Part shown: piece by piece, positions 1 to 64,000 of the stretch
Layout: each line of letters begins with the position of its first letter
Numbering within the stretch: the stretch's first letter is position 1
Source: Desmonostoc geniculatum HA4340-LM1
GTDB taxonomy: Bacteria > Cyanobacteriota > Cyanobacteriia > Cyanobacteriales > Nostocaceae
Direction of reading: 5' to 3'
Assembly: GCA_019359545.1 (NCBI GenBank)
Contig: JAHHHB010000012.1
Coordinates: 1-64,000 of the forward strand
DNA: 64,000 nucleotides
Notes under the pieces: generated by a model
What the model saw: only the letters and a program-made list of their open reading frames with translations
Told to the model about the DNA's origin: nothing
Databases searched by the model: none
Made by a program: the position numbers and the translations under genes

Positions 1-56
1 GCTTCCCAAGCTGTAATCACGCGACGACGCAAATCCTCTGAGTAAGATACTGGCAT
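1..56 (-). CDS. IS630-type transposase, N-terminal fragment at window edge
   Basis: The first 56 bases, read on the minus strand from an ATG at 56, encode MPVSYSEDLRRRVITAWE and run off the window. This matches the start of IS630/Tc1-mariner-like transposases of cyanobacteria, which begin with a Y-S-x-D-L-R-x-R/K helix of the DNA-binding helix-turn-helix. Only about 19 residues are visible, so nothing can be said about catalytic residues or intactness. Family assignment rests on this short similarity. Confidence 0.5.
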   Translation of the reverse strand, partial: MPVSYSEDLRRRVITAWE

Positions 57-147
57 CTAATAAAACAATCACTCTAGCTCGATATTACCGTAACTTGTGG
101 TTCAATTACCTGAAAATTGCTGTAATTACGAATTACGAATTATTTAG

Positions 148-360
148 TGGATCTGACCGGAATTGAACCGATACCTTCCCTGTGAGAGTTGCACTCACAC
201 CTCGTGCAAGTTGAAAAAGCTGTGGTAACACCGCAGGAATTGAACCTGCACTTATCGTTTTAGAGACGATCGCTCTACCTTTGAGCAAGTATGTAAGCTT
301 TTTCTGTCAGGGCACAAGTGAATCCGGGCGCTCTACCATTAGAGTTACAGACCCAAGTTT
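148..360 (-). pseudogene. Decayed tRNA-like array (about three tRNA-like units)
   Basis: Read on the minus strand, three adjacent tRNA-like units appear. The unit at about 300-360 has a good D arm (TAATGGTA loop flanked by CTC/GAG) but no T arm. The middle unit (about 222-296) has D stem GCTC/GAGC, a 5-bp anticodon stem ATCGT/ACGAT around loop CTCTAAA (anticodon CTA, amber), and T stem GCAGG/CCTGC around TTCAATT, but its acceptor strands pair at only 3 of 7 positions. The unit at about 147-220 has a T arm and a GCA-like anticodon loop with a mismatch. This looks like a degenerate member of the tRNA arrays known from Nostocales. Functional status is doubtful. Confidence 0.6.
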
Positions 361-364
361 GCAA

Positions 365-1087
365 AAATTAATAGTAATTATTCTTTTGTTTCTTTTGCCT
401 TTTAACATTTGTACAGATGCGATTAATCGCGTCTCTACTTTTGCTTTTTTGGCAGTGGAGTCGTCGGGAATTGTAGGCTTTGCCTTCCCGAAAGATACCC
501 GAATCCTGCAACCGTCCGTTTGTTGGTTTCAGAGCAGGCGAACGCCAATCGCGACCCCCAAAAAGTTCTAACTAGCTATTCAGTTTTCTTGGTTCTGAGA
601 TGTTTTAGTTTGGCCTGTTGGGAAGGCTTTTTTACTCATATTACATTTGTAATACAAAAAATACATGATGTCAAGGGGATACTACAAATTTTTTGGGAAA
701 ATGAGAAAGTCAGGGAAATGAATTCATAGAAAGTTGCTAATGTTAGGGCTGCTAGTCGGGGGAATTGTGTAGTTTATGCGCGATAACTAGCAGCGCGTAT
801 AGTGTTTCACTGATGGCGCGATCGCTTGATATCTTGGATTTAACAAATGAGTTAGGCGCGATCGCTACTCAAGGATCGATCTAAATGTAGGGTTAGAAAT
901 ATATACGGAAGATTAAAAAAGTAACCTTAAAGACATAAAAGGCGATACTTCTGGGGAAAGACGTAATCACATCGCTAGCTTCTTAAGATGATTAGGGTTG
1001 AAGTCAAAAGTCCACGTAATCTGTTTGGTAGCTACATGTAAGCTACAACGAGCGGGGTGGAGCAATTACACAGGAGTTTACACGGAT
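365..1087. other. Gene-poor stretch
   Basis: No convincing coding region on either strand. It holds a small palindromic unit around 417-446 (GATGCGATTAATCGCGTCTC), several HIP1 octamers (814-821 region, 857-864 region) and AT-rich filler. The open frames crossing it lack ribosome binding sites and any recognisable composition. Confidence 0.5.
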
Positions 1088-1486
1088 ATGAACAGTTCAT
1101 TTACCCGCCCTCTGGCTGTGGTAACGGGTGCTTCCAGTGGCATAGGTTACGAACTTGCCAAACAATTTGCTCAAAACAGTTTTGATCTGCTAGTTACGTC
1201 TACTGGTCCCTTGCTCAATGAGGCGGCTGTTGCCTTCAAGGAATTGGGTGGTAAAGTCGAGACGGTGCAAGCCGATCTTGCCACCTATGACGGAGTTGAG
1301 AAGCTTTACGACAAGATTAAGGCCATTGGGCAACCCGTAGATGCGATCGCCATCAATGCAGGTGTTGGTGTTGGCGGCGAGTTTACCAAGACCGATTTGC
1401 AGGAAGAACTCAATTTGATTGAGCTAAACGTCGCCTCAACAGTTCATCTTGCAAAACGATTTATTTATGGGGTTGGTAAATTTTGA
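1088..1486 (+). pseudogene. Truncated short-chain dehydrogenase/reductase (SDR)
   Basis: ATG at 1088 has AGGAG at 1071-1075. The 132-residue product carries the classical SDR cofactor motif TGASSGIG near residue 14 and the INAG (NNAG-like) motif near residue 93, then stops after LNVASTVHLAKR. A normal SDR of this type is about 250-270 residues and needs a Ser and a YxxxK pair beyond this point; both are missing. After residue 124 the frame reads into unrelated sequence and a stop, followed by repeat-like DNA (about 1495-1540). It therefore looks like the 5' half of an SDR gene whose remainder was deleted. It lies just upstream of an SRPBCC and an alcohol dehydrogenase gene, so the three may once have formed an operon. 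Confidence 0.75.
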
Positions 1487-1588
1487 CTTTTGACTTCCCC
1501 GAACGCGAGTGCGTCTCGCTCCAGAAAGGGCTGACCTCACTATCAACGAGAGAAGCCAGCAAAACAAGATCTTAATCTGACAATTGTT

Positions 1589-2071
1589 ATGAATCAACGC
1601 ATTAAGGTTGAAAAAACTGTAACCATCAACAAGCCAGCAGAGAAACTCTACCGCTTCTGGCATAACTTTCAGAACTTGCCCCGTTTTACAAAGCATCTCA
1701 AAGACGTGAAGGTATATAACGACCAGCGATCTCACTGGATAACTAGCGGACCATTGGGCACAACCGTTGAATGGGATGCAGACATTATTGAAGATCGCCC
1801 AAACGAATTGATTAGTTGGACTTCAATTGAAGGCGCAGATATTGCCAACTCTGGTTCTATCCGCTTCAAGCCAACACTCAACGATCGCGGCACTGAGGTC
1901 AAAGTTGTCACGGAATACAATCCACCGGGTGGAGCAATTGGAGATGCAATTGCCAAACTTTTTGGCGAAGCACCCGAACAGCAGTTAGGAGACGATCTGC
2001 GCCGCTTTAAAATGCTGATGGAAACGGGCGAGATTGCGACAACTGAAGGTCAACCGAAAGGACACGACTAA
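1589..2071 (+). CDS. SRPBCC (polyketide cyclase/dehydrase-like) family protein
   Basis: A 160-residue protein with the typical START/Bet v1-like layout of the SRPBCC superfamily: VEKTVTINKPAEKLYRFWHNFQNLPRF at the start (helix-grip entry), a central W-x-x-D-I-I-E-D-x-P-N-E-L-I-S-W strand, and a long C-terminal helix containing the DLRRFKMLMETGE element seen in cyanobacterial members. These proteins bind hydrophobic ligands; a reaction cannot be assigned. It sits 28 nt upstream of the alcohol dehydrogenase gene on the same strand, suggesting cotranscription. The C-terminal tail (TTEGQPKGHD) is low complexity and polar. Confidence 0.85.
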   Translation: MNQRIKVEKTVTINKPAEKLYRFWHNFQNLPRFTKHLKDVKVYNDQRSHWITSGPLGTTVEWDADIIEDRPNELISWTSIEGADIANSGSIRFKPTLNDRGTEVKVVTEYNPPGGAIGDAIAKLFGEAPEQQLGDDLRRFKMLMETGEIATTEGQPKGHD

Positions 2072-2098
2072 CCTTAATAACAATACAGAAGAAAAGCA

Positions 2099-3277
2099 AT
2101 GAAAGCAGTTTGCTGGCAAGGAACCAACAAGGTAGAAGTTGAAACCGTACCCGATCCCAAAATCATTAATCCCCGTGATGCGATCGTGAAAATTACATCA
2201 ACAGCGATCTGTGGCTCTGATTTACATCTGTATAACGGCTACAACCCCACAATGAAAGCGGGTGACATTTTGGGGCATGAATTCATGGGAGAGATCGTTG
2301 AACTAGGTAAGGGCGTTAAGAATAAAAAAGTTGGAGATCGCGTTGTTGTCCCATTTACGATTTCCTGCGGATCGTGTTTTTTCTGCAATCGGGATTTATG
2401 GTCGCTGTGCGATAACTCCAACCCCAATGCTTGGATGGCAGAAAAAGCTATGGGTCATTCGCCATCGGGCCTCTTCGGCTACTCCGCTTTGACGGGGGGC
2501 TACGCAGGAGGTCAAGCGGAATATGCGCGTGTTCCCTTTGCCGATGTCGGGTTATTCAAGATTCCCGACGGATTGGCAGATGAACAAGTCCTATTTTTCA
2601 CTGATATTTTCCCTACTGGTTATATGGCAGCAGAAAATTGTGACATCCAACCAGGAGATACGGTTGCGATTTGGGGTTGCGGGCCAGTTGGGCAGTTTGC
2701 CATCAGAAGTGCCTTCATGCTGGGTGCTGGGCGCGTCATTGCGATTGATCGCGTTCCCGAACGGCTCCAGATGGCAAAAGACGGTGGAGCGGAAGTTTTG
2801 AACTATGAAGAAATCGAGGTGGGTGAAGCTCTTAAAGAAATGACTGGGGGTCTGGGTCCCGATTCAGTCATGGATGCCGTGGGAATGGAAGCTCATGGTA
2901 TGGGCTTGGAAGGCTTTTATGACAAGGCGATGCAAGCGGTGCGAATGGAAACCGATCGCCCCAATGTATTGCGTCAAGCGATCGTTGCCTGTCGTAAAGG
3001 TGGTACGGTATCGGTTCCTGGTGTTTACACTGGCTTTGTAGACAAAATACCGATGGGTGCTTTCATGAACAAAGGCTTAACCATGAAAACAGGACAAACA
3101 CACGTGCATCGATATTTGCAGACATTACTTGATCGCGTTCAAAACGGCGATATTGACCCATCGTTCGTAATCACCCACCGTCTGCCGCTAGAGCAAGCCC
3201 CGCACGCCTACGAAATCTTCAAGCATAAGAAAGACAACTGCATCAAGGTCGTGCTTAAGCCAGGTCAGGCTGCTTGA
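2099..3277 (+). CDS. Zinc-dependent alcohol dehydrogenase (formaldehyde dehydrogenase-like)
   Basis: A 392-residue medium-chain dehydrogenase. Visible are the catalytic zinc region [10 protein letters not shown] (Cys about 38) and GHEFMGE (His about 61), a structural-zinc Cys cluster [19 protein letters not shown] at about 90-108, and a Rossmann motif [10 protein letters not shown] at about 190 followed by an acidic AIDR that favours NAD. The long insert around 113-140 and overall length match the glutathione-independent formaldehyde dehydrogenase-like branch of this family. The substrate is not determined by sequence. It follows the SRPBCC gene at short distance; related SDR/SRPBCC/ADH trios are stress-associated in other bacteria, an inference here. 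Confidence 0.85.
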
Positions 3278-3609
3278 AACCTACGCTCTACAAATACTGC
3301 GGGCAAGTGTACTTAAGTAGATGAACAAAAATATTTACAGTCATTGCGAGCGTACTCCTTCGGAGTACGCTGCATTAGTTTGGGACTTTGTGTACTTAGA
3401 AAAGACTATTCAGGGGGAACGGGCAACAGGCAACAGAGAAACCCACGCTTAAAAACATGGGATTGGAACAGGCTTTAAGGATGACTACGACAGAACGAAA
3501 ATCTAAAGTCAACTATAGTTAAAAAACTATTATTTTTTCGAGGAGAAAAATAGAAGAGTATAGGACTTACTCTCGGTTGGTTTAATCAATTTTGAGGACA
3601 AACAAGTTA
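3278..3609. other. Intergenic region with palindrome
   Basis: Between the dehydrogenase and the cyanovirin-like gene. It contains a perfect 9-bp-stem hairpin at 3350-3370 (GCGTACTCC, loop TTC, GGAGTACGC), of the kind scattered through cyanobacterial genomes, and no convincing coding sequence. Confidence 0.5.
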
Positions 3610-3996
3610 ATGTTGAAAATTTGTGTGACTTTTTTGTGTGCCATCTTCCTGAGCTTTAATTTAGCGATCGCCAACGCTTGGGCAACTGGTGAATTTTCTC
3701 GGACTTGTCAGAGCATTAGTGTTGAGGGTTCAACTCTCACGGCTAGTTGCGAAAAAGCCGACGGATATACTCTCTCTACAACTTCTATCGACTTAAATCC
3801 ATATATCGCCAATCTGAATGGAACCTTGAGTTGGGATGGAGATAAATTTGCTCTCACCTGCGGCAATATTGGTTTAGCTGGTACTAACAGACTCCGCGCT
3901 GAGTGCGAAAGAGCAGACAGAGAGACATACCTCGGAACATACATCAATCTAGATGAGCATATTGCCAATATTGACGGTAAGCTCAAGTTTGAATAA
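3610..3996 (+). CDS. Secreted cyanovirin-N homologue (CVNH lectin)
   Basis: The 128-residue product (ATG at 3610, GAGG at 3594-3597; an in-frame TTG at 3592 is less likely) starts with a signal peptide: Lys near the N-terminus, hydrophobic core ICVTFLCAIFLSFNLAIA and an AWA cleavage site. The mature part is one complete CVNH domain of about 100 residues made of two tandem half-repeats: FSRTC..LTASC..SIDLN..IANLNGTLSW, then FALTC..LRAEC..YINLDEHIANIDGKLKFE. The four cysteines occupy the positions forming the two disulfides of cyanovirin-N. Characterised members bind high-mannose glycans. A secreted or periplasmic sugar-binding role is likely; the ligand is unknown. Confidence 0.88.
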   Translation: MLKICVTFLCAIFLSFNLAIANAWATGEFSRTCQSISVEGSTLTASCEKADGYTLSTTSIDLNPYIANLNGTLSWDGDKFALTCGNIGLAGTNRLRAECERADRETYLGTYINLDEHIANIDGKLKFE

Positions 3997-4182
3997 CCTA
4001 GAACAGTCACTCTTGTAATCCCTGAAAAAGGAAGTATTAGGAACTTCCAACAAATAAATTATCCAATCTTGTGGGGTAGGTATCTTACCTGTATTTTGTT
4101 TTAGGCAGCCAAGGTGTCCACTCCACAATTAGTAATTGGATAATCTCAGGGTGCAATCTACTTAAAAAAAGGCAGAACATAT

Positions 4183-4449
4183 ATGTCAGACCAATTTACG
4201 TTTACCGTCACTAATAATACCGATCAAGCAATTACAGAGTTGTGGGTATCTCTTGATGAGGATGAATGGTCTCAATTTACCCTTTCTGAAGAAGGGATTC
4301 CCACAGGTGAAGCAGTAACGATTGCTTGGGCTGAATATACGAATGATTCGCCCTGTGAATGGTACATCTCTGCTGTATTTGAAGATGAATCAGAAAGTGA
4401 CTCAGCCTTATTTAACTTCTGTGAAGAACCAGATCTAGTATTCGGATAA
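4183..4449 (+). CDS. Small acidic protein of unknown function
   Basis: An 88-residue, strongly acidic protein with an evident beta pattern (FTFTVTNNTDQAITELWVSLD, then EWYISAVFEDES). It contains two Cys residues (in SPCEWY and NFCEEPD) and ends in EEPDLVFG. There is no signal peptide or membrane segment. I do not recognise a named family. It lies 186 nt downstream of the cyanovirin-like gene on the same strand. Composition and a clean ATG make it a probable real gene. Confidence 0.6.
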   Translation: MSDQFTFTVTNNTDQAITELWVSLDEDEWSQFTLSEEGIPTGEAVTIAWAEYTNDSPCEWYISAVFEDESESDSALFNFCEEPDLVFG

Positions 4450-4519
4450 ATTTTTCTAACCCAACCTATTAACTTCTGAATTCTGAATTCTGAGTTCTGA
4501 ATTCTGACAAAAAAATTTT

Positions 4520-4543
4520 AGGGGTGGTTGTGTAACCACCCCT
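4520..4543. terminator. Hairpin between convergent genes
   Basis: Perfect 10-bp stem (AGGGGTGGTT / AACCACCCCT) with loop GTGT, flanked by AAAAAAATTTT on the left, so on the minus strand it is followed by AAAATTTTTTT. It lies between the plus-strand small gene and the minus-strand ndhD1, consistent with a terminator for ndhD1 and possibly both directions. Confidence 0.65.
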
Positions 4544-4732
4544 TTATTCCCCTCATATTAGAATTTAATTGCAGCACCCTTTGTAGGATGTATATTAGAC
4601 ATCTTGCTAAAGTCCTTTTTTTCGCCTTCTTCTTTGCGCGGCAGTCGCTCATGGGGGAAACCCCCAAGACCGCGCTGCCTTGCCTTTGCGCCTTTGCGTG
4701 AGACAAAAAATTATTTATGCAAGAGGTCTATT

Positions 4733-6346
4733 TTACTTTGAAATATTAACTAAACTATCAACTTGAGAACTAGCCAAGGTTGGTGCTGTAAAGATACGCG
4801 AGTAGAGACTTGATGGTTGCTGGTGAGCAACGACTGGTAGAACTTGGCGAGCATGAGCGGCTAATTCTACTGCTTTGACATCATAAGCCTGTGTTGCCAA
4901 CTTGGGATAGAACCCGATACCGATGATTGGTAAGAGTAGACAAGCGGTAATAAACAATTCGCGGGGTTTGACATCAGATATTACAGCATCCAAGTGCAAC
5001 TCTTGATTTTGGTTACCGTAGAACACTTGACGCAGCATCGATAGTAAGTAAATCGGTGTCAAAATCACGCCAACTGCTGACAGCAGCACCACTACAACTT
5101 TGAAGCTAGAACTGTAAACATCACTGCTGGCGATACCTAGGAATACCATCAACTCACCCACAAAGCCACTCATCCCTGGTAAGGCAAGAGAAGCCATTGA
5201 ACCAACGGTAAACAGAGCAAAAGTCTTGGGCATTACCTTCGCCATTCCACCCATTTTATCCATCATCAGGGTGTGGGTGCGATCGTAAGTGACACCAGAT
5301 AAGAAGAACAAGCTAGCGGCAATCAAACCGTGGGAAACCATTTGGAGTACAGCACCGCTGATGCCGAGTTCCGTGTAGGAGGCAATTCCAATCAGCACAA
5401 ACCCCATGTGGGCAATTGAAGAGTAAGCCAAGCGACGCTTGAGGTTGGTTTGGGCAAAGGCACAGCAAGCACCATAGACAATGTTCACTACACCCAAAAT
5501 CGCCAGTACTGGAGCAAAGTAAACATGAGCATCAGGCAGCATCTCAACGTTGATGCGGATGAGAGCGTAACCACCCATTTTCAACAACACACCAGCTAAA
5601 ATCATCGAACCGGGCGCTGATGCTTCACCGTGAGCATCAGGTAGCCAAGTGTGCAAAGGGAAAATCGGCAGCTTTACACCGAAGGCAATCAAGAAACCTG
5701 CGTAAACTAATAGTTCAAAAGCTTTGGGATATTCTTTCATTCCCAGAGTCGCCATATCGAAGGTGACGGTATCTCCTGAGAAGGCCATTGCAAAACCCGC
5801 TACCAAAATGAATATTGAAGCAGCAGCGGTGTAAAGTATGAATTTGGTGGCTGCATAGCGGCGGTTTTGTCCTCCCCAAATCGAAATCAGCAGGTAAACC
5901 GGCACTAACTCGATTTCCCACATTAAGAAGAACAACAGCAAATCCTGAGCAACAAATACGCCTAGCTGGGCGCTGTACATCGCTAGCATCAAACCATAAA
6001 ACAATCGCGGCTTGTTGGTAACTTTCCAAGCCGCGAATATTACGAGGGTATTGATTAAGCCTGTCAGAAGTACCAAGGGCATCGATAAACCATCAACCCC
6101 CACAGCCCAATGTAAACCCAACTGCGGTACCCAAGGATAGTTTTCTACCAATTGCAGTGTTGAGGTTTGGAAGTCATATTTATACCAAAAGGTATAAATC
6201 ATCAATGCGAAATCTGCGAAAGCAACTCCTAAACCGTACCAACGGACGGTTTTACCTTCTTTATCTGGGATTAACGGGATGGCTAAGGCAGCCACCAGGG
6301 GCAAGGCAATTATGGCTGTTAACCAAGGAAATTCCATAGCATTCAT
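4733..6346 (-). CDS. ndhD1: NAD(P)H-quinone oxidoreductase subunit 4 (NdhD1)
   Basis: A 537-residue, fully membrane-embedded protein with about 14 hydrophobic segments. It is the proton-pumping NdhD subunit of thylakoid NDH-1, acting in respiration and cyclic electron flow around photosystem I. Diagnostic stretches include [33 protein letters not shown] (Glu of helix 5), [16 protein letters not shown] and [16 protein letters not shown] chose the ATG at 6346 (MNAMEFPW), the usual start of Nostoc NdhD1, over the TTG at 6358. High similarity to the D1 type suggests the NDH-1L complex rather than the CO2-uptake D3/D4 forms. It follows thrB and a coiled-coil gene on the same strand. Confidence 0.95.
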
Positions 6347-6593
6347 CACTTCTGACAATCAATTTCACTTTTCGCTTTTGATTACATTATATTAAGCAGT
6401 TTGTACTTTTGTAAACGCGATCGCTCCTGAAAAGATTAAATTTTAGATTTAGATAGTAATAAATACTTATTTACAACTGCTGTAGCCCATTGTAAATGTA
6501 AAGTTTTACAACGTCAACAAAAAACGGCGACTAATGCCACCGTCTTAATTTATGGTTTCGTCTGATTTTGGCTTGATGAGTGTTTGCTCAGTT

Positions 6594-7103
6594 TCAAACA
6601 ATCCGGTTAACAATTGTCCAGACTTCACCATCTGAGCGGACGTGGGGAACAGAGATTGTCTTGAATCCAGTAATAAAGGGTTTGTAATAAACTTGCCAAT
6701 ATATAGGACTCAGTTCATCAGCGCAACGTTTGAGTAGCCGGATTTCTGTAGCTAGTTCTGCTGCGAGTTGATTAACTCGTTGAGCATGAACCTGAGCTAG
6801 TTTTTTTGCTTCTTCTAGCTGCTGCTGTTGGGTAAGTTGTTTTGATTCAATTTGCCAACGGGCTAATTGGGCTTGTTTTTGCTGTACTTGCAATTCCAGG
6901 GCTGCAACTGCATCATCTATGCCCTTGAGTTCAGCAGATAATTGGGGATTTTCTCTGGCCTGGCGACGGTAAGCCTCAACCATTGCCAAGGCTGAATCAT
7001 TTTCGCCAGATATTACATTATTAATAGTGAGTGCAGCGCGTTCTTGCTGGAGAGCTTGAATTTGAGATTTAAGCGCCGTTATTTCAGTTTGAATTTGATC
7101 CAT
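6594..7103 (-). CDS. Coiled-coil protein of unknown function
   Basis: 169 residues. Residues 1-30 and about 60-130 are heptad-rich coiled coil (QIQTEITALKSQIQALQQE; LELQVQQKQAQLARWQIESKQ), followed by a compact C-terminal part ending KTISVPHVRSDGEVWTIVNRIV. No signal peptide, membrane segment or catalytic motif is visible. It lies between thrB and ndhD1 on the same strand, separated from thrB by a 150-nt tandem-repeat region, so cotranscription is possible but not shown. Function unknown. Confidence 0.7.
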   Translation of the reverse strand: MDQIQTEITALKSQIQALQQERAALTINNVISGENDSALAMVEAYRRQARENPQLSAELKGIDDAVAALELQVQQKQAQLARWQIESKQLTQQQQLEEAKKLAQVHAQRVNQLAAELATEIRLLKRCADELSPIYWQVYYKPFITGFKTISVPHVRSDGEVWTIVNRIV

Positions 7104-7109
7104 AAGTGT

Positions 7110-7250
7110 AGGGAGTGGGGACTGGGGATTGGGAATTGGGAATTGGGGATTGGGACTAGGGAGGTGGGCAGATGGGGAGAATAACTCTAAACTCCTAACT
7201 CCTAACTCCTAACTTTTAACTCAACACTCCCAATGCCCAATGCCCATATC
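7110..7250. repeat. Short tandem repeat block (STRR-type)
   Basis: Runs of GGGGATT/GGGAATT heptamers (about 7115-7160), then CTAACTC heptamers (about 7187-7220) and CAATGCC units (about 7226-7246). Such degenerate heptamer arrays are scattered in heterocystous cyanobacteria. It separates thrB from the downstream coiled-coil gene. Confidence 0.8.
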
Positions 7251-7252
7251 TT

Positions 7253-8164
7253 CTAACTTTTTGCGCCTTGGATATCCAGAGAAAGCGATCGCACATTGGC
7301 TATAATTCCTTCTTGTTCCCAAGCACTGGACATTGCGGCTTCCACAGCCTTTGAGTGTAACTCATCTGTCAAAGCTAACAGTGTCGGTCCTGCACCACTA
7401 ATCACCATGCCATAAGCACCAGCCGTAACAGCTGCTAAATTAACAGAATCGTAACTAGGAATTAAAGCTTTGCGATAGGGCTGATGCAATTTATCTTGCA
7501 AAGCTGCCTTTAACCATTCTGCTTTACCAGTTTCCAAGCCACGCAACAATAAACCCAAATGTGCGGTATTGAAAATTGCATCTGCACGACTGACTTCGGT
7601 TGGCAGAACCTGCCGCGCTTCTGAAGTGGAAAGTTCAAAATCAGGAATAGCTAAGACTGGTATGATATCTTGATGCCAGGGAACATCACAAATTTCCCAA
7701 CCTGCACCACTGGTGGCAGCTAGCCGACATCCCCCCAACAAAGCTGGAACTACATTATCAGGATGTCCTTCCATTGCGATCGCTAACTCCATCACCTGGG
7801 ACTGACTCATCGGCGTACCCTCAAGTTGATTCGCCGCAACCAACCCACCAACAATTGCGGTGGCGGAACTACCCAAACCCCTCGCCAAGGGGACACCCAG
7901 TTGAATTTCTATTTTTACCGATGGCGGTGTTTGCTCTATATGTTGATAGAATCTGATAAACGCTTGGTACAGGAGATTGCTTTCATCAGTTTGTACTCGT
8001 TGGGCTTCTTCACCTGTAACGGCAATGGTTAACCCACCCTCTTCCACACGAGTGAACTTGAACTGGTTGTACAGCTTTAAAGCTGCACCGATGCAATCAA
8101 AACCAGGCCCCAAATTAGCAGTCGTGGCGGGAACGGTAACAGTGACACCAGAAACAACAGACAT
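7253..8164 (-). CDS. thrB: Homoserine kinase
   Basis: A 303-residue GHMP kinase that phosphorylates L-homoserine on the route to threonine. Visible are the N-terminal VTVPATTANLGPGFDCIG motif of homoserine kinases, the glycine/serine-rich ATP loop PLARGLGSSATAIVGG around residue 90-105, and the C-terminal GMVISGAGPTLLAL motif 3. I chose the ATG at 8164, with AGGGAG 9-14 nt upstream, over the TTG at 8185. Length agrees with the family. It heads the minus-strand group with the coiled-coil gene and ndhD1; a functional link to ndhD1 is not apparent. Confidence 0.93.
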   Translation of the reverse strand: MSVVSGVTVTVPATTANLGPGFDCIGAALKLYNQFKFTRVEEGGLTIAVTGEEAQRVQTDESNLLYQAFIRFYQHIEQTPPSVKIEIQLGVPLARGLGSSATAIVGGLVAANQLEGTPMSQSQVMELAIAMEGHPDNVVPALLGGCRLAATSGAGWEICDVPWHQDIIPVLAIPDFELSTSEARQVLPTEVSRADAIFNTAHLGLLLRGLETGKAEWLKAALQDKLHQPYRKALIPSYDSVNLAAVTAGAYGMVISGAGPTLLALTDELHSKAVEAAMSSAWEQEGIIANVRSLSLDIQGAKS

Positions 8165-9111
8165 CTGCAAAAACTCCCTAATCAATCAACCAGCATCCCA
8201 CGTAAAGGGTTAATTTGCTCATCTGGTTTTTAATTAAGCAGGGTAGCAGAGCTAGCTGTGCTACACCATCATGCATTGGATTTAAATGAAAATCGCTATT
8301 ATTTTTTCCCTATATAGCAATACTTTGTGCGATTTTGGAAGGTAAAAGATGAGTGTAAAGTTGTGAAAATGACCAAGCGCCGTTGGGGCGGGAGTAGGGA
8401 GTAGGGAGTGGGGAGTAGGGAAAAAATAGCGACCCCAACCACCGCTCTACAAGCCCCGTCTTTTAAGACGATTGCAAAGGCCCAAGGTCTCAGAGCTATG
8501 TTCAATGCTGTCTTCCCCACTCCCTTCTTGTTGACAATTATTAACCAAAAATGGGTTTCAGTATGTAGGGGGTACAAGTAAGCTATCGCACAATTGAAAC
8601 ACCAAAAAAAACTTAGTAAAGCACATCGTAAATATAATTAATTTCTAAGTTTATCTAATTAATATAAAATCCAAATCATTACTTAGTAATCCAGAATAAA
8701 GTCAGAATCGTTGTAGTGCATCTGATTCTCATGCCAAAACGGATTGCTTAGGCCTAGCCCGTGGTAGATATCGCCAGCCACTTCAGTACAGAATTCACTA
8801 TTCGTAATAATGCTGAAATTTTGCGGAAATAGTAAATATTAAATTCATCTTTGTGCTGAATTGTGATGCAAGAATCAATCTAATGTGCTTTTAAATATGA
8901 AGCTTAGATGTAGCTAGCCGTAGGGATAGTTAACCCAAAAATTATATTCAATAGCCTAATTCTTAGTATAATTTTCAGTACTATTACTGATTAATAAAAA
9001 TTTTCTAGCCTTAATCTATCACTGATGCCATAGCCGAAAAAGAACAACCCATCGCCACCGCAGAACAAAAGTATAAATTGCGCCTCAAATCTCAAATTGA
9101 AGGAAATATTC
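8165..9111. other. Long intergenic region, divergent promoters
   Basis: 947 bases between divergent thrB and the giant repeat-protein gene. It contains STRR-type GGGAGTAGGG heptamers at about 8393-8420, AT-rich sequence from 8600 to 9000, and, at 9015-9140 in the plus frame that starts at 9015, a coding-looking stretch without a start codon (see findings). No RNA gene was recognised. Confidence 0.5.
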
Positions 9112-12100
9112 ATGGCAAATTCAGTTTTCAACTTATCTAACCTCAACGGCTCTAACGGCTTTAAAATCAATGGCATTCTCGCAGGTGATAACTCAGGCAT
9201 CTCTGTCAGCAGTGCGGGGGATATCAACGGCGACGGCTTCGACGACTTGCTTATCGGGGCAAAGCGTGCCGACCCCAACGGCTCTGACTCAGGGCAGAGC
9301 TACGTGGTGTTTGGCAAAAGCACAGGCTTTAGCACAGCCCTCAACCTCTCCACCCTCAACGGCTCCAACGGTTTTAAAATCAACGGCATTGCGGCAGGTG
9401 ACCAATTAGGCGTCTCTGTCAGCAGTGCGGGGGATGTCAACGGCGACGGCTTCGACGACCTGATTATCGGGGCTTCATTTGCCGACCCCAACGGCTTGAG
9501 TTCAGGGCAAAGCTACGTGGTATTTGGCAAAAGCACAGGCTTTAGCTCAACTCTTGACCTCTCCACCCTCAACGGCTCTAACGGCTTTAAAATCAACGGT
9601 ATTGCAGTAGGTGACCTCTCAGGTACCTTTGTCAGTAGTGCGGGGGATGTCAACGGGGATGGATTCGACGATGTGATTATCGGAGCAATATTTGCCGACC
9701 CCAACGGCACCAATTCAGGGCAGAGCTATGTGGTGTTTGGCAAAAGCACAGGTTTTAGCACCAACCTCGACCTCTCAACCCTCAATGGCTCTAACGGCTT
9801 TAAAATCAACGGCATTCTCGCAGGTGACAACTTAGGCAACTCTGTCAGAAGTGCGGGGGATATCAATAATGACGGCTTTGATGACTTGCTTATCGGGGCA
9901 AGGCGTGCTGACCCCAACGGTTCCGACTCGGGGCAGAGTTATGTGGTGTTTGGTAGTAGCGGTGGCTTTAGCGCGACCCTCAATCTCTCCACCCTCAACG
10001 GCTCTAACGGCTTCGCTATTAATGGCATCGCTCTGGGTGATTACTCAGGCAACTCTGTCAGTAGTGCGGGAGATATCAATGGCGACGGCTTTGATGACCT
10101 GATTATCGGAGCATCAAGCGCTGACCCGAACGGCTTCCAATCAGGGCAAAGCTACGTGGTGTTTGGTAAAAACACAGGTTTTAGCGCGACCCTCAATCTC
10201 TCCACCCTCAATGGTTCTAACGGCTTCGCTATCAACGGCATCGCTGCGTATGACTCCTCAGGTATCTCTGTCAGCAGTGCTGGGGATGTTAATGGCGATG
10301 GCTTCGACGACCTGATTATTGGGGCAACATTTGCCGATGCCAACGGGTCGAGTTCTGGGCAGAGCTACGTGGTGTTTGGCAAAAGCACAGGCTTTAGCGC
10401 GACCTTCAACCTCTCTACCCTCAACGGCTCTAACGGCTTTGCTATCAACGGTATTGCAGTGGAAGACTTCTCTGGCAACTCTGTTAGCAGTGCCGGGGAT
10501 GTCAACAATGATGGCTTCGATGACCTGATTATCGGGGCATTTGGGGCTGACCCCAATGGCTCTTCTTCAGGGCAGAGTTACGTGGTGTTTGGCAACGGCG
10601 CTCCTGTCCTTGACCTCAATGGCTTGGGCAGTAACTCTGTGGGGATTAATTTTAGCGCCACCTTTACTGATACTCCCGTCTCCATTGTCGATAACGACTT
10701 CATTCTGACGGACAACAACGCTACCCTAGCTGGTGCTACCATCACCATTACTAATCTCTTAAATGGTACAGCTGAAAGTCTGAGCGCTACTGCGATCGCC
10801 AACATTACCGCTACTTACAATCCCACCACAGGCATTCTTACTCTCAGTGGTACGGATACAATTGCCAATTACCGACAAGTCTTTGCCAGCCTTACTTATA
10901 ACAATACAGCTGGTTCTCCTAACACCACTAACCGGATAATTGAGTTTGTCGTCAATGACGGGCAAGCTTTCAGTAACACGAGTGCAGTGGCGACTACTAC
11001 CTTAGCTTTTAACGCCAATGGCAACCAAGCGCCAACTGCCATCAATGATGTCTTCAGCACTAGTGAAGATACAGTTGTCAATGGTAATGTACTAGTTGCC
11101 AATCCCACTACCCCCGACAGTGACCCGAACAACGACACTTTAACCGTGACACAGGTTAATGGCAATGGTGCGGGTGTAGGCAACCAGATTACTTTAACTT
11201 CTGGCGCTTTGCTAACTCTTAACAGCAATGGCAGTTTTGTCTACAACCCTAACGGTCAATTTGAATCTTTGGGTGTGGCAGCCACTGCCAGCGACAGTTT
11301 TACTTATACTATCAGTGATGGTAATGGCGGCACCAGCACAGCAACAGTCAATCTAACCATCAACGGTGTCAACGATGAAGCGACTATCACTGGCACAAGC
11401 ACCGCAGTCGTTACAGAAGATGCAACTACCCCAAATCTGACAGCTACCGATTCCCTTACCGTTAGTGATGTTGATGCAGGCCAAAGCTTATTCAACACCA
11501 CAGTCACTTCCGCCACAGGAAATCTCGGTAGCCTCAGCATTACCAGTGCGGGAGCTTACACTTATAGCGTTGCTAACAGTGCAGTACAGTCTCTTGGTGC
11601 TGGTCAAACTCAGACTGAAACCTTTACTGTTACCTCTATTGACGGTACAGCTAGCCGAAACATCATTGTCACCATCAACGGTGTTAATGATGTTGCGACT
11701 ATTACTGGCACAGCCACCGCATCTGTGACAGAAGATGCAACTACCCCAAATCTGACAGCTACCGATTCCCTTACCGTTAGTGATGTTGATGCAGGCCAAA
11801 GCTTATTCAACACCACAGTCACTTCCGCCACAGGAAATCTCGGTAGCCTCAGCATTACCAGTGCGGGAGCTTACACTTATAGCGTTGCTAACAGTGCAGT
11901 ACAGTCTCTTGGTGCTGGTCAAACTCAGACTGAAACCTTTACTGTTACCTCTATTGACGGTACAGCTAGCCGAAACATCATTGTCACCATCAACGGTGTT
12001 AATGATGCTGCGAGTATCACGGGCACAGCCACCGCAGTCATTACAGAAGATGCAACTACCCCAAATCTGACAGCCACAGGTTCCCTTACCGTTAGTGATG

Positions 12101-13764
12101 TCGATGCAGGTCAAAGCTTATTCAACACTACCGTCACTTCAGCTACAGGGAATCTCGGTAGCCTCAGCATTACCGCTGCTGGAGCTTACACTTATAGCGT
12201 TGCTAACAGTGCAGTACAGTCTCTCGGTGCTGGTCAAACTAAGACTGAAACCTTTACTGTTGACTCTGTTGACGGCACGGTGACTCAAGATATTGTCATC
12301 ACCATCAACGGTGTTAACGATGGAGCGACTATTACTGGCACAGCTACCGCAGTCGTTACAGAAGATGCAACTACCCCAAATCTGACAGCCACAGGTTCCC
12401 TTACCGTTAGTGATGTTGATGCAGGTCAAAACATCTTCAACACCACAGTCACTTCCGCTACAGGAAATCTCGGTAGTCTCAGCATTACCAGTGCGGGAGC
12501 TTACACTTATAGCGTTGCTAACAGTGCAGTACAGTCTCTCGGTGCCGGTCAAACTAAGACTGAAACCTTTACTGTTACCTCTGTTGACGGCACAGCTAGC
12601 CGAAACATCATTGTCACCATCAATGGTGTCAACGATGTTGCGACTATTACTGGCACAGCTACCGCAGTCGTTACAGAAGATGCAACTACCCCAAATCTGA
12701 CAGCTACTGGTTCCCTTACCGTTAGTGATGTTGATGCAGGTCAAAGCTTATTCAACACTACGGTCACTTCCGCTACAGGAAATCTCGGTAGTCTCAGCAT
12801 TACCAGTGCGGGAGCTTACACTTACAGCGTTGCTAACAGTGCCGTGCAGTTCTTAGGTGCTGGTCAAACTAAGACTGAAACCTTTACTGTTACCTCTGTT
12901 GACGGCACAGCTAGCCGAAACATTATTGTCACTATTAACGGTGTTAATGATGCACCAACAGTGAATAGTGCGATCGCAGATCGAACTACTGTTGAAAATA
13001 GTGTCTTCAACTTCACCGTTCCCGCTAACACCTTTGCTGATGTCGATACAAGCAACACCTTAACTTATACCGCCACCTTAGATAACGGTAACGCCTTACC
13101 TAGCTGGTTAACCTTCAATTCCAGTACTCGCATTTTTAGTGGCACACCTGCGGCTGCTAATGTGGGAACCATCAGCGTCAGACTTACAGCCAGAGACACG
13201 AGTAACGCAACTGTCAGTGATATTTTTAACCTGACAGTTACTCCCCTCAACTTGACGGGAACCGCGAACGCCAATAGCCTCACAGGCACAGCTAGCAACA
13301 ACATCATTGATGGATTAGCTGGTAACGATACCCTCAATGGTGGTGCAGGCAATGATACCCTTATTGGCGGTGCGGGTAATGATATCCTCACAGGTGGAAC
13401 TGGTGCCGATCAGTTCCTTTACAACACTTCTGCTGCCTTTACAACTTCTGCTGTGGGTGTAGATACAATTACTGATTTCAATCGTTCCCAAGGCGACAAA
13501 ATTGTACTGGATAAAACCACTTTCAATGCAATTACTTCTAATGCAGGAACGGGTTTTAGTAATGCCAGTGAGTTTGCTGTGATTAATTCAGACACGACAA
13601 TTTTACTGGGCATCACCACTGCGGAAATTATCTACAACTCTTCCAATGGAAAGTTGTTCTACAACCAAAATGGCATCTTGGTTGGTTTGGGGAGTGGGGG
13701 TCAATTTGCGACTTTGACTGGTGCGCCGAGTTTAATAGCTACTGACTTCATCATTCAAGCGTAG
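9112..13764 (+). CDS. Giant secreted FG-GAP / VCBS-type / RTX repeat protein
   Basis: 1550 residues; ATG at 9112 has AAGGA just upstream (a TTG at 9097 is rejected). Order of parts: seven 71-residue FG-GAP (integrin-alpha-like) repeats at about 13-509, each with a DxNxDGFDD calcium loop; a cadherin-like stretch at about 510-756; five 105-residue VCBS-type repeats at about 757-1281 (TEDATTPNLTA...NGVND); a putative Ig domain (PSWLTFNSSTRIFSGTPAAANVG) at about 1281-1378; RTX nonapeptides (GGAGNDTLIGGAGNDILTGG) at about 1395-1430; and a C-terminal domain typical of type I secretion substrates. There is no N-terminal signal peptide, as expected for type I export. Probably a calcium-binding surface or released adhesion/matrix protein. 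No secretion genes are adjacent. Confidence 0.88.
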   Translation: MANSVFNLSNLNGSNGFKINGILAGDNSGISVSSAGDINGDGFDDLLIGAKRADPNGSDSGQSYVVFGKSTGFSTALNLSTLNGSNGFKINGIAAGDQLGVSVSSAGDVNGDGFDDLIIGASFADPNGLSSGQSYVVFGKSTGFSSTLDLSTLNGSNGFKINGIAVGDLSGTFVSSAGDVNGDGFDDVIIGAIFADPNGTNSGQSYVVFGKSTGFSTNLDLSTLNGSNGFKINGILAGDNLGNSVRSAGDINNDGFDDLLIGARRADPNGSDSGQSYVVFGSSGGFSATLNLSTLNGSNGFAINGIALGDYSGNSVSSAGDINGDGFDDLIIGASSADPNGFQSGQSYVVFGKNTGFSATLNLSTLNGSNGFAINGIAAYDSSGISVSSAGDVNGDGFDDLIIGATFADANGSSSGQSYVVFGKSTGFSATFNLSTLNGSNGFAINGIAVEDFSGNSVSSAGDVNNDGFDDLIIGAFGADPNGSSSGQSYVVFGNGAPVLDLNGLGSNSVGINFSATFTDTPVSIVDNDFILTDNNATLAGATITITNLLNGTAESLSATAIANITATYNPTTGILTLSGTDTIANYRQVFASLTYNNTAGSPNTTNRIIEFVVNDGQAFSNTSAVATTTLAFNANGNQAPTAINDVFSTSEDTVVNGNVLVANPTTPDSDPNNDTLTVTQVNGNGAGVGNQITLTSGALLTLNSNGSFVYNPNGQFESLGVAATASDSFTYTISDGNGGTSTATVNLTINGVNDEATITGTSTAVVTEDATTPNLTATDSLTVSDVDAGQSLFNTTVTSATGNLGSLSITSAGAYTYSVANSAVQSLGAGQTQTETFTVTSIDGTASRNIIVTINGVNDVATITGTATASVTEDATTPNLTATDSLTVSDVDAGQSLFNTTVTSATGNLGSLSITSAGAYTYSVANSAVQSLGAGQTQTETFTVTSIDGTASRNIIVTINGVNDAASITGTATAVITEDATTPNLTATGSLTVSDVDAGQSLFNTTVTSATGNLGSLSITAAGAYTYSVANSAVQSLGAGQTKTETFTVDSVDGTVTQDIVITINGVNDGATITGTATAVVTEDATTPNLTATGSLTVSDVDAGQNIFNTTVTSATGNLGSLSITSAGAYTYSVANSAVQSLGAGQTKTETFTVTSVDGTASRNIIVTINGVNDVATITGTATAVVTEDATTPNLTATGSLTVSDVDAGQSLFNTTVTSATGNLGSLSITSAGAYTYSVANSAVQFLGAGQTKTETFTVTSVDGTASRNIIVTINGVNDAPTVNSAIADRTTVENSVFNFTVPANTFADVDTSNTLTYTATLDNGNALPSWLTFNSSTRIFSGTPAAANVGTISVRLTARDTSNATVSDIFNLTVTPLNLTGTANANSLTGTASNNIIDGLAGNDTLNGGAGNDTLIGGAGNDILTGGTGADQFLYNTSAAFTTSAVGVDTITDFNRSQGDKIVLDKTTFNAITSNAGTGFSNASEFAVINSDTTILLGITTAEIIYNSSNGKLFYNQNGILVGLGSGGQFATLTGAPSLIATDFIIQA
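9148..10638 (+). repeat. Seven tandem 213-bp units (FG-GAP repeats)
   Basis: Units start at 9148, 9361, 9574, 9787, 10000, 10213 and 10426, each exactly 213 bp (71 codons), with no length variation. They differ mainly by substitutions, and each begins with GGCTCTAACGGCTT-like sequence. Confidence 0.9.
11380..12954 (+). repeat. Five tandem 315-bp units (105-residue VCBS-type repeats)
   Basis: Units start at 11380, 11695, 12010, 12325 and 12640, each exactly 315 bp. Units 1 and 2 are almost identical over about 270 bp, pointing to recent duplication or gene conversion; units 4 and 5 are also very close. Confidence 0.9.
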
Positions 13765-13844
13765 CAAGAGGTTTAGTGTATGGGCTGGGTAAATATTTTA
13801 CCCAGTCTACTTTTCATTGAAAAGTTCTCGAAGTTGTCTCACCA

Positions 13845-14495
13845 CTATTGAACACATCCAACTCGCACCGCTGTAATTGCAGCCTCAGTGCGGTTCGTGA
13901 CTCCTAACTTATTTAGTACTTGGCTGACATGATGTCTAATGGTAGAAGGACTCAATTTCATCCGTTGAGCGATCGCTTCATTACTCAATCCTAAAGCCAA
14001 AAGTGTTAACACCTCTGCCTGTCGCTTGCTCAGTTCATATACAGGAGGGGATGATGGTTGAATCGGTTGCAGCAACGCCTGAATCACCTCTGCTGCCAAA
14101 ATAGATCTACCAATGGCAGCGCAACGTATAGCATCCGCTAACTCATCAATCGAGACACCCTTGAGCAAGTAGCCAATGGCTCCCGCTTGCATTGCTTTCT
14201 TTACCAAGCCCTTGTCTAGAAAACTGGTCAAAATTAAAACCTGAATTTGTGAGTATTTTTTGCGGATAACTCTTGTGACTTCCGCCCCATTCATCCCCAT
14301 CATCATCAAATCCATCAGCACTACATCTGGTTGCAAGTTTTCGCAAAGACGTACTGCTTCATCTCCATTACCCGCTTCCCCCACTAATTCAATGTCATCA
14401 AACGCCAGCAAGAGAAATTTAATACCTCCCCGCAAGATTTGATGATCGTCAACAGTTATGACCCGAATTGGTTTGACCAATTTATTTGTTTCCAT
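13845..14495 (-). CDS. NarL/FixJ-type response regulator (orphan)
   Basis: 216 residues. The receiver domain (about 10-125) has the acidic pair DD at 16-17 (TVDDH), the phosphoacceptor in VVLMDLMMMG (Asp about 61), LTSF (Thr about 89) and the Lys in YLLKG (about 111). The C-terminal LuxR-type helix-turn-helix (about 150-212) contains LSKRQAEVLTLLALGLSNEAIAQRM and STIRHHVSQVLNKLGVTNRTEA. It should be a phosphorylation-controlled transcription regulator. No histidine kinase is adjacent, so its partner is unknown. It converges on the giant repeat-protein gene, with 80 nt between them. Confidence 0.93.
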   Translation of the reverse strand: METNKLVKPIRVITVDDHQILRGGIKFLLLAFDDIELVGEAGNGDEAVRLCENLQPDVVLMDLMMMGMNGAEVTRVIRKKYSQIQVLILTSFLDKGLVKKAMQAGAIGYLLKGVSIDELADAIRCAAIGRSILAAEVIQALLQPIQPSSPPVYELSKRQAEVLTLLALGLSNEAIAQRMKLSPSTIRHHVSQVLNKLGVTNRTEAAITAVRVGCVQ

Positions 14496-14690
14496 ATTTA
14501 AATCCGGGCTTTTAATAGCATTTTTTTAATACATGGATATTATTTTCTATTATTCCATCGTTAATTTTTTAGACAAAATTCTTAATCTTTAATTTTTATT
14601 TGTTACTAACGAATAATATAAAAATTCACAATCATCAATTATAATGTGTCTTTTCTAAATTAAGTCAAGTTAAATAAATATAACTATATA

Positions 14691-14864
14691 GGACTTACGC
14701 ATTGACATAAAAGCAAAAATGGCAGATAGAGTTTTCAAAGCTTTTATCTAGGTTTTTCAATCATATTTTGGCGATCGCCAGCAATCAAAAGCAACCTCCA
14801 AAAGCCTGGAACAACGTATTTACGTTGATACACAAAATAGTTCTTTTGTACAGTGCGTAAGTCC
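14691..14864. mobile_element. MITE with GGACTTACGCA termini and TA target duplication
   Basis: A 174-bp element whose ends are inverted copies of GGACTTACGCAYTG (left GGACTTACGCATTGACA; right, read inward, GGACTTACGCACTGTACA). It is flanked by TA on both sides (14689-14690, 14865-14866), as for IS630/Tc1-mariner-type elements. There is no coding capacity, so movement would depend on a transposase elsewhere. Confidence 0.8.
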
Positions 14865-15049
14865 TAATTACTTATTCTCTTAAAGATTTATATCTGGCGA
14901 CAAATTAAGTGATATCACTTCAATAGTCTAGTAGAGTGGGTTACTGCTGAGGGTACGGCACCACATGAAGGTTTTGGTGCGTTAGGCTACGCCATAACAC
15001 ACCCTACTAGCGTCCTAACCGCAAAAAGTCAGTTACATCATGAGCTAAG

Positions 15050-15150
15050 GGACTTCCAGTTTAAAAAACATCCCATTGTAGGGGCGCACAGCTGTGCGCC
15101 CCTACAAACGTACAAATAATTTGGGACAATTTATTTTTTGGAAGTCTCTA
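15050..15150. repeat. Palindromic interspersed element, copy 1
   Basis: A short element with near-inverted ends (GACTTCCAG ... TTGGAAGTC) around a perfect core palindrome TGTAGGGGCGCACAGC / GCTGTGCGCCCCTACA (about 15076-15105). A second copy in the opposite orientation lies at about 56785-56888, sharing CATCCCATTG on one side of the core and ACAAATAATTTGGGA on the other. Confidence 0.75.
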
Positions 15151-15445
15151 AGTAAAATTAACGCATTTTAAGTGAGCGATCGCAATAGCGTTTGAACGCA
15201 CCCCAACTAATTGCAAGCAATATAACGTGAGTTCGATGGGTTGAAAAAGGCAAAAAGCTTGCTATGTATTGAAATCTCCTTATTCTCTCTGCGCCTCTCT
15301 TGCCTCGTGCGTGAAATAAATCATCCCGCAATTATGCAACGCCAAATGAGCTTACCCTTTCCCTTAGTTTGAAAGTTGCAATGGACACATTAAATATGTA
15401 CCTCATAACAGTATGTAGGATGAGCATTGCCCACCCTACTTTTTA

Positions 15446-17350
15446 CTAGAAGTTCTCGAAGTTAGCGATCGCCACTTTCATCTTATCCACCACCTCATCC
15501 ACAGATATAGTTCCCAATTCCCCAGAGGCACGAGTCCGGATACTCAAGGTATTACTTTCCACTTCCTTAGCTCCCACGACTGCCATCACAGGTATTTTAT
15601 CTTTCTCTGCGTTGCGAATGAGTTTACCCAAGCGATCGCCACTAGTATCCACCTCTGCACGGATACCCAATGCTTGCATCTTCGCTACCACATCTTTAGT
15701 AAAATCTAACTGTGCTTCACCCACGGGTAGTAATCTAGCTTGCACTGGCGCCAACCACAAGGGAAAATCCCCCGCATACTCTTCAATCAAAATCCCAATC
15801 AACCTTTCCAGCGAACCAAAAGGCGCACGGTGAATCATCACCGGACGTTTGCGAGAACCATCTTCAGCAACGTACTCTAACTCAAAACGTTCTGGCAAGT
15901 TGTAATCTACCTGCACAGTTCCCAATTGCCATTCCCGTTCTAGGGCATCACTGAAGATAAAATCGAGTTTCGGCCCATAAAAAGCCGCTTCTCCAATTCC
16001 CTCAAAGTGTTCCATCCCCAAGGTTTCAACTGCACGGCGAATCGCACCTTCAGCTTTATCCCAAACTTCATCGCTACCAATATACTTATCACTAGCTGGA
16101 TCGCGGAAACTCAGTCTAGCTTTAAAGTTCTTCAGTTGCAGTTTATTAAACACCGATAAAATCAAATCCACCACGCTGAGGAATTCGCTATCGAGTTGTT
16201 CTGGGGTGACGAACAAGTGAGAATCATCCACAGTAAAACCGCGCACCCGCGTTAAACCGCCTAATTCCCCCGATTGTTCGTAGCGATAAACAGTACCGAA
16301 TTCTGCCAAGCGCATCGGTAGTTCTCGATAGGAACGCAACTCACTCTTATATATTTGGATGTGGAAAGGGCAATTCATTGGCTTCATAACGAAGCCTTGT
16401 TCCTGCGCGGTTGCTTCTTCATCCTCCGCCATTAACGGGAACATATCTTCTTTATATTTTTGCCAATGTCCAGAGGTTTTAAATAAATCGACTTTGGCAA
16501 TGTGGGGCGTTACCACAGGTAAATAACCGCGTTTTAGTTGTTCCTGTTTGAGGAAGTCTTCTAAAAGACTCCGCAACAAAGTACCTTTGGGCGTCCACAA
16601 AGGTAAACCCGGTCCCACCAAGTCAGAAAATATAAATAATCCCAGTTCTTTACCGAGTTTCTTATGATCTCGCCGCAACGCTTCTTCTTTGCGTCGCTTA
16701 TACTCAGCAAGTTGTTCTGGACTTTCCCAAGCGGTAGCGTAGATGCGTTGTAGTTGGGCTTTGGTTTCATCGCCACGCCAATAAGCGCCAGCAACACTTT
16801 CTAATTCAATGGCTTTGGGGTTTAATTCACTAGTGTTTTCCACATGAGGCCCCGCACACAAATCCCACCATTCATTTCCCAGATGGTAAATCGTGATTGG
16901 TTCCTGTTTAATATCTGCGAGGATTTCTAACTTATAAGGTTCCTTAATTTCCTGAATCCGGCGTTCGGCTTCTTCGCGGCTGACTTCTTCCCGAATAACT
17001 GGTAACTTGCGATTGATAATCTTCACCATCTCTTTTTTGATGGCTTTGAGATCGTTTTCGCTAAATGGTTCTGGGTTGTCAAAGTCATAATAAAATCCGT
17101 TTTCAATCCAAGGACCAATTGTAACTTGCGCCTTGGGAAACAGCTTTTGTACTGCCATTGCCATTACATGGGAAGCAGTGTGGCGAATCTTTTTTAACTT
17201 CTCGGATTCGCTGGTACGCGGTAAATAAATTTTTTCAGGTTGTCCTGACTCTTCTGAAGGATTTGATGATAATTTTAGCGACATTGGCTGCTGAACCATT
17301 GGCGAAGTTATTACAAAAAGCGATCGATCTGAATCTGTAGGCTTATTCAA
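15446..17350 (-). CDS. thrS: Threonyl-tRNA synthetase
   Basis: A 634-residue class II synthetase charging tRNA-Thr. It lacks the N-terminal TGS domain, as is usual in cyanobacteria. The editing-domain signature RHTASHVMAMA at about 56-66 and the DLCAGPHVENT zinc/editing motif at about 160-170 are present. The catalytic core carries motif 2 (FGTVYRYEQSGELGGLTRVRGF), the zinc ligands in MKPMNCPFHIQ (Cys), DDSHLF (His) and MIHRAPFGSLERLIG (His, motif 3), then the C-terminal anticodon-binding domain. The true start may be the internal MVQQPMSLKL (about residue 18), since the first residues overlap sequence of little conservation. Neighbours are unrelated. Confidence 0.95.
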   Translation of the reverse strand: MNKPTDSDRSLFVITSPMVQQPMSLKLSSNPSEESGQPEKIYLPRTSESEKLKKIRHTASHVMAMAVQKLFPKAQVTIGPWIENGFYYDFDNPEPFSENDLKAIKKEMVKIINRKLPVIREEVSREEAERRIQEIKEPYKLEILADIKQEPITIYHLGNEWWDLCAGPHVENTSELNPKAIELESVAGAYWRGDETKAQLQRIYATAWESPEQLAEYKRRKEEALRRDHKKLGKELGLFIFSDLVGPGLPLWTPKGTLLRSLLEDFLKQEQLKRGYLPVVTPHIAKVDLFKTSGHWQKYKEDMFPLMAEDEEATAQEQGFVMKPMNCPFHIQIYKSELRSYRELPMRLAEFGTVYRYEQSGELGGLTRVRGFTVDDSHLFVTPEQLDSEFLSVVDLILSVFNKLQLKNFKARLSFRDPASDKYIGSDEVWDKAEGAIRRAVETLGMEHFEGIGEAAFYGPKLDFIFSDALEREWQLGTVQVDYNLPERFELEYVAEDGSRKRPVMIHRAPFGSLERLIGILIEEYAGDFPLWLAPVQARLLPVGEAQLDFTKDVVAKMQALGIRAEVDTSGDRLGKLIRNAEKDKIPVMAVVGAKEVESNTLSIRTRASGELGTISVDEVVDKMKVAIANFENF

Positions 17351-17354
17351 CTAT

Positions 17355-17480
17355 AACGGCATTGGGCATGGGGCATTGGAAGGGGCAGAGGGGCAGAGGG
17401 GCAGAGGGGATTGAACTTGGCACATTGAACTCTCCTCTGCTCCCCTGCTCCCCTGCTCCCATACCCAATCCCCTATCTAT
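17355..17480. repeat. Short tandem repeat block
   Basis: GGGGCAGA units (about 17378-17405) and CCCCTGCTC units (about 17437-17460), i.e. STRR-type tandem repeats, lying between thrS and the DUF2605 gene. Confidence 0.75.
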
Positions 17481-17667
17481 ACCTATAGACACCTTTCCAA
17501 AGGAACTGTACAAACCACATAGCAAAACCATATAATAAAAAGTGTAATTTTTGTTACAAAATATCAGATTTTCTCAATTTATTGCATGTCAGAGAAATAA
17601 GATAATTGTTAAGAATCGTGAATAACGTTAATATTAGCTAAGAAAGTTGAAAATATCCTTCTGATTT

Positions 17668-17985
17668 ATGCGAGACTCAAACTTACCAGGGACTCAGTTG
17701 CTGAAAGAGGTTTTAGAACCCCTGCTCGATGATTTTCAGTATTGGTTTACGCGATCGCGGGACTTACTCGAAAGCGAGCAACTCTCATTTATGAGCAACC
17801 AAGAGCAATCAGACTTGCTCTTGCGTGTCAAGCAAGCCCAAGAAGAACTAAACACCGCAAAAATGCTGTTTGCTGCTACTGACGGACAAGTAGGAATTGA
17901 TATGGCAACTTTAATGCCTTGGCATCAATTAGTAACGGAATGTTGGAATGTAGCAATGCGCTTTCGTCAAGCGCCTGAAGTCTAA
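17668..17985 (+). CDS. DUF2605 family protein
   Basis: A 105-residue helical, acidic soluble protein (LLKEVLEPLLDDFQYWFTRSRDLLESEQ...MPWHQLVTECWNVAMRFRQ). The pattern matches DUF2605, a family restricted to cyanobacteria. The function is unknown. In many cyanobacteria it is found beside a DUF2973 gene, as here, where the DUF2973 gene follows 306 nt downstream on the same strand. No signal peptide or catalytic motif is seen. Confidence 0.75.
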   Translation: MRDSNLPGTQLLKEVLEPLLDDFQYWFTRSRDLLESEQLSFMSNQEQSDLLLRVKQAQEELNTAKMLFAATDGQVGIDMATLMPWHQLVTECWNVAMRFRQAPEV

Positions 17986-18291
17986 GCAGCATCCGCTAAA
18001 CTTCTATGACTGCTTACCGATGTTGTCCATGCAAGACGGCATATTCAGCAGTTAAACAAATACTACAAAATTCTTAACATTTTCTTAAGTTTGTTTAGAT
18101 TAACAAAAGAATGTATCCTATGTTACCGTAAGTGAAATAACGGTTGACAGATCGCCCCATATCAATGCAAGCGCACGAACAGTGCGTTAAATATTTGTCC
18201 TAATTGTGAGCTTAAATGTGAGCCACAGTGTAGGTCAACCAAAACGTTACAAAATAAACTTTTAAAAATTGCTGCCCTGGAGGAAAATCCA

Positions 18292-18621
18292 ATGTTACAC
18301 CTGCTTTACATCTTTGCTTTTACAATCCTTGCATTTATAGCTGTAGGCAACTTAATTCGTAACCTGATTATGTTCAGTTTCGATCGGGAGCGAACTTACC
18401 CAACAAATTCCTCGCCAATGGGTAATCAAGGCAGTTTTGGTTATTACGCATCAAGAAAACAGTTGGTAGCACATCCAGAGTTATTAGATAGCGCGGGCAA
18501 TTTAATCAAAGAACCATTATTGGTGATGCGTTCAATTAACGTTGAAGATGCTCGTCAACATTTGGATGCACTTTATGAAGCATCTCCAGGGCACAAAAGT
18601 GAAAATTCAGAGGAAGCATAG
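18292..18621 (+). CDS. DUF2973 family membrane protein
   Basis: A 109-residue protein with one N-terminal transmembrane helix (LLYIFAFTILAFIAVGNLI, about 4-22), then a polar cytoplasmic or lumenal tail with FDRERTYP and a conserved HPELLD..GNLIKEPLLVMRS stretch. This corresponds to the cyanobacterial DUF2973 family. A strong GGAGG lies just before the ATG (18280-18284). The 306-nt upstream region is unusually long for cotranscription with the DUF2605 gene, so it may have its own promoter. Confidence 0.75.
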   Translation: MLHLLYIFAFTILAFIAVGNLIRNLIMFSFDRERTYPTNSSPMGNQGSFGYYASRKQLVAHPELLDSAGNLIKEPLLVMRSINVEDARQHLDALYEASPGHKSENSEEA

Positions 18622-18996
18622 CATAAAAGTTGAAAGTTACGAGTTAAAGATTAAGACAGACCTTGGTGGGCTGCGATTGTGTAAAGTACTCACCTTGGTT
18701 TTTTTATTGGCGATCGCTTCCCCATACTTCTGATACCCTAACCTTAGGCAACTACAACAGTTTGTAACAGCAGTAAGAGAAAAGCTAAATCCATCTGAGT
18801 AGCGGAAATTATCTGGTTGTGTTTGAGGTTAGTAGCATACAGCAGAATTCACAATTCAGGAGTCAGAATGGGCTACGCCCCGCTGGGCTAACAGAATTAG
18901 AATAGGCTCTATGGCTCATTTTGAGACCTAAATGCTGTACTTCATTAACTTGAAATCTGCTGTAAAATAACCTGCGATCTATTATTTAGAAGTGCA
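18622..18996. other. Intergenic region
   Basis: About 375 bases between the DUF2973 gene and the RusA-like gene. No coding sequence or hairpin of note; an AATTCACAATTCAGGAGTCAGAAT motif of the common intergenic repeat type occurs near 18845. Confidence 0.4.
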
Positions 18997-19410
18997 TTGA
19001 CCAGATTTGAGTTTATAGTAGATAGGCCACCAGTATCACAACAGTCTCGTAGGCGTGGTAAGGGCAAAGGGCTTGAAAATTGGAAAAAGACAGTGCGACA
19101 AGAGGCTGAAAAATACTGGTCTTCGGAACAAAAAAAAGCTTCTGGGTGGGTTATGCTCCAGATAACCTATTTCTATGATTCTGTTGAAATGGATGTAGAT
19201 AATATACCGAAGCCTATTCAAGATGCAATTAATGGACTAGCCTACGACGACGATTCTCAAGTAAGCGATCTTCTGGTTAGAAAGAGAAATTTGTCAGGTA
19301 ACTTTAGAATAGAAAACATGACCCCAACATTGGCGGAAGGCTTTGGCCGTGGCAATGAATTCTTACATATTGTCATAATTGATGCTCCTAACCAAGAGGT
19401 AGTTACTTGA
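18997..19410 (+). CDS. RusA-like Holliday-junction resolvase family protein
   Basis: 137 residues from a TTG codon (no upstream ATG in frame; TAGAAG lies a few bases upstream). The region around MDVDNIPKPIQDAINGLAYD (66-84) followed by DDSQV carries the acidic residues (Asp66, Asp68, Asp76, Asp84-86) and the D-N-I-x-K-x-x-x-D-A-x-x-G...DD layout of the RusA nuclease fold. RusA cleaves Holliday junctions, and prophages often carry it. Here it is coupled to a nuclease/HEPN gene (the downstream ATG overlaps the TGA stop by one base), and no phage structural genes are visible, suggesting a two-gene accessory module. Start codon uncertain. Confidence 0.75.
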   Translation: MTRFEFIVDRPPVSQQSRRRGKGKGLENWKKTVRQEAEKYWSSEQKKASGWVMLQITYFYDSVEMDVDNIPKPIQDAINGLAYDDDSQVSDLLVRKRNLSGNFRIENMTPTLAEGFGRGNEFLHIVIIDAPNQEVVT

Positions 19411-20087
19411 TGACAACTTCAACTGCAAATTTAGAAAGAGAGCGATTGCTGAAACTAGCAGAGGAGTATCGCCAGAAGGGTTACGAAGTTTTTTTTCATC
19501 CAAATCCACAAGACTTGCCTGACTTCCTGAAGAACTATCGCCCCGACATGATAGTACGTCGTGGAGAAGAAAATGTAGTTATTGAAGTCAAGTCACGCTC
19601 CTCACTTAATTCTTATAATCAAGACTTACGTAATTTAGCTCAAGCGGTAGAAAAACATCCTGGTTGGAGATTTGAATTCGTAATGACTAACCCGGAGGAT
19701 ATAATGTATTCTCTGAAAGCTGAGGGTTCTCTTCAAGAACATGAAATAAAATCACAGTTGCAAGTCGTAAGGCAACTTACAACTCAACATCCAGAATCAG
19801 CTATCTTATATTCTTGGTCTTTGGTAGAAGCAACTTTGAGACTTATTGCCCAAAAGGAAGAGCTAAGTTTAGAAAGATTTGATCCACTCTACTTAGTGAA
19901 GCAACTAGCAATTGAAGGTGTAATTTCAAAATCTGAGTATGAGTTACTAATGAATGCACTCTTATTACGTAATTCTATTGCTCATGGCTTCAAAACTACA
20001 GAACTTACGCAAAATACTGTATGTGAATTGCTCGAGCTTACAGAGCAGTTATTGAGAACTCTACACACTGATGAGGAAGTAGGCTAA
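19410..20087 (+). CDS. PD-(D/E)XK nuclease fused to HEPN-like domain
   Basis: 225 residues from ATG 19410, overlapping the RusA-like gene's stop by one base. The N-terminal half (about 1-100) is a restriction-endonuclease-like fold with the catalytic series in YRPDMIVRR (Asp46) and NVVIEVKSRS (Glu59, Lys61), resembling AHJR-type REases. The helical C-terminal half (about 125-215) ends with LLLRNSIAHGF, where Arg187 and His192 make the RxxxxH motif of HEPN domains, often RNases. Both active sites look intact. The combination suggests a nucleic-acid-targeting effector, possibly anti-phage or toxin-like; this is inference. Confidence 0.78.
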   Translation: MTTSTANLERERLLKLAEEYRQKGYEVFFHPNPQDLPDFLKNYRPDMIVRRGEENVVIEVKSRSSLNSYNQDLRNLAQAVEKHPGWRFEFVMTNPEDIMYSLKAEGSLQEHEIKSQLQVVRQLTTQHPESAILYSWSLVEATLRLIAQKEELSLERFDPLYLVKQLAIEGVISKSEYELLMNALLLRNSIAHGFKTTELTQNTVCELLELTEQLLRTLHTDEEVG

Positions 20088-20208
20088 CACTGCATTGGTT
20101 GGAGCAAATGGTAGAACAGCCCTGGTGCTGAATTTCAGGTCATGCTGGCGACTAATCGCACTCAGCATAAAATAGGGAGTGGTAAATTCCCTACTCCCTA
20201 CTGCCTTG

Positions 20209-22500
20209 TTATGCTTCAATAACCACCCGTAAATTACCGCGTTTTTTGGCAACGCGACAAGCAGTCGTACTACCAGAACGCTCGAATTCTAAATCGAGGA
20301 CTGTAGTACCAACTTGCAAATTATGCAAGGACAGGCGATTAATCGATTCTGGCAAAGCGGGGTCGATTATTCGCAAGCAGTTATTCTGAGCATCAGGTAC
20401 CAAGTTGACTATCATTTGCAGTAATTGGAAGACACTTCCAGTAGCCCAAGCTTGGGGTGTGCAGGCAACTGGATACTGCACGGGGGCATTATCTCCGTTA
20501 CGCTCGTAGCCACAGAAAAGTTCTGGAGGACGTTGGTAGGATTGCTGACTAGTCATGTCAAATAAACCTTGGAAAATTTCCAAAGCTTGATCGATGAGAC
20601 CGAGCGATCGCAATCCCATTGCAATCAAAGCGTTATCATGAGGCCAAACTGAGCCTATGTGATAGCCCATTGGATTATAAGCGGGTGACAAGCTACTCAG
20701 GGTACGAATACCCCAACCGTTAAACATATCTCGTGCCCGCAAGCGTTCTGCCACACTGTAGGCTTTTTCGTGTGTAAAGATGCCTAAATGTAGACAATGA
20801 CCTGGATTTGAGGTAATACTATCTACGCGCTTACCATCTCCATCCAAAGCCAAAGCGCAGAAATCCTGGTCTTCCATCCAAAAATCTCGATTAAAACGCA
20901 CCTTGAGATTTCTGGCTTCTTCTTGCCAACGGTCTGCCAAATCAAGCCGCTTCTTCATCCTAGCTATTTCTGCTAGACGCATTTTTGCAGCGTAGACGTA
21001 AGCTTGGACTTCACATAGAGCGATGGGGCCGTTAGCTAGTTCTCCCTTATGGTCAACAATACAATCACCAGAATCTTTCCAACCTTGGTTAGCAAGACCC
21101 CGTTTAGATTTACGGTAGTAAGTGAGGTAGCTAGTTTCTTGAGTATTGCGATCGATCCACTCCATTGCTGCTAGAGCATTCGGCCAAAGTTGCTCTAGGA
21201 GTTCTTGGTCGTTAGTCCAAGCATAATGTTCGGCATACAGCATCAGCCATAGGGGAGTGGCATCAACAGTACCGTAGTAAGGTGTATGGGGAATTTCTTG
21301 ACACCGAGCCATTTCCCCCAAACGTAACTCGTGCAAAATTTTACCTGGTTCTTCTTCCCGCCATTCATCATCGGTTTTACCTTGATATGTCGCAAGTAGT
21401 ATCAGGGTTTCTTTGGCGATTTGCGAGTTTAACATTAGGGTTTGGGAAGCTGTAATCAGGGAATCCCGGCCAAACAATGTAGAAAACCACGGCACTCCAG
21501 CGGAAACAGTTTTATGCTTACCAAAAGACTGGCGCAACAAATACATATCTTGCTCAGCCCGTTCAATGACTCGATTGAAGATGCTTTTGTCTGAGCTAAT
21601 GCGTGTAATTTGTTGTACCCAATGTTGTTCTTCCATCAACTCAGCGGCTTTCGCCTGTCCTAAGGTAACGGCGGCGCTGACAGTTGAACTAGACTGGTTG
21701 TTTTTCAACATGCTCACCCGGTAGCCGAGTTTTTGGGTTTCGTGAGAAGCCAACTCTAGTTGCCAAACCGCAGTATAACCCTTGAAATAGTCTGGTTGCC
21801 GATGCTGGAATAGAAGACGGGATTCCATCACCGAGCCATCCAAACCTTGATAGGCGAGTGTTAAAGATTCTTCCCTAGAGGCGTGGCGCTCTTTGGCTAT
21901 AGGCGAAACGCCATCGACGAGAGAAAACATTCCTTCCTCAGCCGTCGGTTCCACTAAACGTAAAAGCCTACCTCGTTTCTCCCTGTCATAACCCCGGACT
22001 TCAAATAAATCAACAAAATCGGCATCGAAGCTGATGCTGAGTTCAAAGCTGACGGTGGTGGTGCTGTAGTTAGAAACTTCTATTTCTTCAAATAGTGCGC
22101 CATTAAGCACCATTTCCCGGCTAATTCCTATAGTCTCGGCTCTCAAGCGTTCGTCGATTCTAGGGTTGGTACACAAAACTGACAGTGAAAACCCTTTTTC
22201 GGCACTACTACTTAAGAGTACAGGCGATCGCCCTTCAATTTGCAACTCCAAGCGATTCAGAAATCGCGTATCACAGCAAAACAGTCCCATGCTGGGGTTC
22301 CCATCATTGAGGGAACAGCCTGAAATGTTCCCTATGGTATCTGTGACGAAAAATAAATCATCATCTTTAACCGTCAGTGTTGGCTGTGGTCTTTCACTGA
22401 CAACACAAGGCCACTCTGGGATAGGTAATTCGTCAGCAGCAATAAAAGTTTTTCCATCCACTAAAATTTTTTCTGGAGTCATGAGTGCATCTGATGTCAT
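20209..22500 (-). CDS. Amylo-alpha-1,6-glucosidase family protein (glycogen debranching type)
   Basis: 763 residues. The N-terminal part (about 40-290) matches the bacterial GDE N-terminal domain (DDLFFVTDTIGNISG...FCCDTRFLNRLEL). The C-terminal part is an (alpha/alpha)6 barrel with AGVPWFSTLFGRDSLITA, TPYYGTVDATPLWLML, GLANQGWKDSGDCI and YNPMGYHIGSVWPHDNALIA. These are typical of the amylo-alpha-1,6-glucosidase family acting on glycogen or related alpha-glucans. The start could be the internal MTPEKILVDG at residue 7. It is monocistronic here; glycogen or osmolyte metabolism genes are not adjacent. The exact substrate is uncertain. Confidence 0.85.
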   Translation of the reverse strand: MTSDALMTPEKILVDGKTFIAADELPIPEWPCVVSERPQPTLTVKDDDLFFVTDTIGNISGCSLNDGNPSMGLFCCDTRFLNRLELQIEGRSPVLLSSSAEKGFSLSVLCTNPRIDERLRAETIGISREMVLNGALFEEIEVSNYSTTTVSFELSISFDADFVDLFEVRGYDREKRGRLLRLVEPTAEEGMFSLVDGVSPIAKERHASREESLTLAYQGLDGSVMESRLLFQHRQPDYFKGYTAVWQLELASHETQKLGYRVSMLKNNQSSSTVSAAVTLGQAKAAELMEEQHWVQQITRISSDKSIFNRVIERAEQDMYLLRQSFGKHKTVSAGVPWFSTLFGRDSLITASQTLMLNSQIAKETLILLATYQGKTDDEWREEEPGKILHELRLGEMARCQEIPHTPYYGTVDATPLWLMLYAEHYAWTNDQELLEQLWPNALAAMEWIDRNTQETSYLTYYRKSKRGLANQGWKDSGDCIVDHKGELANGPIALCEVQAYVYAAKMRLAEIARMKKRLDLADRWQEEARNLKVRFNRDFWMEDQDFCALALDGDGKRVDSITSNPGHCLHLGIFTHEKAYSVAERLRARDMFNGWGIRTLSSLSPAYNPMGYHIGSVWPHDNALIAMGLRSLGLIDQALEIFQGLFDMTSQQSYQRPPELFCGYERNGDNAPVQYPVACTPQAWATGSVFQLLQMIVNLVPDAQNNCLRIIDPALPESINRLSLHNLQVGTTVLDLEFERSGSTTACRVAKKRGNLRVVIEA

Positions 22501-23195
22501 TAGCCAAAGTTCCGCGTACAGGTCTATATTTTTGGTATCGTATTATTTATAGCCGTTCTCGATTGCGTGGAATACATCCTCAAAGAAGAGAGAGTAGGTA
22601 AGAGATTAATAGCCCTTTCACATGAAGTATGCCAAAAGGAACCCTGTGGTCAAAGCTGCCCAGACCACCTTCAGACCAAGACAATTGTTCTCGTGCAGCA
22701 GCCAATAATTTTCCGGGATCGATCTTTTGAAAATTTCGAGAGGCGATCGCCGCTTTAGGGTGGTAGTTTAGCACAGTTACTAACCTTTTAACTTTTTACT
22801 TTTGTCTTGTTTGGTGATGATAAAGGCGATCGAGAATGTATATTGAGCTTAGTGGTCTATCATTTAAAACATCACAATGTCAGCCAATGGATGAAAAGAC
22901 TTGAGTTAAGAACAAAGCGATCGCGGTCAATGACTACGCCACACTAAGGTGCAAAAGACGAATACATTGCCGCTGTTGCTTTATTTCCGACTCAAAGCTT
23001 TTAAATTTTGTAAATGAAGCTAGCTGCACGCACTCCTGCTAATTAGTAACAAAGTGTTGCGTTTACCTGAGCCAAAAGTGCTTATTAGCGTTGTTTACAT
23101 ATTGAAACTGTTTATTTAACTTGAGAGTCCTTTGGAATTTGTACAATGCAGCTGTGACGTGGATCTTGTTGAGATTGGGCGTTTAACGATAATTC
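22501..23195. other. Intergenic region between divergent genes
   Basis: 695 bases between the glucosidase and the DICT kinase. Several HIP1 octamers (around 22743, 22829 and 22918) are present. A weak open frame on either strand of 22567-22774 lacks family resemblance and is not called. Promoters of both flanking genes must lie here; no regulatory motif was recognised. Confidence 0.4.
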
Positions 23196-25205
23196 ATGAG
23201 CATTTCGACTTCTGTGCTGAGTGATCTGCTAAAGTCCCTACCCTACTTGCGGCCCCAGCTATATTTTAAGGCTTCACTAACGGCGCTCTCCCACGCGATG
23301 GAAGATCAAGTTTTGGCTGCGACTTTAGCCCAACCCCTTGTAATTGCTAGTTTTCAGAGAGAGCGATTCTACCGCCAAGAAGCTCATCGCTACCAGCGAC
23401 TTGCCTTGCGAAGCAATCAAATATACGTATTGTCGGCTCCGGAAACTGATTTTGCTAACAGTTCGGAACACTACGAAAAAGTAGCTTTTGAGCCAGAGGA
23501 TGGCTTAAGTCACGAGTGGCATTTGGTTGTGATTGCTGACAGCTACGCGACTTGTTTGGTTTGCCGGGAAAACCTTGGTTCTATTGCCAAAAACAAGGAA
23601 CTACCAGAGCAAAGCCCCAGCCTGGATATGGACACAGCGCGAAGATTTGAGGGAATTTGGACATCAGAAAGGGGAGTTAGCCTCAAAGCCGCCGAATTGC
23701 TGTTAGAGAGGATCTTGGTCTACAGACCAGAACTGGCAAGCAAAATTGAGCAGGCACGTCAGAGGTTTGGCATTGGGCAGACGAGAAGCTACTTTGGAGC
23801 ACAACAGATCAACGAATATGCTTGTGATATTGACACAGATCCCTTTGTGCAACGCTTAGTGACTTATTTGCAAGCTAGTCAGTACAAATTGCACAAAGCC
23901 TACCGTTCGATTACTGCCCAAGCACGCAAAGAACGATTAGTCAATACCATTAGTACTGCCATTCGGCGATCGCTCGATCCCCACGAAGTTCTCCAGGTAG
24001 CGGCACAAGAATTAGGACAACACTTAAATGCTTGTCGCTGTCTAATTTACCGCGCCCAAGCCACAGATAGCCAAGCGATCATTGAACATGAATTTTTGAC
24101 TGCTGGTATTTTATCTATTCGGGGACAAACCTGGGAGTTAGAAAAAAATTCCCTATTTCGGGACATCATCCAACAAGGCGAAGGTGTTTGTATCACCGAT
24201 ACACTGGATGACCCTCGTGTGACGAATTCAGCGGGACTTTCCTTAATCGCCACAAAATTTGCCATTCGTTCTTGGCTGATGGAACCAGTGTTTTATCAAG
24301 GACGATTATTGGGCATCGTCGAGTTACACTACTGCCGAATGCCGCCCCACGAATGCCAACCAGGGGAATTGGATTTGGTAAAAGCGATCGCCACCCAAGT
24401 GGGAGCAGCTCTCATCCAAGCCGAAGCTTACGCCAACCTCGAAGAACTCAATCAGCAGTTAGAAGCCCTAGACCGAACCCGCAGCAACCTCATAGCCATT
24501 ACCGGACACGAACTCCGTACCCCCCTCTCCACAATTCAAGTGTGCCTGGAAAGTCTCGCTAGCGAGCCAGATATGCCCTTGGAATTGCAACAGGTGATGC
24601 TCAACACTGCTCTTACGGACTCAGAACGGATGCGGAAACTCGTGCAAGATTTCCTCACACTTTCAAACTTGGAAAGCGGTCGCGTGGAATGGCATCCAGA
24701 ATCCCTGACTTTACAAGAATGTGTAGATTTAGCACTCAGCCGCCTTCGCACCCGCTCCTCAACGGAAAAGCCCCCCCAAATCCAGACTCAAATTCCCCAA
24801 AACCTACCTTTGGTGAGAGCTGATGGTGATTGGCTGGTAGAAGTACTAGCAAAACTCATAGACAACGCTTGTAAATTTACGCCATCCCAAGGACAAATCA
24901 CCATTGAAGCGATTACCAACAGCCATCAAATGGTCGAAGTCACCGTGGCTGACACAGGACGTGGCATTGAACCGAATCGTTTAGAAGTAGTTTTTGACCG
25001 TTTCTATCAAGAAGAAGGAGCGCTCCGACGCACCACTGGCGGTACTGGACTGGGACTAGCAATTTGTCGTCAAATTGTCAATGGCTGGGGTGGAGAAATT
25101 TGGGCTAAATCAGGCGGCAAAGACCAGGGTAGTCAGTTTCACTTCACCATCCCAATTATTCAGAGTGCCCAAGAGGAAAAGCGGACGAAAGTCAAGAGTA
25201 AATAG
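23196..25205 (+). CDS. DICT-GAF hybrid sensor histidine kinase, paralogue 1
   Basis: 669 residues. The N-terminal DICT sensory domain (about 1-140: LLKSLPYLRPQLYFKASLTALSHAMED...) is a cyanobacterial signalling domain. A helical linker is followed by a GAF domain (about 250-415, ATQVGAALIQAEAYANLEELN at its end), a HisKA domain with GHELRTPLSTI (His438) and an HATPase with NACKFTPSQ, DTGRGIEPNRLEVVFDRFYQ and GGTGLGLAIC. All catalytic boxes are intact, so it should autophosphorylate. No response regulator is adjacent. A close paralogue of the same layout lies at 31176-33161; the two bracket psaD, trpE and the high-light genes. Confidence 0.92.
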   Translation: MSISTSVLSDLLKSLPYLRPQLYFKASLTALSHAMEDQVLAATLAQPLVIASFQRERFYRQEAHRYQRLALRSNQIYVLSAPETDFANSSEHYEKVAFEPEDGLSHEWHLVVIADSYATCLVCRENLGSIAKNKELPEQSPSLDMDTARRFEGIWTSERGVSLKAAELLLERILVYRPELASKIEQARQRFGIGQTRSYFGAQQINEYACDIDTDPFVQRLVTYLQASQYKLHKAYRSITAQARKERLVNTISTAIRRSLDPHEVLQVAAQELGQHLNACRCLIYRAQATDSQAIIEHEFLTAGILSIRGQTWELEKNSLFRDIIQQGEGVCITDTLDDPRVTNSAGLSLIATKFAIRSWLMEPVFYQGRLLGIVELHYCRMPPHECQPGELDLVKAIATQVGAALIQAEAYANLEELNQQLEALDRTRSNLIAITGHELRTPLSTIQVCLESLASEPDMPLELQQVMLNTALTDSERMRKLVQDFLTLSNLESGRVEWHPESLTLQECVDLALSRLRTRSSTEKPPQIQTQIPQNLPLVRADGDWLVEVLAKLIDNACKFTPSQGQITIEAITNSHQMVEVTVADTGRGIEPNRLEVVFDRFYQEEGALRRTTGGTGLGLAICRQIVNGWGGEIWAKSGGKDQGSQFHFTIPIIQSAQEEKRTKVKSK

Positions 25206-25341
25206 GTATTGGGCATGGGGCATCGTTTTTTAACAAATGACAAAGGACTAATGACTAAAAACTGTTACAGTCTATAACGCGATCGCAATATGATCCTGGT
25301 TACGATGTTAGTATGCCCTAAAAACGTTGAGAGAACACTTT

Positions 25342-25761
25342 ATGGCTGAAACACTCTCTGGACAAACGCCACGATTTGCTGGCAACACTGGTGGCTTACT
25401 TTCTAAAGCAGAAGTGGAAGAAAAGTACGCTATCACCTGGACTAGCCCGAAAGACCAAGTATTTGAATTGCCTACAGGTGGTGCTGCCACTATGGTCAAA
25501 GGCGAAAACCTGCTGTACTTGGCCCGTAAAGAACAAGGCATCGCTTTAGGTGGTCAACTCCGGAAATTCAAGATTACAGACTACAAAATCTACCGGATTT
25601 TACCCAACGGAGAAACCACTGCAATTCACCCAGCCGATGGCGTCTTCCCCGAAAAAGTGAATGAAGGCCGTGAAAAAGTTCGTTTCGTCGCACGCAGCAT
25701 TGGGCAAAACCCCAATCCCGCACAACTCAAGTTCAGCGGTAAAGCTACCTACGATGCATAG
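25342..25761 (+). CDS. psaD: Photosystem I reaction centre subunit II (PsaD)
   Basis: 139 residues from ATG 25342 ([12 protein letters not shown]). PsaD is a stromal subunit of photosystem I forming the ferredoxin docking site. The whole sequence is typical, with the conserved [19 protein letters not shown], the basic region [15 protein letters not shown] and [19 protein letters not shown]. The TTG at 25327 is not needed. It is followed by an STRR repeat block and trpE on the same strand. The upstream region (25206-25341) should hold its promoter. Confidence 0.97.
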
Positions 25762-25973
25762 GGACTAGAGACTAGAGACTGGGGACTAGGGAATAGGGAG
25801 ATGAGGGAAATGAGGGAGATAGGAAACAACCAATGTCCCATACCCCATGCCTCATGACCCCACTTGCTTCTCCTGTGGTCGCTGCTGCGCGAACAAGTCG
25901 GGCTTTGCCGCCCAACGCAGTGGCTCCCCCATGCCCAATCCCCAGTCCCCAATCCCCAATCCCACAGCTATTT
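25762..25973. repeat. psaD-trpE spacer with tandem repeats
   Basis: GGGACTAGAGACTAGAGACT-type and GAGATGAGGGAAATGAGG repeats (25762-25820), then CCCAATCCCCAGTCCCCAAT repeats (25930-25962). The second part is open in the trpE frame, which explains a spurious 47-codon extension of trpE. Confidence 0.7.
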
Positions 25974-27515
25974 ATGGTATTCCCCGATTTCTCCGAATTT
26001 TCTCAGCTAGCTACACAAGGCAACTTCGTTCCGGTATATCAGGAATGGGTAGCAGACTTAGATACGCCAGTATCTGCTTGGTATAAAGTCTGTGCAGGTC
26101 AGCCCTATAGCTTTTTGTTGGAATCCATAGAAGGTGGAGAAAAACTTGGGCGCTATAGTTTGGTGGGTTGCGATCCGCTGTGGGTTTTGGAAGCAAGGGG
26201 CGATCGCACGACTCAAATCAACCGCAATGGTTCGCAGGTGGTTTTTGCAGGCGATCCTTTTACAGCTTTAGCCGAATGTTTAGCACCTTATCACCCAGTA
26301 AAATTACCACAGCTACCTCCAGGAATTGGCGGTTTATTCGGGTTTTGGGGCTATGAATTGATTCGCTGGATTGAGCCGCGTGTACCAATTCATCCACCAG
26401 ATGAGCGAAATATCCCCGATGGATTGTGGATGCAGGTAGACCACCTGTTGATTTTTGACCAGGTGAAGCGGAAAATTTGGGCGGTAGCCTATGCTGATTT
26501 ACGTCATGTAGAGACGTTAGATGTAACGTCTTTACACGCAGCATATCAACAAGCGGGCGATCGCGTTACCCAAATGCTCGAAAAGCTATCTCTCCCCCTA
26601 TCACCGCAAAAAACTAGATTGGAATGGAAGCCGCCAGGGAGCAGAGGAGCAGAGGAGCAGAGGAGCAGAGGGGCAGAAGAATATAACAGTAACTTTACCC
26701 GCCCGGATTTTTGTGCAAGCGTCCAAAAAGCAAAAGACTATATTAAAGCTGGTGACATTTTCCAAGTTGTTATTTCGCAGCGATTATCAACAACATACAC
26801 AGGCGATCCCTTTGCTCTTTACCGTTCTCTACGTCAGATAAATCCTTCGCCTTACATGGCTTATTTTCACTTCCAAGATTGGCAAATCATCGGTTCCAGT
26901 CCCGAAGTGATGGTAAAAGCCGAAACCGATCCGAATGGTGGAGCGATCGCAACTCTACGTCCAATTGCAGGGACGCGTCCACGCGGGAAAACCACCCAAG
27001 AAGATACAGCTTTTGCTCAGGATTTACTCCAAGATCCCAAGGAAATTGCCGAACATGTGATGCTTGTTGATTTGGGACGAAACGATTTAGGGCGTGTTTG
27101 CCAAAGTGGTAGCGTCAAAGTTGATGAATTAATGGTAGTTGAACGCTACTCCCACGTAATGCACATTGTCAGCAATGTTGTGGGTAAATTAGCACTTGAT
27201 AAAACAGCATGGGACTTACTCAAAGCCTGTTTCCCAGCAGGTACAGTCAGCGGCGCACCCAAGATTAGGGCAATGGAAATTATCCACGAATTAGAGCCTA
27301 GTCGCCGGGGTGTTTATTCTGGTGTTTATGGATATTATGATTTTGAAGGACAATTAAATAGTGCTATAGCAATTCGTACAATGGTAGTGCGTAATAACAC
27401 TGTGATTGTGCAAGCTGGTGCAGGTTTAGTGGCTGATTCTGAACCTGAGAAAGAATACGAAGAAACACTCAATAAAGCTAGAGGTTTATTAGAGGCGATT
27501 CGCTGTTTACGTTAA
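25974..27515 (+). CDS. trpE: Anthranilate synthase component I
   Basis: A 513-residue chorismate-using enzyme for the first step of tryptophan synthesis. The N-terminal domain carries SFLLESIEGGEKLGRYSLVG, with the LLES element involved in tryptophan feedback inhibition. The C-terminal chorismate-binding domain has PIAGTRPRGKT, LVDLGRNDLGRVCQ, VMHIVSNVVG, FPAGTVSGAPKIRAMEII and GVYGYYDFEGQLNSAIAIRT. I chose the ATG at 25974 (MVFPDFSEF), because the preceding open frame is tandem-repeat DNA. Residues about 221-236 (SRGAEEQRSRGAEE) are encoded by an in-frame GCAGAGGA repeat lying between the two domains. No trpG is adjacent. Confidence 0.94.
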   Translation: MVFPDFSEFSQLATQGNFVPVYQEWVADLDTPVSAWYKVCAGQPYSFLLESIEGGEKLGRYSLVGCDPLWVLEARGDRTTQINRNGSQVVFAGDPFTALAECLAPYHPVKLPQLPPGIGGLFGFWGYELIRWIEPRVPIHPPDERNIPDGLWMQVDHLLIFDQVKRKIWAVAYADLRHVETLDVTSLHAAYQQAGDRVTQMLEKLSLPLSPQKTRLEWKPPGSRGAEEQRSRGAEEYNSNFTRPDFCASVQKAKDYIKAGDIFQVVISQRLSTTYTGDPFALYRSLRQINPSPYMAYFHFQDWQIIGSSPEVMVKAETDPNGGAIATLRPIAGTRPRGKTTQEDTAFAQDLLQDPKEIAEHVMLVDLGRNDLGRVCQSGSVKVDELMVVERYSHVMHIVSNVVGKLALDKTAWDLLKACFPAGTVSGAPKIRAMEIIHELEPSRRGVYSGVYGYYDFEGQLNSAIAIRTMVVRNNTVIVQAGAGLVADSEPEKEYEETLNKARGLLEAIRCLR

Positions 27516-27616
27516 AAGTCATTAGTCATTAGTCATTAGTCATTGGGAGTGCGGAGTTAGGAGTTAAGAACTATTCTCCAAGTCTCCCAAACTCCCCAGC
27601 TCCCCATCTCCCCAGA
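27516..27616. repeat. Short tandem repeat block
   Basis: Four GTCATTA units (27517-27545), then GGGAGT/GGAGTTAGGAGTTAAG and CTCCCCAG-type repeats, immediately downstream of trpE. Confidence 0.7.
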
Positions 27617-27877
27617 TCAGCATTCATGAATCGCACATTGATTTTTGTTCGTTGATTGCAAAATCGGACTCGATATCAATACAGTAATTATTCTATTGGC
27701 TGTATGAGAATCCAAACCAGATTTTAAAAGCTGATATACTAATATTCTTCTATTTTGAATTACATAAGTTTTGCTTTGAACAGCAAGGTGTTTGACAACA
27801 ATTTCTGCTACTTCTAGACCTACATATCCACAATAGCGGGATAAATTGGGAAGATTTGTAAATCCAATTAACATCAA
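27617..27877 (-). CDS. Possible small protein, unknown function
   Basis: About 86 residues from ATG 27877 (MLIGFTNLPNLSRYCGYVGLEVAEIVVKHL...), with amphipathic helical character and no recognised family. A TTG 12 nt upstream is also open. It lies beyond the strong hairpin that probably ends the hli operon. It could be a real small gene or a chance open frame; I lean slightly to chance or remnant. Confidence 0.3.
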   Translation of the reverse strand: MMLIGFTNLPNLSRYCGYVGLEVAEIVVKHLAVQSKTYVIQNRRILVYQLLKSGLDSHTANRIITVLISSPILQSTNKNQCAIHEC

Positions 27878-27915
27878 CTTTTTTCCCAAGCTAATATTTT
27901 TTTACATCAATTAAC

Positions 27916-27964
27916 AACTTCAACTGAAGTCTTGGGTTTTGATACCAAGACTTCAGTTGAAGTT
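27916..27964 (-). terminator. Strong hairpin after the hli operon
   Basis: Perfect 20-bp inverted repeat (27916-27935 with 27945-27964, outer end AACTTCAACTGAAG) and a 9-nt loop. It lies 28 nt beyond the stop of the 79-residue gene. It lacks a clear T tract on the minus strand, so it may act as a processing or stability hairpin as well as a terminator. Confidence 0.55.
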
Positions 27965-27992
27965 ACTACAGACAATAAGCCAACAAATTTGT

Positions 27993-28232
27993 TCATGCTA
28001 AGTGGCTGAAGTAAATTGCCCAAATAATTCCAGTTACTCCAACGGCGATTAAGAGGTTAGTAAAAAACCTACCTAATTCAATTTGTTGTCCCAGGCGATT
28101 ATCGTCTTGACCAGCAGAGAAAAACAATGACCAGGCTTGATTCACATTGATGGTTTCAAAATTGTTGAAAGTAGGTCTAAAAACAACTGGTCCAATTAAA
28201 TCTTTTCTGGAGTAATCAAAATCAGTTTTCAT
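27993..28232 (-). CDS. Small membrane protein downstream of HLIP gene
   Basis: 79 residues. A polar N-terminal part (MKTDFDYSRKDLIGPVVFRPTFNN) is followed by a single C-terminal membrane helix (FFTNLLIAVGVTGIIWAIYF, about 56-75). It does not carry the ExNxR chlorophyll-binding signature of HLIPs. It lies 64 nt downstream of the HLIP gene on the same strand and ahead of a strong hairpin, so the two are probably cotranscribed and may act together in light stress. I do not recognise the family. Confidence 0.7.
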   Translation of the reverse strand: MKTDFDYSRKDLIGPVVFRPTFNNFETINVNQAWSLFFSAGQDDNRLGQQIELGRFFTNLLIAVGVTGIIWAIYFSHLA

Positions 28233-28296
28233 AGTTATGCCTCTAAGTTGTTGTATTCGTCAATTGAGGAAAATTCGGAAATTTAAAATGTCTTGT

Positions 28297-28509
28297 TTAA
28301 AGGCTTGTTAGCCATCCAATTAAACCATGTCCGGTCAGAACTTCCAAGGCTATGAGTGAGACAAAACCGATCGTTGCCAAACGCCCGTTGAGTTTTTCAG
28401 CATATTCTGTAAGCCCAGCCCGTGGAGTTTCATCTACATAAACTTTGGGTTCAATAGCAAATCTGTTGAGTTGACCTCGTTCGTTAATGGTGAAGCCTCT
28501 ACTTGTCAT
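28297..28509 (-). CDS. hli: High-light-inducible protein (HLIP/SCP)
   Basis: A 70-residue one-helix member of the chlorophyll a/b-binding superfamily. The C-terminal half has the HLIP signature [26 protein letters not shown], with the Glu and Asn/Arg that ligate chlorophyll. Residues 1-35 form a longer polar N-terminal extension. HLIPs bind chlorophyll and carotenoid and protect photosystems during high light. A GGAGT lies just upstream of the ATG. It is divergent from ocp, separated by 665 nt, which groups two photoprotective functions at one locus. Confidence 0.92.
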
Positions 28510-29174
28510 TTGTTACTCCTTGCTTTGTGAACCTGCGAATAAATATAAATTAATGTAAATATTTTTTGCAATAGCTTGACACGCCAATGAAAGTAGTAAA
28601 AACCGTACCAAGCACGTAGGTAATTTCGGATTCAATACGGTTTGGTTAAGATTTTTTGATTAAAATTCTAAATTCCAAAGACGCGATAAATCGCCGTCAA
28701 GACAATAATCATTCCTTTGTCTTGACGGCGATTTACCCTTGTCTCTTGCCTTAACCGAACAGTATTGATTTCGGATTGGTCAAAAAGCATTCTTGGTAGA
28801 AGATGGATTGCGATTTCAGACATTGCACTTAAATTATGTCTGATTTGCTTAAGTAAAACTTATAAAAGCTATAAATTAAAACTATCAGTATCTAGCTGAG
28901 AAAGGTATTGCTTATTTGTAACGAAGTTGTTATATTTCTTTATATAAAGACACAAAAGAAAGTCAAAAAACGTGTAAAACGCGAGCAATACTTCCGAAGT
29001 ATCTGTTTGCATCTAAGTATCTAAAACAACAGAAGTAATTGCTGTGCCTTTGGTGCAGCGATCGCAACTGTAACTGTCTTGTCGTTAGTGTTGAGTACCT
29101 TTGCGAACAGCAAAAGGTATCTCCTTTGTCTGCACATTTGATAGAACTGTAATTTTCTTTTTGGAATTTCTGCT
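28510..29174. promoter_or_regulatory. hli-ocp divergent intergenic region
   Basis: 665 bases that must contain the promoters of hli (minus) and ocp (plus). The main feature is a nested inverted repeat at 28632-28768, described separately. The rest is AT-rich; I could not identify a defined operator. Confidence 0.5.
28632..28768. repeat. Nested inverted repeat (MITE-like)
   Basis: Outer arms 28632-28650 and 28750-28768 (TCAATACGGTTTGGTTAAG against CTTAACCGAACAGTATTGA, two mismatches) enclose a perfect 19-bp inner repeat 28687-28705 / 28717-28735 (TAAATCGCCGTCAAGACAA) with an 11-nt loop. The 137-bp unit can fold as a double cruciform. It may be a small mobile element or a regulatory structure. 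Confidence 0.75.
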
Positions 29175-30137
29175 ATGTCATTTACCCTCCAGTCGGCTCA
29201 AAGTATCTTTCCCGGCACCTTAATTGCTGACATTGTTCCGTCTGTCGTTGAATCTTTTAGTCAGCTTAACGCTGAAGATCAACTAGCATTACTTTGGTTT
29301 GCCTACACCGAAATGGGTAAATCGATTACCGTTGCGGCTCCGGGGGCTGCGAACATGATCCTCGCCCAAGGGCTTTTAGAACAAATTAAGCAGATGCCTT
29401 TTGATGCTCAGACACAAGTGATGTATGATTTGGCCAATCGTGCTGATACTCCCATCTGCCGTTCCTATGCATCCTTCACCGTAAACATCAAATTGGGCTT
29501 CTGGTATCAATTAGGAGAATGGATGGCTCAGGGAATTGTCGCTCCCATACCACCGGGTTACAAGCTTTCTTCTAAAGCTGCTCAAGTGCTGCAAGCAATC
29601 CGAGGTGCCGATCCAGGTCAACAAATTACCATCCTACGGAATACCGTAGTCAGTATGGGATTTGACCCCAACGCTCCTGGTAGTTACAAAAAAGTCTCAG
29701 AGCCTGTGGCTCCTCCCATTGCACAAGCATTTCGGACTAAGGTCACCATTGAGGGCACCGACAATCCTACTGTGTTGGGCTACATCAACAACATGAACGC
29801 CAATGACTTTGACAGTGCAGTTGCTCTGTTTAGCTCCGAAGGCGCCCTGCAACCTCCCTTTGAAAGACCAATTGTTGGTCAGGAGGCAATCCGCGCTTAT
29901 ATGCGTGAAGAATGCCAGGGATTGAAGATGATGCCAGAGCGCGGTGTATCTGAGCCAGTGGAAGATGGCTATACTCAAGTTAAAGTCACCGGTAAAGTCC
30001 AAAGCCCCTGGTTCGGTGCGAGTGTAGGGATGAACATTGCATGGCGGTTTTTGATAGATCCCCAAGGCAAAATCTTCTTCGTAGCGATTGACTTGCTGGC
30101 TTCTCCTAAAGAACTCTTGAACTTAGTACGTAAATAG
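29175..30137 (+). CDS. ocp: Orange carotenoid protein
   Basis: A 320-residue blue-light photoreceptor that quenches phycobilisome excitation. The N-terminal carotenoid domain (about 15-165) has Trp41, Tyr44 and Trp110, and Arg155 of the interdomain salt bridge. The C-terminal NTF2-like domain (about 195-318) has Tyr203 and Trp290, which hydrogen-bond the keto-carotenoid carbonyl. The linker is two residues longer than in Synechocystis OCP. Position 101, a Trp in Synechocystis, is Phe here. No gene for the fluorescence recovery protein is seen within the window, unlike many ocp loci. A hairpin at 30165-30207 follows the stop. Confidence 0.96.
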   Translation: MSFTLQSAQSIFPGTLIADIVPSVVESFSQLNAEDQLALLWFAYTEMGKSITVAAPGAANMILAQGLLEQIKQMPFDAQTQVMYDLANRADTPICRSYASFTVNIKLGFWYQLGEWMAQGIVAPIPPGYKLSSKAAQVLQAIRGADPGQQITILRNTVVSMGFDPNAPGSYKKVSEPVAPPIAQAFRTKVTIEGTDNPTVLGYINNMNANDFDSAVALFSSEGALQPPFERPIVGQEAIRAYMREECQGLKMMPERGVSEPVEDGYTQVKVTGKVQSPWFGASVGMNIAWRFLIDPQGKIFFVAIDLLASPKELLNLVRK

Positions 30138-30164
30138 AGTACTAGCTTAGTCGCTGGTGTGTAG

Positions 30165-30207
30165 GGTGGGCACTGCCTACAACGTAAAAGTATAAACAGT
30201 GCCCACC
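30165..30207 (+). terminator. Inverted repeat after ocp
   Basis: GGTGGGCACTG (30165-30175) pairs with CAGTGCCCACC (30197-30207), loop 21 nt, 28 nt after the ocp stop codon. This is a common cyanobacterial intergenic repeat and a plausible transcript end. Confidence 0.55.
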
Positions 30208-30432
30208 TTAACAAGATTGCTGCGATCGCTTTTGAAAATAACTAATCTGTTGACCAAGATTGTAAAAGATTGTTAACTACTTTTAATGTTGTGGAATGTT
30301 AAGCGATCGCGGACTCGGCACAGCTGCGCTGTTGCTGGAAGCAGGCGCTAGTTACTTTCCCCAAAATCAAAAATTTCTATGAGACATATTTCCAGCAGCG
30401 ATCGATTGGATATTCTGATTTTCAGGTGAGAA

Positions 30433-31077
30433 ATGGAGACTTGGAAGGCGGGCTGTATGGATGCCGATCAAATACTCAAGCGCTATTGTGCAGGAGAGAG
30501 AAATTTTACTCAGGTAAGCTTGCATTTGGCTAACCTCAGCGAGGTGTGCCTAGCTGGAATCAATCTGGATAGAGCTAATTTGGCTAATGCCACTCTGTCT
30601 CATGCTAACCTGCGTGGAGCAAATTTGATTGAAGCAAATTTGACTGCTGCGGCTCTCTGGAGAACTGACTTGAGTGGAGCGAACCTCATCTGGGCAAACC
30701 TCAAGGCTGCTAATTTGATCCGAGCAACTCTCAGCAAAGCAGACTTGCACAAGGGGAACCTTGTGAAAGCAGACTTACGTTTAGCAGATTTGCGTGATGC
30801 AGACCTTAGTGGTGCAAACTTAGCTGGAGCAGACTTGCGCTATGCCAACTTAAGTGGCGCTTTTTTGGCTAAGGCAAATCTCAGTGGTGCAGACCTGACT
30901 GGGGTAAACTTAAGCAATACAGATTTGAGTTATGCCAATCTAGCCAAAGCTATTTTATTTAAAACCGATCTGAGTTGCGTTGATTTCACCGAAGTAAACC
31001 TGACTCAGGTAGATCTGCATCACTGCGTCCTGAACGGAGTCATTTTGCCGGAATCAAGTTTGATGAAAACGGGTTGA
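30433..31077 (+). CDS. Pentapeptide-repeat protein
   Basis: 214 residues. From about residue 28 to 205 it consists almost wholly of A(D/N)LxX pentapeptides (for example LRGANLIEANLTAAALWRTD, LSGANLAGADLRYANL), predicted to form a right-handed quadrilateral beta helix. The first approximately 25 residues (METWKAGCMDADQILKRYCAGERNF) form a short cap found in many cyanobacterial members. There is no signal peptide, so it is probably cytoplasmic. The function of this large family is unknown. The start could be the internal ATG nine codons in. It precedes the second DICT kinase by about 100 nt on the same strand. Confidence 0.9.
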   Translation: METWKAGCMDADQILKRYCAGERNFTQVSLHLANLSEVCLAGINLDRANLANATLSHANLRGANLIEANLTAAALWRTDLSGANLIWANLKAANLIRATLSKADLHKGNLVKADLRLADLRDADLSGANLAGADLRYANLSGAFLAKANLSGADLTGVNLSNTDLSYANLAKAILFKTDLSCVDFTEVNLTQVDLHHCVLNGVILPESSLMKTG

Positions 31078-31175
31078 AGTGCCAACTTTAGATTAAAAAT
31101 TACTTCGGTAATCCTACAAAGAAGCCATACCCGACCGAAATTAGTAATCATTTATTCTCACCGATTTAGTTACCA

Positions 31176-33161
31176 ATGACTGTCTCGAATTCCTTGTTGG
31201 AAGATTTGTGCCAAGTTCTACCAGATTTGCAACCTCAAATCTATTTCAAGTCTTCGTTGACGGCTGTTTCTCACGCAATAGAAGACTTGGTACTGGCAGC
31301 GACAGATCAACCCCTAGTGATTGCGAATTTTCAGCAGGAGCGTTTTTATCGCCAGGAGATTCCTCGCTATGAAAAAATTGCTCAGCATACAGACCAGGTT
31401 TATGTATTAGCTGCACCAGAAAGTGACTTTGGTATTGCTTCAGCTCCTTATGCAACCATTCCTTTTGCCCCTAATGACGAATTAGCTCAGGAATGGCATT
31501 TGATTGCGATCGGTCAGCTATATTCAGCGTGCCTGATTTGTCGAGAACACGCTTCACCGATAGATTCAGCATCCCTAGACCAAGCAAGGGAATTTCAGGG
31601 AATTTGGACATTTGACCCCGAAGTTTGTATTCAGGCTGCCCGCCTATTGTTGGAGCGAATTCTGACTTACCGACCAGAACTAGCACCTAAAATCCGGCAA
31701 GCGCACAGACGTTATCGACTGTTGCGGGAATCGCAAGTGCAGACATCAAAAAATAATACATTAGGAATTGACTTCAGGCTATTTACCAACCGCTTAGTCA
31801 CATATCTACAAGCTAGTCAATACAGGCTACTGAAAGCTTATCGTACCATAGCTAGTAAAGAGCGCAAAGAGCGTTTGATTAATGCGATCACTACTACTAT
31901 TCGCCGCTCTTTTAATCCAGAAGAGATCTTAACTGTTACTGTTAGAGAATTAGGTCAAGTTTTTAGTGATTGTCGGTGTCTAGTTTATCTTTATCAACCA
32001 GGTAGTCAAAACCAGCCAATTGCTTACGAATCAACACCTGTGGGATTGGCATCTTTGCAGGGGGAAGCTTGGACATTGACAAGTCACCCGCTGTTTCAAA
32101 CTGCTTTAGTGCCAAGTCAAACTCAGAGCGAAAATCAATCACAAACTATAGTTATTGCTGATATCAACCAGGACTTTGGCTTACAGTCCCATCCAAAATT
32201 AAAAGCGCAATTGGTGCGCTGGCAAATTCGTGCTTGTTTGTTGGTACCGATTTGCTATCAAGGGACTTGGTTGGGAATGCTAGAACTGCACCAGCCAGAA
32301 GCTCATTTGTGGACAGAAGATGATATAGCTTTAGTAGAGGCGATCGCCACACAAGTTGGAGTGGCTTTGATGCAAGCACAAGCTTATCGCAACTTAGAAA
32401 CTTTGAATCGTCAGCTGGTAGACTTGGAGCGGACTCAAAGTAACTTAATTGCGATCGTTGGCCATGAACTGCGTACTCCTTTATCTACCATCCGCGTTTG
32501 CTTAGAGAGTTTAATTACAGAACCACAAATGCCGCTTAACTTGCAGCAGACGATGTTGCAAGCTGCTTTGGACGATGCAGATCGTTTACGTAAACTAATC
32601 CAAGATTTTATTACCTTATCTCGCTTAGAAGGCGGGTTGGTGCGCTGGCAACTAGAGCCAATATCCCTGCAAGAATACCTAGATTTAGCCCTCAGCGGAC
32701 TCGAATACCGTCAGAAATTGCCTAGAATTGTCGTAGAATTACCCCATCACTTACCACCAATCCAGGTAGATGGCGAAGGACTGATTGAAGTTTTAACAAA
32801 GTTACTCGATAATGCCTGTAAATTTACTGATAAGAGCGGACAAGTCACTATTCGTGCAGACCTCTTGAATCGAGAAGAAGTTGAGCCAGCCTTAGGAAAA
32901 CCCCAGAAAAGATCTGTGTTAAAAGTTACTATTGCAGATACAGGTCGAGGGATTGAACCGAGCCGACTAGAAACTATATTTGAGCGTTTTTATCAAGAAG
33001 AAGGATTTTTGCAACGCACTGTAGGTGGTGCGGGACTTGGTTTGGCGATTTGTCGTCGGATTATTGATAATTTGGGAGGTAAAATTTGGGCTGAGTCTTT
33101 GGGGAAAAACCAGGGTAGCGAGTTTCATTTTACGGTTCCGGTTGCGATGCCTATTTCTTAA
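31176..33161 (+). CDS. DICT-GAF hybrid sensor histidine kinase, paralogue 2
   Basis: 661 residues with the same layout as the kinase at 23196: DICT domain (about 1-140, LCQVLPDLQPQIYFKSSLTAVSHAIED), linker, GAF domain (about 230-405), HisKA with GHELRTPLSTI (His430) and HATPase with NACKFTDKSG, DTGRGIEPSRLETIFERFYQ and GGAGLGLAIC. All boxes are intact. Similarity extends over the full length, so they are paralogues by gene duplication rather than convergent architectures. The cognate regulator is unknown. The gene ends about 50 nt before the convergent helicase gene. Confidence 0.92.
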   Translation: MTVSNSLLEDLCQVLPDLQPQIYFKSSLTAVSHAIEDLVLAATDQPLVIANFQQERFYRQEIPRYEKIAQHTDQVYVLAAPESDFGIASAPYATIPFAPNDELAQEWHLIAIGQLYSACLICREHASPIDSASLDQAREFQGIWTFDPEVCIQAARLLLERILTYRPELAPKIRQAHRRYRLLRESQVQTSKNNTLGIDFRLFTNRLVTYLQASQYRLLKAYRTIASKERKERLINAITTTIRRSFNPEEILTVTVRELGQVFSDCRCLVYLYQPGSQNQPIAYESTPVGLASLQGEAWTLTSHPLFQTALVPSQTQSENQSQTIVIADINQDFGLQSHPKLKAQLVRWQIRACLLVPICYQGTWLGMLELHQPEAHLWTEDDIALVEAIATQVGVALMQAQAYRNLETLNRQLVDLERTQSNLIAIVGHELRTPLSTIRVCLESLITEPQMPLNLQQTMLQAALDDADRLRKLIQDFITLSRLEGGLVRWQLEPISLQEYLDLALSGLEYRQKLPRIVVELPHHLPPIQVDGEGLIEVLTKLLDNACKFTDKSGQVTIRADLLNREEVEPALGKPQKRSVLKVTIADTGRGIEPSRLETIFERFYQEEGFLQRTVGGAGLGLAICRRIIDNLGGKIWAESLGKNQGSEFHFTVPVAMPIS

Positions 33162-33210
33162 TGCGATGTTTGGATTTTGAGATTTGGTGATAAAGGGCGA
33201 TCGCAATACC

Positions 33211-36200
33211 CTAACCTTCTTGAGAAAGAATTAAATTCAGTACATTTAATTCGTGAGAAATTAAAATGTATTTGTCTGTAAAAATCTTTTTCCTAATCTC
33301 ATTTAGACTATAACTTCTAAAAATAACAAATGGAAAATCTCTGTATTTGTGACCAATTGGCATAATGTTGCCAACTGGATACATAGACTGTATGTAAGTA
33401 GCCAGAATATCCCGAAACCTTTGGTCTTCAGGTTCTTCACAATTGTTGGAAAAATATTCGGCGATCGCCTCACCACTAATAAAGGTAAATAAGGGCAATG
33501 CATAATATTGGTCAAAGTGGTGGCTATGCTGCTCAAACCTTTGTGTTTTATGAGGTTTTTCCTGCAACATATTTACTAAATCTATTGCCTCATTGATAGT
33601 AGAACGGAGACTCTCTGGAGATTTAGGGTTGCGACTAATTTCATACATTTTATCCAAAAAACCATCGTTATTATTGATAATTTTCTGTTCCAGCCGAAGT
33701 TTGTATTTTTCCTCTATCGTTTTACCTACAATAGGAACAACTAACAAACTACCACTAATATAACCAGTTTCAATAGGAGTAAAATCTAGTAAACCATCAA
33801 AACCATTATTGACCAATTTCAAAAATTTAGAAGTTAATGATTCTCGTAGGGAAAGATATGAAATCTCCTGCAAATTATCAGAGGACGTTTCATCTCTCAA
33901 AACTATTTCTGCTTGACTTAGCAGCTGCTTTAAACTCAAGTAAACTTCCTGTAACTGCTGATCGTTATGCCGCCTGTCGTATTCTTTCTTTAACTGTTTA
34001 ATTAATGTATCCATCTTACTACTGAAAGTCTGACCAGCAGCGAAAACAGATTTTCCTCCTATAGGAATCATGATGAATTTCTCCCGACCTATCTGCCAAG
34101 ATCCAGAAATTCTGGTCATGATAGATGTCTTTAAAATCAGTAAAATATTTAAAAGACTTAGCTTGCTTTCTTGTAAAGAATGCTCCTGATCATTGGTGTA
34201 ATACACAGCTTGCTCAGACAAGTAAAAAATTAACTCTTTGTCCTCACCGTCTATTGTCTTATCTCCACGACCTCTATAAATAACTTGAATAATTTCCATC
34301 AAGTTTTTTTCAATCTCAAATCGAGGGATATCAACTAAGATATGCTTTGTTTTGGGAAATGATAGCCCTCTACTAGCCGAGGCGGTCATAAAGACAACCT
34401 TCACGTTATTTTTGTACTGATTTATTTCTTTTTTTTCTTGTTCTGAAAGATTTGCGTGAATCTCCAAGTAATCATGATGATACTGGAATTCTCTGCGACG
34501 CTCCTTAATTTTATTAATTAAGTCAGCTAATCTAGGTTTGTCTTGAATGTATACAATAACTTGCCCAGCGGATGGGTTTTCTAAAAATAAATTTATATCC
34601 TCTAAAATCTGATTTTGAACACGCGACTCTAAATTTTTATGGCGAATTTTAAAATATTCTTGACTAAATTTAATAGACTCTATAAATACTTTATATGTTA
34701 TGTTTAAGCTTTTCGCAGGGTAAGAGTTGGCATTGATGACAGTTGCATTTAGACTATTAAATGTGAATTGTTCCATTGATAGTGGTGAACAATCCCCTAC
34801 TGCCTTTCTAAAAAAAATTTTGTTGGGTTCAGCAGATGTTTCTGATAGATGCTGTTTTATAATATTTGAATCCACAATCGAAGCGTCTGCTACGATAACC
34901 TTAGTATTAAATCCATGTTTGTCATCAGTTAAACCGTAAGTTCGCAAAATTCTAGTAATTCCATTTAAAAATTCAACACCACTATCATCTCCTGTGATTT
35001 CATCGATCATAATAACTAAATTTTTTATCCTACTAGATATAAGTTTTATCTTAGAAGGAATTACTAAACCCTCACTTTCGTTATAGCTATCTTTGAAGAT
35101 TTTCTCAAAATGATGTAATGTGTCTTTTCCACTTTGTGTTTTCTTCAATGACTGGATAGAAACTGTTGCTACAATATTATTAGATATTTTTCTGTTAATA
35201 ATCGTGTAAATCGCTTCACAAATGCTATCTAAAACACCCCGATTATTTAAACCTACCTCTTGAATCAAATCTTCCGTAATTTGCTTGAGGTTGCTTCTCA
35301 AGAATTTATCTTGGTCTACTTCTACTCGTTGATTGATAAAATTGACTGTCTGTTCTGTAAAATTGTCTGTTCGCAAATTAGAGAGAAAATGCACACTATA
35401 TTTGCCAGCATTATTTTTTATAATTTCGGTATTTGTGTTGATAGTAAATATTTTATCACTAGACAGTAACTTAGTATCTTCGTTTGTGAACTTATCAATA
35501 ATGTCTAAGTTTACTTGTTTTCTAGGACTAACATAGAAGAACAAAAAACCTTCATCAAGACAATTCTGGCTTTGAAGAAATTCTGCGATCGCTGTAGTTT
35601 TGCCAATACCAGGATTACCTGTTAAAAATATATAAGTTACATTAGAATTTAGTGCTTTTTGAATTAGCTCTGCATGAGCATCTCTTAAAGTAGACTGTGG
35701 CTTAACTTGCAACTGTGTCGCTAAATTTGGTGGGATAATATCTATAGAGTTAAAAAATCCCTCCACGCGTTCGTGATGATGTACAAGGTTTATACCATCT
35801 CCTGAAAGTTCTAGAAGTCGATTGATAAACTCTCTTCCTTTTTCAAAACTTATAGCTGCATTTTGTTTAATTAAATTTAAAACTTTCTTGCGAGCTTCTT
35901 TGATATCTTGATTGCTAGAATTTTGCTTGTATATCTGGGAACAGGTTGCTAAAAAATCTAAATTGTCCTTATTCACAGACACAGCACTAATAGAGCGATC
36001 GCTATAACCGACTACATTAAATATAATTGAAATCTCATCTGTTAGTAAAGCTTGGGAATGTAAAAATTCATAGAAGCTATGAGCATAACTAGCAGCTTGA
36101 ATCAACTTTATGCTCTCTTTGTCCTCTCGCTTAAATGCTGTAAAGTAATGTGCCAAATCTGAGGAAAAATTAATTCCTGAACTTTTTGTATCTAAACCTA

Positions 36201-36849
36201 AGTTAGAGAAAATGCTTTTCGACTTTAAATAACTAATTTCGCTTAACAATAAATTACGTAGCACTTCAATATTGTTTACATCTACCAAATCTCTAATTGA
36301 TTTGATATAAAATACAGAAAGATCGACACATATAACTCTTAATTGTTGAGAATAGCGGAATAAAATTAAGGTGTCTGCATTTAAAAACTCTCCCTTTCCT
36401 GAATATTTGCCAATATCAAATTCTGAGTTGCCAAACTGTGATAGTACATCTTTAAAAGCCTGCTCTTTGCCTTTTGTATGAGTTCCTATACTATTTTCAT
36501 CAGAAAAACAACATTGATAGTAAACAATTTCTAAACGCTTTAGCTGACTTTTGTTCCAACCTGTTGATTGAATATACTCATTTAAGAAGTTTAACCCCGC
36601 CAAAAATCCTTTTTGCAAGAAAAAGGTACTCCATTTAGCAACAATTTCTCTATGTTGTTCGCTAATAACTCTTTCTTGATCGGCAAGTCGCCTAAGCATT
36701 TTGGGAAAACTCAGCTTTTGTAAATCATGAGTGTATAAATCTCCAAAGTGGTGAGTTAGCTGATTTTGCTTAATATATGCAAGTATCCCGACATTAAAAC
36801 CTACTTCAAACACTCGCCCTAAATCCTGACCTAAATTATCTTGTGCCAT
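33211..36849 (-). CDS. Large SF2-type helicase, unrecognised accessory system
   Basis: 1212 residues. The N-terminal third (1-390) has no recognised domain. A helicase core follows: Walker A FLTGNPGIGKTTAIAEF at about 408-424, a motif Ia-like FFYVSPRKQVNLDI, Walker B LVIMIDEITGDDS at about 612-624, a motif III-like IVADAS, a second RecA-like domain beginning QVIVYIQDKPRLADLI, motif V FMTASASRGLSF and motif VI QVIYRGRGDK (Arg fingers) at about 853-862. The C-terminal 350 residues are unassigned. It starts 2 nt after the stop of the 1012-residue gene, indicating translational coupling. The DNA is visibly more AT-rich than the surrounding photosynthesis genes, fitting horizontal acquisition. It does not match a defence system I can name. 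Confidence 0.85.
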   Translation of the reverse strand: MAQDNLGQDLGRVFEVGFNVGILAYIKQNQLTHHFGDLYTHDLQKLSFPKMLRRLADQERVISEQHREIVAKWSTFFLQKGFLAGLNFLNEYIQSTGWNKSQLKRLEIVYYQCCFSDENSIGTHTKGKEQAFKDVLSQFGNSEFDIGKYSGKGEFLNADTLILFRYSQQLRVICVDLSVFYIKSIRDLVDVNNIEVLRNLLLSEISYLKSKSIFSNLGLDTKSSGINFSSDLAHYFTAFKREDKESIKLIQAASYAHSFYEFLHSQALLTDEISIIFNVVGYSDRSISAVSVNKDNLDFLATCSQIYKQNSSNQDIKEARKKVLNLIKQNAAISFEKGREFINRLLELSGDGINLVHHHERVEGFFNSIDIIPPNLATQLQVKPQSTLRDAHAELIQKALNSNVTYIFLTGNPGIGKTTAIAEFLQSQNCLDEGFLFFYVSPRKQVNLDIIDKFTNEDTKLLSSDKIFTINTNTEIIKNNAGKYSVHFLSNLRTDNFTEQTVNFINQRVEVDQDKFLRSNLKQITEDLIQEVGLNNRGVLDSICEAIYTIINRKISNNIVATVSIQSLKKTQSGKDTLHHFEKIFKDSYNESEGLVIPSKIKLISSRIKNLVIMIDEITGDDSGVEFLNGITRILRTYGLTDDKHGFNTKVIVADASIVDSNIIKQHLSETSAEPNKIFFRKAVGDCSPLSMEQFTFNSLNATVINANSYPAKSLNITYKVFIESIKFSQEYFKIRHKNLESRVQNQILEDINLFLENPSAGQVIVYIQDKPRLADLINKIKERRREFQYHHDYLEIHANLSEQEKKEINQYKNNVKVVFMTASASRGLSFPKTKHILVDIPRFEIEKNLMEIIQVIYRGRGDKTIDGEDKELIFYLSEQAVYYTNDQEHSLQESKLSLLNILLILKTSIMTRISGSWQIGREKFIMIPIGGKSVFAAGQTFSSKMDTLIKQLKKEYDRRHNDQQLQEVYLSLKQLLSQAEIVLRDETSSDNLQEISYLSLRESLTSKFLKLVNNGFDGLLDFTPIETGYISGSLLVVPIVGKTIEEKYKLRLEQKIINNNDGFLDKMYEISRNPKSPESLRSTINEAIDLVNMLQEKPHKTQRFEQHSHHFDQYYALPLFTFISGEAIAEYFSNNCEEPEDQRFRDILATYIQSMYPVGNIMPIGHKYRDFPFVIFRSYSLNEIRKKIFTDKYILISHELNVLNLILSQEG

Positions 36850-36851
36850 GT

Positions 36852-39800
36852 TTATTTGTTCTCTAACTTCACGTTTAAAGCTTTTCTAACTTCTGTCAAA
36901 AATGCCAAAAGATTAAAGTTAACTTTGCCTGTCATGTGATTAAAGATAGACAAAGCCCCCACAGAATAATTTCCTATGATGTTCTGATATGGATCGAGCT
37001 TTAAGCTGATATTTCTGTCTTTCCTGGGAGCAGCTTCATACTGCGAAAAGTGGAAAAGTGTCAAATATTGTAAAAGATCATTTTTCAAGGTACTATTATC
37101 AATTAACCCAGTGTATATATCTGTGTCATCTAAAATATCTTTATAAATGTTTAGTAAAGTAGCATAGGAAATAACGCCATTATAATAGCGGTCATCACCA
37201 GGTACAGTAATTCCATTAAATAAGTTAAAAAACACGACTGCTTTTTTGCTAGGATCTTCTACTAAGCTCGTCAATTCTGATGTATCTTGAATATACAAAG
37301 AGCTTGCATTTAGAGTTCTCAGCTTGACAACATAATATTGATCAAAAAATACTGGGTATATTTTAATATCATCTCGATTTCCTTTCAAAGAACTAATCAG
37401 AGGCTTGGACATGAAAAATAATTTTTCATCATCGTCACTCCTAGTCATATTTAAAGTATTGGAATAGGGAGACTTAGCAATATATAAAAAGTGTCTGTAT
37501 CCTTTTTGATAAAGATTATCTACCTCGTCTATTAGTACTAGAGGCTCAGTATACATATTCTGGCTGGTGTAATTATCAGAAAAAGTTTTAAATTTATATA
37601 GACGAATACTACCGTCTGGTTGGCGATCTACTCCAAAGACTTCACCCAATAAATTGGATATTTTATAATCGTCACCCTTGGCGCGATCGCTTTCCCGACT
37701 GGAAACCACAATAATTGCTAGCTTCTCCAATTGGGGAGAGTGAGAATTATCATTAAACTTAAATTTTTTGGGAAGTACAGAATACAGGGAACTTAAACCA
37801 TTGCGAATTTTAAATTTATTGATATTCTTAATACAGAATCCTTGAGAATTAGAACGATGCTCATCATTAAGAAGATGAGACAAACCTGCAAACAGCGATA
37901 GCATGAATTCTTCTTCCGGTGAAGAGTCTTGCTTGTCAGTCAAATGTAGTCGCAAGATCGGGATAAATAACTTGCGTTTGGAAGAGTCAAGTAAAATTTT
38001 TAGACACGTATAAGCAAGCAATGAGAAAGTAAATCTATAAATAAAAGCCTGTGGAGAGTCTACATTGTTAAAAATCTGCTCTCTTAGACGTTGATAATTA
38101 TAAGTAAATTCTAAGAGCTTTTGCTCTTTAAAGTTGTTTTCAGAAATTCTTTGACAATTTTGTTCTTGAGGTCTGAGAAGCACGGGAATAACCTGGATCT
38201 TTCTGATGTCATACTCCATACTGAAAGTTTGACTATCTTCGGTAGAGAAATATTCAATGTCGCTGATATTAATGCTTGCTGATAGATTACACAAAGAACT
38301 AGTATCAACGCTTGAACTTCCAACAGATATATACTTTAATGCTTGTTTGAGACTAGGCTGTAAGACTGGTTTGAATAAAGTCTGGTGATTACGAATAGTG
38401 TTGATATCCCGCTGTAAAATGCCTTGTTTTACACTAATATGAATAGGATATGTTCTTGGCTGAAAAGAATCCTTTTTCAATAGTTTTTGCAGCAAATCCT
38501 TGAGTTTGTCTATTTTATCGTTGACTTTATATTGCTCTAAACCATTTTTGATACTCCGAAAACGCCTTTGTTTGTCTGTATCACTAGAACCTTTAAAAAA
38601 AGGAAGTACATTTTTGTCAAATACACTGATGGGGTCATATCCTAAATCTGAATTAGGAGTATAACTATCTAATGTTGGATCGTTGCTAGCAAATACAAAA
38701 AAATATAAAAATGCTATCTTAAAAACTTTTTCTATAAAAAATTGGCTTCTAAAAGTATCATCAATTCCTTTTTTATGTTCTGGATTATTTGAATCTAGTA
38801 AATTCAGATAATATTCAAAAACAGAAATACCTCCTTGGGACTGGACTTTGCCATCAAACTTAAGTTTGAGTCCAAATATAAACTGCTGCTTTCCCTGTTT
38901 TTCATCTGTTGTTTCTCCTAAGTAACCTACTATTAAAGGAATAATAGGTAGCATATCAAAGGCATCAGCACGAGAAAAAAGCTCTCGATAGTTAACTGAC
39001 CTTCCTGCATAATTCACCTCATAATGTCCATCTTCTTTTTCAGGATCGCTGATATAATCCTCTATTAATCTTAAACGACGGATCAGGTCTTCTAAATAAA
39101 TAACATCCTTATTTGTGTCAGCATTTTCTTTGAGAAAGTCCAAATACTGAATTTTTGCTTCTCTCTGGAGTTTTCCAATAGCTTCTGTATCCATCAAACG
39201 CTTGACATGGTAATAATCAGACTTAGGGTTTGCTGCTAAATCATCTAGAATATCATTGAGTTCTTGACGATCGCTTTCAGCCTCAGAACTAAACTCAATA
39301 TTAATAAAGTTTTGTAAACTTGCTTTTAACTGGGAGTCAAAAACGCGGGTATTCTCCACTGTGATTGTTAGCTTGTGAAACTTCAATAATGGATTACTAG
39401 TAGATTTAGCTTTTTCTAGGCTCAATCTTTGCTTTTGTAAACCTGGATATTGTTCTGTAAATGGATAAGTAAAACTTAAAGAAGTTTTGGTTTCACCTGC
39501 AAAACTAGTTAAATCTGTGGCTAAATCTGCAACATATTGCTCTATATTTATTCCTGGTATTACCTGAGAAAGGACAAATTCTAGATGCTTGCTCAAAGTA
39601 TCTCGGATTTCCTTAACTAGATTGATGAAAGAGTTTTTTGAAGCCTTACTAAAATTAATACTTGCTGACTTAGCAATACTCGCAGAACTTCCTAAGGGAT
39701 TCTCAACTTGCAACGACGAAGCTACCTGAAAAGCTATTTCGTCAATATTAATGAGCAATCGATTGATATCTGTTGAAATACTAAACGGGTTTTGAGATTG

Positions 39801-39890
39801 GTGATTTTGCAGGACTGTTAAAATCTTAGTCAGCAAATCACTGTAATCTAAGGAGACTAGTCCGTTACTACCCTCTTCTAAAGTATTCAT
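36852..39890 (-). CDS. 1012-residue protein coupled to the helicase, no recognised domain
   Basis: A large soluble protein, first gene of the pair with the SF2 helicase; its TAA is 2 nt from the helicase ATG. No signal peptide or membrane helix. The N-terminal 300 residues are helical; the middle is mixed. In the C-terminal third, LEKLAIIVVSSRESD (about 715-730) and TEPLVLIDEVDNLYQKGYRHF (about 775-797) form hydrophobic strands ending in acidic residues, like the edges of a nucleotide-binding or RNase H-like fold. No Walker A motif is present, so LIDEVD is not proof of an ATPase. I do not recognise the family; a role as nuclease or nucleic-acid-binding partner of the helicase is inference only. 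Confidence 0.8.
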   Translation of the reverse strand: MNTLEEGSNGLVSLDYSDLLTKILTVLQNHQSQNPFSISTDINRLLINIDEIAFQVASSLQVENPLGSSASIAKSASINFSKASKNSFINLVKEIRDTLSKHLEFVLSQVIPGINIEQYVADLATDLTSFAGETKTSLSFTYPFTEQYPGLQKQRLSLEKAKSTSNPLLKFHKLTITVENTRVFDSQLKASLQNFINIEFSSEAESDRQELNDILDDLAANPKSDYYHVKRLMDTEAIGKLQREAKIQYLDFLKENADTNKDVIYLEDLIRRLRLIEDYISDPEKEDGHYEVNYAGRSVNYRELFSRADAFDMLPIIPLIVGYLGETTDEKQGKQQFIFGLKLKFDGKVQSQGGISVFEYYLNLLDSNNPEHKKGIDDTFRSQFFIEKVFKIAFLYFFVFASNDPTLDSYTPNSDLGYDPISVFDKNVLPFFKGSSDTDKQRRFRSIKNGLEQYKVNDKIDKLKDLLQKLLKKDSFQPRTYPIHISVKQGILQRDINTIRNHQTLFKPVLQPSLKQALKYISVGSSSVDTSSLCNLSASINISDIEYFSTEDSQTFSMEYDIRKIQVIPVLLRPQEQNCQRISENNFKEQKLLEFTYNYQRLREQIFNNVDSPQAFIYRFTFSLLAYTCLKILLDSSKRKLFIPILRLHLTDKQDSSPEEEFMLSLFAGLSHLLNDEHRSNSQGFCIKNINKFKIRNGLSSLYSVLPKKFKFNDNSHSPQLEKLAIIVVSSRESDRAKGDDYKISNLLGEVFGVDRQPDGSIRLYKFKTFSDNYTSQNMYTEPLVLIDEVDNLYQKGYRHFLYIAKSPYSNTLNMTRSDDDEKLFFMSKPLISSLKGNRDDIKIYPVFFDQYYVVKLRTLNASSLYIQDTSELTSLVEDPSKKAVVFFNLFNGITVPGDDRYYNGVISYATLLNIYKDILDDTDIYTGLIDNSTLKNDLLQYLTLFHFSQYEAAPRKDRNISLKLDPYQNIIGNYSVGALSIFNHMTGKVNFNLLAFLTEVRKALNVKLENK

Positions 39891-40109
39891 TCTATTTACT
39901 CCTAGTCGTCTTTAATAGTACTAATGGAATTACTTAGTATAACCTTTCAGTTCTACTGATGACTATCAGTCAGTAGAACTTATTTTCAAGTAATCGCACT
40001 TCATTTTTTGATGTAAATACTGTAAGGTGCGATCGCTCTCCATCATCTCCAAAACGCGATCGCACCCCACACACCACTAAACTAGAAAGTAAGATGTCGG
40101 GATAAGTCT

Positions 40110-40697
40110 ATGAACGCTACTACAATCGCCTTACCTTCTATCCTCAAACTAAAAATTGATTTGAGCGATGAACAATTTTTCCAAATGTGTCAGAAAAACC
40201 GCGATTATCGATTTGAACGTACAGCATCAGGAGAAATATTAATTATGCCACCTACGGGTAGTGATACTGGCAGACGTAATGTTAAAATTACCACTCAATT
40301 GGATATTTGGAATTCTGAGAGTAATTTAGGCGAAGTTTTTGACTCTTCAACAGGTTTCACCCTACCCAATGGTGCAGAACGTTCTCCCGATGCTTCCTGG
40401 GTGAAAATTGAGCGATGGAATGCTTTAACCCCAGAACAACAAGAAAAATTTGCCCCGATTTGTCCTGATTTTGTAGTTGAGTTACGTTCTCCCAGTGATT
40501 CTCTAAAAGATTTGCAGGAGAAAATGCAAGAATATATCGAAAATGGCGCTCAATTAGGTTGGTTAATCGACCGAAAAAACAAGCGAGTAGAAATCTATCG
40601 TCCAGGCAAAGATGTAGAAATATTAAACAATCCTACTAGTTTATCAGGGGAAAATGTTTTACCTGGATTTGTGTTGAATTTACAAGATATTATGTAG
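40110..40697 (+). CDS. Uma2 family endonuclease-like protein (DUF820)
   Basis: 195 residues of the Uma2/DUF820 family, a PD-(D/E)XK-fold group hugely expanded in cyanobacteria. Visible are the family's DYRFERTASGEILIMPPTG entry, RSPDASWV (Asp), the PDFVVELRSPSDSL core strand with Glu, and WLIDRKNKRVEIYRPG near the end. The catalytic arrangement looks intact, but no biological role is proven for the family. It lies on the plus strand between two minus-strand genes of the accessory block, 2 nt short of the end of the convergent 476-residue gene. Confidence 0.88.
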   Translation: MNATTIALPSILKLKIDLSDEQFFQMCQKNRDYRFERTASGEILIMPPTGSDTGRRNVKITTQLDIWNSESNLGEVFDSSTGFTLPNGAERSPDASWVKIERWNALTPEQQEKFAPICPDFVVELRSPSDSLKDLQEKMQEYIENGAQLGWLIDRKNKRVEIYRPGKDVEILNNPTSLSGENVLPGFVLNLQDIM

Positions 40698-40699
40698 CT

Positions 40700-42130
40700 T
40701 TATTGATTAAGATATACATGGCGCATTTCAAAGCGACTCTGTTTCCAAAGTGGTTGCAAAGCTTGTTGAGCAGCATTTAACTGAGCTTGAGAGAAACTAA
40801 TTTTTCCATTTTCTATTATCCAAATAAAAGTCCGAGTTATCAAATCTGCATTGAAACTATTTTCATATTTACTATGATTTATTCTTGCTACTTGTTCATC
40901 TAAGCAATTCATCGCATATTTAAAATTCCAGTGTATAGAATTACTAGGGATTTCTTCTTGTGCATTTTTCCATTTAATCCTCAGCAAATTTCTCATAATA
41001 TAGTCTATGCCTGTTATGGCAGAATCAGTATTCCGGATCAAATCTGTAAATGCTTGATAATAAAATTGCAAGAGTGAAGCAGCAATATTTTCCCTATATA
41101 TATGTAACCAGGACTGGATATCACGAAGATAAGGTAATAAATCTCTAATATGATTTATTTCTTTTATTTGCACGCGTAGCTTGCCGCCGTAGGCATCGCC
41201 TTTATAATTTATGATTTCAGCTAGTAATTCAGCTTCAGATAATTGAAACTTGTCTAAATAATAACTAATAACTTTAGGAATATATTTATCCAATAACCAC
41301 TGCTTAGTATATCTAGCTGTCCAGGTTCCCCGTAGACCGATGTCTTGCTGCCAAGAAGTGACTTTGCCTCTTTCAAGAGATTGCAAATAAACATCATTTA
41401 TTTTATATATGATATTAATTTTATAATTAGGTAATAATGAAAAATCACTATCAACTCTGGGCAAGATAAATGCATGATCGCGAATTCCTCGACTCACTCG
41501 AATTGAGATATCTTCATTATGAAATAAATGCCATTCTGACTTGCCTTTACTATAATCAAATTCATCAGCGAACTGCTGCATTAATTTCCATAGTTTTTGT
41601 CCTACAGAAAACAATATAAAACCTCGAACATTTGCAACATCTATAAATTCAAAATCCCAGGTTTCTAGAGAATTTTCAAATTCAATTATTGATTTCCTGT
41701 ATTCTTGACAAACTGCATCAACACACAAACACAAATCTAATGTTTCTAATTCCGATAAAATAAATGTTGTTTTGCCTAAATTTACTTCAAAAGTATTTTG
41801 ATTTAGCTGTTTCAAAAACCGACGGCAACCCCAATCTGCTTGGGTGTTTATTCCAGTCATTAATTGACCCAAAATATCTTGATGGTTTAAGCTTATTTTC
41901 AGACCTCTTAGAATGATGTTGCTGAAGTCTATTTCACAATTACCTTCTGCAAAAGCTTGGGGTAAATTACAGGCGATCGCTACTTTTGGTTGCACAACAA
42001 CCAAGCGGTTACCTTCTCGCTTAGTTAAAGGCTCAAAATTACATGTTTCTAAAATATCCTGTAAATCTGGGTGGCGTCTTATAATTTTTTCTATTAAATT
42101 ATATTTAGTATTTATCGAAATATTACTCAT
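40700..42130 (-). CDS. 476-residue protein of unknown function
   Basis: A soluble protein without signal peptide, membrane helix or recognisable catalytic motif. The N-terminal part (1-130) has a beta-rich pattern (NRLVVVQPKVAIACNLP; NTFEVNLGKTTFILSELETLD). The rest is helical and rich in aromatic and basic residues (DIQSWLHIYRENIAASLLQFYYQAFTDL). AT-rich codon use resembles the helicase pair downstream on the same strand, from which it is separated by a Uma2 gene in opposite orientation. It may belong to the same accessory block; function unknown. Confidence 0.7.
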   Translation of the reverse strand: MSNISINTKYNLIEKIIRRHPDLQDILETCNFEPLTKREGNRLVVVQPKVAIACNLPQAFAEGNCEIDFSNIILRGLKISLNHQDILGQLMTGINTQADWGCRRFLKQLNQNTFEVNLGKTTFILSELETLDLCLCVDAVCQEYRKSIIEFENSLETWDFEFIDVANVRGFILFSVGQKLWKLMQQFADEFDYSKGKSEWHLFHNEDISIRVSRGIRDHAFILPRVDSDFSLLPNYKINIIYKINDVYLQSLERGKVTSWQQDIGLRGTWTARYTKQWLLDKYIPKVISYYLDKFQLSEAELLAEIINYKGDAYGGKLRVQIKEINHIRDLLPYLRDIQSWLHIYRENIAASLLQFYYQAFTDLIRNTDSAITGIDYIMRNLLRIKWKNAQEEIPSNSIHWNFKYAMNCLDEQVARINHSKYENSFNADLITRTFIWIIENGKISFSQAQLNAAQQALQPLWKQSRFEMRHVYLNQ

Positions 42131-42717
42131 TTTATAAATAGTCTAATTTACTCTGGAGTGGACATGAAATAATCTACTTGCATCTACAAATTTGTTACAC
42201 CTGATTTTATTCGTATAATTAGCAATTTATCAAGCAATTTTAGATTAGATAGTGATTCTGAATACTTTACTAACAATTATCGATTTAATCTTTATTAGGT
42301 TGCGTGTGCAAATCTGATTCATTATATCTGTAAGTTTTCTGGAGAAGTTACCGAAGATAAATAGGGTAGCACAGATAACTATGCTACCTACAGTAGTTTA
42401 TTCTACAAATTGCTATGGTGTACTACATTTATTCCAACAAAAAACCCTACTGTTAATTAACAGTAGGGCAAGTTAGTTAATTGTGTCGTTTTCTCAAGCT
42501 TGTTAATTTAGGTAGAGGTTTTAATTTTAAAAATTGCTAGATTTGATAGACAATATAATTTATCCCTTACATTTTCAAGTGACTAGCTTCTGTTTGGTTT
42601 TTTGGCTATATAGAGAGCTACACAATTAAAATGCAGGATTCCGGATTATGGCAGGAATATATTAAAAGTACCTTTTTATCAGACATTGCGTTGCTACCGT
42701 TCTGAATGTGGAAATAG
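42131..42717. other. Gene-free AT-rich region
   Basis: 587 very AT-rich bases between the accessory block and the ADC-like gene. The only structured element is the terminator hairpin at 42443-42466. No coding or RNA gene was recognised. Confidence 0.5.
42437..42466 (-). terminator. Rho-independent terminator, minus strand
   Basis: A perfect 24-nt palindrome (CCCTACTGTTAA / TTAACAGTAGGG) followed on the minus strand by TTTTTTG. It lies about 250 nt beyond the stop of the ADC-like gene and is well formed as an intrinsic terminator in that direction. Confidence 0.75.
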
Positions 42718-43350
42718 CTAGATGTGTATTTCACCAAGGACTTTTGGCGCATGAACTTGCAAATTCATCTGCTCATGACGCACAGTTAACCAAGGCTTAC
42801 CTAAACCTATTCCAGAAAAAGGACTTTCGGTAGGGATTTTTAACTGAGAACCAATCAAACTCAACAGAGACTCAAATTCAGCAGAGAATATCAGCAAATC
42901 ATTACCCTTGGCGCTGAAAGTAGACGCGCCTAATTGTATAGGCCATGCCCAGTTTTGTCGATTATAGTTAATACTACACAGCTTCTGGTTTCCCTGATGC
43001 ACAGTGGCACGTTCTCCTTGGAGAGTAAACTCAGCTAGTTCCTTCGGTAGTCCCCAAATTTCTCGACCACCAGCAACAGAATCAGCATTATCTACATAAA
43101 TGTGCGAAATCCAACCGCCGATTTTCTTTTGGTAATGAACCAAAGCCGGGGCAATAATTAACTCATTGTACTCCAATACCGAGCCTGACCCGTAATTAGA
43201 TAAATACACACTACCAAGGGTTTTACCAGGCCATACAGAAATAATTCCTAAGTCTGAGGGAATTAAAGGGCGCACTCGGTCAATACTCACCAAATGCAGA
43301 GTTTGAATAGCGTAGCCTTGAAGTGTCCAAGGTGCTTGAGGATAAGGCAT
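42718..43350 (-). CDS. Acetoacetate decarboxylase-like protein
   Basis: 210 residues of the ADC-like superfamily. The stretch GGREIWGLPKELAEF (about 94-108) matches the Schiff-base region of acetoacetate decarboxylase, with the Lys in LPKEL at the expected place, although the second Lys of the classical KK pair is Glu. An N-terminal PWTLQGYAIQTLHLVSIDRVRPLIP and PGKTLGSVYLSNYGSGS are typical of cyanobacterial members. The true substrate is unknown, since many family members are not decarboxylases of acetoacetate. A tandem-repeat block separates it from dnaK upstream. Confidence 0.82.
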   Translation of the reverse strand: MPYPQAPWTLQGYAIQTLHLVSIDRVRPLIPSDLGIISVWPGKTLGSVYLSNYGSGSVLEYNELIIAPALVHYQKKIGGWISHIYVDNADSVAGGREIWGLPKELAEFTLQGERATVHQGNQKLCSINYNRQNWAWPIQLGASTFSAKGNDLLIFSAEFESLLSLIGSQLKIPTESPFSGIGLGKPWLTVRHEQMNLQVHAPKVLGEIHI

Positions 43351-43621
43351 AAGAAAGTTAGGAGTTGAGAGTTAAAAGTGAGGAGTTAAAAATAAAGTTT
43401 AAAGTTTCCAGTTAATAATTAGTAATATAGGAATCCGATTTGATTTCTGAAAAAATCTAAGTATGTGTAGGGTATGTTATCGCAGAAAGTACGACACCGA
43501 CGCCTTCGGATGGTGCGTTAACCAAAGGCATAACGCTACGTATATTTCAAAAATTAAATATGAGTCCTATATTATTTCTAACTTCTAACTCTTAACTCCT
43601 AACTTTTAACTTCTAACTTCT
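43351..43621. repeat. Tandem-repeat region between dnaK and ADC-like gene
   Basis: AGGAGTTGAGAGTTAAAAGTGAGGAGTT-type heptamers (43360-43392) and, in mirror orientation, TAACTTCTAACTCTTAACTCC repeats (43575-43620). A TAGGGTATGTTATCGC...GCATAACGCTACG repeat common in Nostocales lies between (about 43467-43545). Confidence 0.65.
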
Positions 43622-43655
43622 AAAAAAATCCCACCCAAGGAAAAGCTTGGATGGG
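43622..43655 (-). terminator. Rho-independent terminator of dnaK
   Basis: On the minus strand CCCATCCAAGC, loop TTTT, then CCTTGGGTGGG (imperfect stem) followed by ATTTTTTTA. It lies 47 nt beyond the dnaK stop. Confidence 0.8.
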
Positions 43656-43701
43656 CAATCTGAGGTGGAACAAAATAATCTTCCCGAAATTAATAGGAGA
43701 A

Positions 43702-45603
43702 TTATTTGCTTTCTGTAAAATCAGCGTCAATTACATCATCACCACTACCAGCGGAGGAGGAACTGCCATCTTGAGGTTCAGCGCCAGGTGCAGCACCGCC
43801 ACCAGCTTGTTGATAGATGTTGCTACCAACGGCGAATAGCGCTTGTTGCAATTCTGGGGTCAGCTTCTTGATTTGCTCATCGTCATCTTTAGCGATCGCT
43901 TCCCGCAGTTCTTTCACCAAACCTTCGACTTTGGTTTTGTCAGCAGCGGGAACTTTATCGCCCAATTCTTGTAGCTGCTTCTCGGCTTGGTATGCCAAAG
44001 AGTCGGCTTGGTTCTTGCGTTCAATTTTCTCACGCCGTTCTTTGTCACTTGAGGCGTTTTGTTCAGCTTCTCTGACCATCCGATCAACGTCATTTTTATC
44101 CAGTGTGGAAGCACCGGTGATGCTGATGGACTGTTCTTTACCAGTGCCTTTGTCCTTGGCGGTGACGTTGAGTATACCGTTAGCGTCAATGTCGAACACG
44201 ACTTCAATTTGGGGGACGCCGCGTGGTGCAGGAGGAATTCCATCGAGGCGGAAGGTTCCCAAACTCTTGTTATCGTTAGAAAATTCGCGTTCGCCTTGGA
44301 GGACGTGAATTTCTACGTTGGTTTGACCATCCACAGCGGTGGAGAATACTTCAGATTTCTTGGTGGGAATTGTGGTGTTGCGGGGGATAATTTTGGTCAT
44401 CACGCCGCCCAATGTTTCAACACCCAAAGATAGCGGTGTCACATCTAACAATAAGATGCCAGTAACATCACCAGCTAATACTCCGGCTTGAATGGCTGCG
44501 CCAACTGCCACAACTTCATCGGGGTTAACGCTTTGGTTGGGGTCTCTACCCAATACCTGCTTGACAATCTGTTGCACTGCGGGAATCCGGGTGGAACCAC
44601 CAACCAAGACCACTTCATCGATATCGCTTTTGCTTAACTTGGCATCCCGGAGAGCGTTTTCCACAGGGATACGGCAGCGATCGATTAAGTCAGAACAAAG
44701 TTCTTCAAATTTAGCGCGAGTCAGGGTTGTATCTAGGTGCTTAGGCCCGTCCTGAGTAGCGGTGATAAATGGCAGGTTGATTTCTGCTTGGGTGACGCTA
44801 GAAAGTTCAATTTTCGCTTTTTCTGCGGCTTCAGTCAAACGTTGTAAAGCTTGCTTATCTTTGCGCAGATCGATGCCTTCGTCTTTCTTGAACTTTTCAG
44901 CTAAGAAGTCAACTATTTTTTTATCAAAGTCGTCACCGCCCAAGTGGGTATCACCAGATGTGGCTAATACTTCAAAAACTCCATCGCCTACTTCCAGCAC
45001 GGATACGTCGAAGGTACCACCACCAAGGTCAAATACCAGAATTGTTTCGTTGCTCTTTTTATCAAACCCGTATGCTAGAGAAGCGGCTGTGGGTTCGTTG
45101 ATAATCCGCAGAACTTCGATACCTGCAATCTTACCAGCGTCTTTTGTCGCTTGCCGTTGGGAGTCATTGAAGTATGCCGGAACTGTAATTACCGCTTGGG
45201 TTACAGTTTCACCGAGGTATTTGCTAGCGTCTTCAACCAGCTTGCGGAGAACTTGTGCAGAAATTTCTTCAGGAGCAAATTGCTTACCAGCGCCTGGAGA
45301 GTCTAGCTTGACATTGCCGCCGCTACCGAGGACTTTGTAAGAAACTTCAGTGGTTTCCTTGGTAACTTCATCAAAGCGGCGTCCAATAAAGCGCTTGACA
45401 GAGTAAAACGTATTTTCGGGGTTCATCACCGCTTGGCGCTTAGCGATTTGACCGACCAAGCGATCGCCATTTTTGGCAAATGCAACTACTGATGGTGTTG
45501 TCCGAAAACCTTCTGCATTAGCAATAACTGTGGGTTTACCACCTTCCATCACTGCCACGCAGGAGTTCGTTGTACCTAAGTCAATTCCAACTACTTTTGC
45601 CAT
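43702..45603 (-). CDS. dnaK: Molecular chaperone DnaK (Hsp70), DnaK2-like
   Basis: A 633-residue Hsp70. The ATPase domain (1-385) starts [19 protein letters not shown] and has the phosphate-2 motif [17 protein letters not shown]; the linker is [17 protein letters not shown]; the substrate-binding domain and helical lid follow. It ends in the [12 protein letters not shown] tail typical of bacterial DnaK and of the major cyanobacterial DnaK2. It acts in protein folding with DnaJ and GrpE, neither of which is adjacent. The terminator downstream and a 500-nt upstream region without genes suggest a single-gene transcript. Confidence 0.96.
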
Positions 45604-46121
45604 TTTAGGTGCTGGCTCCGTATAACTACAAATGAATGAATGAGAATATAAAGGACTAAATTTTGAACCACAGGGTCAATAAATCAGCCAGTTCAGCATT
45701 TATACCTTAGTTTGGCTTTCTCTGGGGTTAAAACTCCAGACTATGCTGATATATATATTGAGAGCTACAGTGGTAGCCAGTCCATGAAGGGTGGTTTCCC
45801 GAACCTTGCTTGGGACGGTTAAACTAACTCAATAGTTTTTCTAAGTTGATTCATGGATTGATTTGCTTTCACTTTGTCTAATGTATGAGAATTAATACTT
45901 TCAGTAATTAGGGTGAACCGTAACGTCTGAGTGGTGTTTGCCGTCTTTAGAGGTAACAAATTATGGATGTCGTTGGGTATTGGGCATGGGGCATTGGGCA
46001 AGCAGGAAGTGTGGGAGGTGTGGGAGGTGTGCGAGGATGGGGAAGAAATCTTTCCCCCCACACTCCCCACACTCCCCACACTCCCTCATCCCCCTCATCT
46101 CCCTCATTTCCCCATCCCCAC
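45604..46121. other. dnaK upstream region and tandem-repeat element
   Basis: The dnaK promoter must lie in 45604-45900; no CIRCE-type inverted repeat (TTAGCACTC-N9-GAGTGCTAA) is visible. From about 45985 to 46120 there is a repeat element (GTGGGAGGT and CACTCCC units) nearly the inverse of one at about 51945-52110. Confidence 0.6.
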
Positions 46122-46943
46122 TCACCCAAGCCCAGAAAAAAGACTTTCCCAGTCAATCACAGGGGGTCTTTGTCCCTTATTGACTATTTCAAAAATTTTC
46201 CTGGAACTACTTGGATGAAAAAGACATTCTACACAAGCGTTGGCTACGTCAATCCGGCTAGCATCACCTACAAGCGTGTCTCCTGTGCCAATTACCACGC
46301 CGTATTTACCTCCTGTTTTTGCCTTCAGGAGGGTGTTGAGGTCGTATGAAGTGTAAGGCCCGTCAATGAGGCGTCCTGGGCGGATAATAGTGTAGGGTAA
46401 TCCTGAATTGGCGATCGCCTCCTCGCCCTTCTGTTTGGCATCCAAGACGCCGAATGCATTGAGAACGCTAAAAAGAAACCGATCTTTACGCCCAATTCCG
46501 CAGGAGGAGACGAAAACGAATCGCTGCAAATTTTGAGGTGCTGCTGCTACAAGGTTAGTGACTCCTTGGGCATCGATTTTTGCTGGACTATTCTTTGCTT
46601 TTGCTTGACTAGATTCGGGGTTGAGAAAAGTTAAACCCCATTCAATCAAGTTCGGGGATTGGTCAAATTCCCATCTGTCAGAGGGAAAGGCAGTGGTTCC
46701 GGTGCAACATATAATGTGGCTGACATTTGATGTTGCGGCTCTTAGTGTAGCTGGCTGGCGGGTATCACCAACGACAATTTCCACTTGCTGATTAAACATT
46801 TGTTGAGCTTTGGCGGCATTGCGTGTCAGGACACGAACCCTAAAGCCCTTTTCCAGCAGCTTGCCTACCACTAGTTGCCCTACTCCGCCAGTAGCACCAG
46901 CAACTAGCACCAAATCCTCAACTGAGGCTTCCAAAGAAGTCAT
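46122..46943 (-). CDS. Atypical SDR / NAD(P)-binding epimerase-like protein
   Basis: 273 residues. An N-terminal Rossmann motif VLVAGATGGVGQLVVGKLLEKGF (TGxxGxxG type of atypical SDRs) is followed by RVLTRN (Arg favouring NADP), VVGDTRQP, FVFVSSCGIG and PYTIIRPGRLIDGPYTSYDL. This resembles the NmrA-like/Ycf39-like group common in cyanobacteria and chloroplasts; the canonical YxxxK is replaced, as in many atypical members. Possible roles are redox sensing or an assembly factor; not assignable. The C-terminus (DWESLFSGLG) borders the tandem-repeat element. Confidence 0.82.
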   Translation of the reverse strand: MTSLEASVEDLVLVAGATGGVGQLVVGKLLEKGFRVRVLTRNAAKAQQMFNQQVEIVVGDTRQPATLRAATSNVSHIICCTGTTAFPSDRWEFDQSPNLIEWGLTFLNPESSQAKAKNSPAKIDAQGVTNLVAAAPQNLQRFVFVSSCGIGRKDRFLFSVLNAFGVLDAKQKGEEAIANSGLPYTIIRPGRLIDGPYTSYDLNTLLKAKTGGKYGVVIGTGDTLVGDASRIDVANACVECLFHPSSSRKIFEIVNKGQRPPVIDWESLFSGLG

Positions 46944-47163
46944 AAAGTTTTCTTGAGATAGTTTATTGCTAATCTAACGTCAGTTCGATGGGTCATATCA
47001 AGTAAGCCTAATTAGTCGAATCAAAATCTCGCTGGTTTGACACAGCAACGATAGAAGCGGAGGTAGACCTTCCGAACGTTACAAACACGTAGAACAGCTA
47101 GTAGCAGACATAAAACAGTGTCTTAGTCACTTACCTGATAGCTTTATTGAGAGTGGGGTTTAG

Positions 47164-47340
47164 ATGGAACCAACAACAGAACAGTTGAGAGCGTTTTACA
47201 GTAGATGTGTGAGAGCAAGTAATATGTTTCAGCCTATTAACGTGGTGCGACTGGACGAAAGAACAAAGCGCATATACGTTTTAATTGGGGACACAATACA
47301 AATAGAGATATATCCTAATGGTGAGGTGACATTTCCATGA
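47164..47340 (+). CDS. DUF6888-like small protein
   Basis: 58 residues (MEPTTEQLRAFYSRCVRASNMFQPINVVRLDERTKRIYVLI...). The pattern of an N-terminal helix, then F-x-P-I-N-x-V-R-L-D and E-I-x-I-Y-P-N-G-E matches a cyanobacterial family annotated as DUF6888. Its TGA overlaps the ATG of the next gene (ATGA, 4 nt), a sign of translational coupling. Such pairs are abundant in cyanobacteria, often in accessory DNA; a toxin-antitoxin-like role is a guess. Confidence 0.7.
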   Translation: MEPTTEQLRAFYSRCVRASNMFQPINVVRLDERTKRIYVLIGDTIQIEIYPNGEVTFP

Positions 47341-47522
47341 CTAACCCTAATTATCAAGCCATGTCAGATGATGAATTAAGAGATTGGGTCAGATATCACC
47401 CACAGGACACCGAGGCATTTCATATTTTAATGGACAGGTTAGACCAGCGACCAAAAGTAATCACTCGCACCGATGAGGAATTTGAAACCGAGTTACAACG
47501 GCGTATTAGCCAAGCTAGTTGA
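47337..47522 (+). CDS. DUF6887-like small protein
   Basis: 61 residues, acidic and helical (MTNPNYQAMSDDELRDWVRYHPQDTEAFHILMDRLDQRP...). It matches the cyanobacterial family annotated as DUF6887: an N-terminal MTxPNxxxMxxxELRxxV, then DxEAFHxLxDRL. It is the second gene of the coupled pair with the DUF6888-like gene (4-nt overlap). No enzymatic motif is visible; function unknown. Confidence 0.7.
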   Translation: MTNPNYQAMSDDELRDWVRYHPQDTEAFHILMDRLDQRPKVITRTDEEFETELQRRISQAS

Positions 47523-47737
47523 AGTGAATTAAAATGAGCGAAAAACCACCAACTTTTACACTGGTGGTTCTTTGTTTCAAACTGTTTTTTTAAAAATATC
47601 CCCGTAGCGGAAATTCCACCCAAATTGTTCGGTTCTACCACTGTCACCTGTACACAAATGGCTATAACCTCTTAGGTAGTAGTGAGGTGTCTACCCTAGA
47701 CGCTGTTAGTCGCTCTTGAATTAAGGGGTGAAAAGTT

Positions 47738-49243
47738 GTGTACCAATGGATATTGCCAAGTCTATGCGAAATCTTGGCACAAAATCAATCAAGTGTAGCT
47801 GAATCTTCACCAGCTAAAGCAGAGCGGCAGTGGCGTGTCAGCCTTGCAGCAACAGAACACTTACTATTAAATACTTTAGCAACTGTTTCAGGTGACACAA
47901 CCCAAGGATTAGTTTTAGCTGCACCAGCACCTTTATTTAGTCACCCAAAACTGACTCAAAGCTTACAGACAGTAACTTTTACAGGAAAACCATTTAATCC
48001 CTTGGCGTTGATGCCATTTCAGATGCCAGATGCCATCGCACCTGAAAATTATGAAGTCGCTCCTCATGAATCGGTACTTCCTTTACTACCCGCCGATCCG
48101 CTGGGCGCAGAACAGTTTTGTTTAGTTTTTACAGATAAATTTACATTAGTACTAGTTTTAGCTACACACAATAACGGCAAAAAAACCTTTTCATTTTCTT
48201 TTGAACCAGAAGTAGTGCAGCAAGCTTGGCGATCGCTAGGAGCGCGGGTAATGCTGACTAATTCAGAATTTTTCACCCAACTGGATGAATTAGTACAACA
48301 GTATTCTCCAGTAGAACCAGATTACCGCATGGTGGTTCAGTTTAGCCAGCTGTTACTTCAGGAATTAACACAAACAGAAGAAACTAGGGACTGTTTACTA
48401 GGGACTGGGAGCAAGGAGGAAAAAGAAAATAACCCATACCCAATCCCCACTACCCAATCCCCACTACCCAATCCCCAGTACCCAATCCCCAGTACCCAAT
48501 CCCCAAATCCGGATGTCGAATTGCTCCAGGCTTTTGCCCACGAAGTTCGTACACCCTTGACAACTATTCGCACCATGACGCGCCTATTGTTGAAGCGGCG
48601 GGACTTAGCCCCTAGCGTGATCAATCGCTTAGAAATTATCGATCGCGAGTGTAGTGAGCAAATTGACCGCATGGAGTTACTGTTTAAAGCAGCAGAACTG
48701 GAAACTTCTGCCTCAGTAAAACCCTCAAAAACTCAACTCACGCCGATGTCTTTAGATCAAGTGTTGCAACAAAGTATTCCCCGTTGGGAACAAGCAGCAC
48801 AACGGCGGAACTTAACTTTAAATGTTGTTTTACCCCAACAACTGCCAACTGTGGTCAGTAATCCCAGTATGCTGGATCGGGTACTCACGGGTTTGATCGA
48901 GAATTTTACTCGCAGTTTACCCCCTGGTAGTCACATTCAAGTACAAGTTATTCCCGCTGGAGATCAATTGAAGTTACAATTATCGCCACAATTTTTGTGC
49001 AAAGATACAAATAAATTTGCTACACCAGCAACGCCGCCAATTCGCAAAGCCCTTGGTCAACTGCTGATGTTCCAACCGGAAACAGGTACTATTAGTTTGA
49101 ATATGGCTGCAACCAAGCATTTGTTTCAGGCGATCGGTGGCAAGCTCATTGTTCGTCAGCGTCCACACTATGGGGAAGTATTGACGATTTTCCTCCCCTT
49201 GGAAGTTAGCAGCAATCAGCAAAAATTAGGCATTAAAAGTTAG
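47738..49243 (+). CDS. Histidine kinase-like protein with degenerate ATPase domain
   Basis: 501 residues from GTG 47738. The N-terminal sensor-like region (1-220) has no recognised domain. HisKA has a canonical H box FAHEVRTPLTTIRTM with His268. In the ATPase region an N-box relic remains (LDRVLTGLIENFTRS), but the DxGxG box is gone (LKLQLSPQFLCKD) and the GLGL box is lost (TGTISLNMAATKHLFQAIGG), so it probably cannot bind ATP normally. Residues about 221-258 are encoded by in-frame CCCAATCCCCA tandem repeats lying between the sensor and HisKA. It likely needs phosphorylation by another kinase; see the gene at 50356. Confidence 0.85.
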   Translation: MYQWILPSLCEILAQNQSSVAESSPAKAERQWRVSLAATEHLLLNTLATVSGDTTQGLVLAAPAPLFSHPKLTQSLQTVTFTGKPFNPLALMPFQMPDAIAPENYEVAPHESVLPLLPADPLGAEQFCLVFTDKFTLVLVLATHNNGKKTFSFSFEPEVVQQAWRSLGARVMLTNSEFFTQLDELVQQYSPVEPDYRMVVQFSQLLLQELTQTEETRDCLLGTGSKEEKENNPYPIPTTQSPLPNPQYPIPSTQSPNPDVELLQAFAHEVRTPLTTIRTMTRLLLKRRDLAPSVINRLEIIDRECSEQIDRMELLFKAAELETSASVKPSKTQLTPMSLDQVLQQSIPRWEQAAQRRNLTLNVVLPQQLPTVVSNPSMLDRVLTGLIENFTRSLPPGSHIQVQVIPAGDQLKLQLSPQFLCKDTNKFATPATPPIRKALGQLLMFQPETGTISLNMAATKHLFQAIGGKLIVRQRPHYGEVLTIFLPLEVSSNQQKLGIKS

Positions 49244-49469
49244 GAGCAAAGGCACAGAGAATCTCCCTTTGGTGAAATAATTTTGGATTTTAGATTTTAG
49301 ATTTTAGATTGACAAAAGACGTTCATATTACAAGTTGCTATCTTTAGATATGAGGTTGCCCAGTTGTTCTCTTCACTAACTTGCCATTTGTAAAAATCGA
49401 TGCCAAAAATGTATATAAATTCTGCTTCAGAGTCAACTATACATTTTTGCGAAAATCAAAACGAAAATT

Positions 49470-50141
49470 ATGGCAATTTTTGAAGTTATTGAACGAGAAA
49501 GTTTACGTTTAGTCAAGGTAACTTTGCAAAACGAAACAGTACGGACTGAATCTGGTGCTATGTACTATATACGTGGCAACATTCAAATGGAATCTAAAGC
49601 ACCTTCAGCAGGTGGGTTTTTAAAATCGTTAGCCACGGGAGAAAACATTTTCCGTCCTACATATACAGGCACTGGTGAATTATATTTAGAGCCTTCTTTA
49701 TCGGGCTATCACACCTTAGAATTAGACGGTAGTGAATGGATTTTAGATAGTGGCGCTTATTGGGCTAGTGATGGCAACGTAGAAGTAGGAGTTGAACGAA
49801 ACAAATTAGCGTCAGGCTTACTTGGTGGCGAGGGCTTGTTTCAAACAAAAGTCAAAGGTAGGGGTACAGTGGTGATGGTAGCACAAGGCCCTGTAGAAGT
49901 AATTAATTTACGAAATGACCGATTAGTTGTTGATGGAAATTTTGCGATCGCTCGCACAAGCAGTTTAAATTATCGCGTTGAAAAAGCTACCAAATCTCTT
50001 TTCGGTTCGATGACTTCTGGTGAGTTTCTTGTGAATACTTTTGAAGGAACTGGTACTGTATTACTGGCTGCTGTACCTTATTGGCAAGTCATGATGCTCC
50101 GCAAAATTATCGCTGCGTTTCCAACAACTTCTAGCAAATAA
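49470..50141 (+). CDS. AIM24/TIGR00266 family protein
   Basis: 223 residues with the beta-rich double-barrel pattern of the AIM24 family: SLRLVKVTLQNETVRTESGAMYYI at the start, GGEGLFQTKVKGRGTVVMVAQGPVEVINL in the middle and TGTVLLAAVPYWQVMM near the end. Family members occur in bacteria and mitochondria; the molecular function is unclear. No signal peptide. It sits between the two unusual kinases but is transcribed with neither in an obvious way (226 nt after the first, convergent with the second). Confidence 0.85.
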   Translation: MAIFEVIERESLRLVKVTLQNETVRTESGAMYYIRGNIQMESKAPSAGGFLKSLATGENIFRPTYTGTGELYLEPSLSGYHTLELDGSEWILDSGAYWASDGNVEVGVERNKLASGLLGGEGLFQTKVKGRGTVVMVAQGPVEVINLRNDRLVVDGNFAIARTSSLNYRVEKATKSLFGSMTSGEFLVNTFEGTGTVLLAAVPYWQVMMLRKIIAAFPTTSSK

Positions 50142-50355
50142 ATAGGAGTCAGGAGTCAGAATTCAGAATTCAAAATTCAGAATTCAAAATTCAGAATAAT
50201 TGTCTGCCCAATTTACTGGCTCAAAAAACCTCTCCCTGGTTTTACTACGCAAAACCTTCCCTCTCCGACTCGGAGAGGGACAGACTTGAACTTTGTTCAA
50301 GGCAGGGAGAGGTTCGTCGAACTCACGTTAATTCTGACTCCTGAATTCTCTTCAA
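50142..50355. repeat. Intergenic repeat region
   Basis: AATTCAGAATTCAAAATTCAG repeats (50158-50195) and a TCTCCCTG...CTCGGAGAGGGA / CAGGGAGAGGT inverted element at about 50230-50315, of the type dispersed in cyanobacterial genomes. Confidence 0.65.
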
Positions 50356-51834
50356 TCACTCATTTTCCGTAGCCGTGCCTGGACTATCACCAACACTGGC
50401 TAATTGCACTGTAAATGTGGAACCCTCATTTAATTTACTTTTCACAGAAATAGAACCACCACAGCGTAGTAGCAATTGCTGTACAATTGTTAATCCCAAT
50501 CCAGCACCGCCATGATCTTCAGCTGCTGTTGTTCGCACACGATAAAAGCGGTCAAATATTTTGGGAATTTCACTTTCAGCAATACCGATACCTGTGTCCC
50601 GGAATTCTAATTGCACACGATCGCCTTGAACACGGGCACGCACCCATACTTGACCACCATTGGGGGTAAACTTAATACTATTGTGCAGCAGATTAATTAC
50701 AATTTGCCTCAGCCCACCACTAACGCACCAAACAGATGGAAGTTCGGTAGGTACGGTGTAAGCTAGCATAATTCCTTTTTCTTGGGCTACAGGTTGGTAG
50801 GTACTAACAACTCCAGGGACAATCTCTGAGAGACGCACTGATTCTAAATTTGTCCCCTCTAAATCACGTTCGAGTTGCACCAGATCTAACAAACCAGTAA
50901 TTAAAGAATTTTGCTGATCGCACTGGGTATTTAACATCTGTAAATAACGTTGTCGTTGCAGTGGTTTGAGATTAGGAGAATTCAATAAAGAAAGTGCTGT
51001 CTTCATATGTGTCAAGGGTATACGTAGTTCCTGACAAACATTTTTCAAGTATTCATCTTTTAGTTGTTCTTTGTTGTGCAATTCTTGATTTTGTCGCTGC
51101 AATTTGGTAGTGCGTACTGTAACTATTTGACGATTAATTTCATCTTGGCGCAAGAGTTGTTTTGCCAACAATTGATTCATCAATGCAGGTTCAGGCACAG
51201 TTGGACAAATAAAATCAGCAGGTATGATTGGAGATGATTCTGGCGTAACTGTTTGTTGAATACCATTTAATACTTGCTGAATGATTCTCCCCTCAACGGT
51301 GGTGATAATCAACAACGGCTGATTTTTATTAGTACTTGCTTTCCCAGATGTTTGATTTTTGCGTTTTTTCAGTGGTCGATGAGCCAAAATTAAACTACAA
51401 AACTGGGGAGACAATACCATCAGAAAGTTTTCCCGTCGCAATTGGCTATGGGGTGGTAGGTAAACGGGGATGTGATGGGGGGATGAGGAGGATGAGGGAG
51501 ATGAGGGAGATGAGGGGGTATTTTGTTCCCCTACTCCCCCTGCTCCCTCATCCCCCCCTGCTCCCTCACTCTCAGTCTCCTGGATTTGGCAAGTATAGAT
51601 GATACTAGACGCACCCACCGAGGATTGATAACGGGCTAGTTCTAATTGCCAAATTTTTTCTGGTGGTAGCTTCACCCATAAAGTAGCTGCAATTTGTTGC
51701 TCAATGAGTAAGTCAATTTGCGCTCTCACCAGTGATAACAGAGTAGCAGGACTGAGGGACAATGGTTTAGGAGGCGCTTGCACTCCCATGACCAGTTGAT
51801 AAACAGACAGATCCTTAGCCAAAGAAACATTCAT
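50356..51834 (-). CDS. Histidine kinase-like protein lacking the phospho-accepting His
   Basis: 492 residues. The N-terminal region (about 1-235) is unassigned; residues about 92-119 (EGAGGDEGAGG...SSPSSPSSSSSP) come from an in-frame tandem repeat. The H box reads VCQELRIPLTHMKTA, with Gln268 (codon CAG) at the position of the autophosphorylated His. The ATPase is intact: NLLHNSIKFTPNG, DTGIGIAESEIPKIFDRFYRVR and GGAGLGLTIVQQLLLRCGG. It therefore may phosphorylate a partner or act as a non-kinase ATPase. The nearby gene at 47738 has the reverse defect. It is convergent with the AIM24 gene. Confidence 0.85.
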   Translation of the reverse strand: MNVSLAKDLSVYQLVMGVQAPPKPLSLSPATLLSLVRAQIDLLIEQQIAATLWVKLPPEKIWQLELARYQSSVGASSIIYTCQIQETESEGAGGDEGAGGVGEQNTPSSPSSPSSSSSPHHIPVYLPPHSQLRRENFLMVLSPQFCSLILAHRPLKKRKNQTSGKASTNKNQPLLIITTVEGRIIQQVLNGIQQTVTPESSPIIPADFICPTVPEPALMNQLLAKQLLRQDEINRQIVTVRTTKLQRQNQELHNKEQLKDEYLKNVCQELRIPLTHMKTALSLLNSPNLKPLQRQRYLQMLNTQCDQQNSLITGLLDLVQLERDLEGTNLESVRLSEIVPGVVSTYQPVAQEKGIMLAYTVPTELPSVWCVSGGLRQIVINLLHNSIKFTPNGGQVWVRARVQGDRVQLEFRDTGIGIAESEIPKIFDRFYRVRTTAAEDHGGAGLGLTIVQQLLLRCGGSISVKSKLNEGSTFTVQLASVGDSPGTATENE

Positions 51835-51944
51835 GAGTCAAGCACAATAAGGATGAAGCAAAGAAATAATTCTGTCTTCGATTTTCACCTTTAAGTGTGC
51901 ATTTTTTACAAAATCCCCACGGAAAGAAATATGAACAATGAAAA

Positions 51945-52110
51945 ATGAGGGGAGTGGGGAGATGAGGGAGATGAGGGAGATGAGGGAGATGAGGGAGTGT
52001 GGGGAGTGTGGGGAGTGTGGGGAGTGTGGGGGGAAAGATTTCTTCCCCATCCTCGCACACCTCCCACACCTCCCACACTTCCTGCTTGCCCAATGCCCCA
52101 TGCCCCATGC
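51945..52110. repeat. Tandem-repeat element (inverse of the 45985 element)
   Basis: GAGATGAGG units (51958-51993), GGGGAGTGT units (51995-52030), a conserved GGAAAGATTTCTTCCCCATC core, then CTCCCACAC units and GCCCCATG units. The order and core are the reverse complement of the element at 45985-46120, with different unit counts. Confidence 0.8.
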
Positions 52111-52122
52111 CCCATGCCCAAA

Positions 52123-53616
52123 TTAGCTTAGTCTTGCCTGTAAAGCGTCCCGCGCGTGTTCTCGGTCATCAAAATGGATTTTTTCGGTACCGAGAATTTG
52201 GTAGTCTTCATGACCTTTACCGGCCAGTAATACGCCATCACCGGGTTGTGCTTGTAAAATAGCGGTACGAATTGCGATCGCTCGATCGCAAATTACTGTA
52301 GGCTGTAGGGTTTCGGGAATTCCCGCCAAAATGTCCTCTAAAATCCGTTCTGGGTTTTCGGTACGCGGATTATCCGATGTCACCACCGCCCAATCAGCTA
52401 ATTCAGCCGCTATTTTACCCATTTTTGGGCGTTTGGTGCGATCGCGATCGCCACCACAACCAAACACACAAATCATCTTCCCACGTATAAACGGACGTGC
52501 CGCTTTGAGCAAATTCTCTAAGCTATCTGGGGTATGAGCATAATCTACAATCACGCTAATATCTTGCTCAGAGGCAATTTGCACCCGTTCCATCCGTCCG
52601 GGAACTCCTGGGAAATCAGGTATTACAGATGCCACTAATTGCAAATCTAAACCTAAGTGTAAAACTGCTCCTACCGCTGCCAAAAGATTTTCTAAATTAT
52701 ATTGACCGACTAAAGGCGATCGAAAAGCCACATCACCCTTTGGTGTATGCAAAGTCCCACTGACACCATTCGGCTGGTAACTTAAGTCACTCATCCATAA
52801 ATCAGCGCTGTTATCGTTGACACTATAACTCCAAACTTGTTCGGGGTTTAAGGAAGCAATTAACCGCTGGCCGTAAGAATCATCAGCGTTAATTATCGCC
52901 CGTCCCTTGAGATATTCAGGGCTAAACAACAACGCTTTGGCGGCAAAATAATCTTCCATGTCGGTGTGGTAATCGAGATGGTCTTGAGTAAGATTACTGA
53001 ATACCCCTACCTCAAATTTACAACCCAACACTCGACCTTGTGCCAAAGCGTGGGAACTGACTTCCATCACCCCAAACTCATTACCAGCATCCACAGCCTC
53101 AGCTAACTGCTGTTGCAGTTCCACCGCAAACGGCGTCGTGTGGACAGCAGTTTGTTCAAAACCAGGCCAACGAGTGTAGAGAGTCCCCATCAAAGCCGTA
53201 GCTAGATTAGCTTTGGCGAGGAGAAATTCAATTAAGTGGGTGGTTGTAGTTTTGCCATTCGTCCCAGTTACACCCACTAGCTTGAGTTTTTGCCCTGGAT
53301 AACCGTAAAAAGCACTAGCTATCTGGGCACAAGCTTGAGTGATGTTACTGGCGCTAATCACCACAGCCTCATCTGTGGGAGGATGTTTTTGTGCAGCTTG
53401 GGGAGAGATAATTGCTGCCACAGCACCAGATGCGATCGCACTAGGCCAAAATTCCCCACCATCAACCCGCGTTCCTGGCATTCCAATAAACAAATCTCCC
53501 ACACCGCAAGCATGGGAATTCGTCTTCAAACCGCTAACTTCCGCATCCTCCAAAGCCAGATGCTTAGGTAATTGCTCAACACTATCTACCGCCGTCAGTA
53601 ATTCCCGCAATTTCAT
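52123..53616 (-). CDS. murE: UDP-N-acetylmuramoyl-tripeptide synthetase MurE
   Basis: A 497-residue Mur ligase adding the third amino acid to the peptidoglycan precursor. ATG 53616 (MKLRELLTAVDSV), preceded by GAGGTG, is preferred over GTG 53625. The ATP loop GVTGTNGKTTTTHLIEFLL, the carbamylated-Lys/Mg region, the SSHALAQGRV motif and the VVTSDNPRTENPERIL motif are present. DNPR is the signature of meso-diaminopimelate-adding enzymes. Length is normal. It lies 52 nt downstream of a small thioredoxin-fold gene on the same strand. Confidence 0.95.
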   Translation of the reverse strand: MKLRELLTAVDSVEQLPKHLALEDAEVSGLKTNSHACGVGDLFIGMPGTRVDGGEFWPSAIASGAVAAIISPQAAQKHPPTDEAVVISASNITQACAQIASAFYGYPGQKLKLVGVTGTNGKTTTTHLIEFLLAKANLATALMGTLYTRWPGFEQTAVHTTPFAVELQQQLAEAVDAGNEFGVMEVSSHALAQGRVLGCKFEVGVFSNLTQDHLDYHTDMEDYFAAKALLFSPEYLKGRAIINADDSYGQRLIASLNPEQVWSYSVNDNSADLWMSDLSYQPNGVSGTLHTPKGDVAFRSPLVGQYNLENLLAAVGAVLHLGLDLQLVASVIPDFPGVPGRMERVQIASEQDISVIVDYAHTPDSLENLLKAARPFIRGKMICVFGCGGDRDRTKRPKMGKIAAELADWAVVTSDNPRTENPERILEDILAGIPETLQPTVICDRAIAIRTAILQAQPGDGVLLAGKGHEDYQILGTEKIHFDDREHARDALQARLS

Positions 53617-53668
53617 CTTCTGCACCTCATCACATACTTTTCTTGCGCTTATTCTGCATTATTTTTTT

Positions 53669-53941
53669 CTAATTGGCGAAATACTTACGCAACATTTGCT
53701 CCAACTGCTGCACACTAGCACGAGGAGAAGGACGCGGCAAAAGTTCCTCCGCGCCCTCTGCGCCTCTGCGGTTCGCTAAAAAAAGTACAGGCACCTCATA
53801 CTGATACGCACCGAACCAATCTTCACGAGTCGTAATATCCCGAATTTCCAACTCAAAACTGAGATTTTGGATTTGTTCGAGCTTTTCCTGCAAACCCTCA
53901 CATAAATGACATCCAGGTTTACTGTATAAAATCAATCGCAT
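53669..53941 (-). CDS. Glutaredoxin-like (DUF836) thioredoxin-fold protein
   Basis: 90 residues starting MRLILYSKPGCHLCEGLQEKL, with a CxxC redox motif (Cys10, Cys13), then DITTREDWFGAYQYEVPVLFL, the cis-Pro loop of the thioredoxin fold. A C-terminal LLPRPSPRASVQQLEQML closes the domain. Residues about 56-66 (ANRRGAEGAEE) are encoded by a CGCAGAGGCGCAGAGGGCGC repeat common in intergenic DNA, inserted in frame where relatives have a short turn. Probably a small cytoplasmic disulfide reductase. It is the first gene ahead of murE. Confidence 0.85.
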   Translation of the reverse strand: MRLILYSKPGCHLCEGLQEKLEQIQNLSFELEIRDITTREDWFGAYQYEVPVLFLANRRGAEGAEELLPRPSPRASVQQLEQMLRKYFAN

Positions 53942-54114
53942 TTGCTTCTACTAAATTTCCTCATGTCAAAATAGACGCGATATATCTCGTCTTTAGAAGT
54001 CATAATATGCATATTAGTTATAAAATTGCTAATTTTAAATTTGAGAGAAGTCAAAAGCTTCTAGTTTACTGATACTCAGAACAAGGCGTGATTTTGCACA
54101 AGGAGATAACGACC

Positions 54115-54678
54115 ATGACTCAAGTCAAATCTCAAATCACACTAAAAGAATTCCTTGCACTTTCTGAAGGGGAAGGGGATATCACCTACGAATTAGTTGA
54201 TGGAGAACTCAAACCCAAAATGGCACCAAAAAGATTCCATTCACGATTGACCCTTGCCCTGAGTATACTTCTAACTCAATGGGCGCAAAATCGCGGTGAG
54301 GTTGGTATTGAGTGGGCAATTACCTTAAAACGTCAAGGTCGAGACTGGGTGCCAATACCAGACTTACTTTATGTCTCCTATTCTCGACTTAACAGTGACT
54401 TAATTGAGGATGAAGCCTGTCCCATACCTCCAGATTTAGCTATTGAAATTATCTCTCCCGACCAAACTTTTGGAGAAATGAGTGCAAAAGCCACAGATTA
54501 TCTCGATGCAGGTGTGATGAGAGTTTGGGTTGTGGACGCAAAAGCGAAAACCGTCACTATTTTTTATCCTGATGCCCGACCTCAAACAAAAAGTGGTGCC
54601 GATATTTTAGAAGATTCTGTGCTTGAAGGACTGCAAATTACAGCCGAACAAATTTTTCAACAAGCGGGAATTTCGTAA
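54115..54678 (+). CDS. Uma2 family endonuclease-like protein
   Basis: 187 residues from ATG 54115, with AGGAGA at 54101-54106. Uma2/DUF820 features: LTLKEFLALSEGEGDITYELVDGEL-like entry, VPIPDLLYVSYS (Asp), PPDLAIEIISPDQTF (Glu core strand) and VWVVDAKAKTVTIFYPD (Lys). The catalytic PD-(D/E)XK pattern appears intact. It is one of three Uma2 genes in the window. Function unknown. Confidence 0.88.
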   Translation: MTQVKSQITLKEFLALSEGEGDITYELVDGELKPKMAPKRFHSRLTLALSILLTQWAQNRGEVGIEWAITLKRQGRDWVPIPDLLYVSYSRLNSDLIEDEACPIPPDLAIEIISPDQTFGEMSAKATDYLDAGVMRVWVVDAKAKTVTIFYPDARPQTKSGADILEDSVLEGLQITAEQIFQQAGIS

Positions 54679-54942
54679 AGACAGAATTCAGAATTCAGAA
54701 TTCAGAATTCTGAATCAATTAGTGTTAGTTAGGGAATGAAACCCATATATTTATTTGCAATTATAGCGTTTCTCGGTCTAATGAAGTACATCCGTAGGGG
54801 CGAACGTCCATTCGCCCCTACAACGTGCGATATAATCTTGTACCTCACTTGAATGGGAATCGCTATAGTACAGAATTCATACTGAATTCTGAATTCTGAC
54901 TCCTGAATTCTTCTTCATAATTTATTTAACACATAACATCCT
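54679..54942. repeat. Inter-Uma2 repeat region
   Basis: GAATTCAGAATTCAG tandem units at 54683-54712, the inverted repeat GTAGGGGCGAACG / CATTCGCCCCTAC near 54795-54822, and AATTCTGAATTCTGACTCC repeats at 54885-54910. Confidence 0.7.
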
Positions 54943-55599
54943 ATGGTTACACTTCAACTTAAACAAATTCAAGTTCCTCCAGGGGAAAGAATAATCCTAG
55001 AAGATGTAAGTTGGCAACTATTTGAAGCAATTGTTGATGAGTTAGGAGAACATCGTGGAAGTCGAGTCGCATACAGCCAAGGAACTTTAGAAATTATGGC
55101 TCCATTACCAGAACATGAGCGAGCTAAAGTCATCATCGGAGATTTAGTAAAAGTCTTACTGGATGAACTCGATCGCAATTGGGAATGTCTAGGTTCGACT
55201 ACCTTTAAGCGAAAAGATATCAGTGCAGGTCTTGAACCTGATGATAGTTTTTATATTCAAAACTATCAGCTAATGATTGGCAAAGACCGAATTGACCTAA
55301 CTATTGATCCTCCTCCTGATTTGGCAATTGAAATTGATGTCACTTCTAGAACCAAAATTAGTGCATATCAGGCGTTGAGAGTACCTGAAATATGGCGATA
55401 TGAAAACAGAAACCTAGAAATTAACTTGTTGCAAGGTGAACAATATGTGAAGTCCCAAACAAGCCCTACATTTCCTGATTTTCCTATTACTGAACTTATT
55501 CCCACATTTGTGGAAATGGCACGAACTACAGGAACAAGTTCAGCAATCAGAAACTTTCGACAATGGGTAAGAGAACAGATGCAAGATAGAGAAACTTAA
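54943..55599 (+). CDS. Uma2 family endonuclease-like protein
   Basis: 218 residues of the Uma2/DUF820 family, of a different branch from its upstream neighbour: RIILEDVSWQLFEAIVDELGEHRGSRVAYSQGTLEIMAPLPEHE, LEPDDSFYIQN (Asp), PPPDLAIEIDVTSRTK (Glu core) and VPEIWRYENRNLEINLL. The RNFRQWVREQM C-terminus is common in this branch. Catalytic residues appear conserved; no known role. The spacing of 264 nt argues against strict cotranscription with the first Uma2 gene. Confidence 0.88.
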   Translation: MVTLQLKQIQVPPGERIILEDVSWQLFEAIVDELGEHRGSRVAYSQGTLEIMAPLPEHERAKVIIGDLVKVLLDELDRNWECLGSTTFKRKDISAGLEPDDSFYIQNYQLMIGKDRIDLTIDPPPDLAIEIDVTSRTKISAYQALRVPEIWRYENRNLEINLLQGEQYVKSQTSPTFPDFPITELIPTFVEMARTTGTSSAIRNFRQWVREQMQDRET

Positions 55600-55804
55600 A
55601 AAGTCAACATATTTTGGATTTTAAATTTTGGATTTTAGATTGAATCCATCGATAAACGGATGAAACTCGAAGATTGGGGATTTGAATCGAAAAGCGAAAA
55701 TTGACACAGTTAAAAGTTAAAATTAAAAAGATTATGGAATTCAATATTTATTTTGCCTTAATCCGCACTTTAGTTAAAAAAATAGGAATTAATTTAAAGC
55801 AATT

Positions 55805-56746
55805 GTGACCGAATTTAATTTACAAATCCAAGAAAATAGTGATGGTTTGGGCGATCGCCTTGACCGCTACCTTTCCCAAGAATTACCAGATTTGTCTCGT
55901 TCCCGCATCCAACAGTTAATCGAAGAAGGTAATGTCCAACTTAACGGCAAAGTTTGCACATCTAAAAAGATTAATGTCAAGGTGGGCGATCGCATTACTC
56001 TAGAAATCCCACAAGCCCAACCTCTAGAACTCCAAGCCGAAAACATTCCCCTCGATATCCTCTACGAAGATGACCAATTACTCATTCTCAACAAACCCGC
56101 CGGCTTAGTTGTTCATCCCGCACCCGGTCACCCAGATGGCACCTTGGTAAATGCCTTGTTGGCACACTGTCCCAATTTACCAGGAATTGGGGGAGTCCAG
56201 CGTCCAGGAATTGTGCATCGCTTGGATAAGGATACAACGGGGGCGATCGCCATCGCTAAAACTGAAATTGCCCATCATCACCTCCAAGCACAACTCAAAG
56301 CCAAAACCGCACGGCGAGAATACTTAGGCGTGGTTTACGGTGCGCCGAAAACGGAATCTGGCACAATTGATATGCCTATTGGTCGCCACCCCCAAGACCG
56401 CAAAAAAATGGCTATTATGCCTGTTGAACAAGGCGGACGAGTCGCCGTCACTCATTGGCAAATACTAGAACGCCTCGGTAATTACACATTAATTCACTTC
56501 CAACTAGAAACCGGACGTACCCATCAAATTCGCGTCCACAGCGCCAAAATCGGTCATCCTATTGTCGGCGATCCTGTTTATGGTTCTGGTCGTTCATTGG
56601 GAGTAAATTTGCCTGGTCAAGCACTGCACGCTTGGCGACTAAAATTACAGCATCCTGTATCTGGAGAGATGATTGAGGTGACAGCAAGTCCTCCTAGCCA
56701 CTTTACAAAACTTTTGGAGATGCTAAAAAGACGAGTTGCGTCTTAA
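55805..56746 (+). CDS. RluD-type 23S rRNA pseudouridine synthase
   Basis: 313 residues from GTG 55805. An N-terminal S4 RNA-binding domain (RLDRYLSQELPDLSRSRIQQLIEEGNVQLNG) is followed by the RsuA/RluA catalytic domain with the hallmark PGIVHRLDKDTTGAIAIAK (catalytic Asp) and a Leu/Lys-rich strand, then YTLIHFQLETGRTHQIRVHSAKIGHPIVGDPVYG. This architecture matches RluD-like enzymes modifying helix 69 of 23S rRNA; RluC cannot be excluded. The genomic context is not informative. The start codon is inferred from the S4 domain boundary. Confidence 0.9.
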   Translation: MTEFNLQIQENSDGLGDRLDRYLSQELPDLSRSRIQQLIEEGNVQLNGKVCTSKKINVKVGDRITLEIPQAQPLELQAENIPLDILYEDDQLLILNKPAGLVVHPAPGHPDGTLVNALLAHCPNLPGIGGVQRPGIVHRLDKDTTGAIAIAKTEIAHHHLQAQLKAKTARREYLGVVYGAPKTESGTIDMPIGRHPQDRKKMAIMPVEQGGRVAVTHWQILERLGNYTLIHFQLETGRTHQIRVHSAKIGHPIVGDPVYGSGRSLGVNLPGQALHAWRLKLQHPVSGEMIEVTASPPSHFTKLLEMLKRRVAS

Positions 56747-56784
56747 CCTTTTTTTGGTTAAAGGCGATCGCACTTTTGTCGGGA

Positions 56785-56888
56785 TTTTCAACAAATAAAT
56801 TATCCCAAATTATTTGTACATTTGTAGGGGCGCACAGCTGTGCGCCCCTACAATGGGATGTTTTTTTCATTGGAAATCTCTTAGGAGA
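56785..56888. repeat. Palindromic interspersed element, copy 2
   Basis: Inverse copy of the element at 15050-15150, with the same core palindrome around CGCACAGCTGTGCG and the same flanks (CCCAAATTATTTGTAC on the left, ATGGGATG on the right), but more diverged ends. Confidence 0.75.
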
Positions 56889-56909
56889 CTTGGGGAGCGA
56901 TCGCCCCTA

Positions 56910-57017
56910 GTTTCCATTAATTCCGATTTAACCCAATCGGTAGGGGCTTTGGTGGATCAAACGGACGATCGAGACTTCCGGGTTTCCATTAATTCCGATT
57001 TAACCCAATCGGTAGGG
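56910..57017. CRISPR. CRISPR-like pair: two 36-nt repeats, one 36-nt spacer
   Basis: Two identical 36-nt repeats at 56910-56945 and 56982-57017, beginning GTTTCCATTAATTCC and ending AATCGGTAGGG, are separated by a 36-nt unique spacer (56946-56981). Each repeat contains an internal hairpin CCGATT-TAACCC-AATCGG. GTTTCCAT is a common start of cyanobacterial CRISPR repeats, although the usual GAAAC end is missing. No cas genes are in the window. It may be the relic or seed of an array. Confidence 0.5.
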
Positions 57018-57435
57018 AGTTCGTCTAAGAGGCTTTGCCCTGTAAGGTTTTCAGCCACCAAATCGACACCACTCTTAAAAGCATTGTACACGAAAAACAA
57101 AATCCCAGAAAATACATACCTCAAACCCTTACCCTGTAAGCAATCGACACCACTTAACGAAATAATAGGCATTTGGGCGATTCTCTGAGTGGTGTCGATG
57201 ACCATGTTACAAAATCTTCTTAATTATCCTAAAACCTAGTTAAACTAACTAAAAATCAGGGTTTCGGCTATTGTTTGCGTAAGTCCCGATCTAAACAAAC
57301 GACTAGCGTGCATCAGACATGGGATCGAGTCTGCTTCACTAGTCAAACCTAAATGAAACTCCTACGTAACCCAAGACCGATGCACGCTATGAAATAATCA
57401 AACAGATGTACTAGCTAACCGCTGACCAAAAATCC

Positions 57436-58203
57436 TTACCTGATTCCTGCTATTTGGCGATAAGGTACAGACTTTTCGATATCAATGTTGAATGACGAAA
57501 CTCTTTGTGGAGCATTGCCAGTTGCATTGACACTCTGCGCCATAGACAAGAAGTTAGCTGGATCGCCAGCTTTGGGCTTCTGTTCTTGGGGGATGAACCG
57601 ACGTACTTCTACCTGCCAAATAATTTGGGGGAAGCCCAGTTTGGCACGGTGGTAATCCTCGTATCGCGGAGATTTGATGTTGAAAGGCAACTCACCTTCA
57701 GCGCGAGATGGCAGAATTCGACGGCGTTGATAAGGCACTGTAGAGTATCCAAAATTGCTCAGGTACTCTTCAGAGTCGAGTATTTGATCGATAAAGCCTT
57801 TAATACCCTTGGTAGCAACAACAATTGACCAAGCGATTTTTTCCCGCTCGCTGTATACGTCGCGTCCTAGAACTCGCTGTACTACTTGCTCAACAAAGCG
57901 GTAGTTGTTGTTGAGTTCGTAAAAGCTTTTCTTAAAGGTATTAGAAAGCACCAACCCACGAACAAAGTCGCGCACTGTAATCTGTCCATTACGGAGTTGC
58001 GACTCTAAGTATGTTTCGCGATCGGCAGCAAACGCATAGAAGAAAAGTTGACGATATGCTGCTTCGATCAGATCGCCAAAATCTGACGGAGAAAGCAGAT
58101 TGTCTGTAGAAAAAATTCTGGGCTGTTCATCACCCGGCACTTCATATGCAGCTACACGCTGATTTTGACTTGAAGGTGCATATGTTAACAGAGGAATTGC
58201 CAC
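57436..58203 (-). CDS. cpcG: Phycobilisome rod-core linker CpcG
   Basis: 255 residues. The N-terminal [29 protein letters not shown] is the hallmark of CpcG. It is followed by a Pfam PBS linker domain (about 25-165: [81 protein letters not shown]) and a basic C-terminal part that inserts into the core ([17 protein letters not shown]). It attaches phycocyanin/phycoerythrin rods to the allophycocyanin core. The upstream intergenic region (58204-58674) should carry its promoter. It belongs to the phycobilisome group that extends to the window end. Confidence 0.95.
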
Positions 58204-58813
58204 TCTAAAGCCTCCATGTTCTTAATTAAAGTTAACAACTTTTAAATCACATATTAAGGGACGTAGTTGGATCAGAACCTCAGATTCTGATAAAGTTTCA
58301 CGAAACTTAACCAAAAGTGGTTAAGTATTCGTAAGAAACAGCGCTGAGCCTGCTGGACTTAACCCACTGTCAGATTGAGCAAGGCACTGCGGCTTCCCAG
58401 TCAATGACTAGTAATATTTCTTACAGTGTTTGCTAGGAATACGGTGTAAGGTTCTCAGCTAATCCAGCTATTGCTTAGGAGGTGCTGAAGCTCACTTTCA
58501 AGTCCAGGAAATGCGCTACCGCAAATTATGAATTTTCTTGCTTTATCGGGGTTTTTTGGGATTTAGCTAAATAAGTAAAAGCTTTGTTCACATAATTCAG
58601 ATTAGGAGATTGAGTTTCACTTTTTTGAACTCCGGCAATAATTTTTAACATTTAGCAAAATAAATTAAAGAATAATGGGGAGTGGGGAATGGGGAGTAGG
58701 GCATTGGGCATTGGGCATTGGGCATGGGGCATTGGGCATTGGTTATTCTTTCTCCCCCTGCTCCCCCTGCTCCCCCTGCTCCCCCTGCTCTCTATCTCCC
58801 CACTCCCCACTCC
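58204..58813. other. cpcG upstream region and tandem repeats
   Basis: 58204-58674 is the long leader/promoter region of cpcG with no open frame. 58678-58830 is STRR DNA: GGGGAGT units, GCATTGG units (58700-58741) and CTGCTCCCC units (58758-58790). Confidence 0.65.
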
Positions 58814-59362
58814 CTACTCCCCCTTACCTATCCAAAATTCCAGGGGATCTATGGTTGACTGACAGTAAGGCCAGCTACGCAAAGTTGCTTCCATTCCTGC
58901 TTCCCAGTAAGGTGGTTCTAGTCCCAGTCCTAAACACAGATGAGACAGAATATTAGCAAAATGCTGATTGTGACCAAAGTCTCCTAGATGGGCATGAGCG
59001 TATTCATGGACGACGATACCGAACCAGTCTTTGGGTGCAACTCGACCGACATCTACCAGAATGGTGATTGGGTTTGTGAGAATGTTGCACAGACCGTCAA
59101 TACCGAAAGATTGAGCGATGGGTACTGCAAAAATTTGGATGTGGCGGCGCTCTTGGGGATGAAAGCACTGATGACAGGCTTCCAGATAGGTGTTGATCCG
59201 AGCGTTAACGGTGTTAATGTTTTTGCCGATCCAAGTGCAAATCGCAATGCGATCGCGCTCTTTATCGAATACATCCACCATACCCGGTTCTAGGGCAAAT
59301 CCCTGTACCAGATGTAGATAATCTCGCCCACGAGTAAAAGCATCGGTCTGCTTGAGAATCAT
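58814..59362 (-). CDS. HExxH-type (HEYAH) protein coupled to bilin lyase
   Basis: 182 residues, soluble. Near residue 118-128 it has FGIVVHEYAHAHLGDFGHNQHF, a zinc-peptidase-like HExxH motif in a helix followed by further His residues. This resembles minimal metalloprotease or SprT-like sites, but the rest shows no named family. Two Cys-His pairs (EACHQCFHPQERRHIQ) may add metal sites. Its ATG directly follows the TGA of the CpeS-type lyase gene (no spacing), implying translational coupling and a role connected with phycobiliprotein maturation or quality control; this is inference. Confidence 0.72.
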   Translation of the reverse strand: MILKQTDAFTRGRDYLHLVQGFALEPGMVDVFDKERDRIAICTWIGKNINTVNARINTYLEACHQCFHPQERRHIQIFAVPIAQSFGIDGLCNILTNPITILVDVGRVAPKDWFGIVVHEYAHAHLGDFGHNQHFANILSHLCLGLGLEPPYWEAGMEATLRSWPYCQSTIDPLEFWIGKGE

Positions 59363-59947
59363 TCACCAGCCTAAAACGGAATAAAACTGTTGTTTAGAAG
59401 TTACCTCTTCTTTGCTGGAAGCTTCTGAAGATGTCTCAATGCGGCTTTCGGTGCAAAACGATGCAGTGCTGAAGCCGCCAAACCGTTTTACTGTACTGCT
59501 TCGCAATCTAATATTTGGGCTGGCGAACCAAAATCGCTCAATGGAACTCATTGTTTCGTATTCGGTTGTCAACACTAGTCCATCTTCATCATCCATGTGA
59601 AAAAGACCGACCACGGGCACAATTTCCGCGTAGCCTCTTTCGCGGAGTAATTTGCCTTGCCTTGGGTTGTCAGCATCAGGCACGATCGCAAATATCGTTT
59701 TACCTTGATGATTTTCCTCGTCCTCTCTATCCCAAGCCATTGTCCCTAACCAGCGCACCCGTGACCCCCCTACTGCAAGGCTTGGGTCAATCTGATGATA
59801 CTGGCACAGTTCAATGATTTCTGGATGATCGGCAGCCAGAGTTTCCACCTGTATGTCAGATTCTCCCGTCTCTGAGCGCTTGAACGCTAGATGATGGGTT
59901 GCACGTTGCGATCGCCACTTACCAGCACTTAGCTGAAAAAATTCCAT
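59363..59947 (-). CDS. Phycobiliprotein lyase, CpcS/CpeS family
   Basis: 194 residues from ATG 59947 (MEFFQLSAGKWRSQRATHHLAF); a TTG four codons upstream is also open. Lipocalin-fold bilin lyases of the S type share the N-terminal F-x-x-S-x-G-x-W-x-S-x-R-x-x-H-H, SRVRWLGTMAWD, EGLVLTTEYETMSSIERFWFASPNIRLRSSTVKRFGG and the C-terminal CTESRI seen here. S-type lyases attach phycobilins to the Cys82/84 site of phycobiliprotein subunits. Proximity to cpeBA suggests phycoerythrobilin attachment (CpeS), but a CpcS-III role on phycocyanin/allophycocyanin cannot be excluded. The tail after residue 170 is low complexity. Confidence 0.9.
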   Translation of the reverse strand: MEFFQLSAGKWRSQRATHHLAFKRSETGESDIQVETLAADHPEIIELCQYHQIDPSLAVGGSRVRWLGTMAWDREDEENHQGKTIFAIVPDADNPRQGKLLRERGYAEIVPVVGLFHMDDEDGLVLTTEYETMSSIERFWFASPNIRLRSSTVKRFGGFSTASFCTESRIETSSEASSKEEVTSKQQFYSVLGW

Positions 59948-60271
59948 TACGTCTATCAATCTTCTGACTCCTACCTTTGACTCCTGCGGATGATGTTTAT
60001 CTTGTTTTTTCTTTTTAAACTTGTTGGTATATAAACATTCTAAACATTACAGCCATCAGCGCTTAGCTTCAACAAACTCCTCACAAAGGAAGAAACGAAC
60101 ATGTTTTTTAGTAATTGTAAACTTTTATAATGTTAACTTCTCATCACTTGACAATATGGACATTTTAATATCTCAGTGCTAGACTAATAGAAAGTGATGC
60201 CCACGCCTACGCCTTCACAATACCAGTAACAACAAACACCTTCGATTCAGTCAACAAGAGGAGTGAATCTT
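59948..60271. other. Divergent promoter region of lyase and nblA
   Basis: About 320 AT-rich bases holding the promoters of the lyase operon (minus) and nblA (plus). A CAACAAGAGGAG ribosome-binding region precedes nblA at 60252-60263. No further element was identified. Confidence 0.5.
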
Positions 60272-60439
60272 ATGGACTTCCCCATAGAACTAACCTTAGA
60301 GCAACAGTTTCGCTTAAAAAATTTGAAAGACCAGGTAAAGAATTTGAGTCAAGAAGAGGCTCAGGAATTCTTGCTAGAAGTTTTACGGCAGATGATGGTG
60401 AAAGATAATTTGGTCAAACATCTGCTCAAACAAGCCTGA
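60272..60439 (+). CDS. nblA: Phycobilisome degradation protein NblA
   Basis: 55 residues, starting MDFPIELTLEQQFRLKNLKDQ and containing SQEEAQEFLLEVLRQMMVKDNLVKHLLKQ. This is the characteristic NblA pattern (L-x-x-E-Q-x-F-x-x, then Q-x-x-x-M-x-K-D-N), a small helical homodimer that binds phycobiliprotein alpha subunits and recruits Clp protease. GAGGAG lies just upstream (60258-60263). The C-terminus is slightly shorter than usual. It is placed right before cpeBA, as reported for Fremyella/Calothrix-type cyanobacteria, linking antenna synthesis and turnover. Confidence 0.9.
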   Translation: MDFPIELTLEQQFRLKNLKDQVKNLSQEEAQEFLLEVLRQMMVKDNLVKHLLKQA

Positions 60440-61333
<894 letters not shown>

Positions 61334-61406
61334 TAGCTCATAGTTAACGGCTATCTAGCCAAACGAAGTGAAATCAAAACCCGATCAAATCCCATCTGGA
61401 GTATAA

Positions 61407-61907
<501 letters not shown>

Positions 61908-61950
61908 TACACGGATTGAGTAGCCGACGATCTATCGTTGCACTCTAAAA

Positions 61951-62012
61951 CTAGGGACTCTCGGTCTATTGCTTTGCCTAGATGAGGTTGAGCGATGGAC
62001 TTAGAGTCCCTC
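61951..62012 (+). terminator. Hairpin after cpeA
   Basis: AGGGACTCT (about 61953-61961) pairs with AGAGTCCCT (about 62002-62010), extended inward by a GTCTATTGC / GCGATGGAC arm with G-U pairs. No strong T tract follows, so it may give partial read-through to the downstream HEAT-repeat gene. Confidence 0.6.
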
Positions 62013-62078
62013 AGTTGTAAATAAAAGAATTCAGAATTCAGAATTCAGAATTCAGGATTCAAAACGAAATTTTTTCTT

Positions 62079-62687
62079 ATGACGACAGATTCTCTATTTG
62101 AACAGTTAAAACACCCTAACCCGAATCTGCGGGAACGGGCTATGTGGCAGCTCGCAGAAGTCCGCGATGAAAATACGATTCCTCGACTGATGAGTATTTT
62201 GGATGATGAAGATGTCACCTATCGTCGAGCTGCGGTAAAGGCATTGGGTGCCATTGGTGTAGATGCTATACCAGCAGTGGTAGAGTCATTGGTCAATAGT
62301 GATAACCCCACCATTCGGGGCAGTTGTGCTAAAGCCTTGGCACAAATCGCCGCCAACCATCCAGACGTACCCTTCCCAGAAGAGGGCTTACAGGGATTAA
62401 AAACAGCACTCAATGACGAAAATGGTGTTGTATATATTGCATCTGTAATGGCTCTGGGTGAGATTGGTTCCCCTGCCTTTGAAATTTTAACTGAAGCTTT
62501 GAAAACCACAGATAATCTTGCGGTAGCTGTGGCGATTGTCAATGCACTCGGTTCAATGGGTGATGTCCGAGGGGTGGAAGTGCTGACAGCATTGACTAAC
62601 GATGAAACTGTCGATACTTATGTTCGGGAGTCAGCGGTGAGCGCCTTACCTCGATTAGAGCAGGTGATTAAATATAGCAGAAATTGA
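62079..62687 (+). CDS. cpeZ: HEAT-repeat phycoerythrin maturation protein, CpeZ-like
   Basis: 202 residues made of about five HEAT repeats (LRERAMWQLAEVRDENTIPRLMSILDDED, YRRAAVKALGAIGVDAIPAVVESL, and similar). Length and the MTTDSLFEQLKHPNPNLRERAMWQLA start fit the CpeZ group of E/F-type bilin lyase or chaperone-like proteins needed for phycoerythrin in Fremyella. Located directly after cpeBA on the same strand, which supports a role in CpeB maturation. The distinction between CpeZ and CpeF or other HEAT lyases was not testable here. Confidence 0.78.
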   Translation: MTTDSLFEQLKHPNPNLRERAMWQLAEVRDENTIPRLMSILDDEDVTYRRAAVKALGAIGVDAIPAVVESLVNSDNPTIRGSCAKALAQIAANHPDVPFPEEGLQGLKTALNDENGVVYIASVMALGEIGSPAFEILTEALKTTDNLAVAVAIVNALGSMGDVRGVEVLTALTNDETVDTYVRESAVSALPRLEQVIKYSRN

Positions 62688-62699
62688 CACTTCTGGGCG

Positions 62700-62891
62700 T
62701 CATGCTGAGGATTCTTGCTTCGCGGGGATTCCAATGAATTTACCCTCAGCAAGCATCTTGACCGTATGCCCTACGGCTGCAAGTCTCCTCTGGAGAACTA
62801 CTTGAGCGGCCGCCACATCTCTATCAGTGGTATAGCCACAATTTGAGCAAACATGAGTACAAGGTAGAACATACTTTTTGGTACTTGTTCA
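62700..62891 (-). pseudogene. TnpB (IS200/IS605 type) C-terminal remnant
   Basis: On the minus strand, about 60 codons encode KYVLPCTHVCSNCGYTTD followed by RDVAAAQVVLQRRLAAVGHT and a tail ending KQESSA with a TGA stop at 62700-62702. The second CxxC of the zinc ribbon and the RDVAAA motif (RuvC-III Asp) identify the C-terminus of TnpB. A stop codon directly upstream and unrelated sequence beyond show that the rest is gone. It is not a functional nuclease. Confidence 0.8.
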
Positions 62892-63007
62892 ATTCTGCAA
62901 AGGGGCATCTCGTGGAATTAAAATAAAGCGAGAGTTTTTGTCCGACGGGATACCGGGAGTCGCTGAGAAGCCTAGACTGTACTGTACTCAGTCAGTGTAG
63001 GAGTATG
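62892..63007. other. Spacer between TnpB remnant and higA
   Basis: Contains GTACTGTACTCAGTCAGTGTAGGAGTATGTCAC-like sequence that may derive from the lost insertion element. No gene or clear hairpin. Confidence 0.35.
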
Positions 63008-63406
63008 TCACATAAACAGGCTAGGTGTGACCTTAAAGTAATCTCCAAGTGCCTTAGCTTGTGCCTTACTAATTGAGCGTTTGCCGTTCACAACCTCAGA
63101 CACCACGCCACTCGACCCGATGATGCCCACTAAGTCAGCTTGAAGGGTATCACTTGCTTGCATTATGTGTTGGAGAATTTCATGGGGTGCAGATTCATCC
63201 ATTGGATAGTTCTGGGCTTCATAAGCTTCAATCAGAGTTACTATCAGTTTATGCAAGGCTTGCTCTTCTGGAGTGCGGTTCTTGGCAAACGTTAGGCGCT
63301 CTGCAATTGCTAGGGCGCGATCGTACTCTTCTTCCGTTTCAATCGCCTTGGGAGCAACTTCAGCTAGTAGCTGGCTATAAGCAGCTTGGTCAAAAGTAAG
63401 GGTCAT
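63008..63406 (-). CDS. higA: HigA-type antitoxin (HTH)
   Basis: 132 residues. The C-terminal half contains a Cro/C1-like helix-turn-helix (DLVGIIGSSGVVSEVVNGKRSISKAQAKALGDYFKVTPSLF, about 92-131), and the N-terminal half is an acidic helical region with EEYDRALAIAERL, as in antitoxins of the HigA/MqsA-like cyanobacterial type. Its start lies inside the end of the toxin gene (17-nt overlap). It should neutralise HigB and repress the operon. The toxin-first order is typical of higBA. Confidence 0.85.
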   Translation of the reverse strand: MTLTFDQAAYSQLLAEVAPKAIETEEEYDRALAIAERLTFAKNRTPEEQALHKLIVTLIEAYEAQNYPMDESAPHEILQHIMQASDTLQADLVGIIGSSGVVSEVVNGKRSISKAQAKALGDYFKVTPSLFM

Positions 63407-63689
63407 TTTTCCAGTTGCCTTTGTCGTATTCGGTATGGGTCAGAAAATATTTGTAGTAAACTGTTTGGTCTTCGTAATCTATACCGACAATCAGGCGATA
63501 GTCATTACCTTTGATGTTAAAGACAATAAAATTTCCAACCGCTTCAACATCCCGATAAATCTGACGAACGTCCTCCAAGTTCTGCCATTCTGCTTTTTTG
63601 AGGGTTGCGTACCAATTGTCGATTTGCTTTTTGACATCGGGGTACTGGGAAGCATCAGTGCGGAGGTTACGAATCGCAATCAGATGCAT
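63390..63689 (-). CDS. higB: HigB-type mRNA interferase toxin
   Basis: 99 residues of the RelE/HigB superfamily. Recognisable are RTDASQYPDVKKQIDNWYATLKKAEW, FNIKGNDYRLIVGIDYEDQTVYYKYFLTHTEYDKGNW; the last, with THxEYDK, is the HigB C-terminal signature. HigB enzymes cut mRNA on ribosomes. It overlaps higA by 17 nt, forming a type II toxin-antitoxin pair. The module lies between cpeZ and the HEAT-repeat gene at the window end, so it interrupts the phycoerythrin cluster. Confidence 0.88.
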   Translation of the reverse strand: MHLIAIRNLRTDASQYPDVKKQIDNWYATLKKAEWQNLEDVRQIYRDVEAVGNFIVFNIKGNDYRLIVGIDYEDQTVYYKYFLTHTEYDKGNWKNDPYF

Positions 63690-63793
63690 TCGTCTCTATA
63701 TTCTCTTGGATATACATCAATCAACGAAAATTAATTGCTATTTCAACACTTTCAAAATGAGAGCAAAATGTCAAGGTGTAAATTTCTGTCGCC

Positions 63794-64000
63794 TTATTCC
63801 CAAGCATTCTCCTCTAACTGTCTTTCAATTTGAGAAATCGCTAATTTAATCACCGCCTGAACTCCTGCTTCCTGTTCTTGGATCAATGCGGTTTGTAGAG
63901 GCTGTAGGGCGACGCCATCGCCAATTTTCATCAATGCCAAAGCGGCTGCTTTTCGAGTTTCCCAATCGGGATGATGCAATAACTCAACGAGGTTGGGAAT
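63794..64000 (-). CDS. HEAT-repeat protein, C-terminal part (CpeY-like?), partial
   Basis: The last about 68 codons of a minus-strand gene that begins outside the window: IPNLVELLHHPDWETRKAAALALMKIGDGVALQPLQTALIQEQEA...SQIERQLEENAWE. This is HEAT-repeat sequence of the E/F bilin lyase type. In Fremyella, cpeY lies next to cpeZ beside cpeBA, so a CpeY-like lyase is a reasonable guess, but only the end is visible and the orientation is opposite to cpeZ. Confidence 0.6.
   Translation of the reverse strand: MPNLVELLHHPDWETRKAAALALMKIGDGVALQPLQTALIQEQEAGVQAVIKLAISQIERQLEENAWE

Follow-up and report, generated by a model that had tools for sequence, protein, structure and literature searches.

A coupled gene pair for an Argonaute-fold protein and an SF2 helicase in Desmonostoc geniculatum as a candidate immune system

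We describe two adjoining genes of the cyanobacterium Desmonostoc geniculatum HA4340-LM1 that probably constitute a two-gene Argonaute-helicase immune system, which would work like DdmDE and ApsAB and is built differently. The first gene encodes a protein of 1012 aa with a predicted Argonaute fold and the second a helicase of 1212 aa. As the 1012-aa protein has this fold, the combination of an Argonaute with a helicase belongs to a kind already known from DdmDE and ApsAB; the lineage and the architecture of the pair appear to be new. Throughout the text, the window means the whole stretch of 64,000 nucleotides that was analysed (contig JAHHHB010000012.1, positions 1 to 64,000).

Results

Layout and composition of the gene pair

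The ORF check yielded two open reading frames with ATG starts on the minus strand, the gene for the 1012-aa protein upstream and that for the 1212-aa protein downstream, with 2 nt between them. This agrees with the first-pass annotation of the window, in which two very large genes had been described at these positions and with this spacing. The pair had also been called AT-rich compared with its neighbours, and indeed its GC content is 0.32-0.35 (2-kb windows) versus 0.37-0.51 in the rest of the window outside the low-GC stretch, though this stretch extends past the pair to about 43 kb and thus also covers a Uma2 gene and a gene for a 476-aa protein. Within its order, the 1012-aa protein is conserved over the full length beyond its own genus and family (41-61% identity), and the same holds for the helicase. 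Judged by sequence conservation, the pair is not a chance set of open reading frames and both proteins are conserved across genera and families. The features are as follows:

36852..39890, minus strand: gene 1, first of the pair, 1012-aa Argonaute/PIWI-fold protein (ORF, AF2 model, Foldseek and VIA)
38214..39890, minus strand: N-terminal lobe of the 1012-aa protein, residues 1-559, alignable to Argonautes from about residue 153 (VIA ranges)
37755..38213, minus strand: MID-like domain of the 1012-aa protein, about residues 560-712, with Q683-G684 (borders inferred from secondary structure)
36873..37733, minus strand: predicted PIWI (RNase H-fold) domain of the 1012-aa protein, about residues 720-1006 (model and fold searches, borders inferred)
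33211..36849, minus strand: gene 2, second of the pair, 1212-aa SF2 helicase (ORF, PF00271, AF2 model, fold searches)
35974..36402, minus strand: helicase residues 150-292 with a RecB/Cas4-like signature (column conservation and strand order in the model, family name inferred)
33970..35712, minus strand: helicase core, residues 380-960 (Pfam, fold search, motif conservation)
33211..33969, minus strand: C-terminal extension of the helicase, residues 961-1212, without a conserved (D/E)xK nuclease motif
33184..40022, no strand assigned: variable-site block with approximate edges, replaced by other genes in four sister genomes

The 1012-aa protein has a predicted Argonaute fold

Searches with the 1012-aa protein gave no match at E <= 1 in Pfam, PADLOC or the PDB sequences, and the sole match in NCBIfam, PylB, is at chance level (E 0.024, 13.5 bits versus a cut-off of 348). 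For 18 diverse relatives there was no PADLOC match at 0.05 and nothing consistent in Pfam, where eight families each matched one member only; neither the protein nor these relatives matched PF02171 or a PADLOC pAgo model. The statement of the first-pass annotation that this protein contains no recognised domain is therefore valid for searches by sequence (Pfam, PADLOC, NCBIfam, PDB), but not for the structure, as the AlphaFold (AF2) model (pLDDT 85.4, pTM 0.83) predicts an Argonaute MID-PIWI fold. Argonaute/PIWI entries, together with one Mediator chain, head the matches listed by Foldseek and VIA, and many of the VIA alignments begin at residues 143-173 and finish near 1003. Of the features of a canonical prokaryotic Argonaute, the protein thus shows the MID-PIWI fold, by prediction, and not the membership in the PF02171 or PADLOC pAgo families. 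A comparison with cyanobacterial pAgo and PIWI-RE profiles by hhalign scored no better than shuffles, and the positive control of pAgo versus PIWI-RE failed too.

The positions of the catalytic tetrad (DEDX) were placed by strand order and secondary structure, without superposition, at residues 730/731 (first Asp), 806 (third) and near 971/972 (fourth). Asp was found at these inferred sites in 0/104 unique relatives, so that the 1012-aa protein should not cut by itself; as far as the sites can be mapped, the residues normally used for cleavage seem to be missing. Since the acidic residues D735 (98/104 relatives) and E750 (94/104) are conserved on the PIWI strands, the protein may have an active centre of an unusual kind. 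H947 and P967 are invariant in the 104 relatives. R732 is an arginine in 82/104 and E952 a glutamate in 88/104; these may be counterparts of the R and E that pPIWI-RE proteins conserve on their beta-sheet extension. In the MID-like domain, Q683 is conserved in 102/104 relatives and G684 in all of them.

The second gene encodes an SF2 helicase with a nuclease-like N-terminal domain

By its Helicase_C domain and the motifs I, II, V and VI, the 1212-aa protein belongs to the SF2 helicases. PF00271 (Helicase_C) matched above the cut-off (E 1.8e-6) together with weak AAA matches, and SF2 helicases were among the matches listed in the fold searches with the AF2 model (pLDDT 82.7). The core motifs are GNPGIGKT (411-418), DEIT (616-619), DAS (655-657), RG (827-828) and QVIYRGRG (855-862). 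Helicase_C was detected at E <= 0.01 in 17/17 members of a diverse helicase alignment, for which only generic helicase, AAA and P-loop families recur in Pfam. Furthermore, Walker A, DE, RG and QxxYRxRG are invariant in 116/116 unique relatives, in line with the helicase core recognised in the first-pass annotation.

In front of this core we found a signature that is invariant or nearly so in the 116 relatives, G153-x5-D159 ... (D/E)176-x-S178 ... K244-x3-K248-x2-Q251-x3-Y255, in which D159, (D/E)176 and QxxxY each occur in 116/116. At the position of the usual nuclease Lys, Ser or Thr is present in 116/116 helicases (S178 in the window), and residues 150-292 follow the order strand-strand-helices-strand in the model. 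The N-terminal domain therefore resembles a putative PD-(D/E)XK nuclease without the canonical Lys, with RecB/Cas4-like as the inferred family name. In contrast to this conserved N-terminal signature, residues 930-1212 of the 116 helicases contain no (D/E)xK column pair at >= 60%.

None of the known defence names in PADLOC, Pfam or NCBIfam applied to the pair. The PADLOC check suggested in the first-pass annotation gave no named system for the 1012-aa protein, and for the helicase it gave a weak match to mad8 (E 0.0039, 14.8 bits, residues 406-618), which was set aside because of its weakness and because it covers the P-loop half of the core.

Both genes form one unit in distant bacteria

Comparing the 17-row helicase alignment with genome contigs gave 250 relatives, and the best 80 loci, including Ktedonobacter (Chloroflexota), were kept. 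An Argonaute-fold gene accompanies the helicase in 71 of these best 80 loci, always on the same strand and with a copy upstream of the helicase, which confirms the coupling that a comparison of neighbourhoods had been proposed to check. Among the nine loci without such a gene, six start at a contig end or close to one, and the other three (L094, L100, L126) are orphans with an intact helicase. Where each gene consists of a single ORF (63 of the best 80 loci), the gap is at most 100 nt in 41 cases, 22 of which overlap. The distance matrices of both genes correlate with r = 0.981 over 71 ordered pairs, near-identical relatives included, and 0/500 permutations reached this value. In three of the best 80 loci (L060, L064, L131), one helicase is flanked by two full-length Argonaute-fold genes with 48-49% identity.

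Acinetobacter, Acetobacter and Cupriavidus have distant pairs on plasmids, and others occur in Chloroflexota, where long helicase matches were found in 9/301 genomes; at E <= 0.001 the number rises to 25 when short matches, mostly to the P-loop, are counted as well. One gene order is kept in cyanobacteria, Chloroflexota and proteobacterial plasmids, and the pair is a strictly coupled unit that moves between distant bacteria. Searches of viral contigs, and of phage records with the Acinetobacter helicase, found no relative.

Within the cyanobacteria the distribution is patchy. In an even sample, the 1012-aa protein has matches in 33/244 genomes (E <= 0.001), of which some are fragments, weak and distant, or interrupted by stops. 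A helicase relative (E <= 0.001) is present in 24/53 genomes of the genus of the window, in classes of about 45%, 38% and 27% identity plus fragments, and the class of about 60% identity is full length in the window alone. The helicase tree, built with a quick method and SH-aLRT support only, groups the window at support 100 with other families (G157, G121, Prochloraceae, Crocosphaera) and not with its own family. This placement and the patchiness in the genus indicate that the pair reached the genome of the window horizontally. A plasmid contig of the same genus (G264:C4, taken as pNPM2) also carries the pair.

The chromosomal site is variable in sister genomes

In the window, the pair lies between a histidine kinase gene on one side and the Uma2 and 476-aa genes on the other. 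The flanking DNA is shared with four sister genomes (identity 93-97% for G257 and G256, 85-94% for G265 and 83-91% for G254), with matches that end at 33162-33183 and begin again at 40023-40056. Instead of the pair, locus L170 contains a 773-aa pAgo (Piwi E 9.5e-16, PADLOC pAgo_II E=0) with two ImmA/IrrE genes, and L172 an Xre, an ImmA, a Cas4-like nuclease (PADLOC E 1.9e-141) and a 737-aa pAgo_II. A DUF559-type gene occupies the site in L171 and a carotenoid-protein-like gene (named by eye), which is 70% identical to positions 29175-30137 of the window, in L173. A canonical Argonaute operon is thus found at two of the four sister sites and no Argonaute at the other two; an empty version was absent from all four genomes. 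In the genome of the window, PF02171 gave no match (E <= 0.001).

The Uma2 gene (40110-40697) and the 476-aa gene (40700-42130) were excluded as third genes of the system because they belong to the conserved flank of the sister genomes and the latter has no relative in the best 80 loci. Uma2 is a common family, and relatives were seen near the pair in five of the best 80 loci (L059, L061, L062, L075, L103). In Acetobacter, the ORF of 348 aa behind the pair is a C-terminal piece of the helicase that has become separate. Acinetobacter L025 has an HNH gene after the pair, whereas L027 has none there. We also dropped the idea of an encoded guide RNA: Rfam gave no family at the window pair and, in seven relatives with long intergenic gaps, nothing but group II introns of L115 that lie beyond the gap, and the long gaps merely hold tandem repeats or filler common to close relatives.

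In 17 of the best 80 loci the pair is near a gene named purQ by eye, which it directly follows in 13 of them, and in another 19, none of them shared with the purQ loci, it is near a gene named pheT in the same way. These settings are fixed positions inside two cyanobacterial clades, as a vertically kept gene would show, and speak against a purely mobile role. Six plasmids give 51 neighbours of the pair with >= 150 aa, for which the PADLOC matches (E <= 1e-20) comprise at least MkoA/MkoB, Hhe, PDC-S37, PDC-S01 and PDC-S04, in a tally that lists 25 of 42 families, has no matched control and is inflated by generic kinase models. On the contig taken as pNPM2, MkoA (8.8e-214) and MkoB (4e-67), both picked by eye, are about 4.7 kb away from the pair.

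Discussion

A possible mechanism

We assume that the 1012-aa protein, which by prediction folds as an Argonaute with MID and PIWI, does not cut by itself, as is partly shown by the absence of Asp at the inferred tetrad. It may bind a short guide with the 5' end in the MID pocket around Q683-G684, and this guide would pair with nucleic acid of a plasmid, phage or transposon. The protein would then recruit the SF2 helicase, which could unwind the target or translocate along it; this step is suggested by the strict gene coupling and the co-evolution, and in Vibrio cholerae DdmE is described to bring in DdmD (PMC12409362). Least certain is the last step, in which the nuclease-like N-terminal domain might cut by means of a displaced lysine (K244/K248); alternatively, this domain could be dead and host nucleases would finish the target.

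We tentatively consider, at somewhat less than even confidence, that the pair is a third independent lineage of Argonaute-helicase immunity in Cyanobacteriota, Chloroflexota and proteobacterial plasmids, which was missed by the searched libraries. In this lineage a tetrad-less Argonaute would direct a helicase whose N-terminal nuclease carries its catalytic lysine no longer on the strand but on the helix behind it (K244/K248), and some Microcoleaceae would use two divergent Argonautes around one helicase.

Alternative explanations

An outlying, diverged branch of the ApsAB family itself is an unlikely explanation, but the one among the alternatives to be taken most seriously. ApsAB of E. coli ST38 is an antiplasmid system of the Argonaute-like ApsB and the helicase-nuclease ApsA, and its authors report ApsAB-like systems in cyanobacteria (PMC11096173), which may overlap with the window pair. 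Moreover, the MID motif of ApsB, given in the same source as Y[X]3K[X]nQG[X]nK, includes the QG that is invariant or nearly so in the pair, and Y-x3-K precedes QG in 3/104 relatives, two from Acinetobacter and one from Acetobacter. On the other hand, this element is absent from the window (A668-x3-H672) and 101/104 relatives, and the nuclease of ApsA is C-terminal (D...DVK), whereas the helicase described here has no conserved (D/E)xK at this end and carries its nuclease-like signature N-terminally. Finally, the model of the 1012-aa protein includes a PIWI RNase H fold, which was reported as absent from ApsB (PMC11096173).

Less probable still is a host-genome maintenance factor for R-loops or replication-transcription conflicts that is vertically kept in filamentous cyanobacteria. 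The purQ and pheT settings would suit such a role, as would the helicase tree, which by our reading is largely taxonomic within clades, and effects of pAgos and PIWI-RE on replication or cell division have been reported (among others in PMC10991935). But a factor of this kind is hard to reconcile with a gene pair found in 33/244 genomes of the phylum, decayed in some, borne on plasmids and spread over three phyla, with several unrelated classes and fragments in 24/53 genomes of one genus, and with other genes, twice Argonaute operons, at its site in sister genomes. It is about as improbable, or slightly more so, that the Argonaute fold serves as a scaffold without any guide, perhaps as in Med13, and senses a structure such as a replication intermediate, with the helicase as ATPase sensor or abortive-infection effector.

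The first-pass annotation had proposed an undescribed anti-mobile-element system and had named homologues always found in housekeeping roles as evidence against it. The fold, the patchy presence, the plasmids, the horizontal transfer and the Argonaute operons at the sister sites speak for this proposal, but its kind is known from DdmDE and ApsAB, and the housekeeping settings partly apply, namely in 36 of the best 80 loci. If an Argonaute-helicase immune system is indeed encoded by the pair, a large unannotated branch would be added to Argonaute-based immunity, and partnerships of Argonaute and helicase would recur in different architectures. It would also explain a recurrent pair of "hypothetical protein" and helicase and offer a guided helicase to study, and it may bear on the resistance of filamentous cyanobacteria to plasmids and transformation.

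Comparison with known systems

Judged by the titles and beginnings of abstracts listed in searches of the open-access PMC literature, the pair is not described. DdmDE joins an Argonaute without catalytic activity to an SF2 helicase that bears a nuclease-type domain (PMC12409362 and PMC12904381); the pair shares the two-gene layout, with an Argonaute-fold protein that is probably inactive and an SF2 helicase with a putative nuclease-like domain, and a WYL-domain gene, which adjoins ddmDE, also adjoins one Acinetobacter pair. In contrast, the PD-(D/E)XK domain of DdmD is described as C-terminal, while the nuclease-like signature of our helicase is N-terminal and without Lys. A predicted Argonaute fold and an SF2 helicase are present and the C-terminal nuclease (D/E)xK is absent. 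DdmE or DdmD is named in no title among the 50 matches listed in each fold search with the two proteins, which excludes nothing, and PADLOC and PDB chains gave no match of this name, though these libraries may not contain DdmD/DdmE.

ApsAB likewise combines an Argonaute-like protein with a helicase/nuclease, and the Q-G in MID and the cyanobacterial occurrence are further common points; the recruitment of ApsA by ApsB has been proposed as guide-directed (PMC11096173). As the C-terminal nuclease and the full MID motif of ApsB are missing, we class the pair neither as DdmDE nor as ApsAB. It appears to be new, this separation being drawn from motifs and published descriptions.

The pPIWI-RE system consists of three genes for a REase, a DinG helicase and pPIWI-RE (PMC3702460). 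It resembles our pair in that a divergent PIWI-fold protein is accompanied by a helicase and by a function of the restriction-endonuclease fold, which in the pair is putative, but the pair has two genes with that for the Argonaute fold in first place. PF13032 (RNaseH_pPIWI_RE) has no match in the genome of the window (E <= 0.001), and 2/117 genomes match, with no pair-bearing one among those listed; in three Chloroflexota (G401, G425, G441), a PF13032 protein is encoded elsewhere in a genome that also has the pair. The canonical pAgo operons of the sister genomes (L170, L172) match PF02171 and PADLOC pAgo_II (E=0), in contrast to the 1012-aa protein, which matches neither. They share with the pair the Argonaute fold and the same chromosomal slot, and the operon in L172 includes a Cas4-like PD-(D/E)XK partner.

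Genomic setting of the gene pair

The Argonaute-fold and helicase genes are the cargo, in the window (33184-40022), of a chromosomal slot that is bounded by a DICT/GAF histidine kinase gene and a Uma2 gene, and the cargo of this slot differs among all four sister genomes (L170 to L173). The following features were found as equivalents of window 33184-40022:

L170:2960-7280, pAgo operon
L171:4076-5569, DUF559-type gene
L172:4162-8329, pAgo operon
L173:3218-5399, carotenoid-protein-like gene

A tRNA-like gene is also present in the window:

224-296, minus strand, tRNA-like gene with anticodon CTA (ARAGORN label tRNA-Pyl; Rfam tRNA 47 bits)

Judged from its anticodon, it would read the amber codon.

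Variation among relatives

At three loci, all from a single clade, one helicase gene lies between two divergent Argonaute-fold genes, which share 48-49% identity:

L060:511-10213, two Argonaute-fold genes and helicase, Microcoleaceae
L064:4957-14668, two Argonaute-fold genes and helicase, cyanobacterium
L131:4969-14659, two Argonaute-fold genes and helicase, Microcoleaceae

The Argonaute-fold gene is absent from the 8 kb upstream of intact helicase genes at L094, L100 and L126. Furthermore, genome G274 carries a 146-residue remnant (contig C43:11700-12137), which is 65% identical to the C terminus of the window helicase and lies 0.8 kb away from this genome's copy of the 476-aa gene. Repeats are present in the intergenic gap of the pair at two Okeania loci:

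L108:5774-7956, fragments from the 5' end of the helicase gene, repeated at a spacing of ~662 nt
L130:4320-7421, ~126-nt units across 3 kb

Relation to known systems

Three Chloroflexota genomes (G401, G425, G441) encode both the pair and a pPIWI-RE (PF13032) protein, in separate places. Genes for an HNH endonuclease and a WYL-domain protein adjoin one Acinetobacter pair (L025:13585-15585). A WYL-domain gene is likewise described upstream of ddmDE in a passage of PMC12409362, and this neighbor is a feature which the Acinetobacter locus shares with DdmDE.
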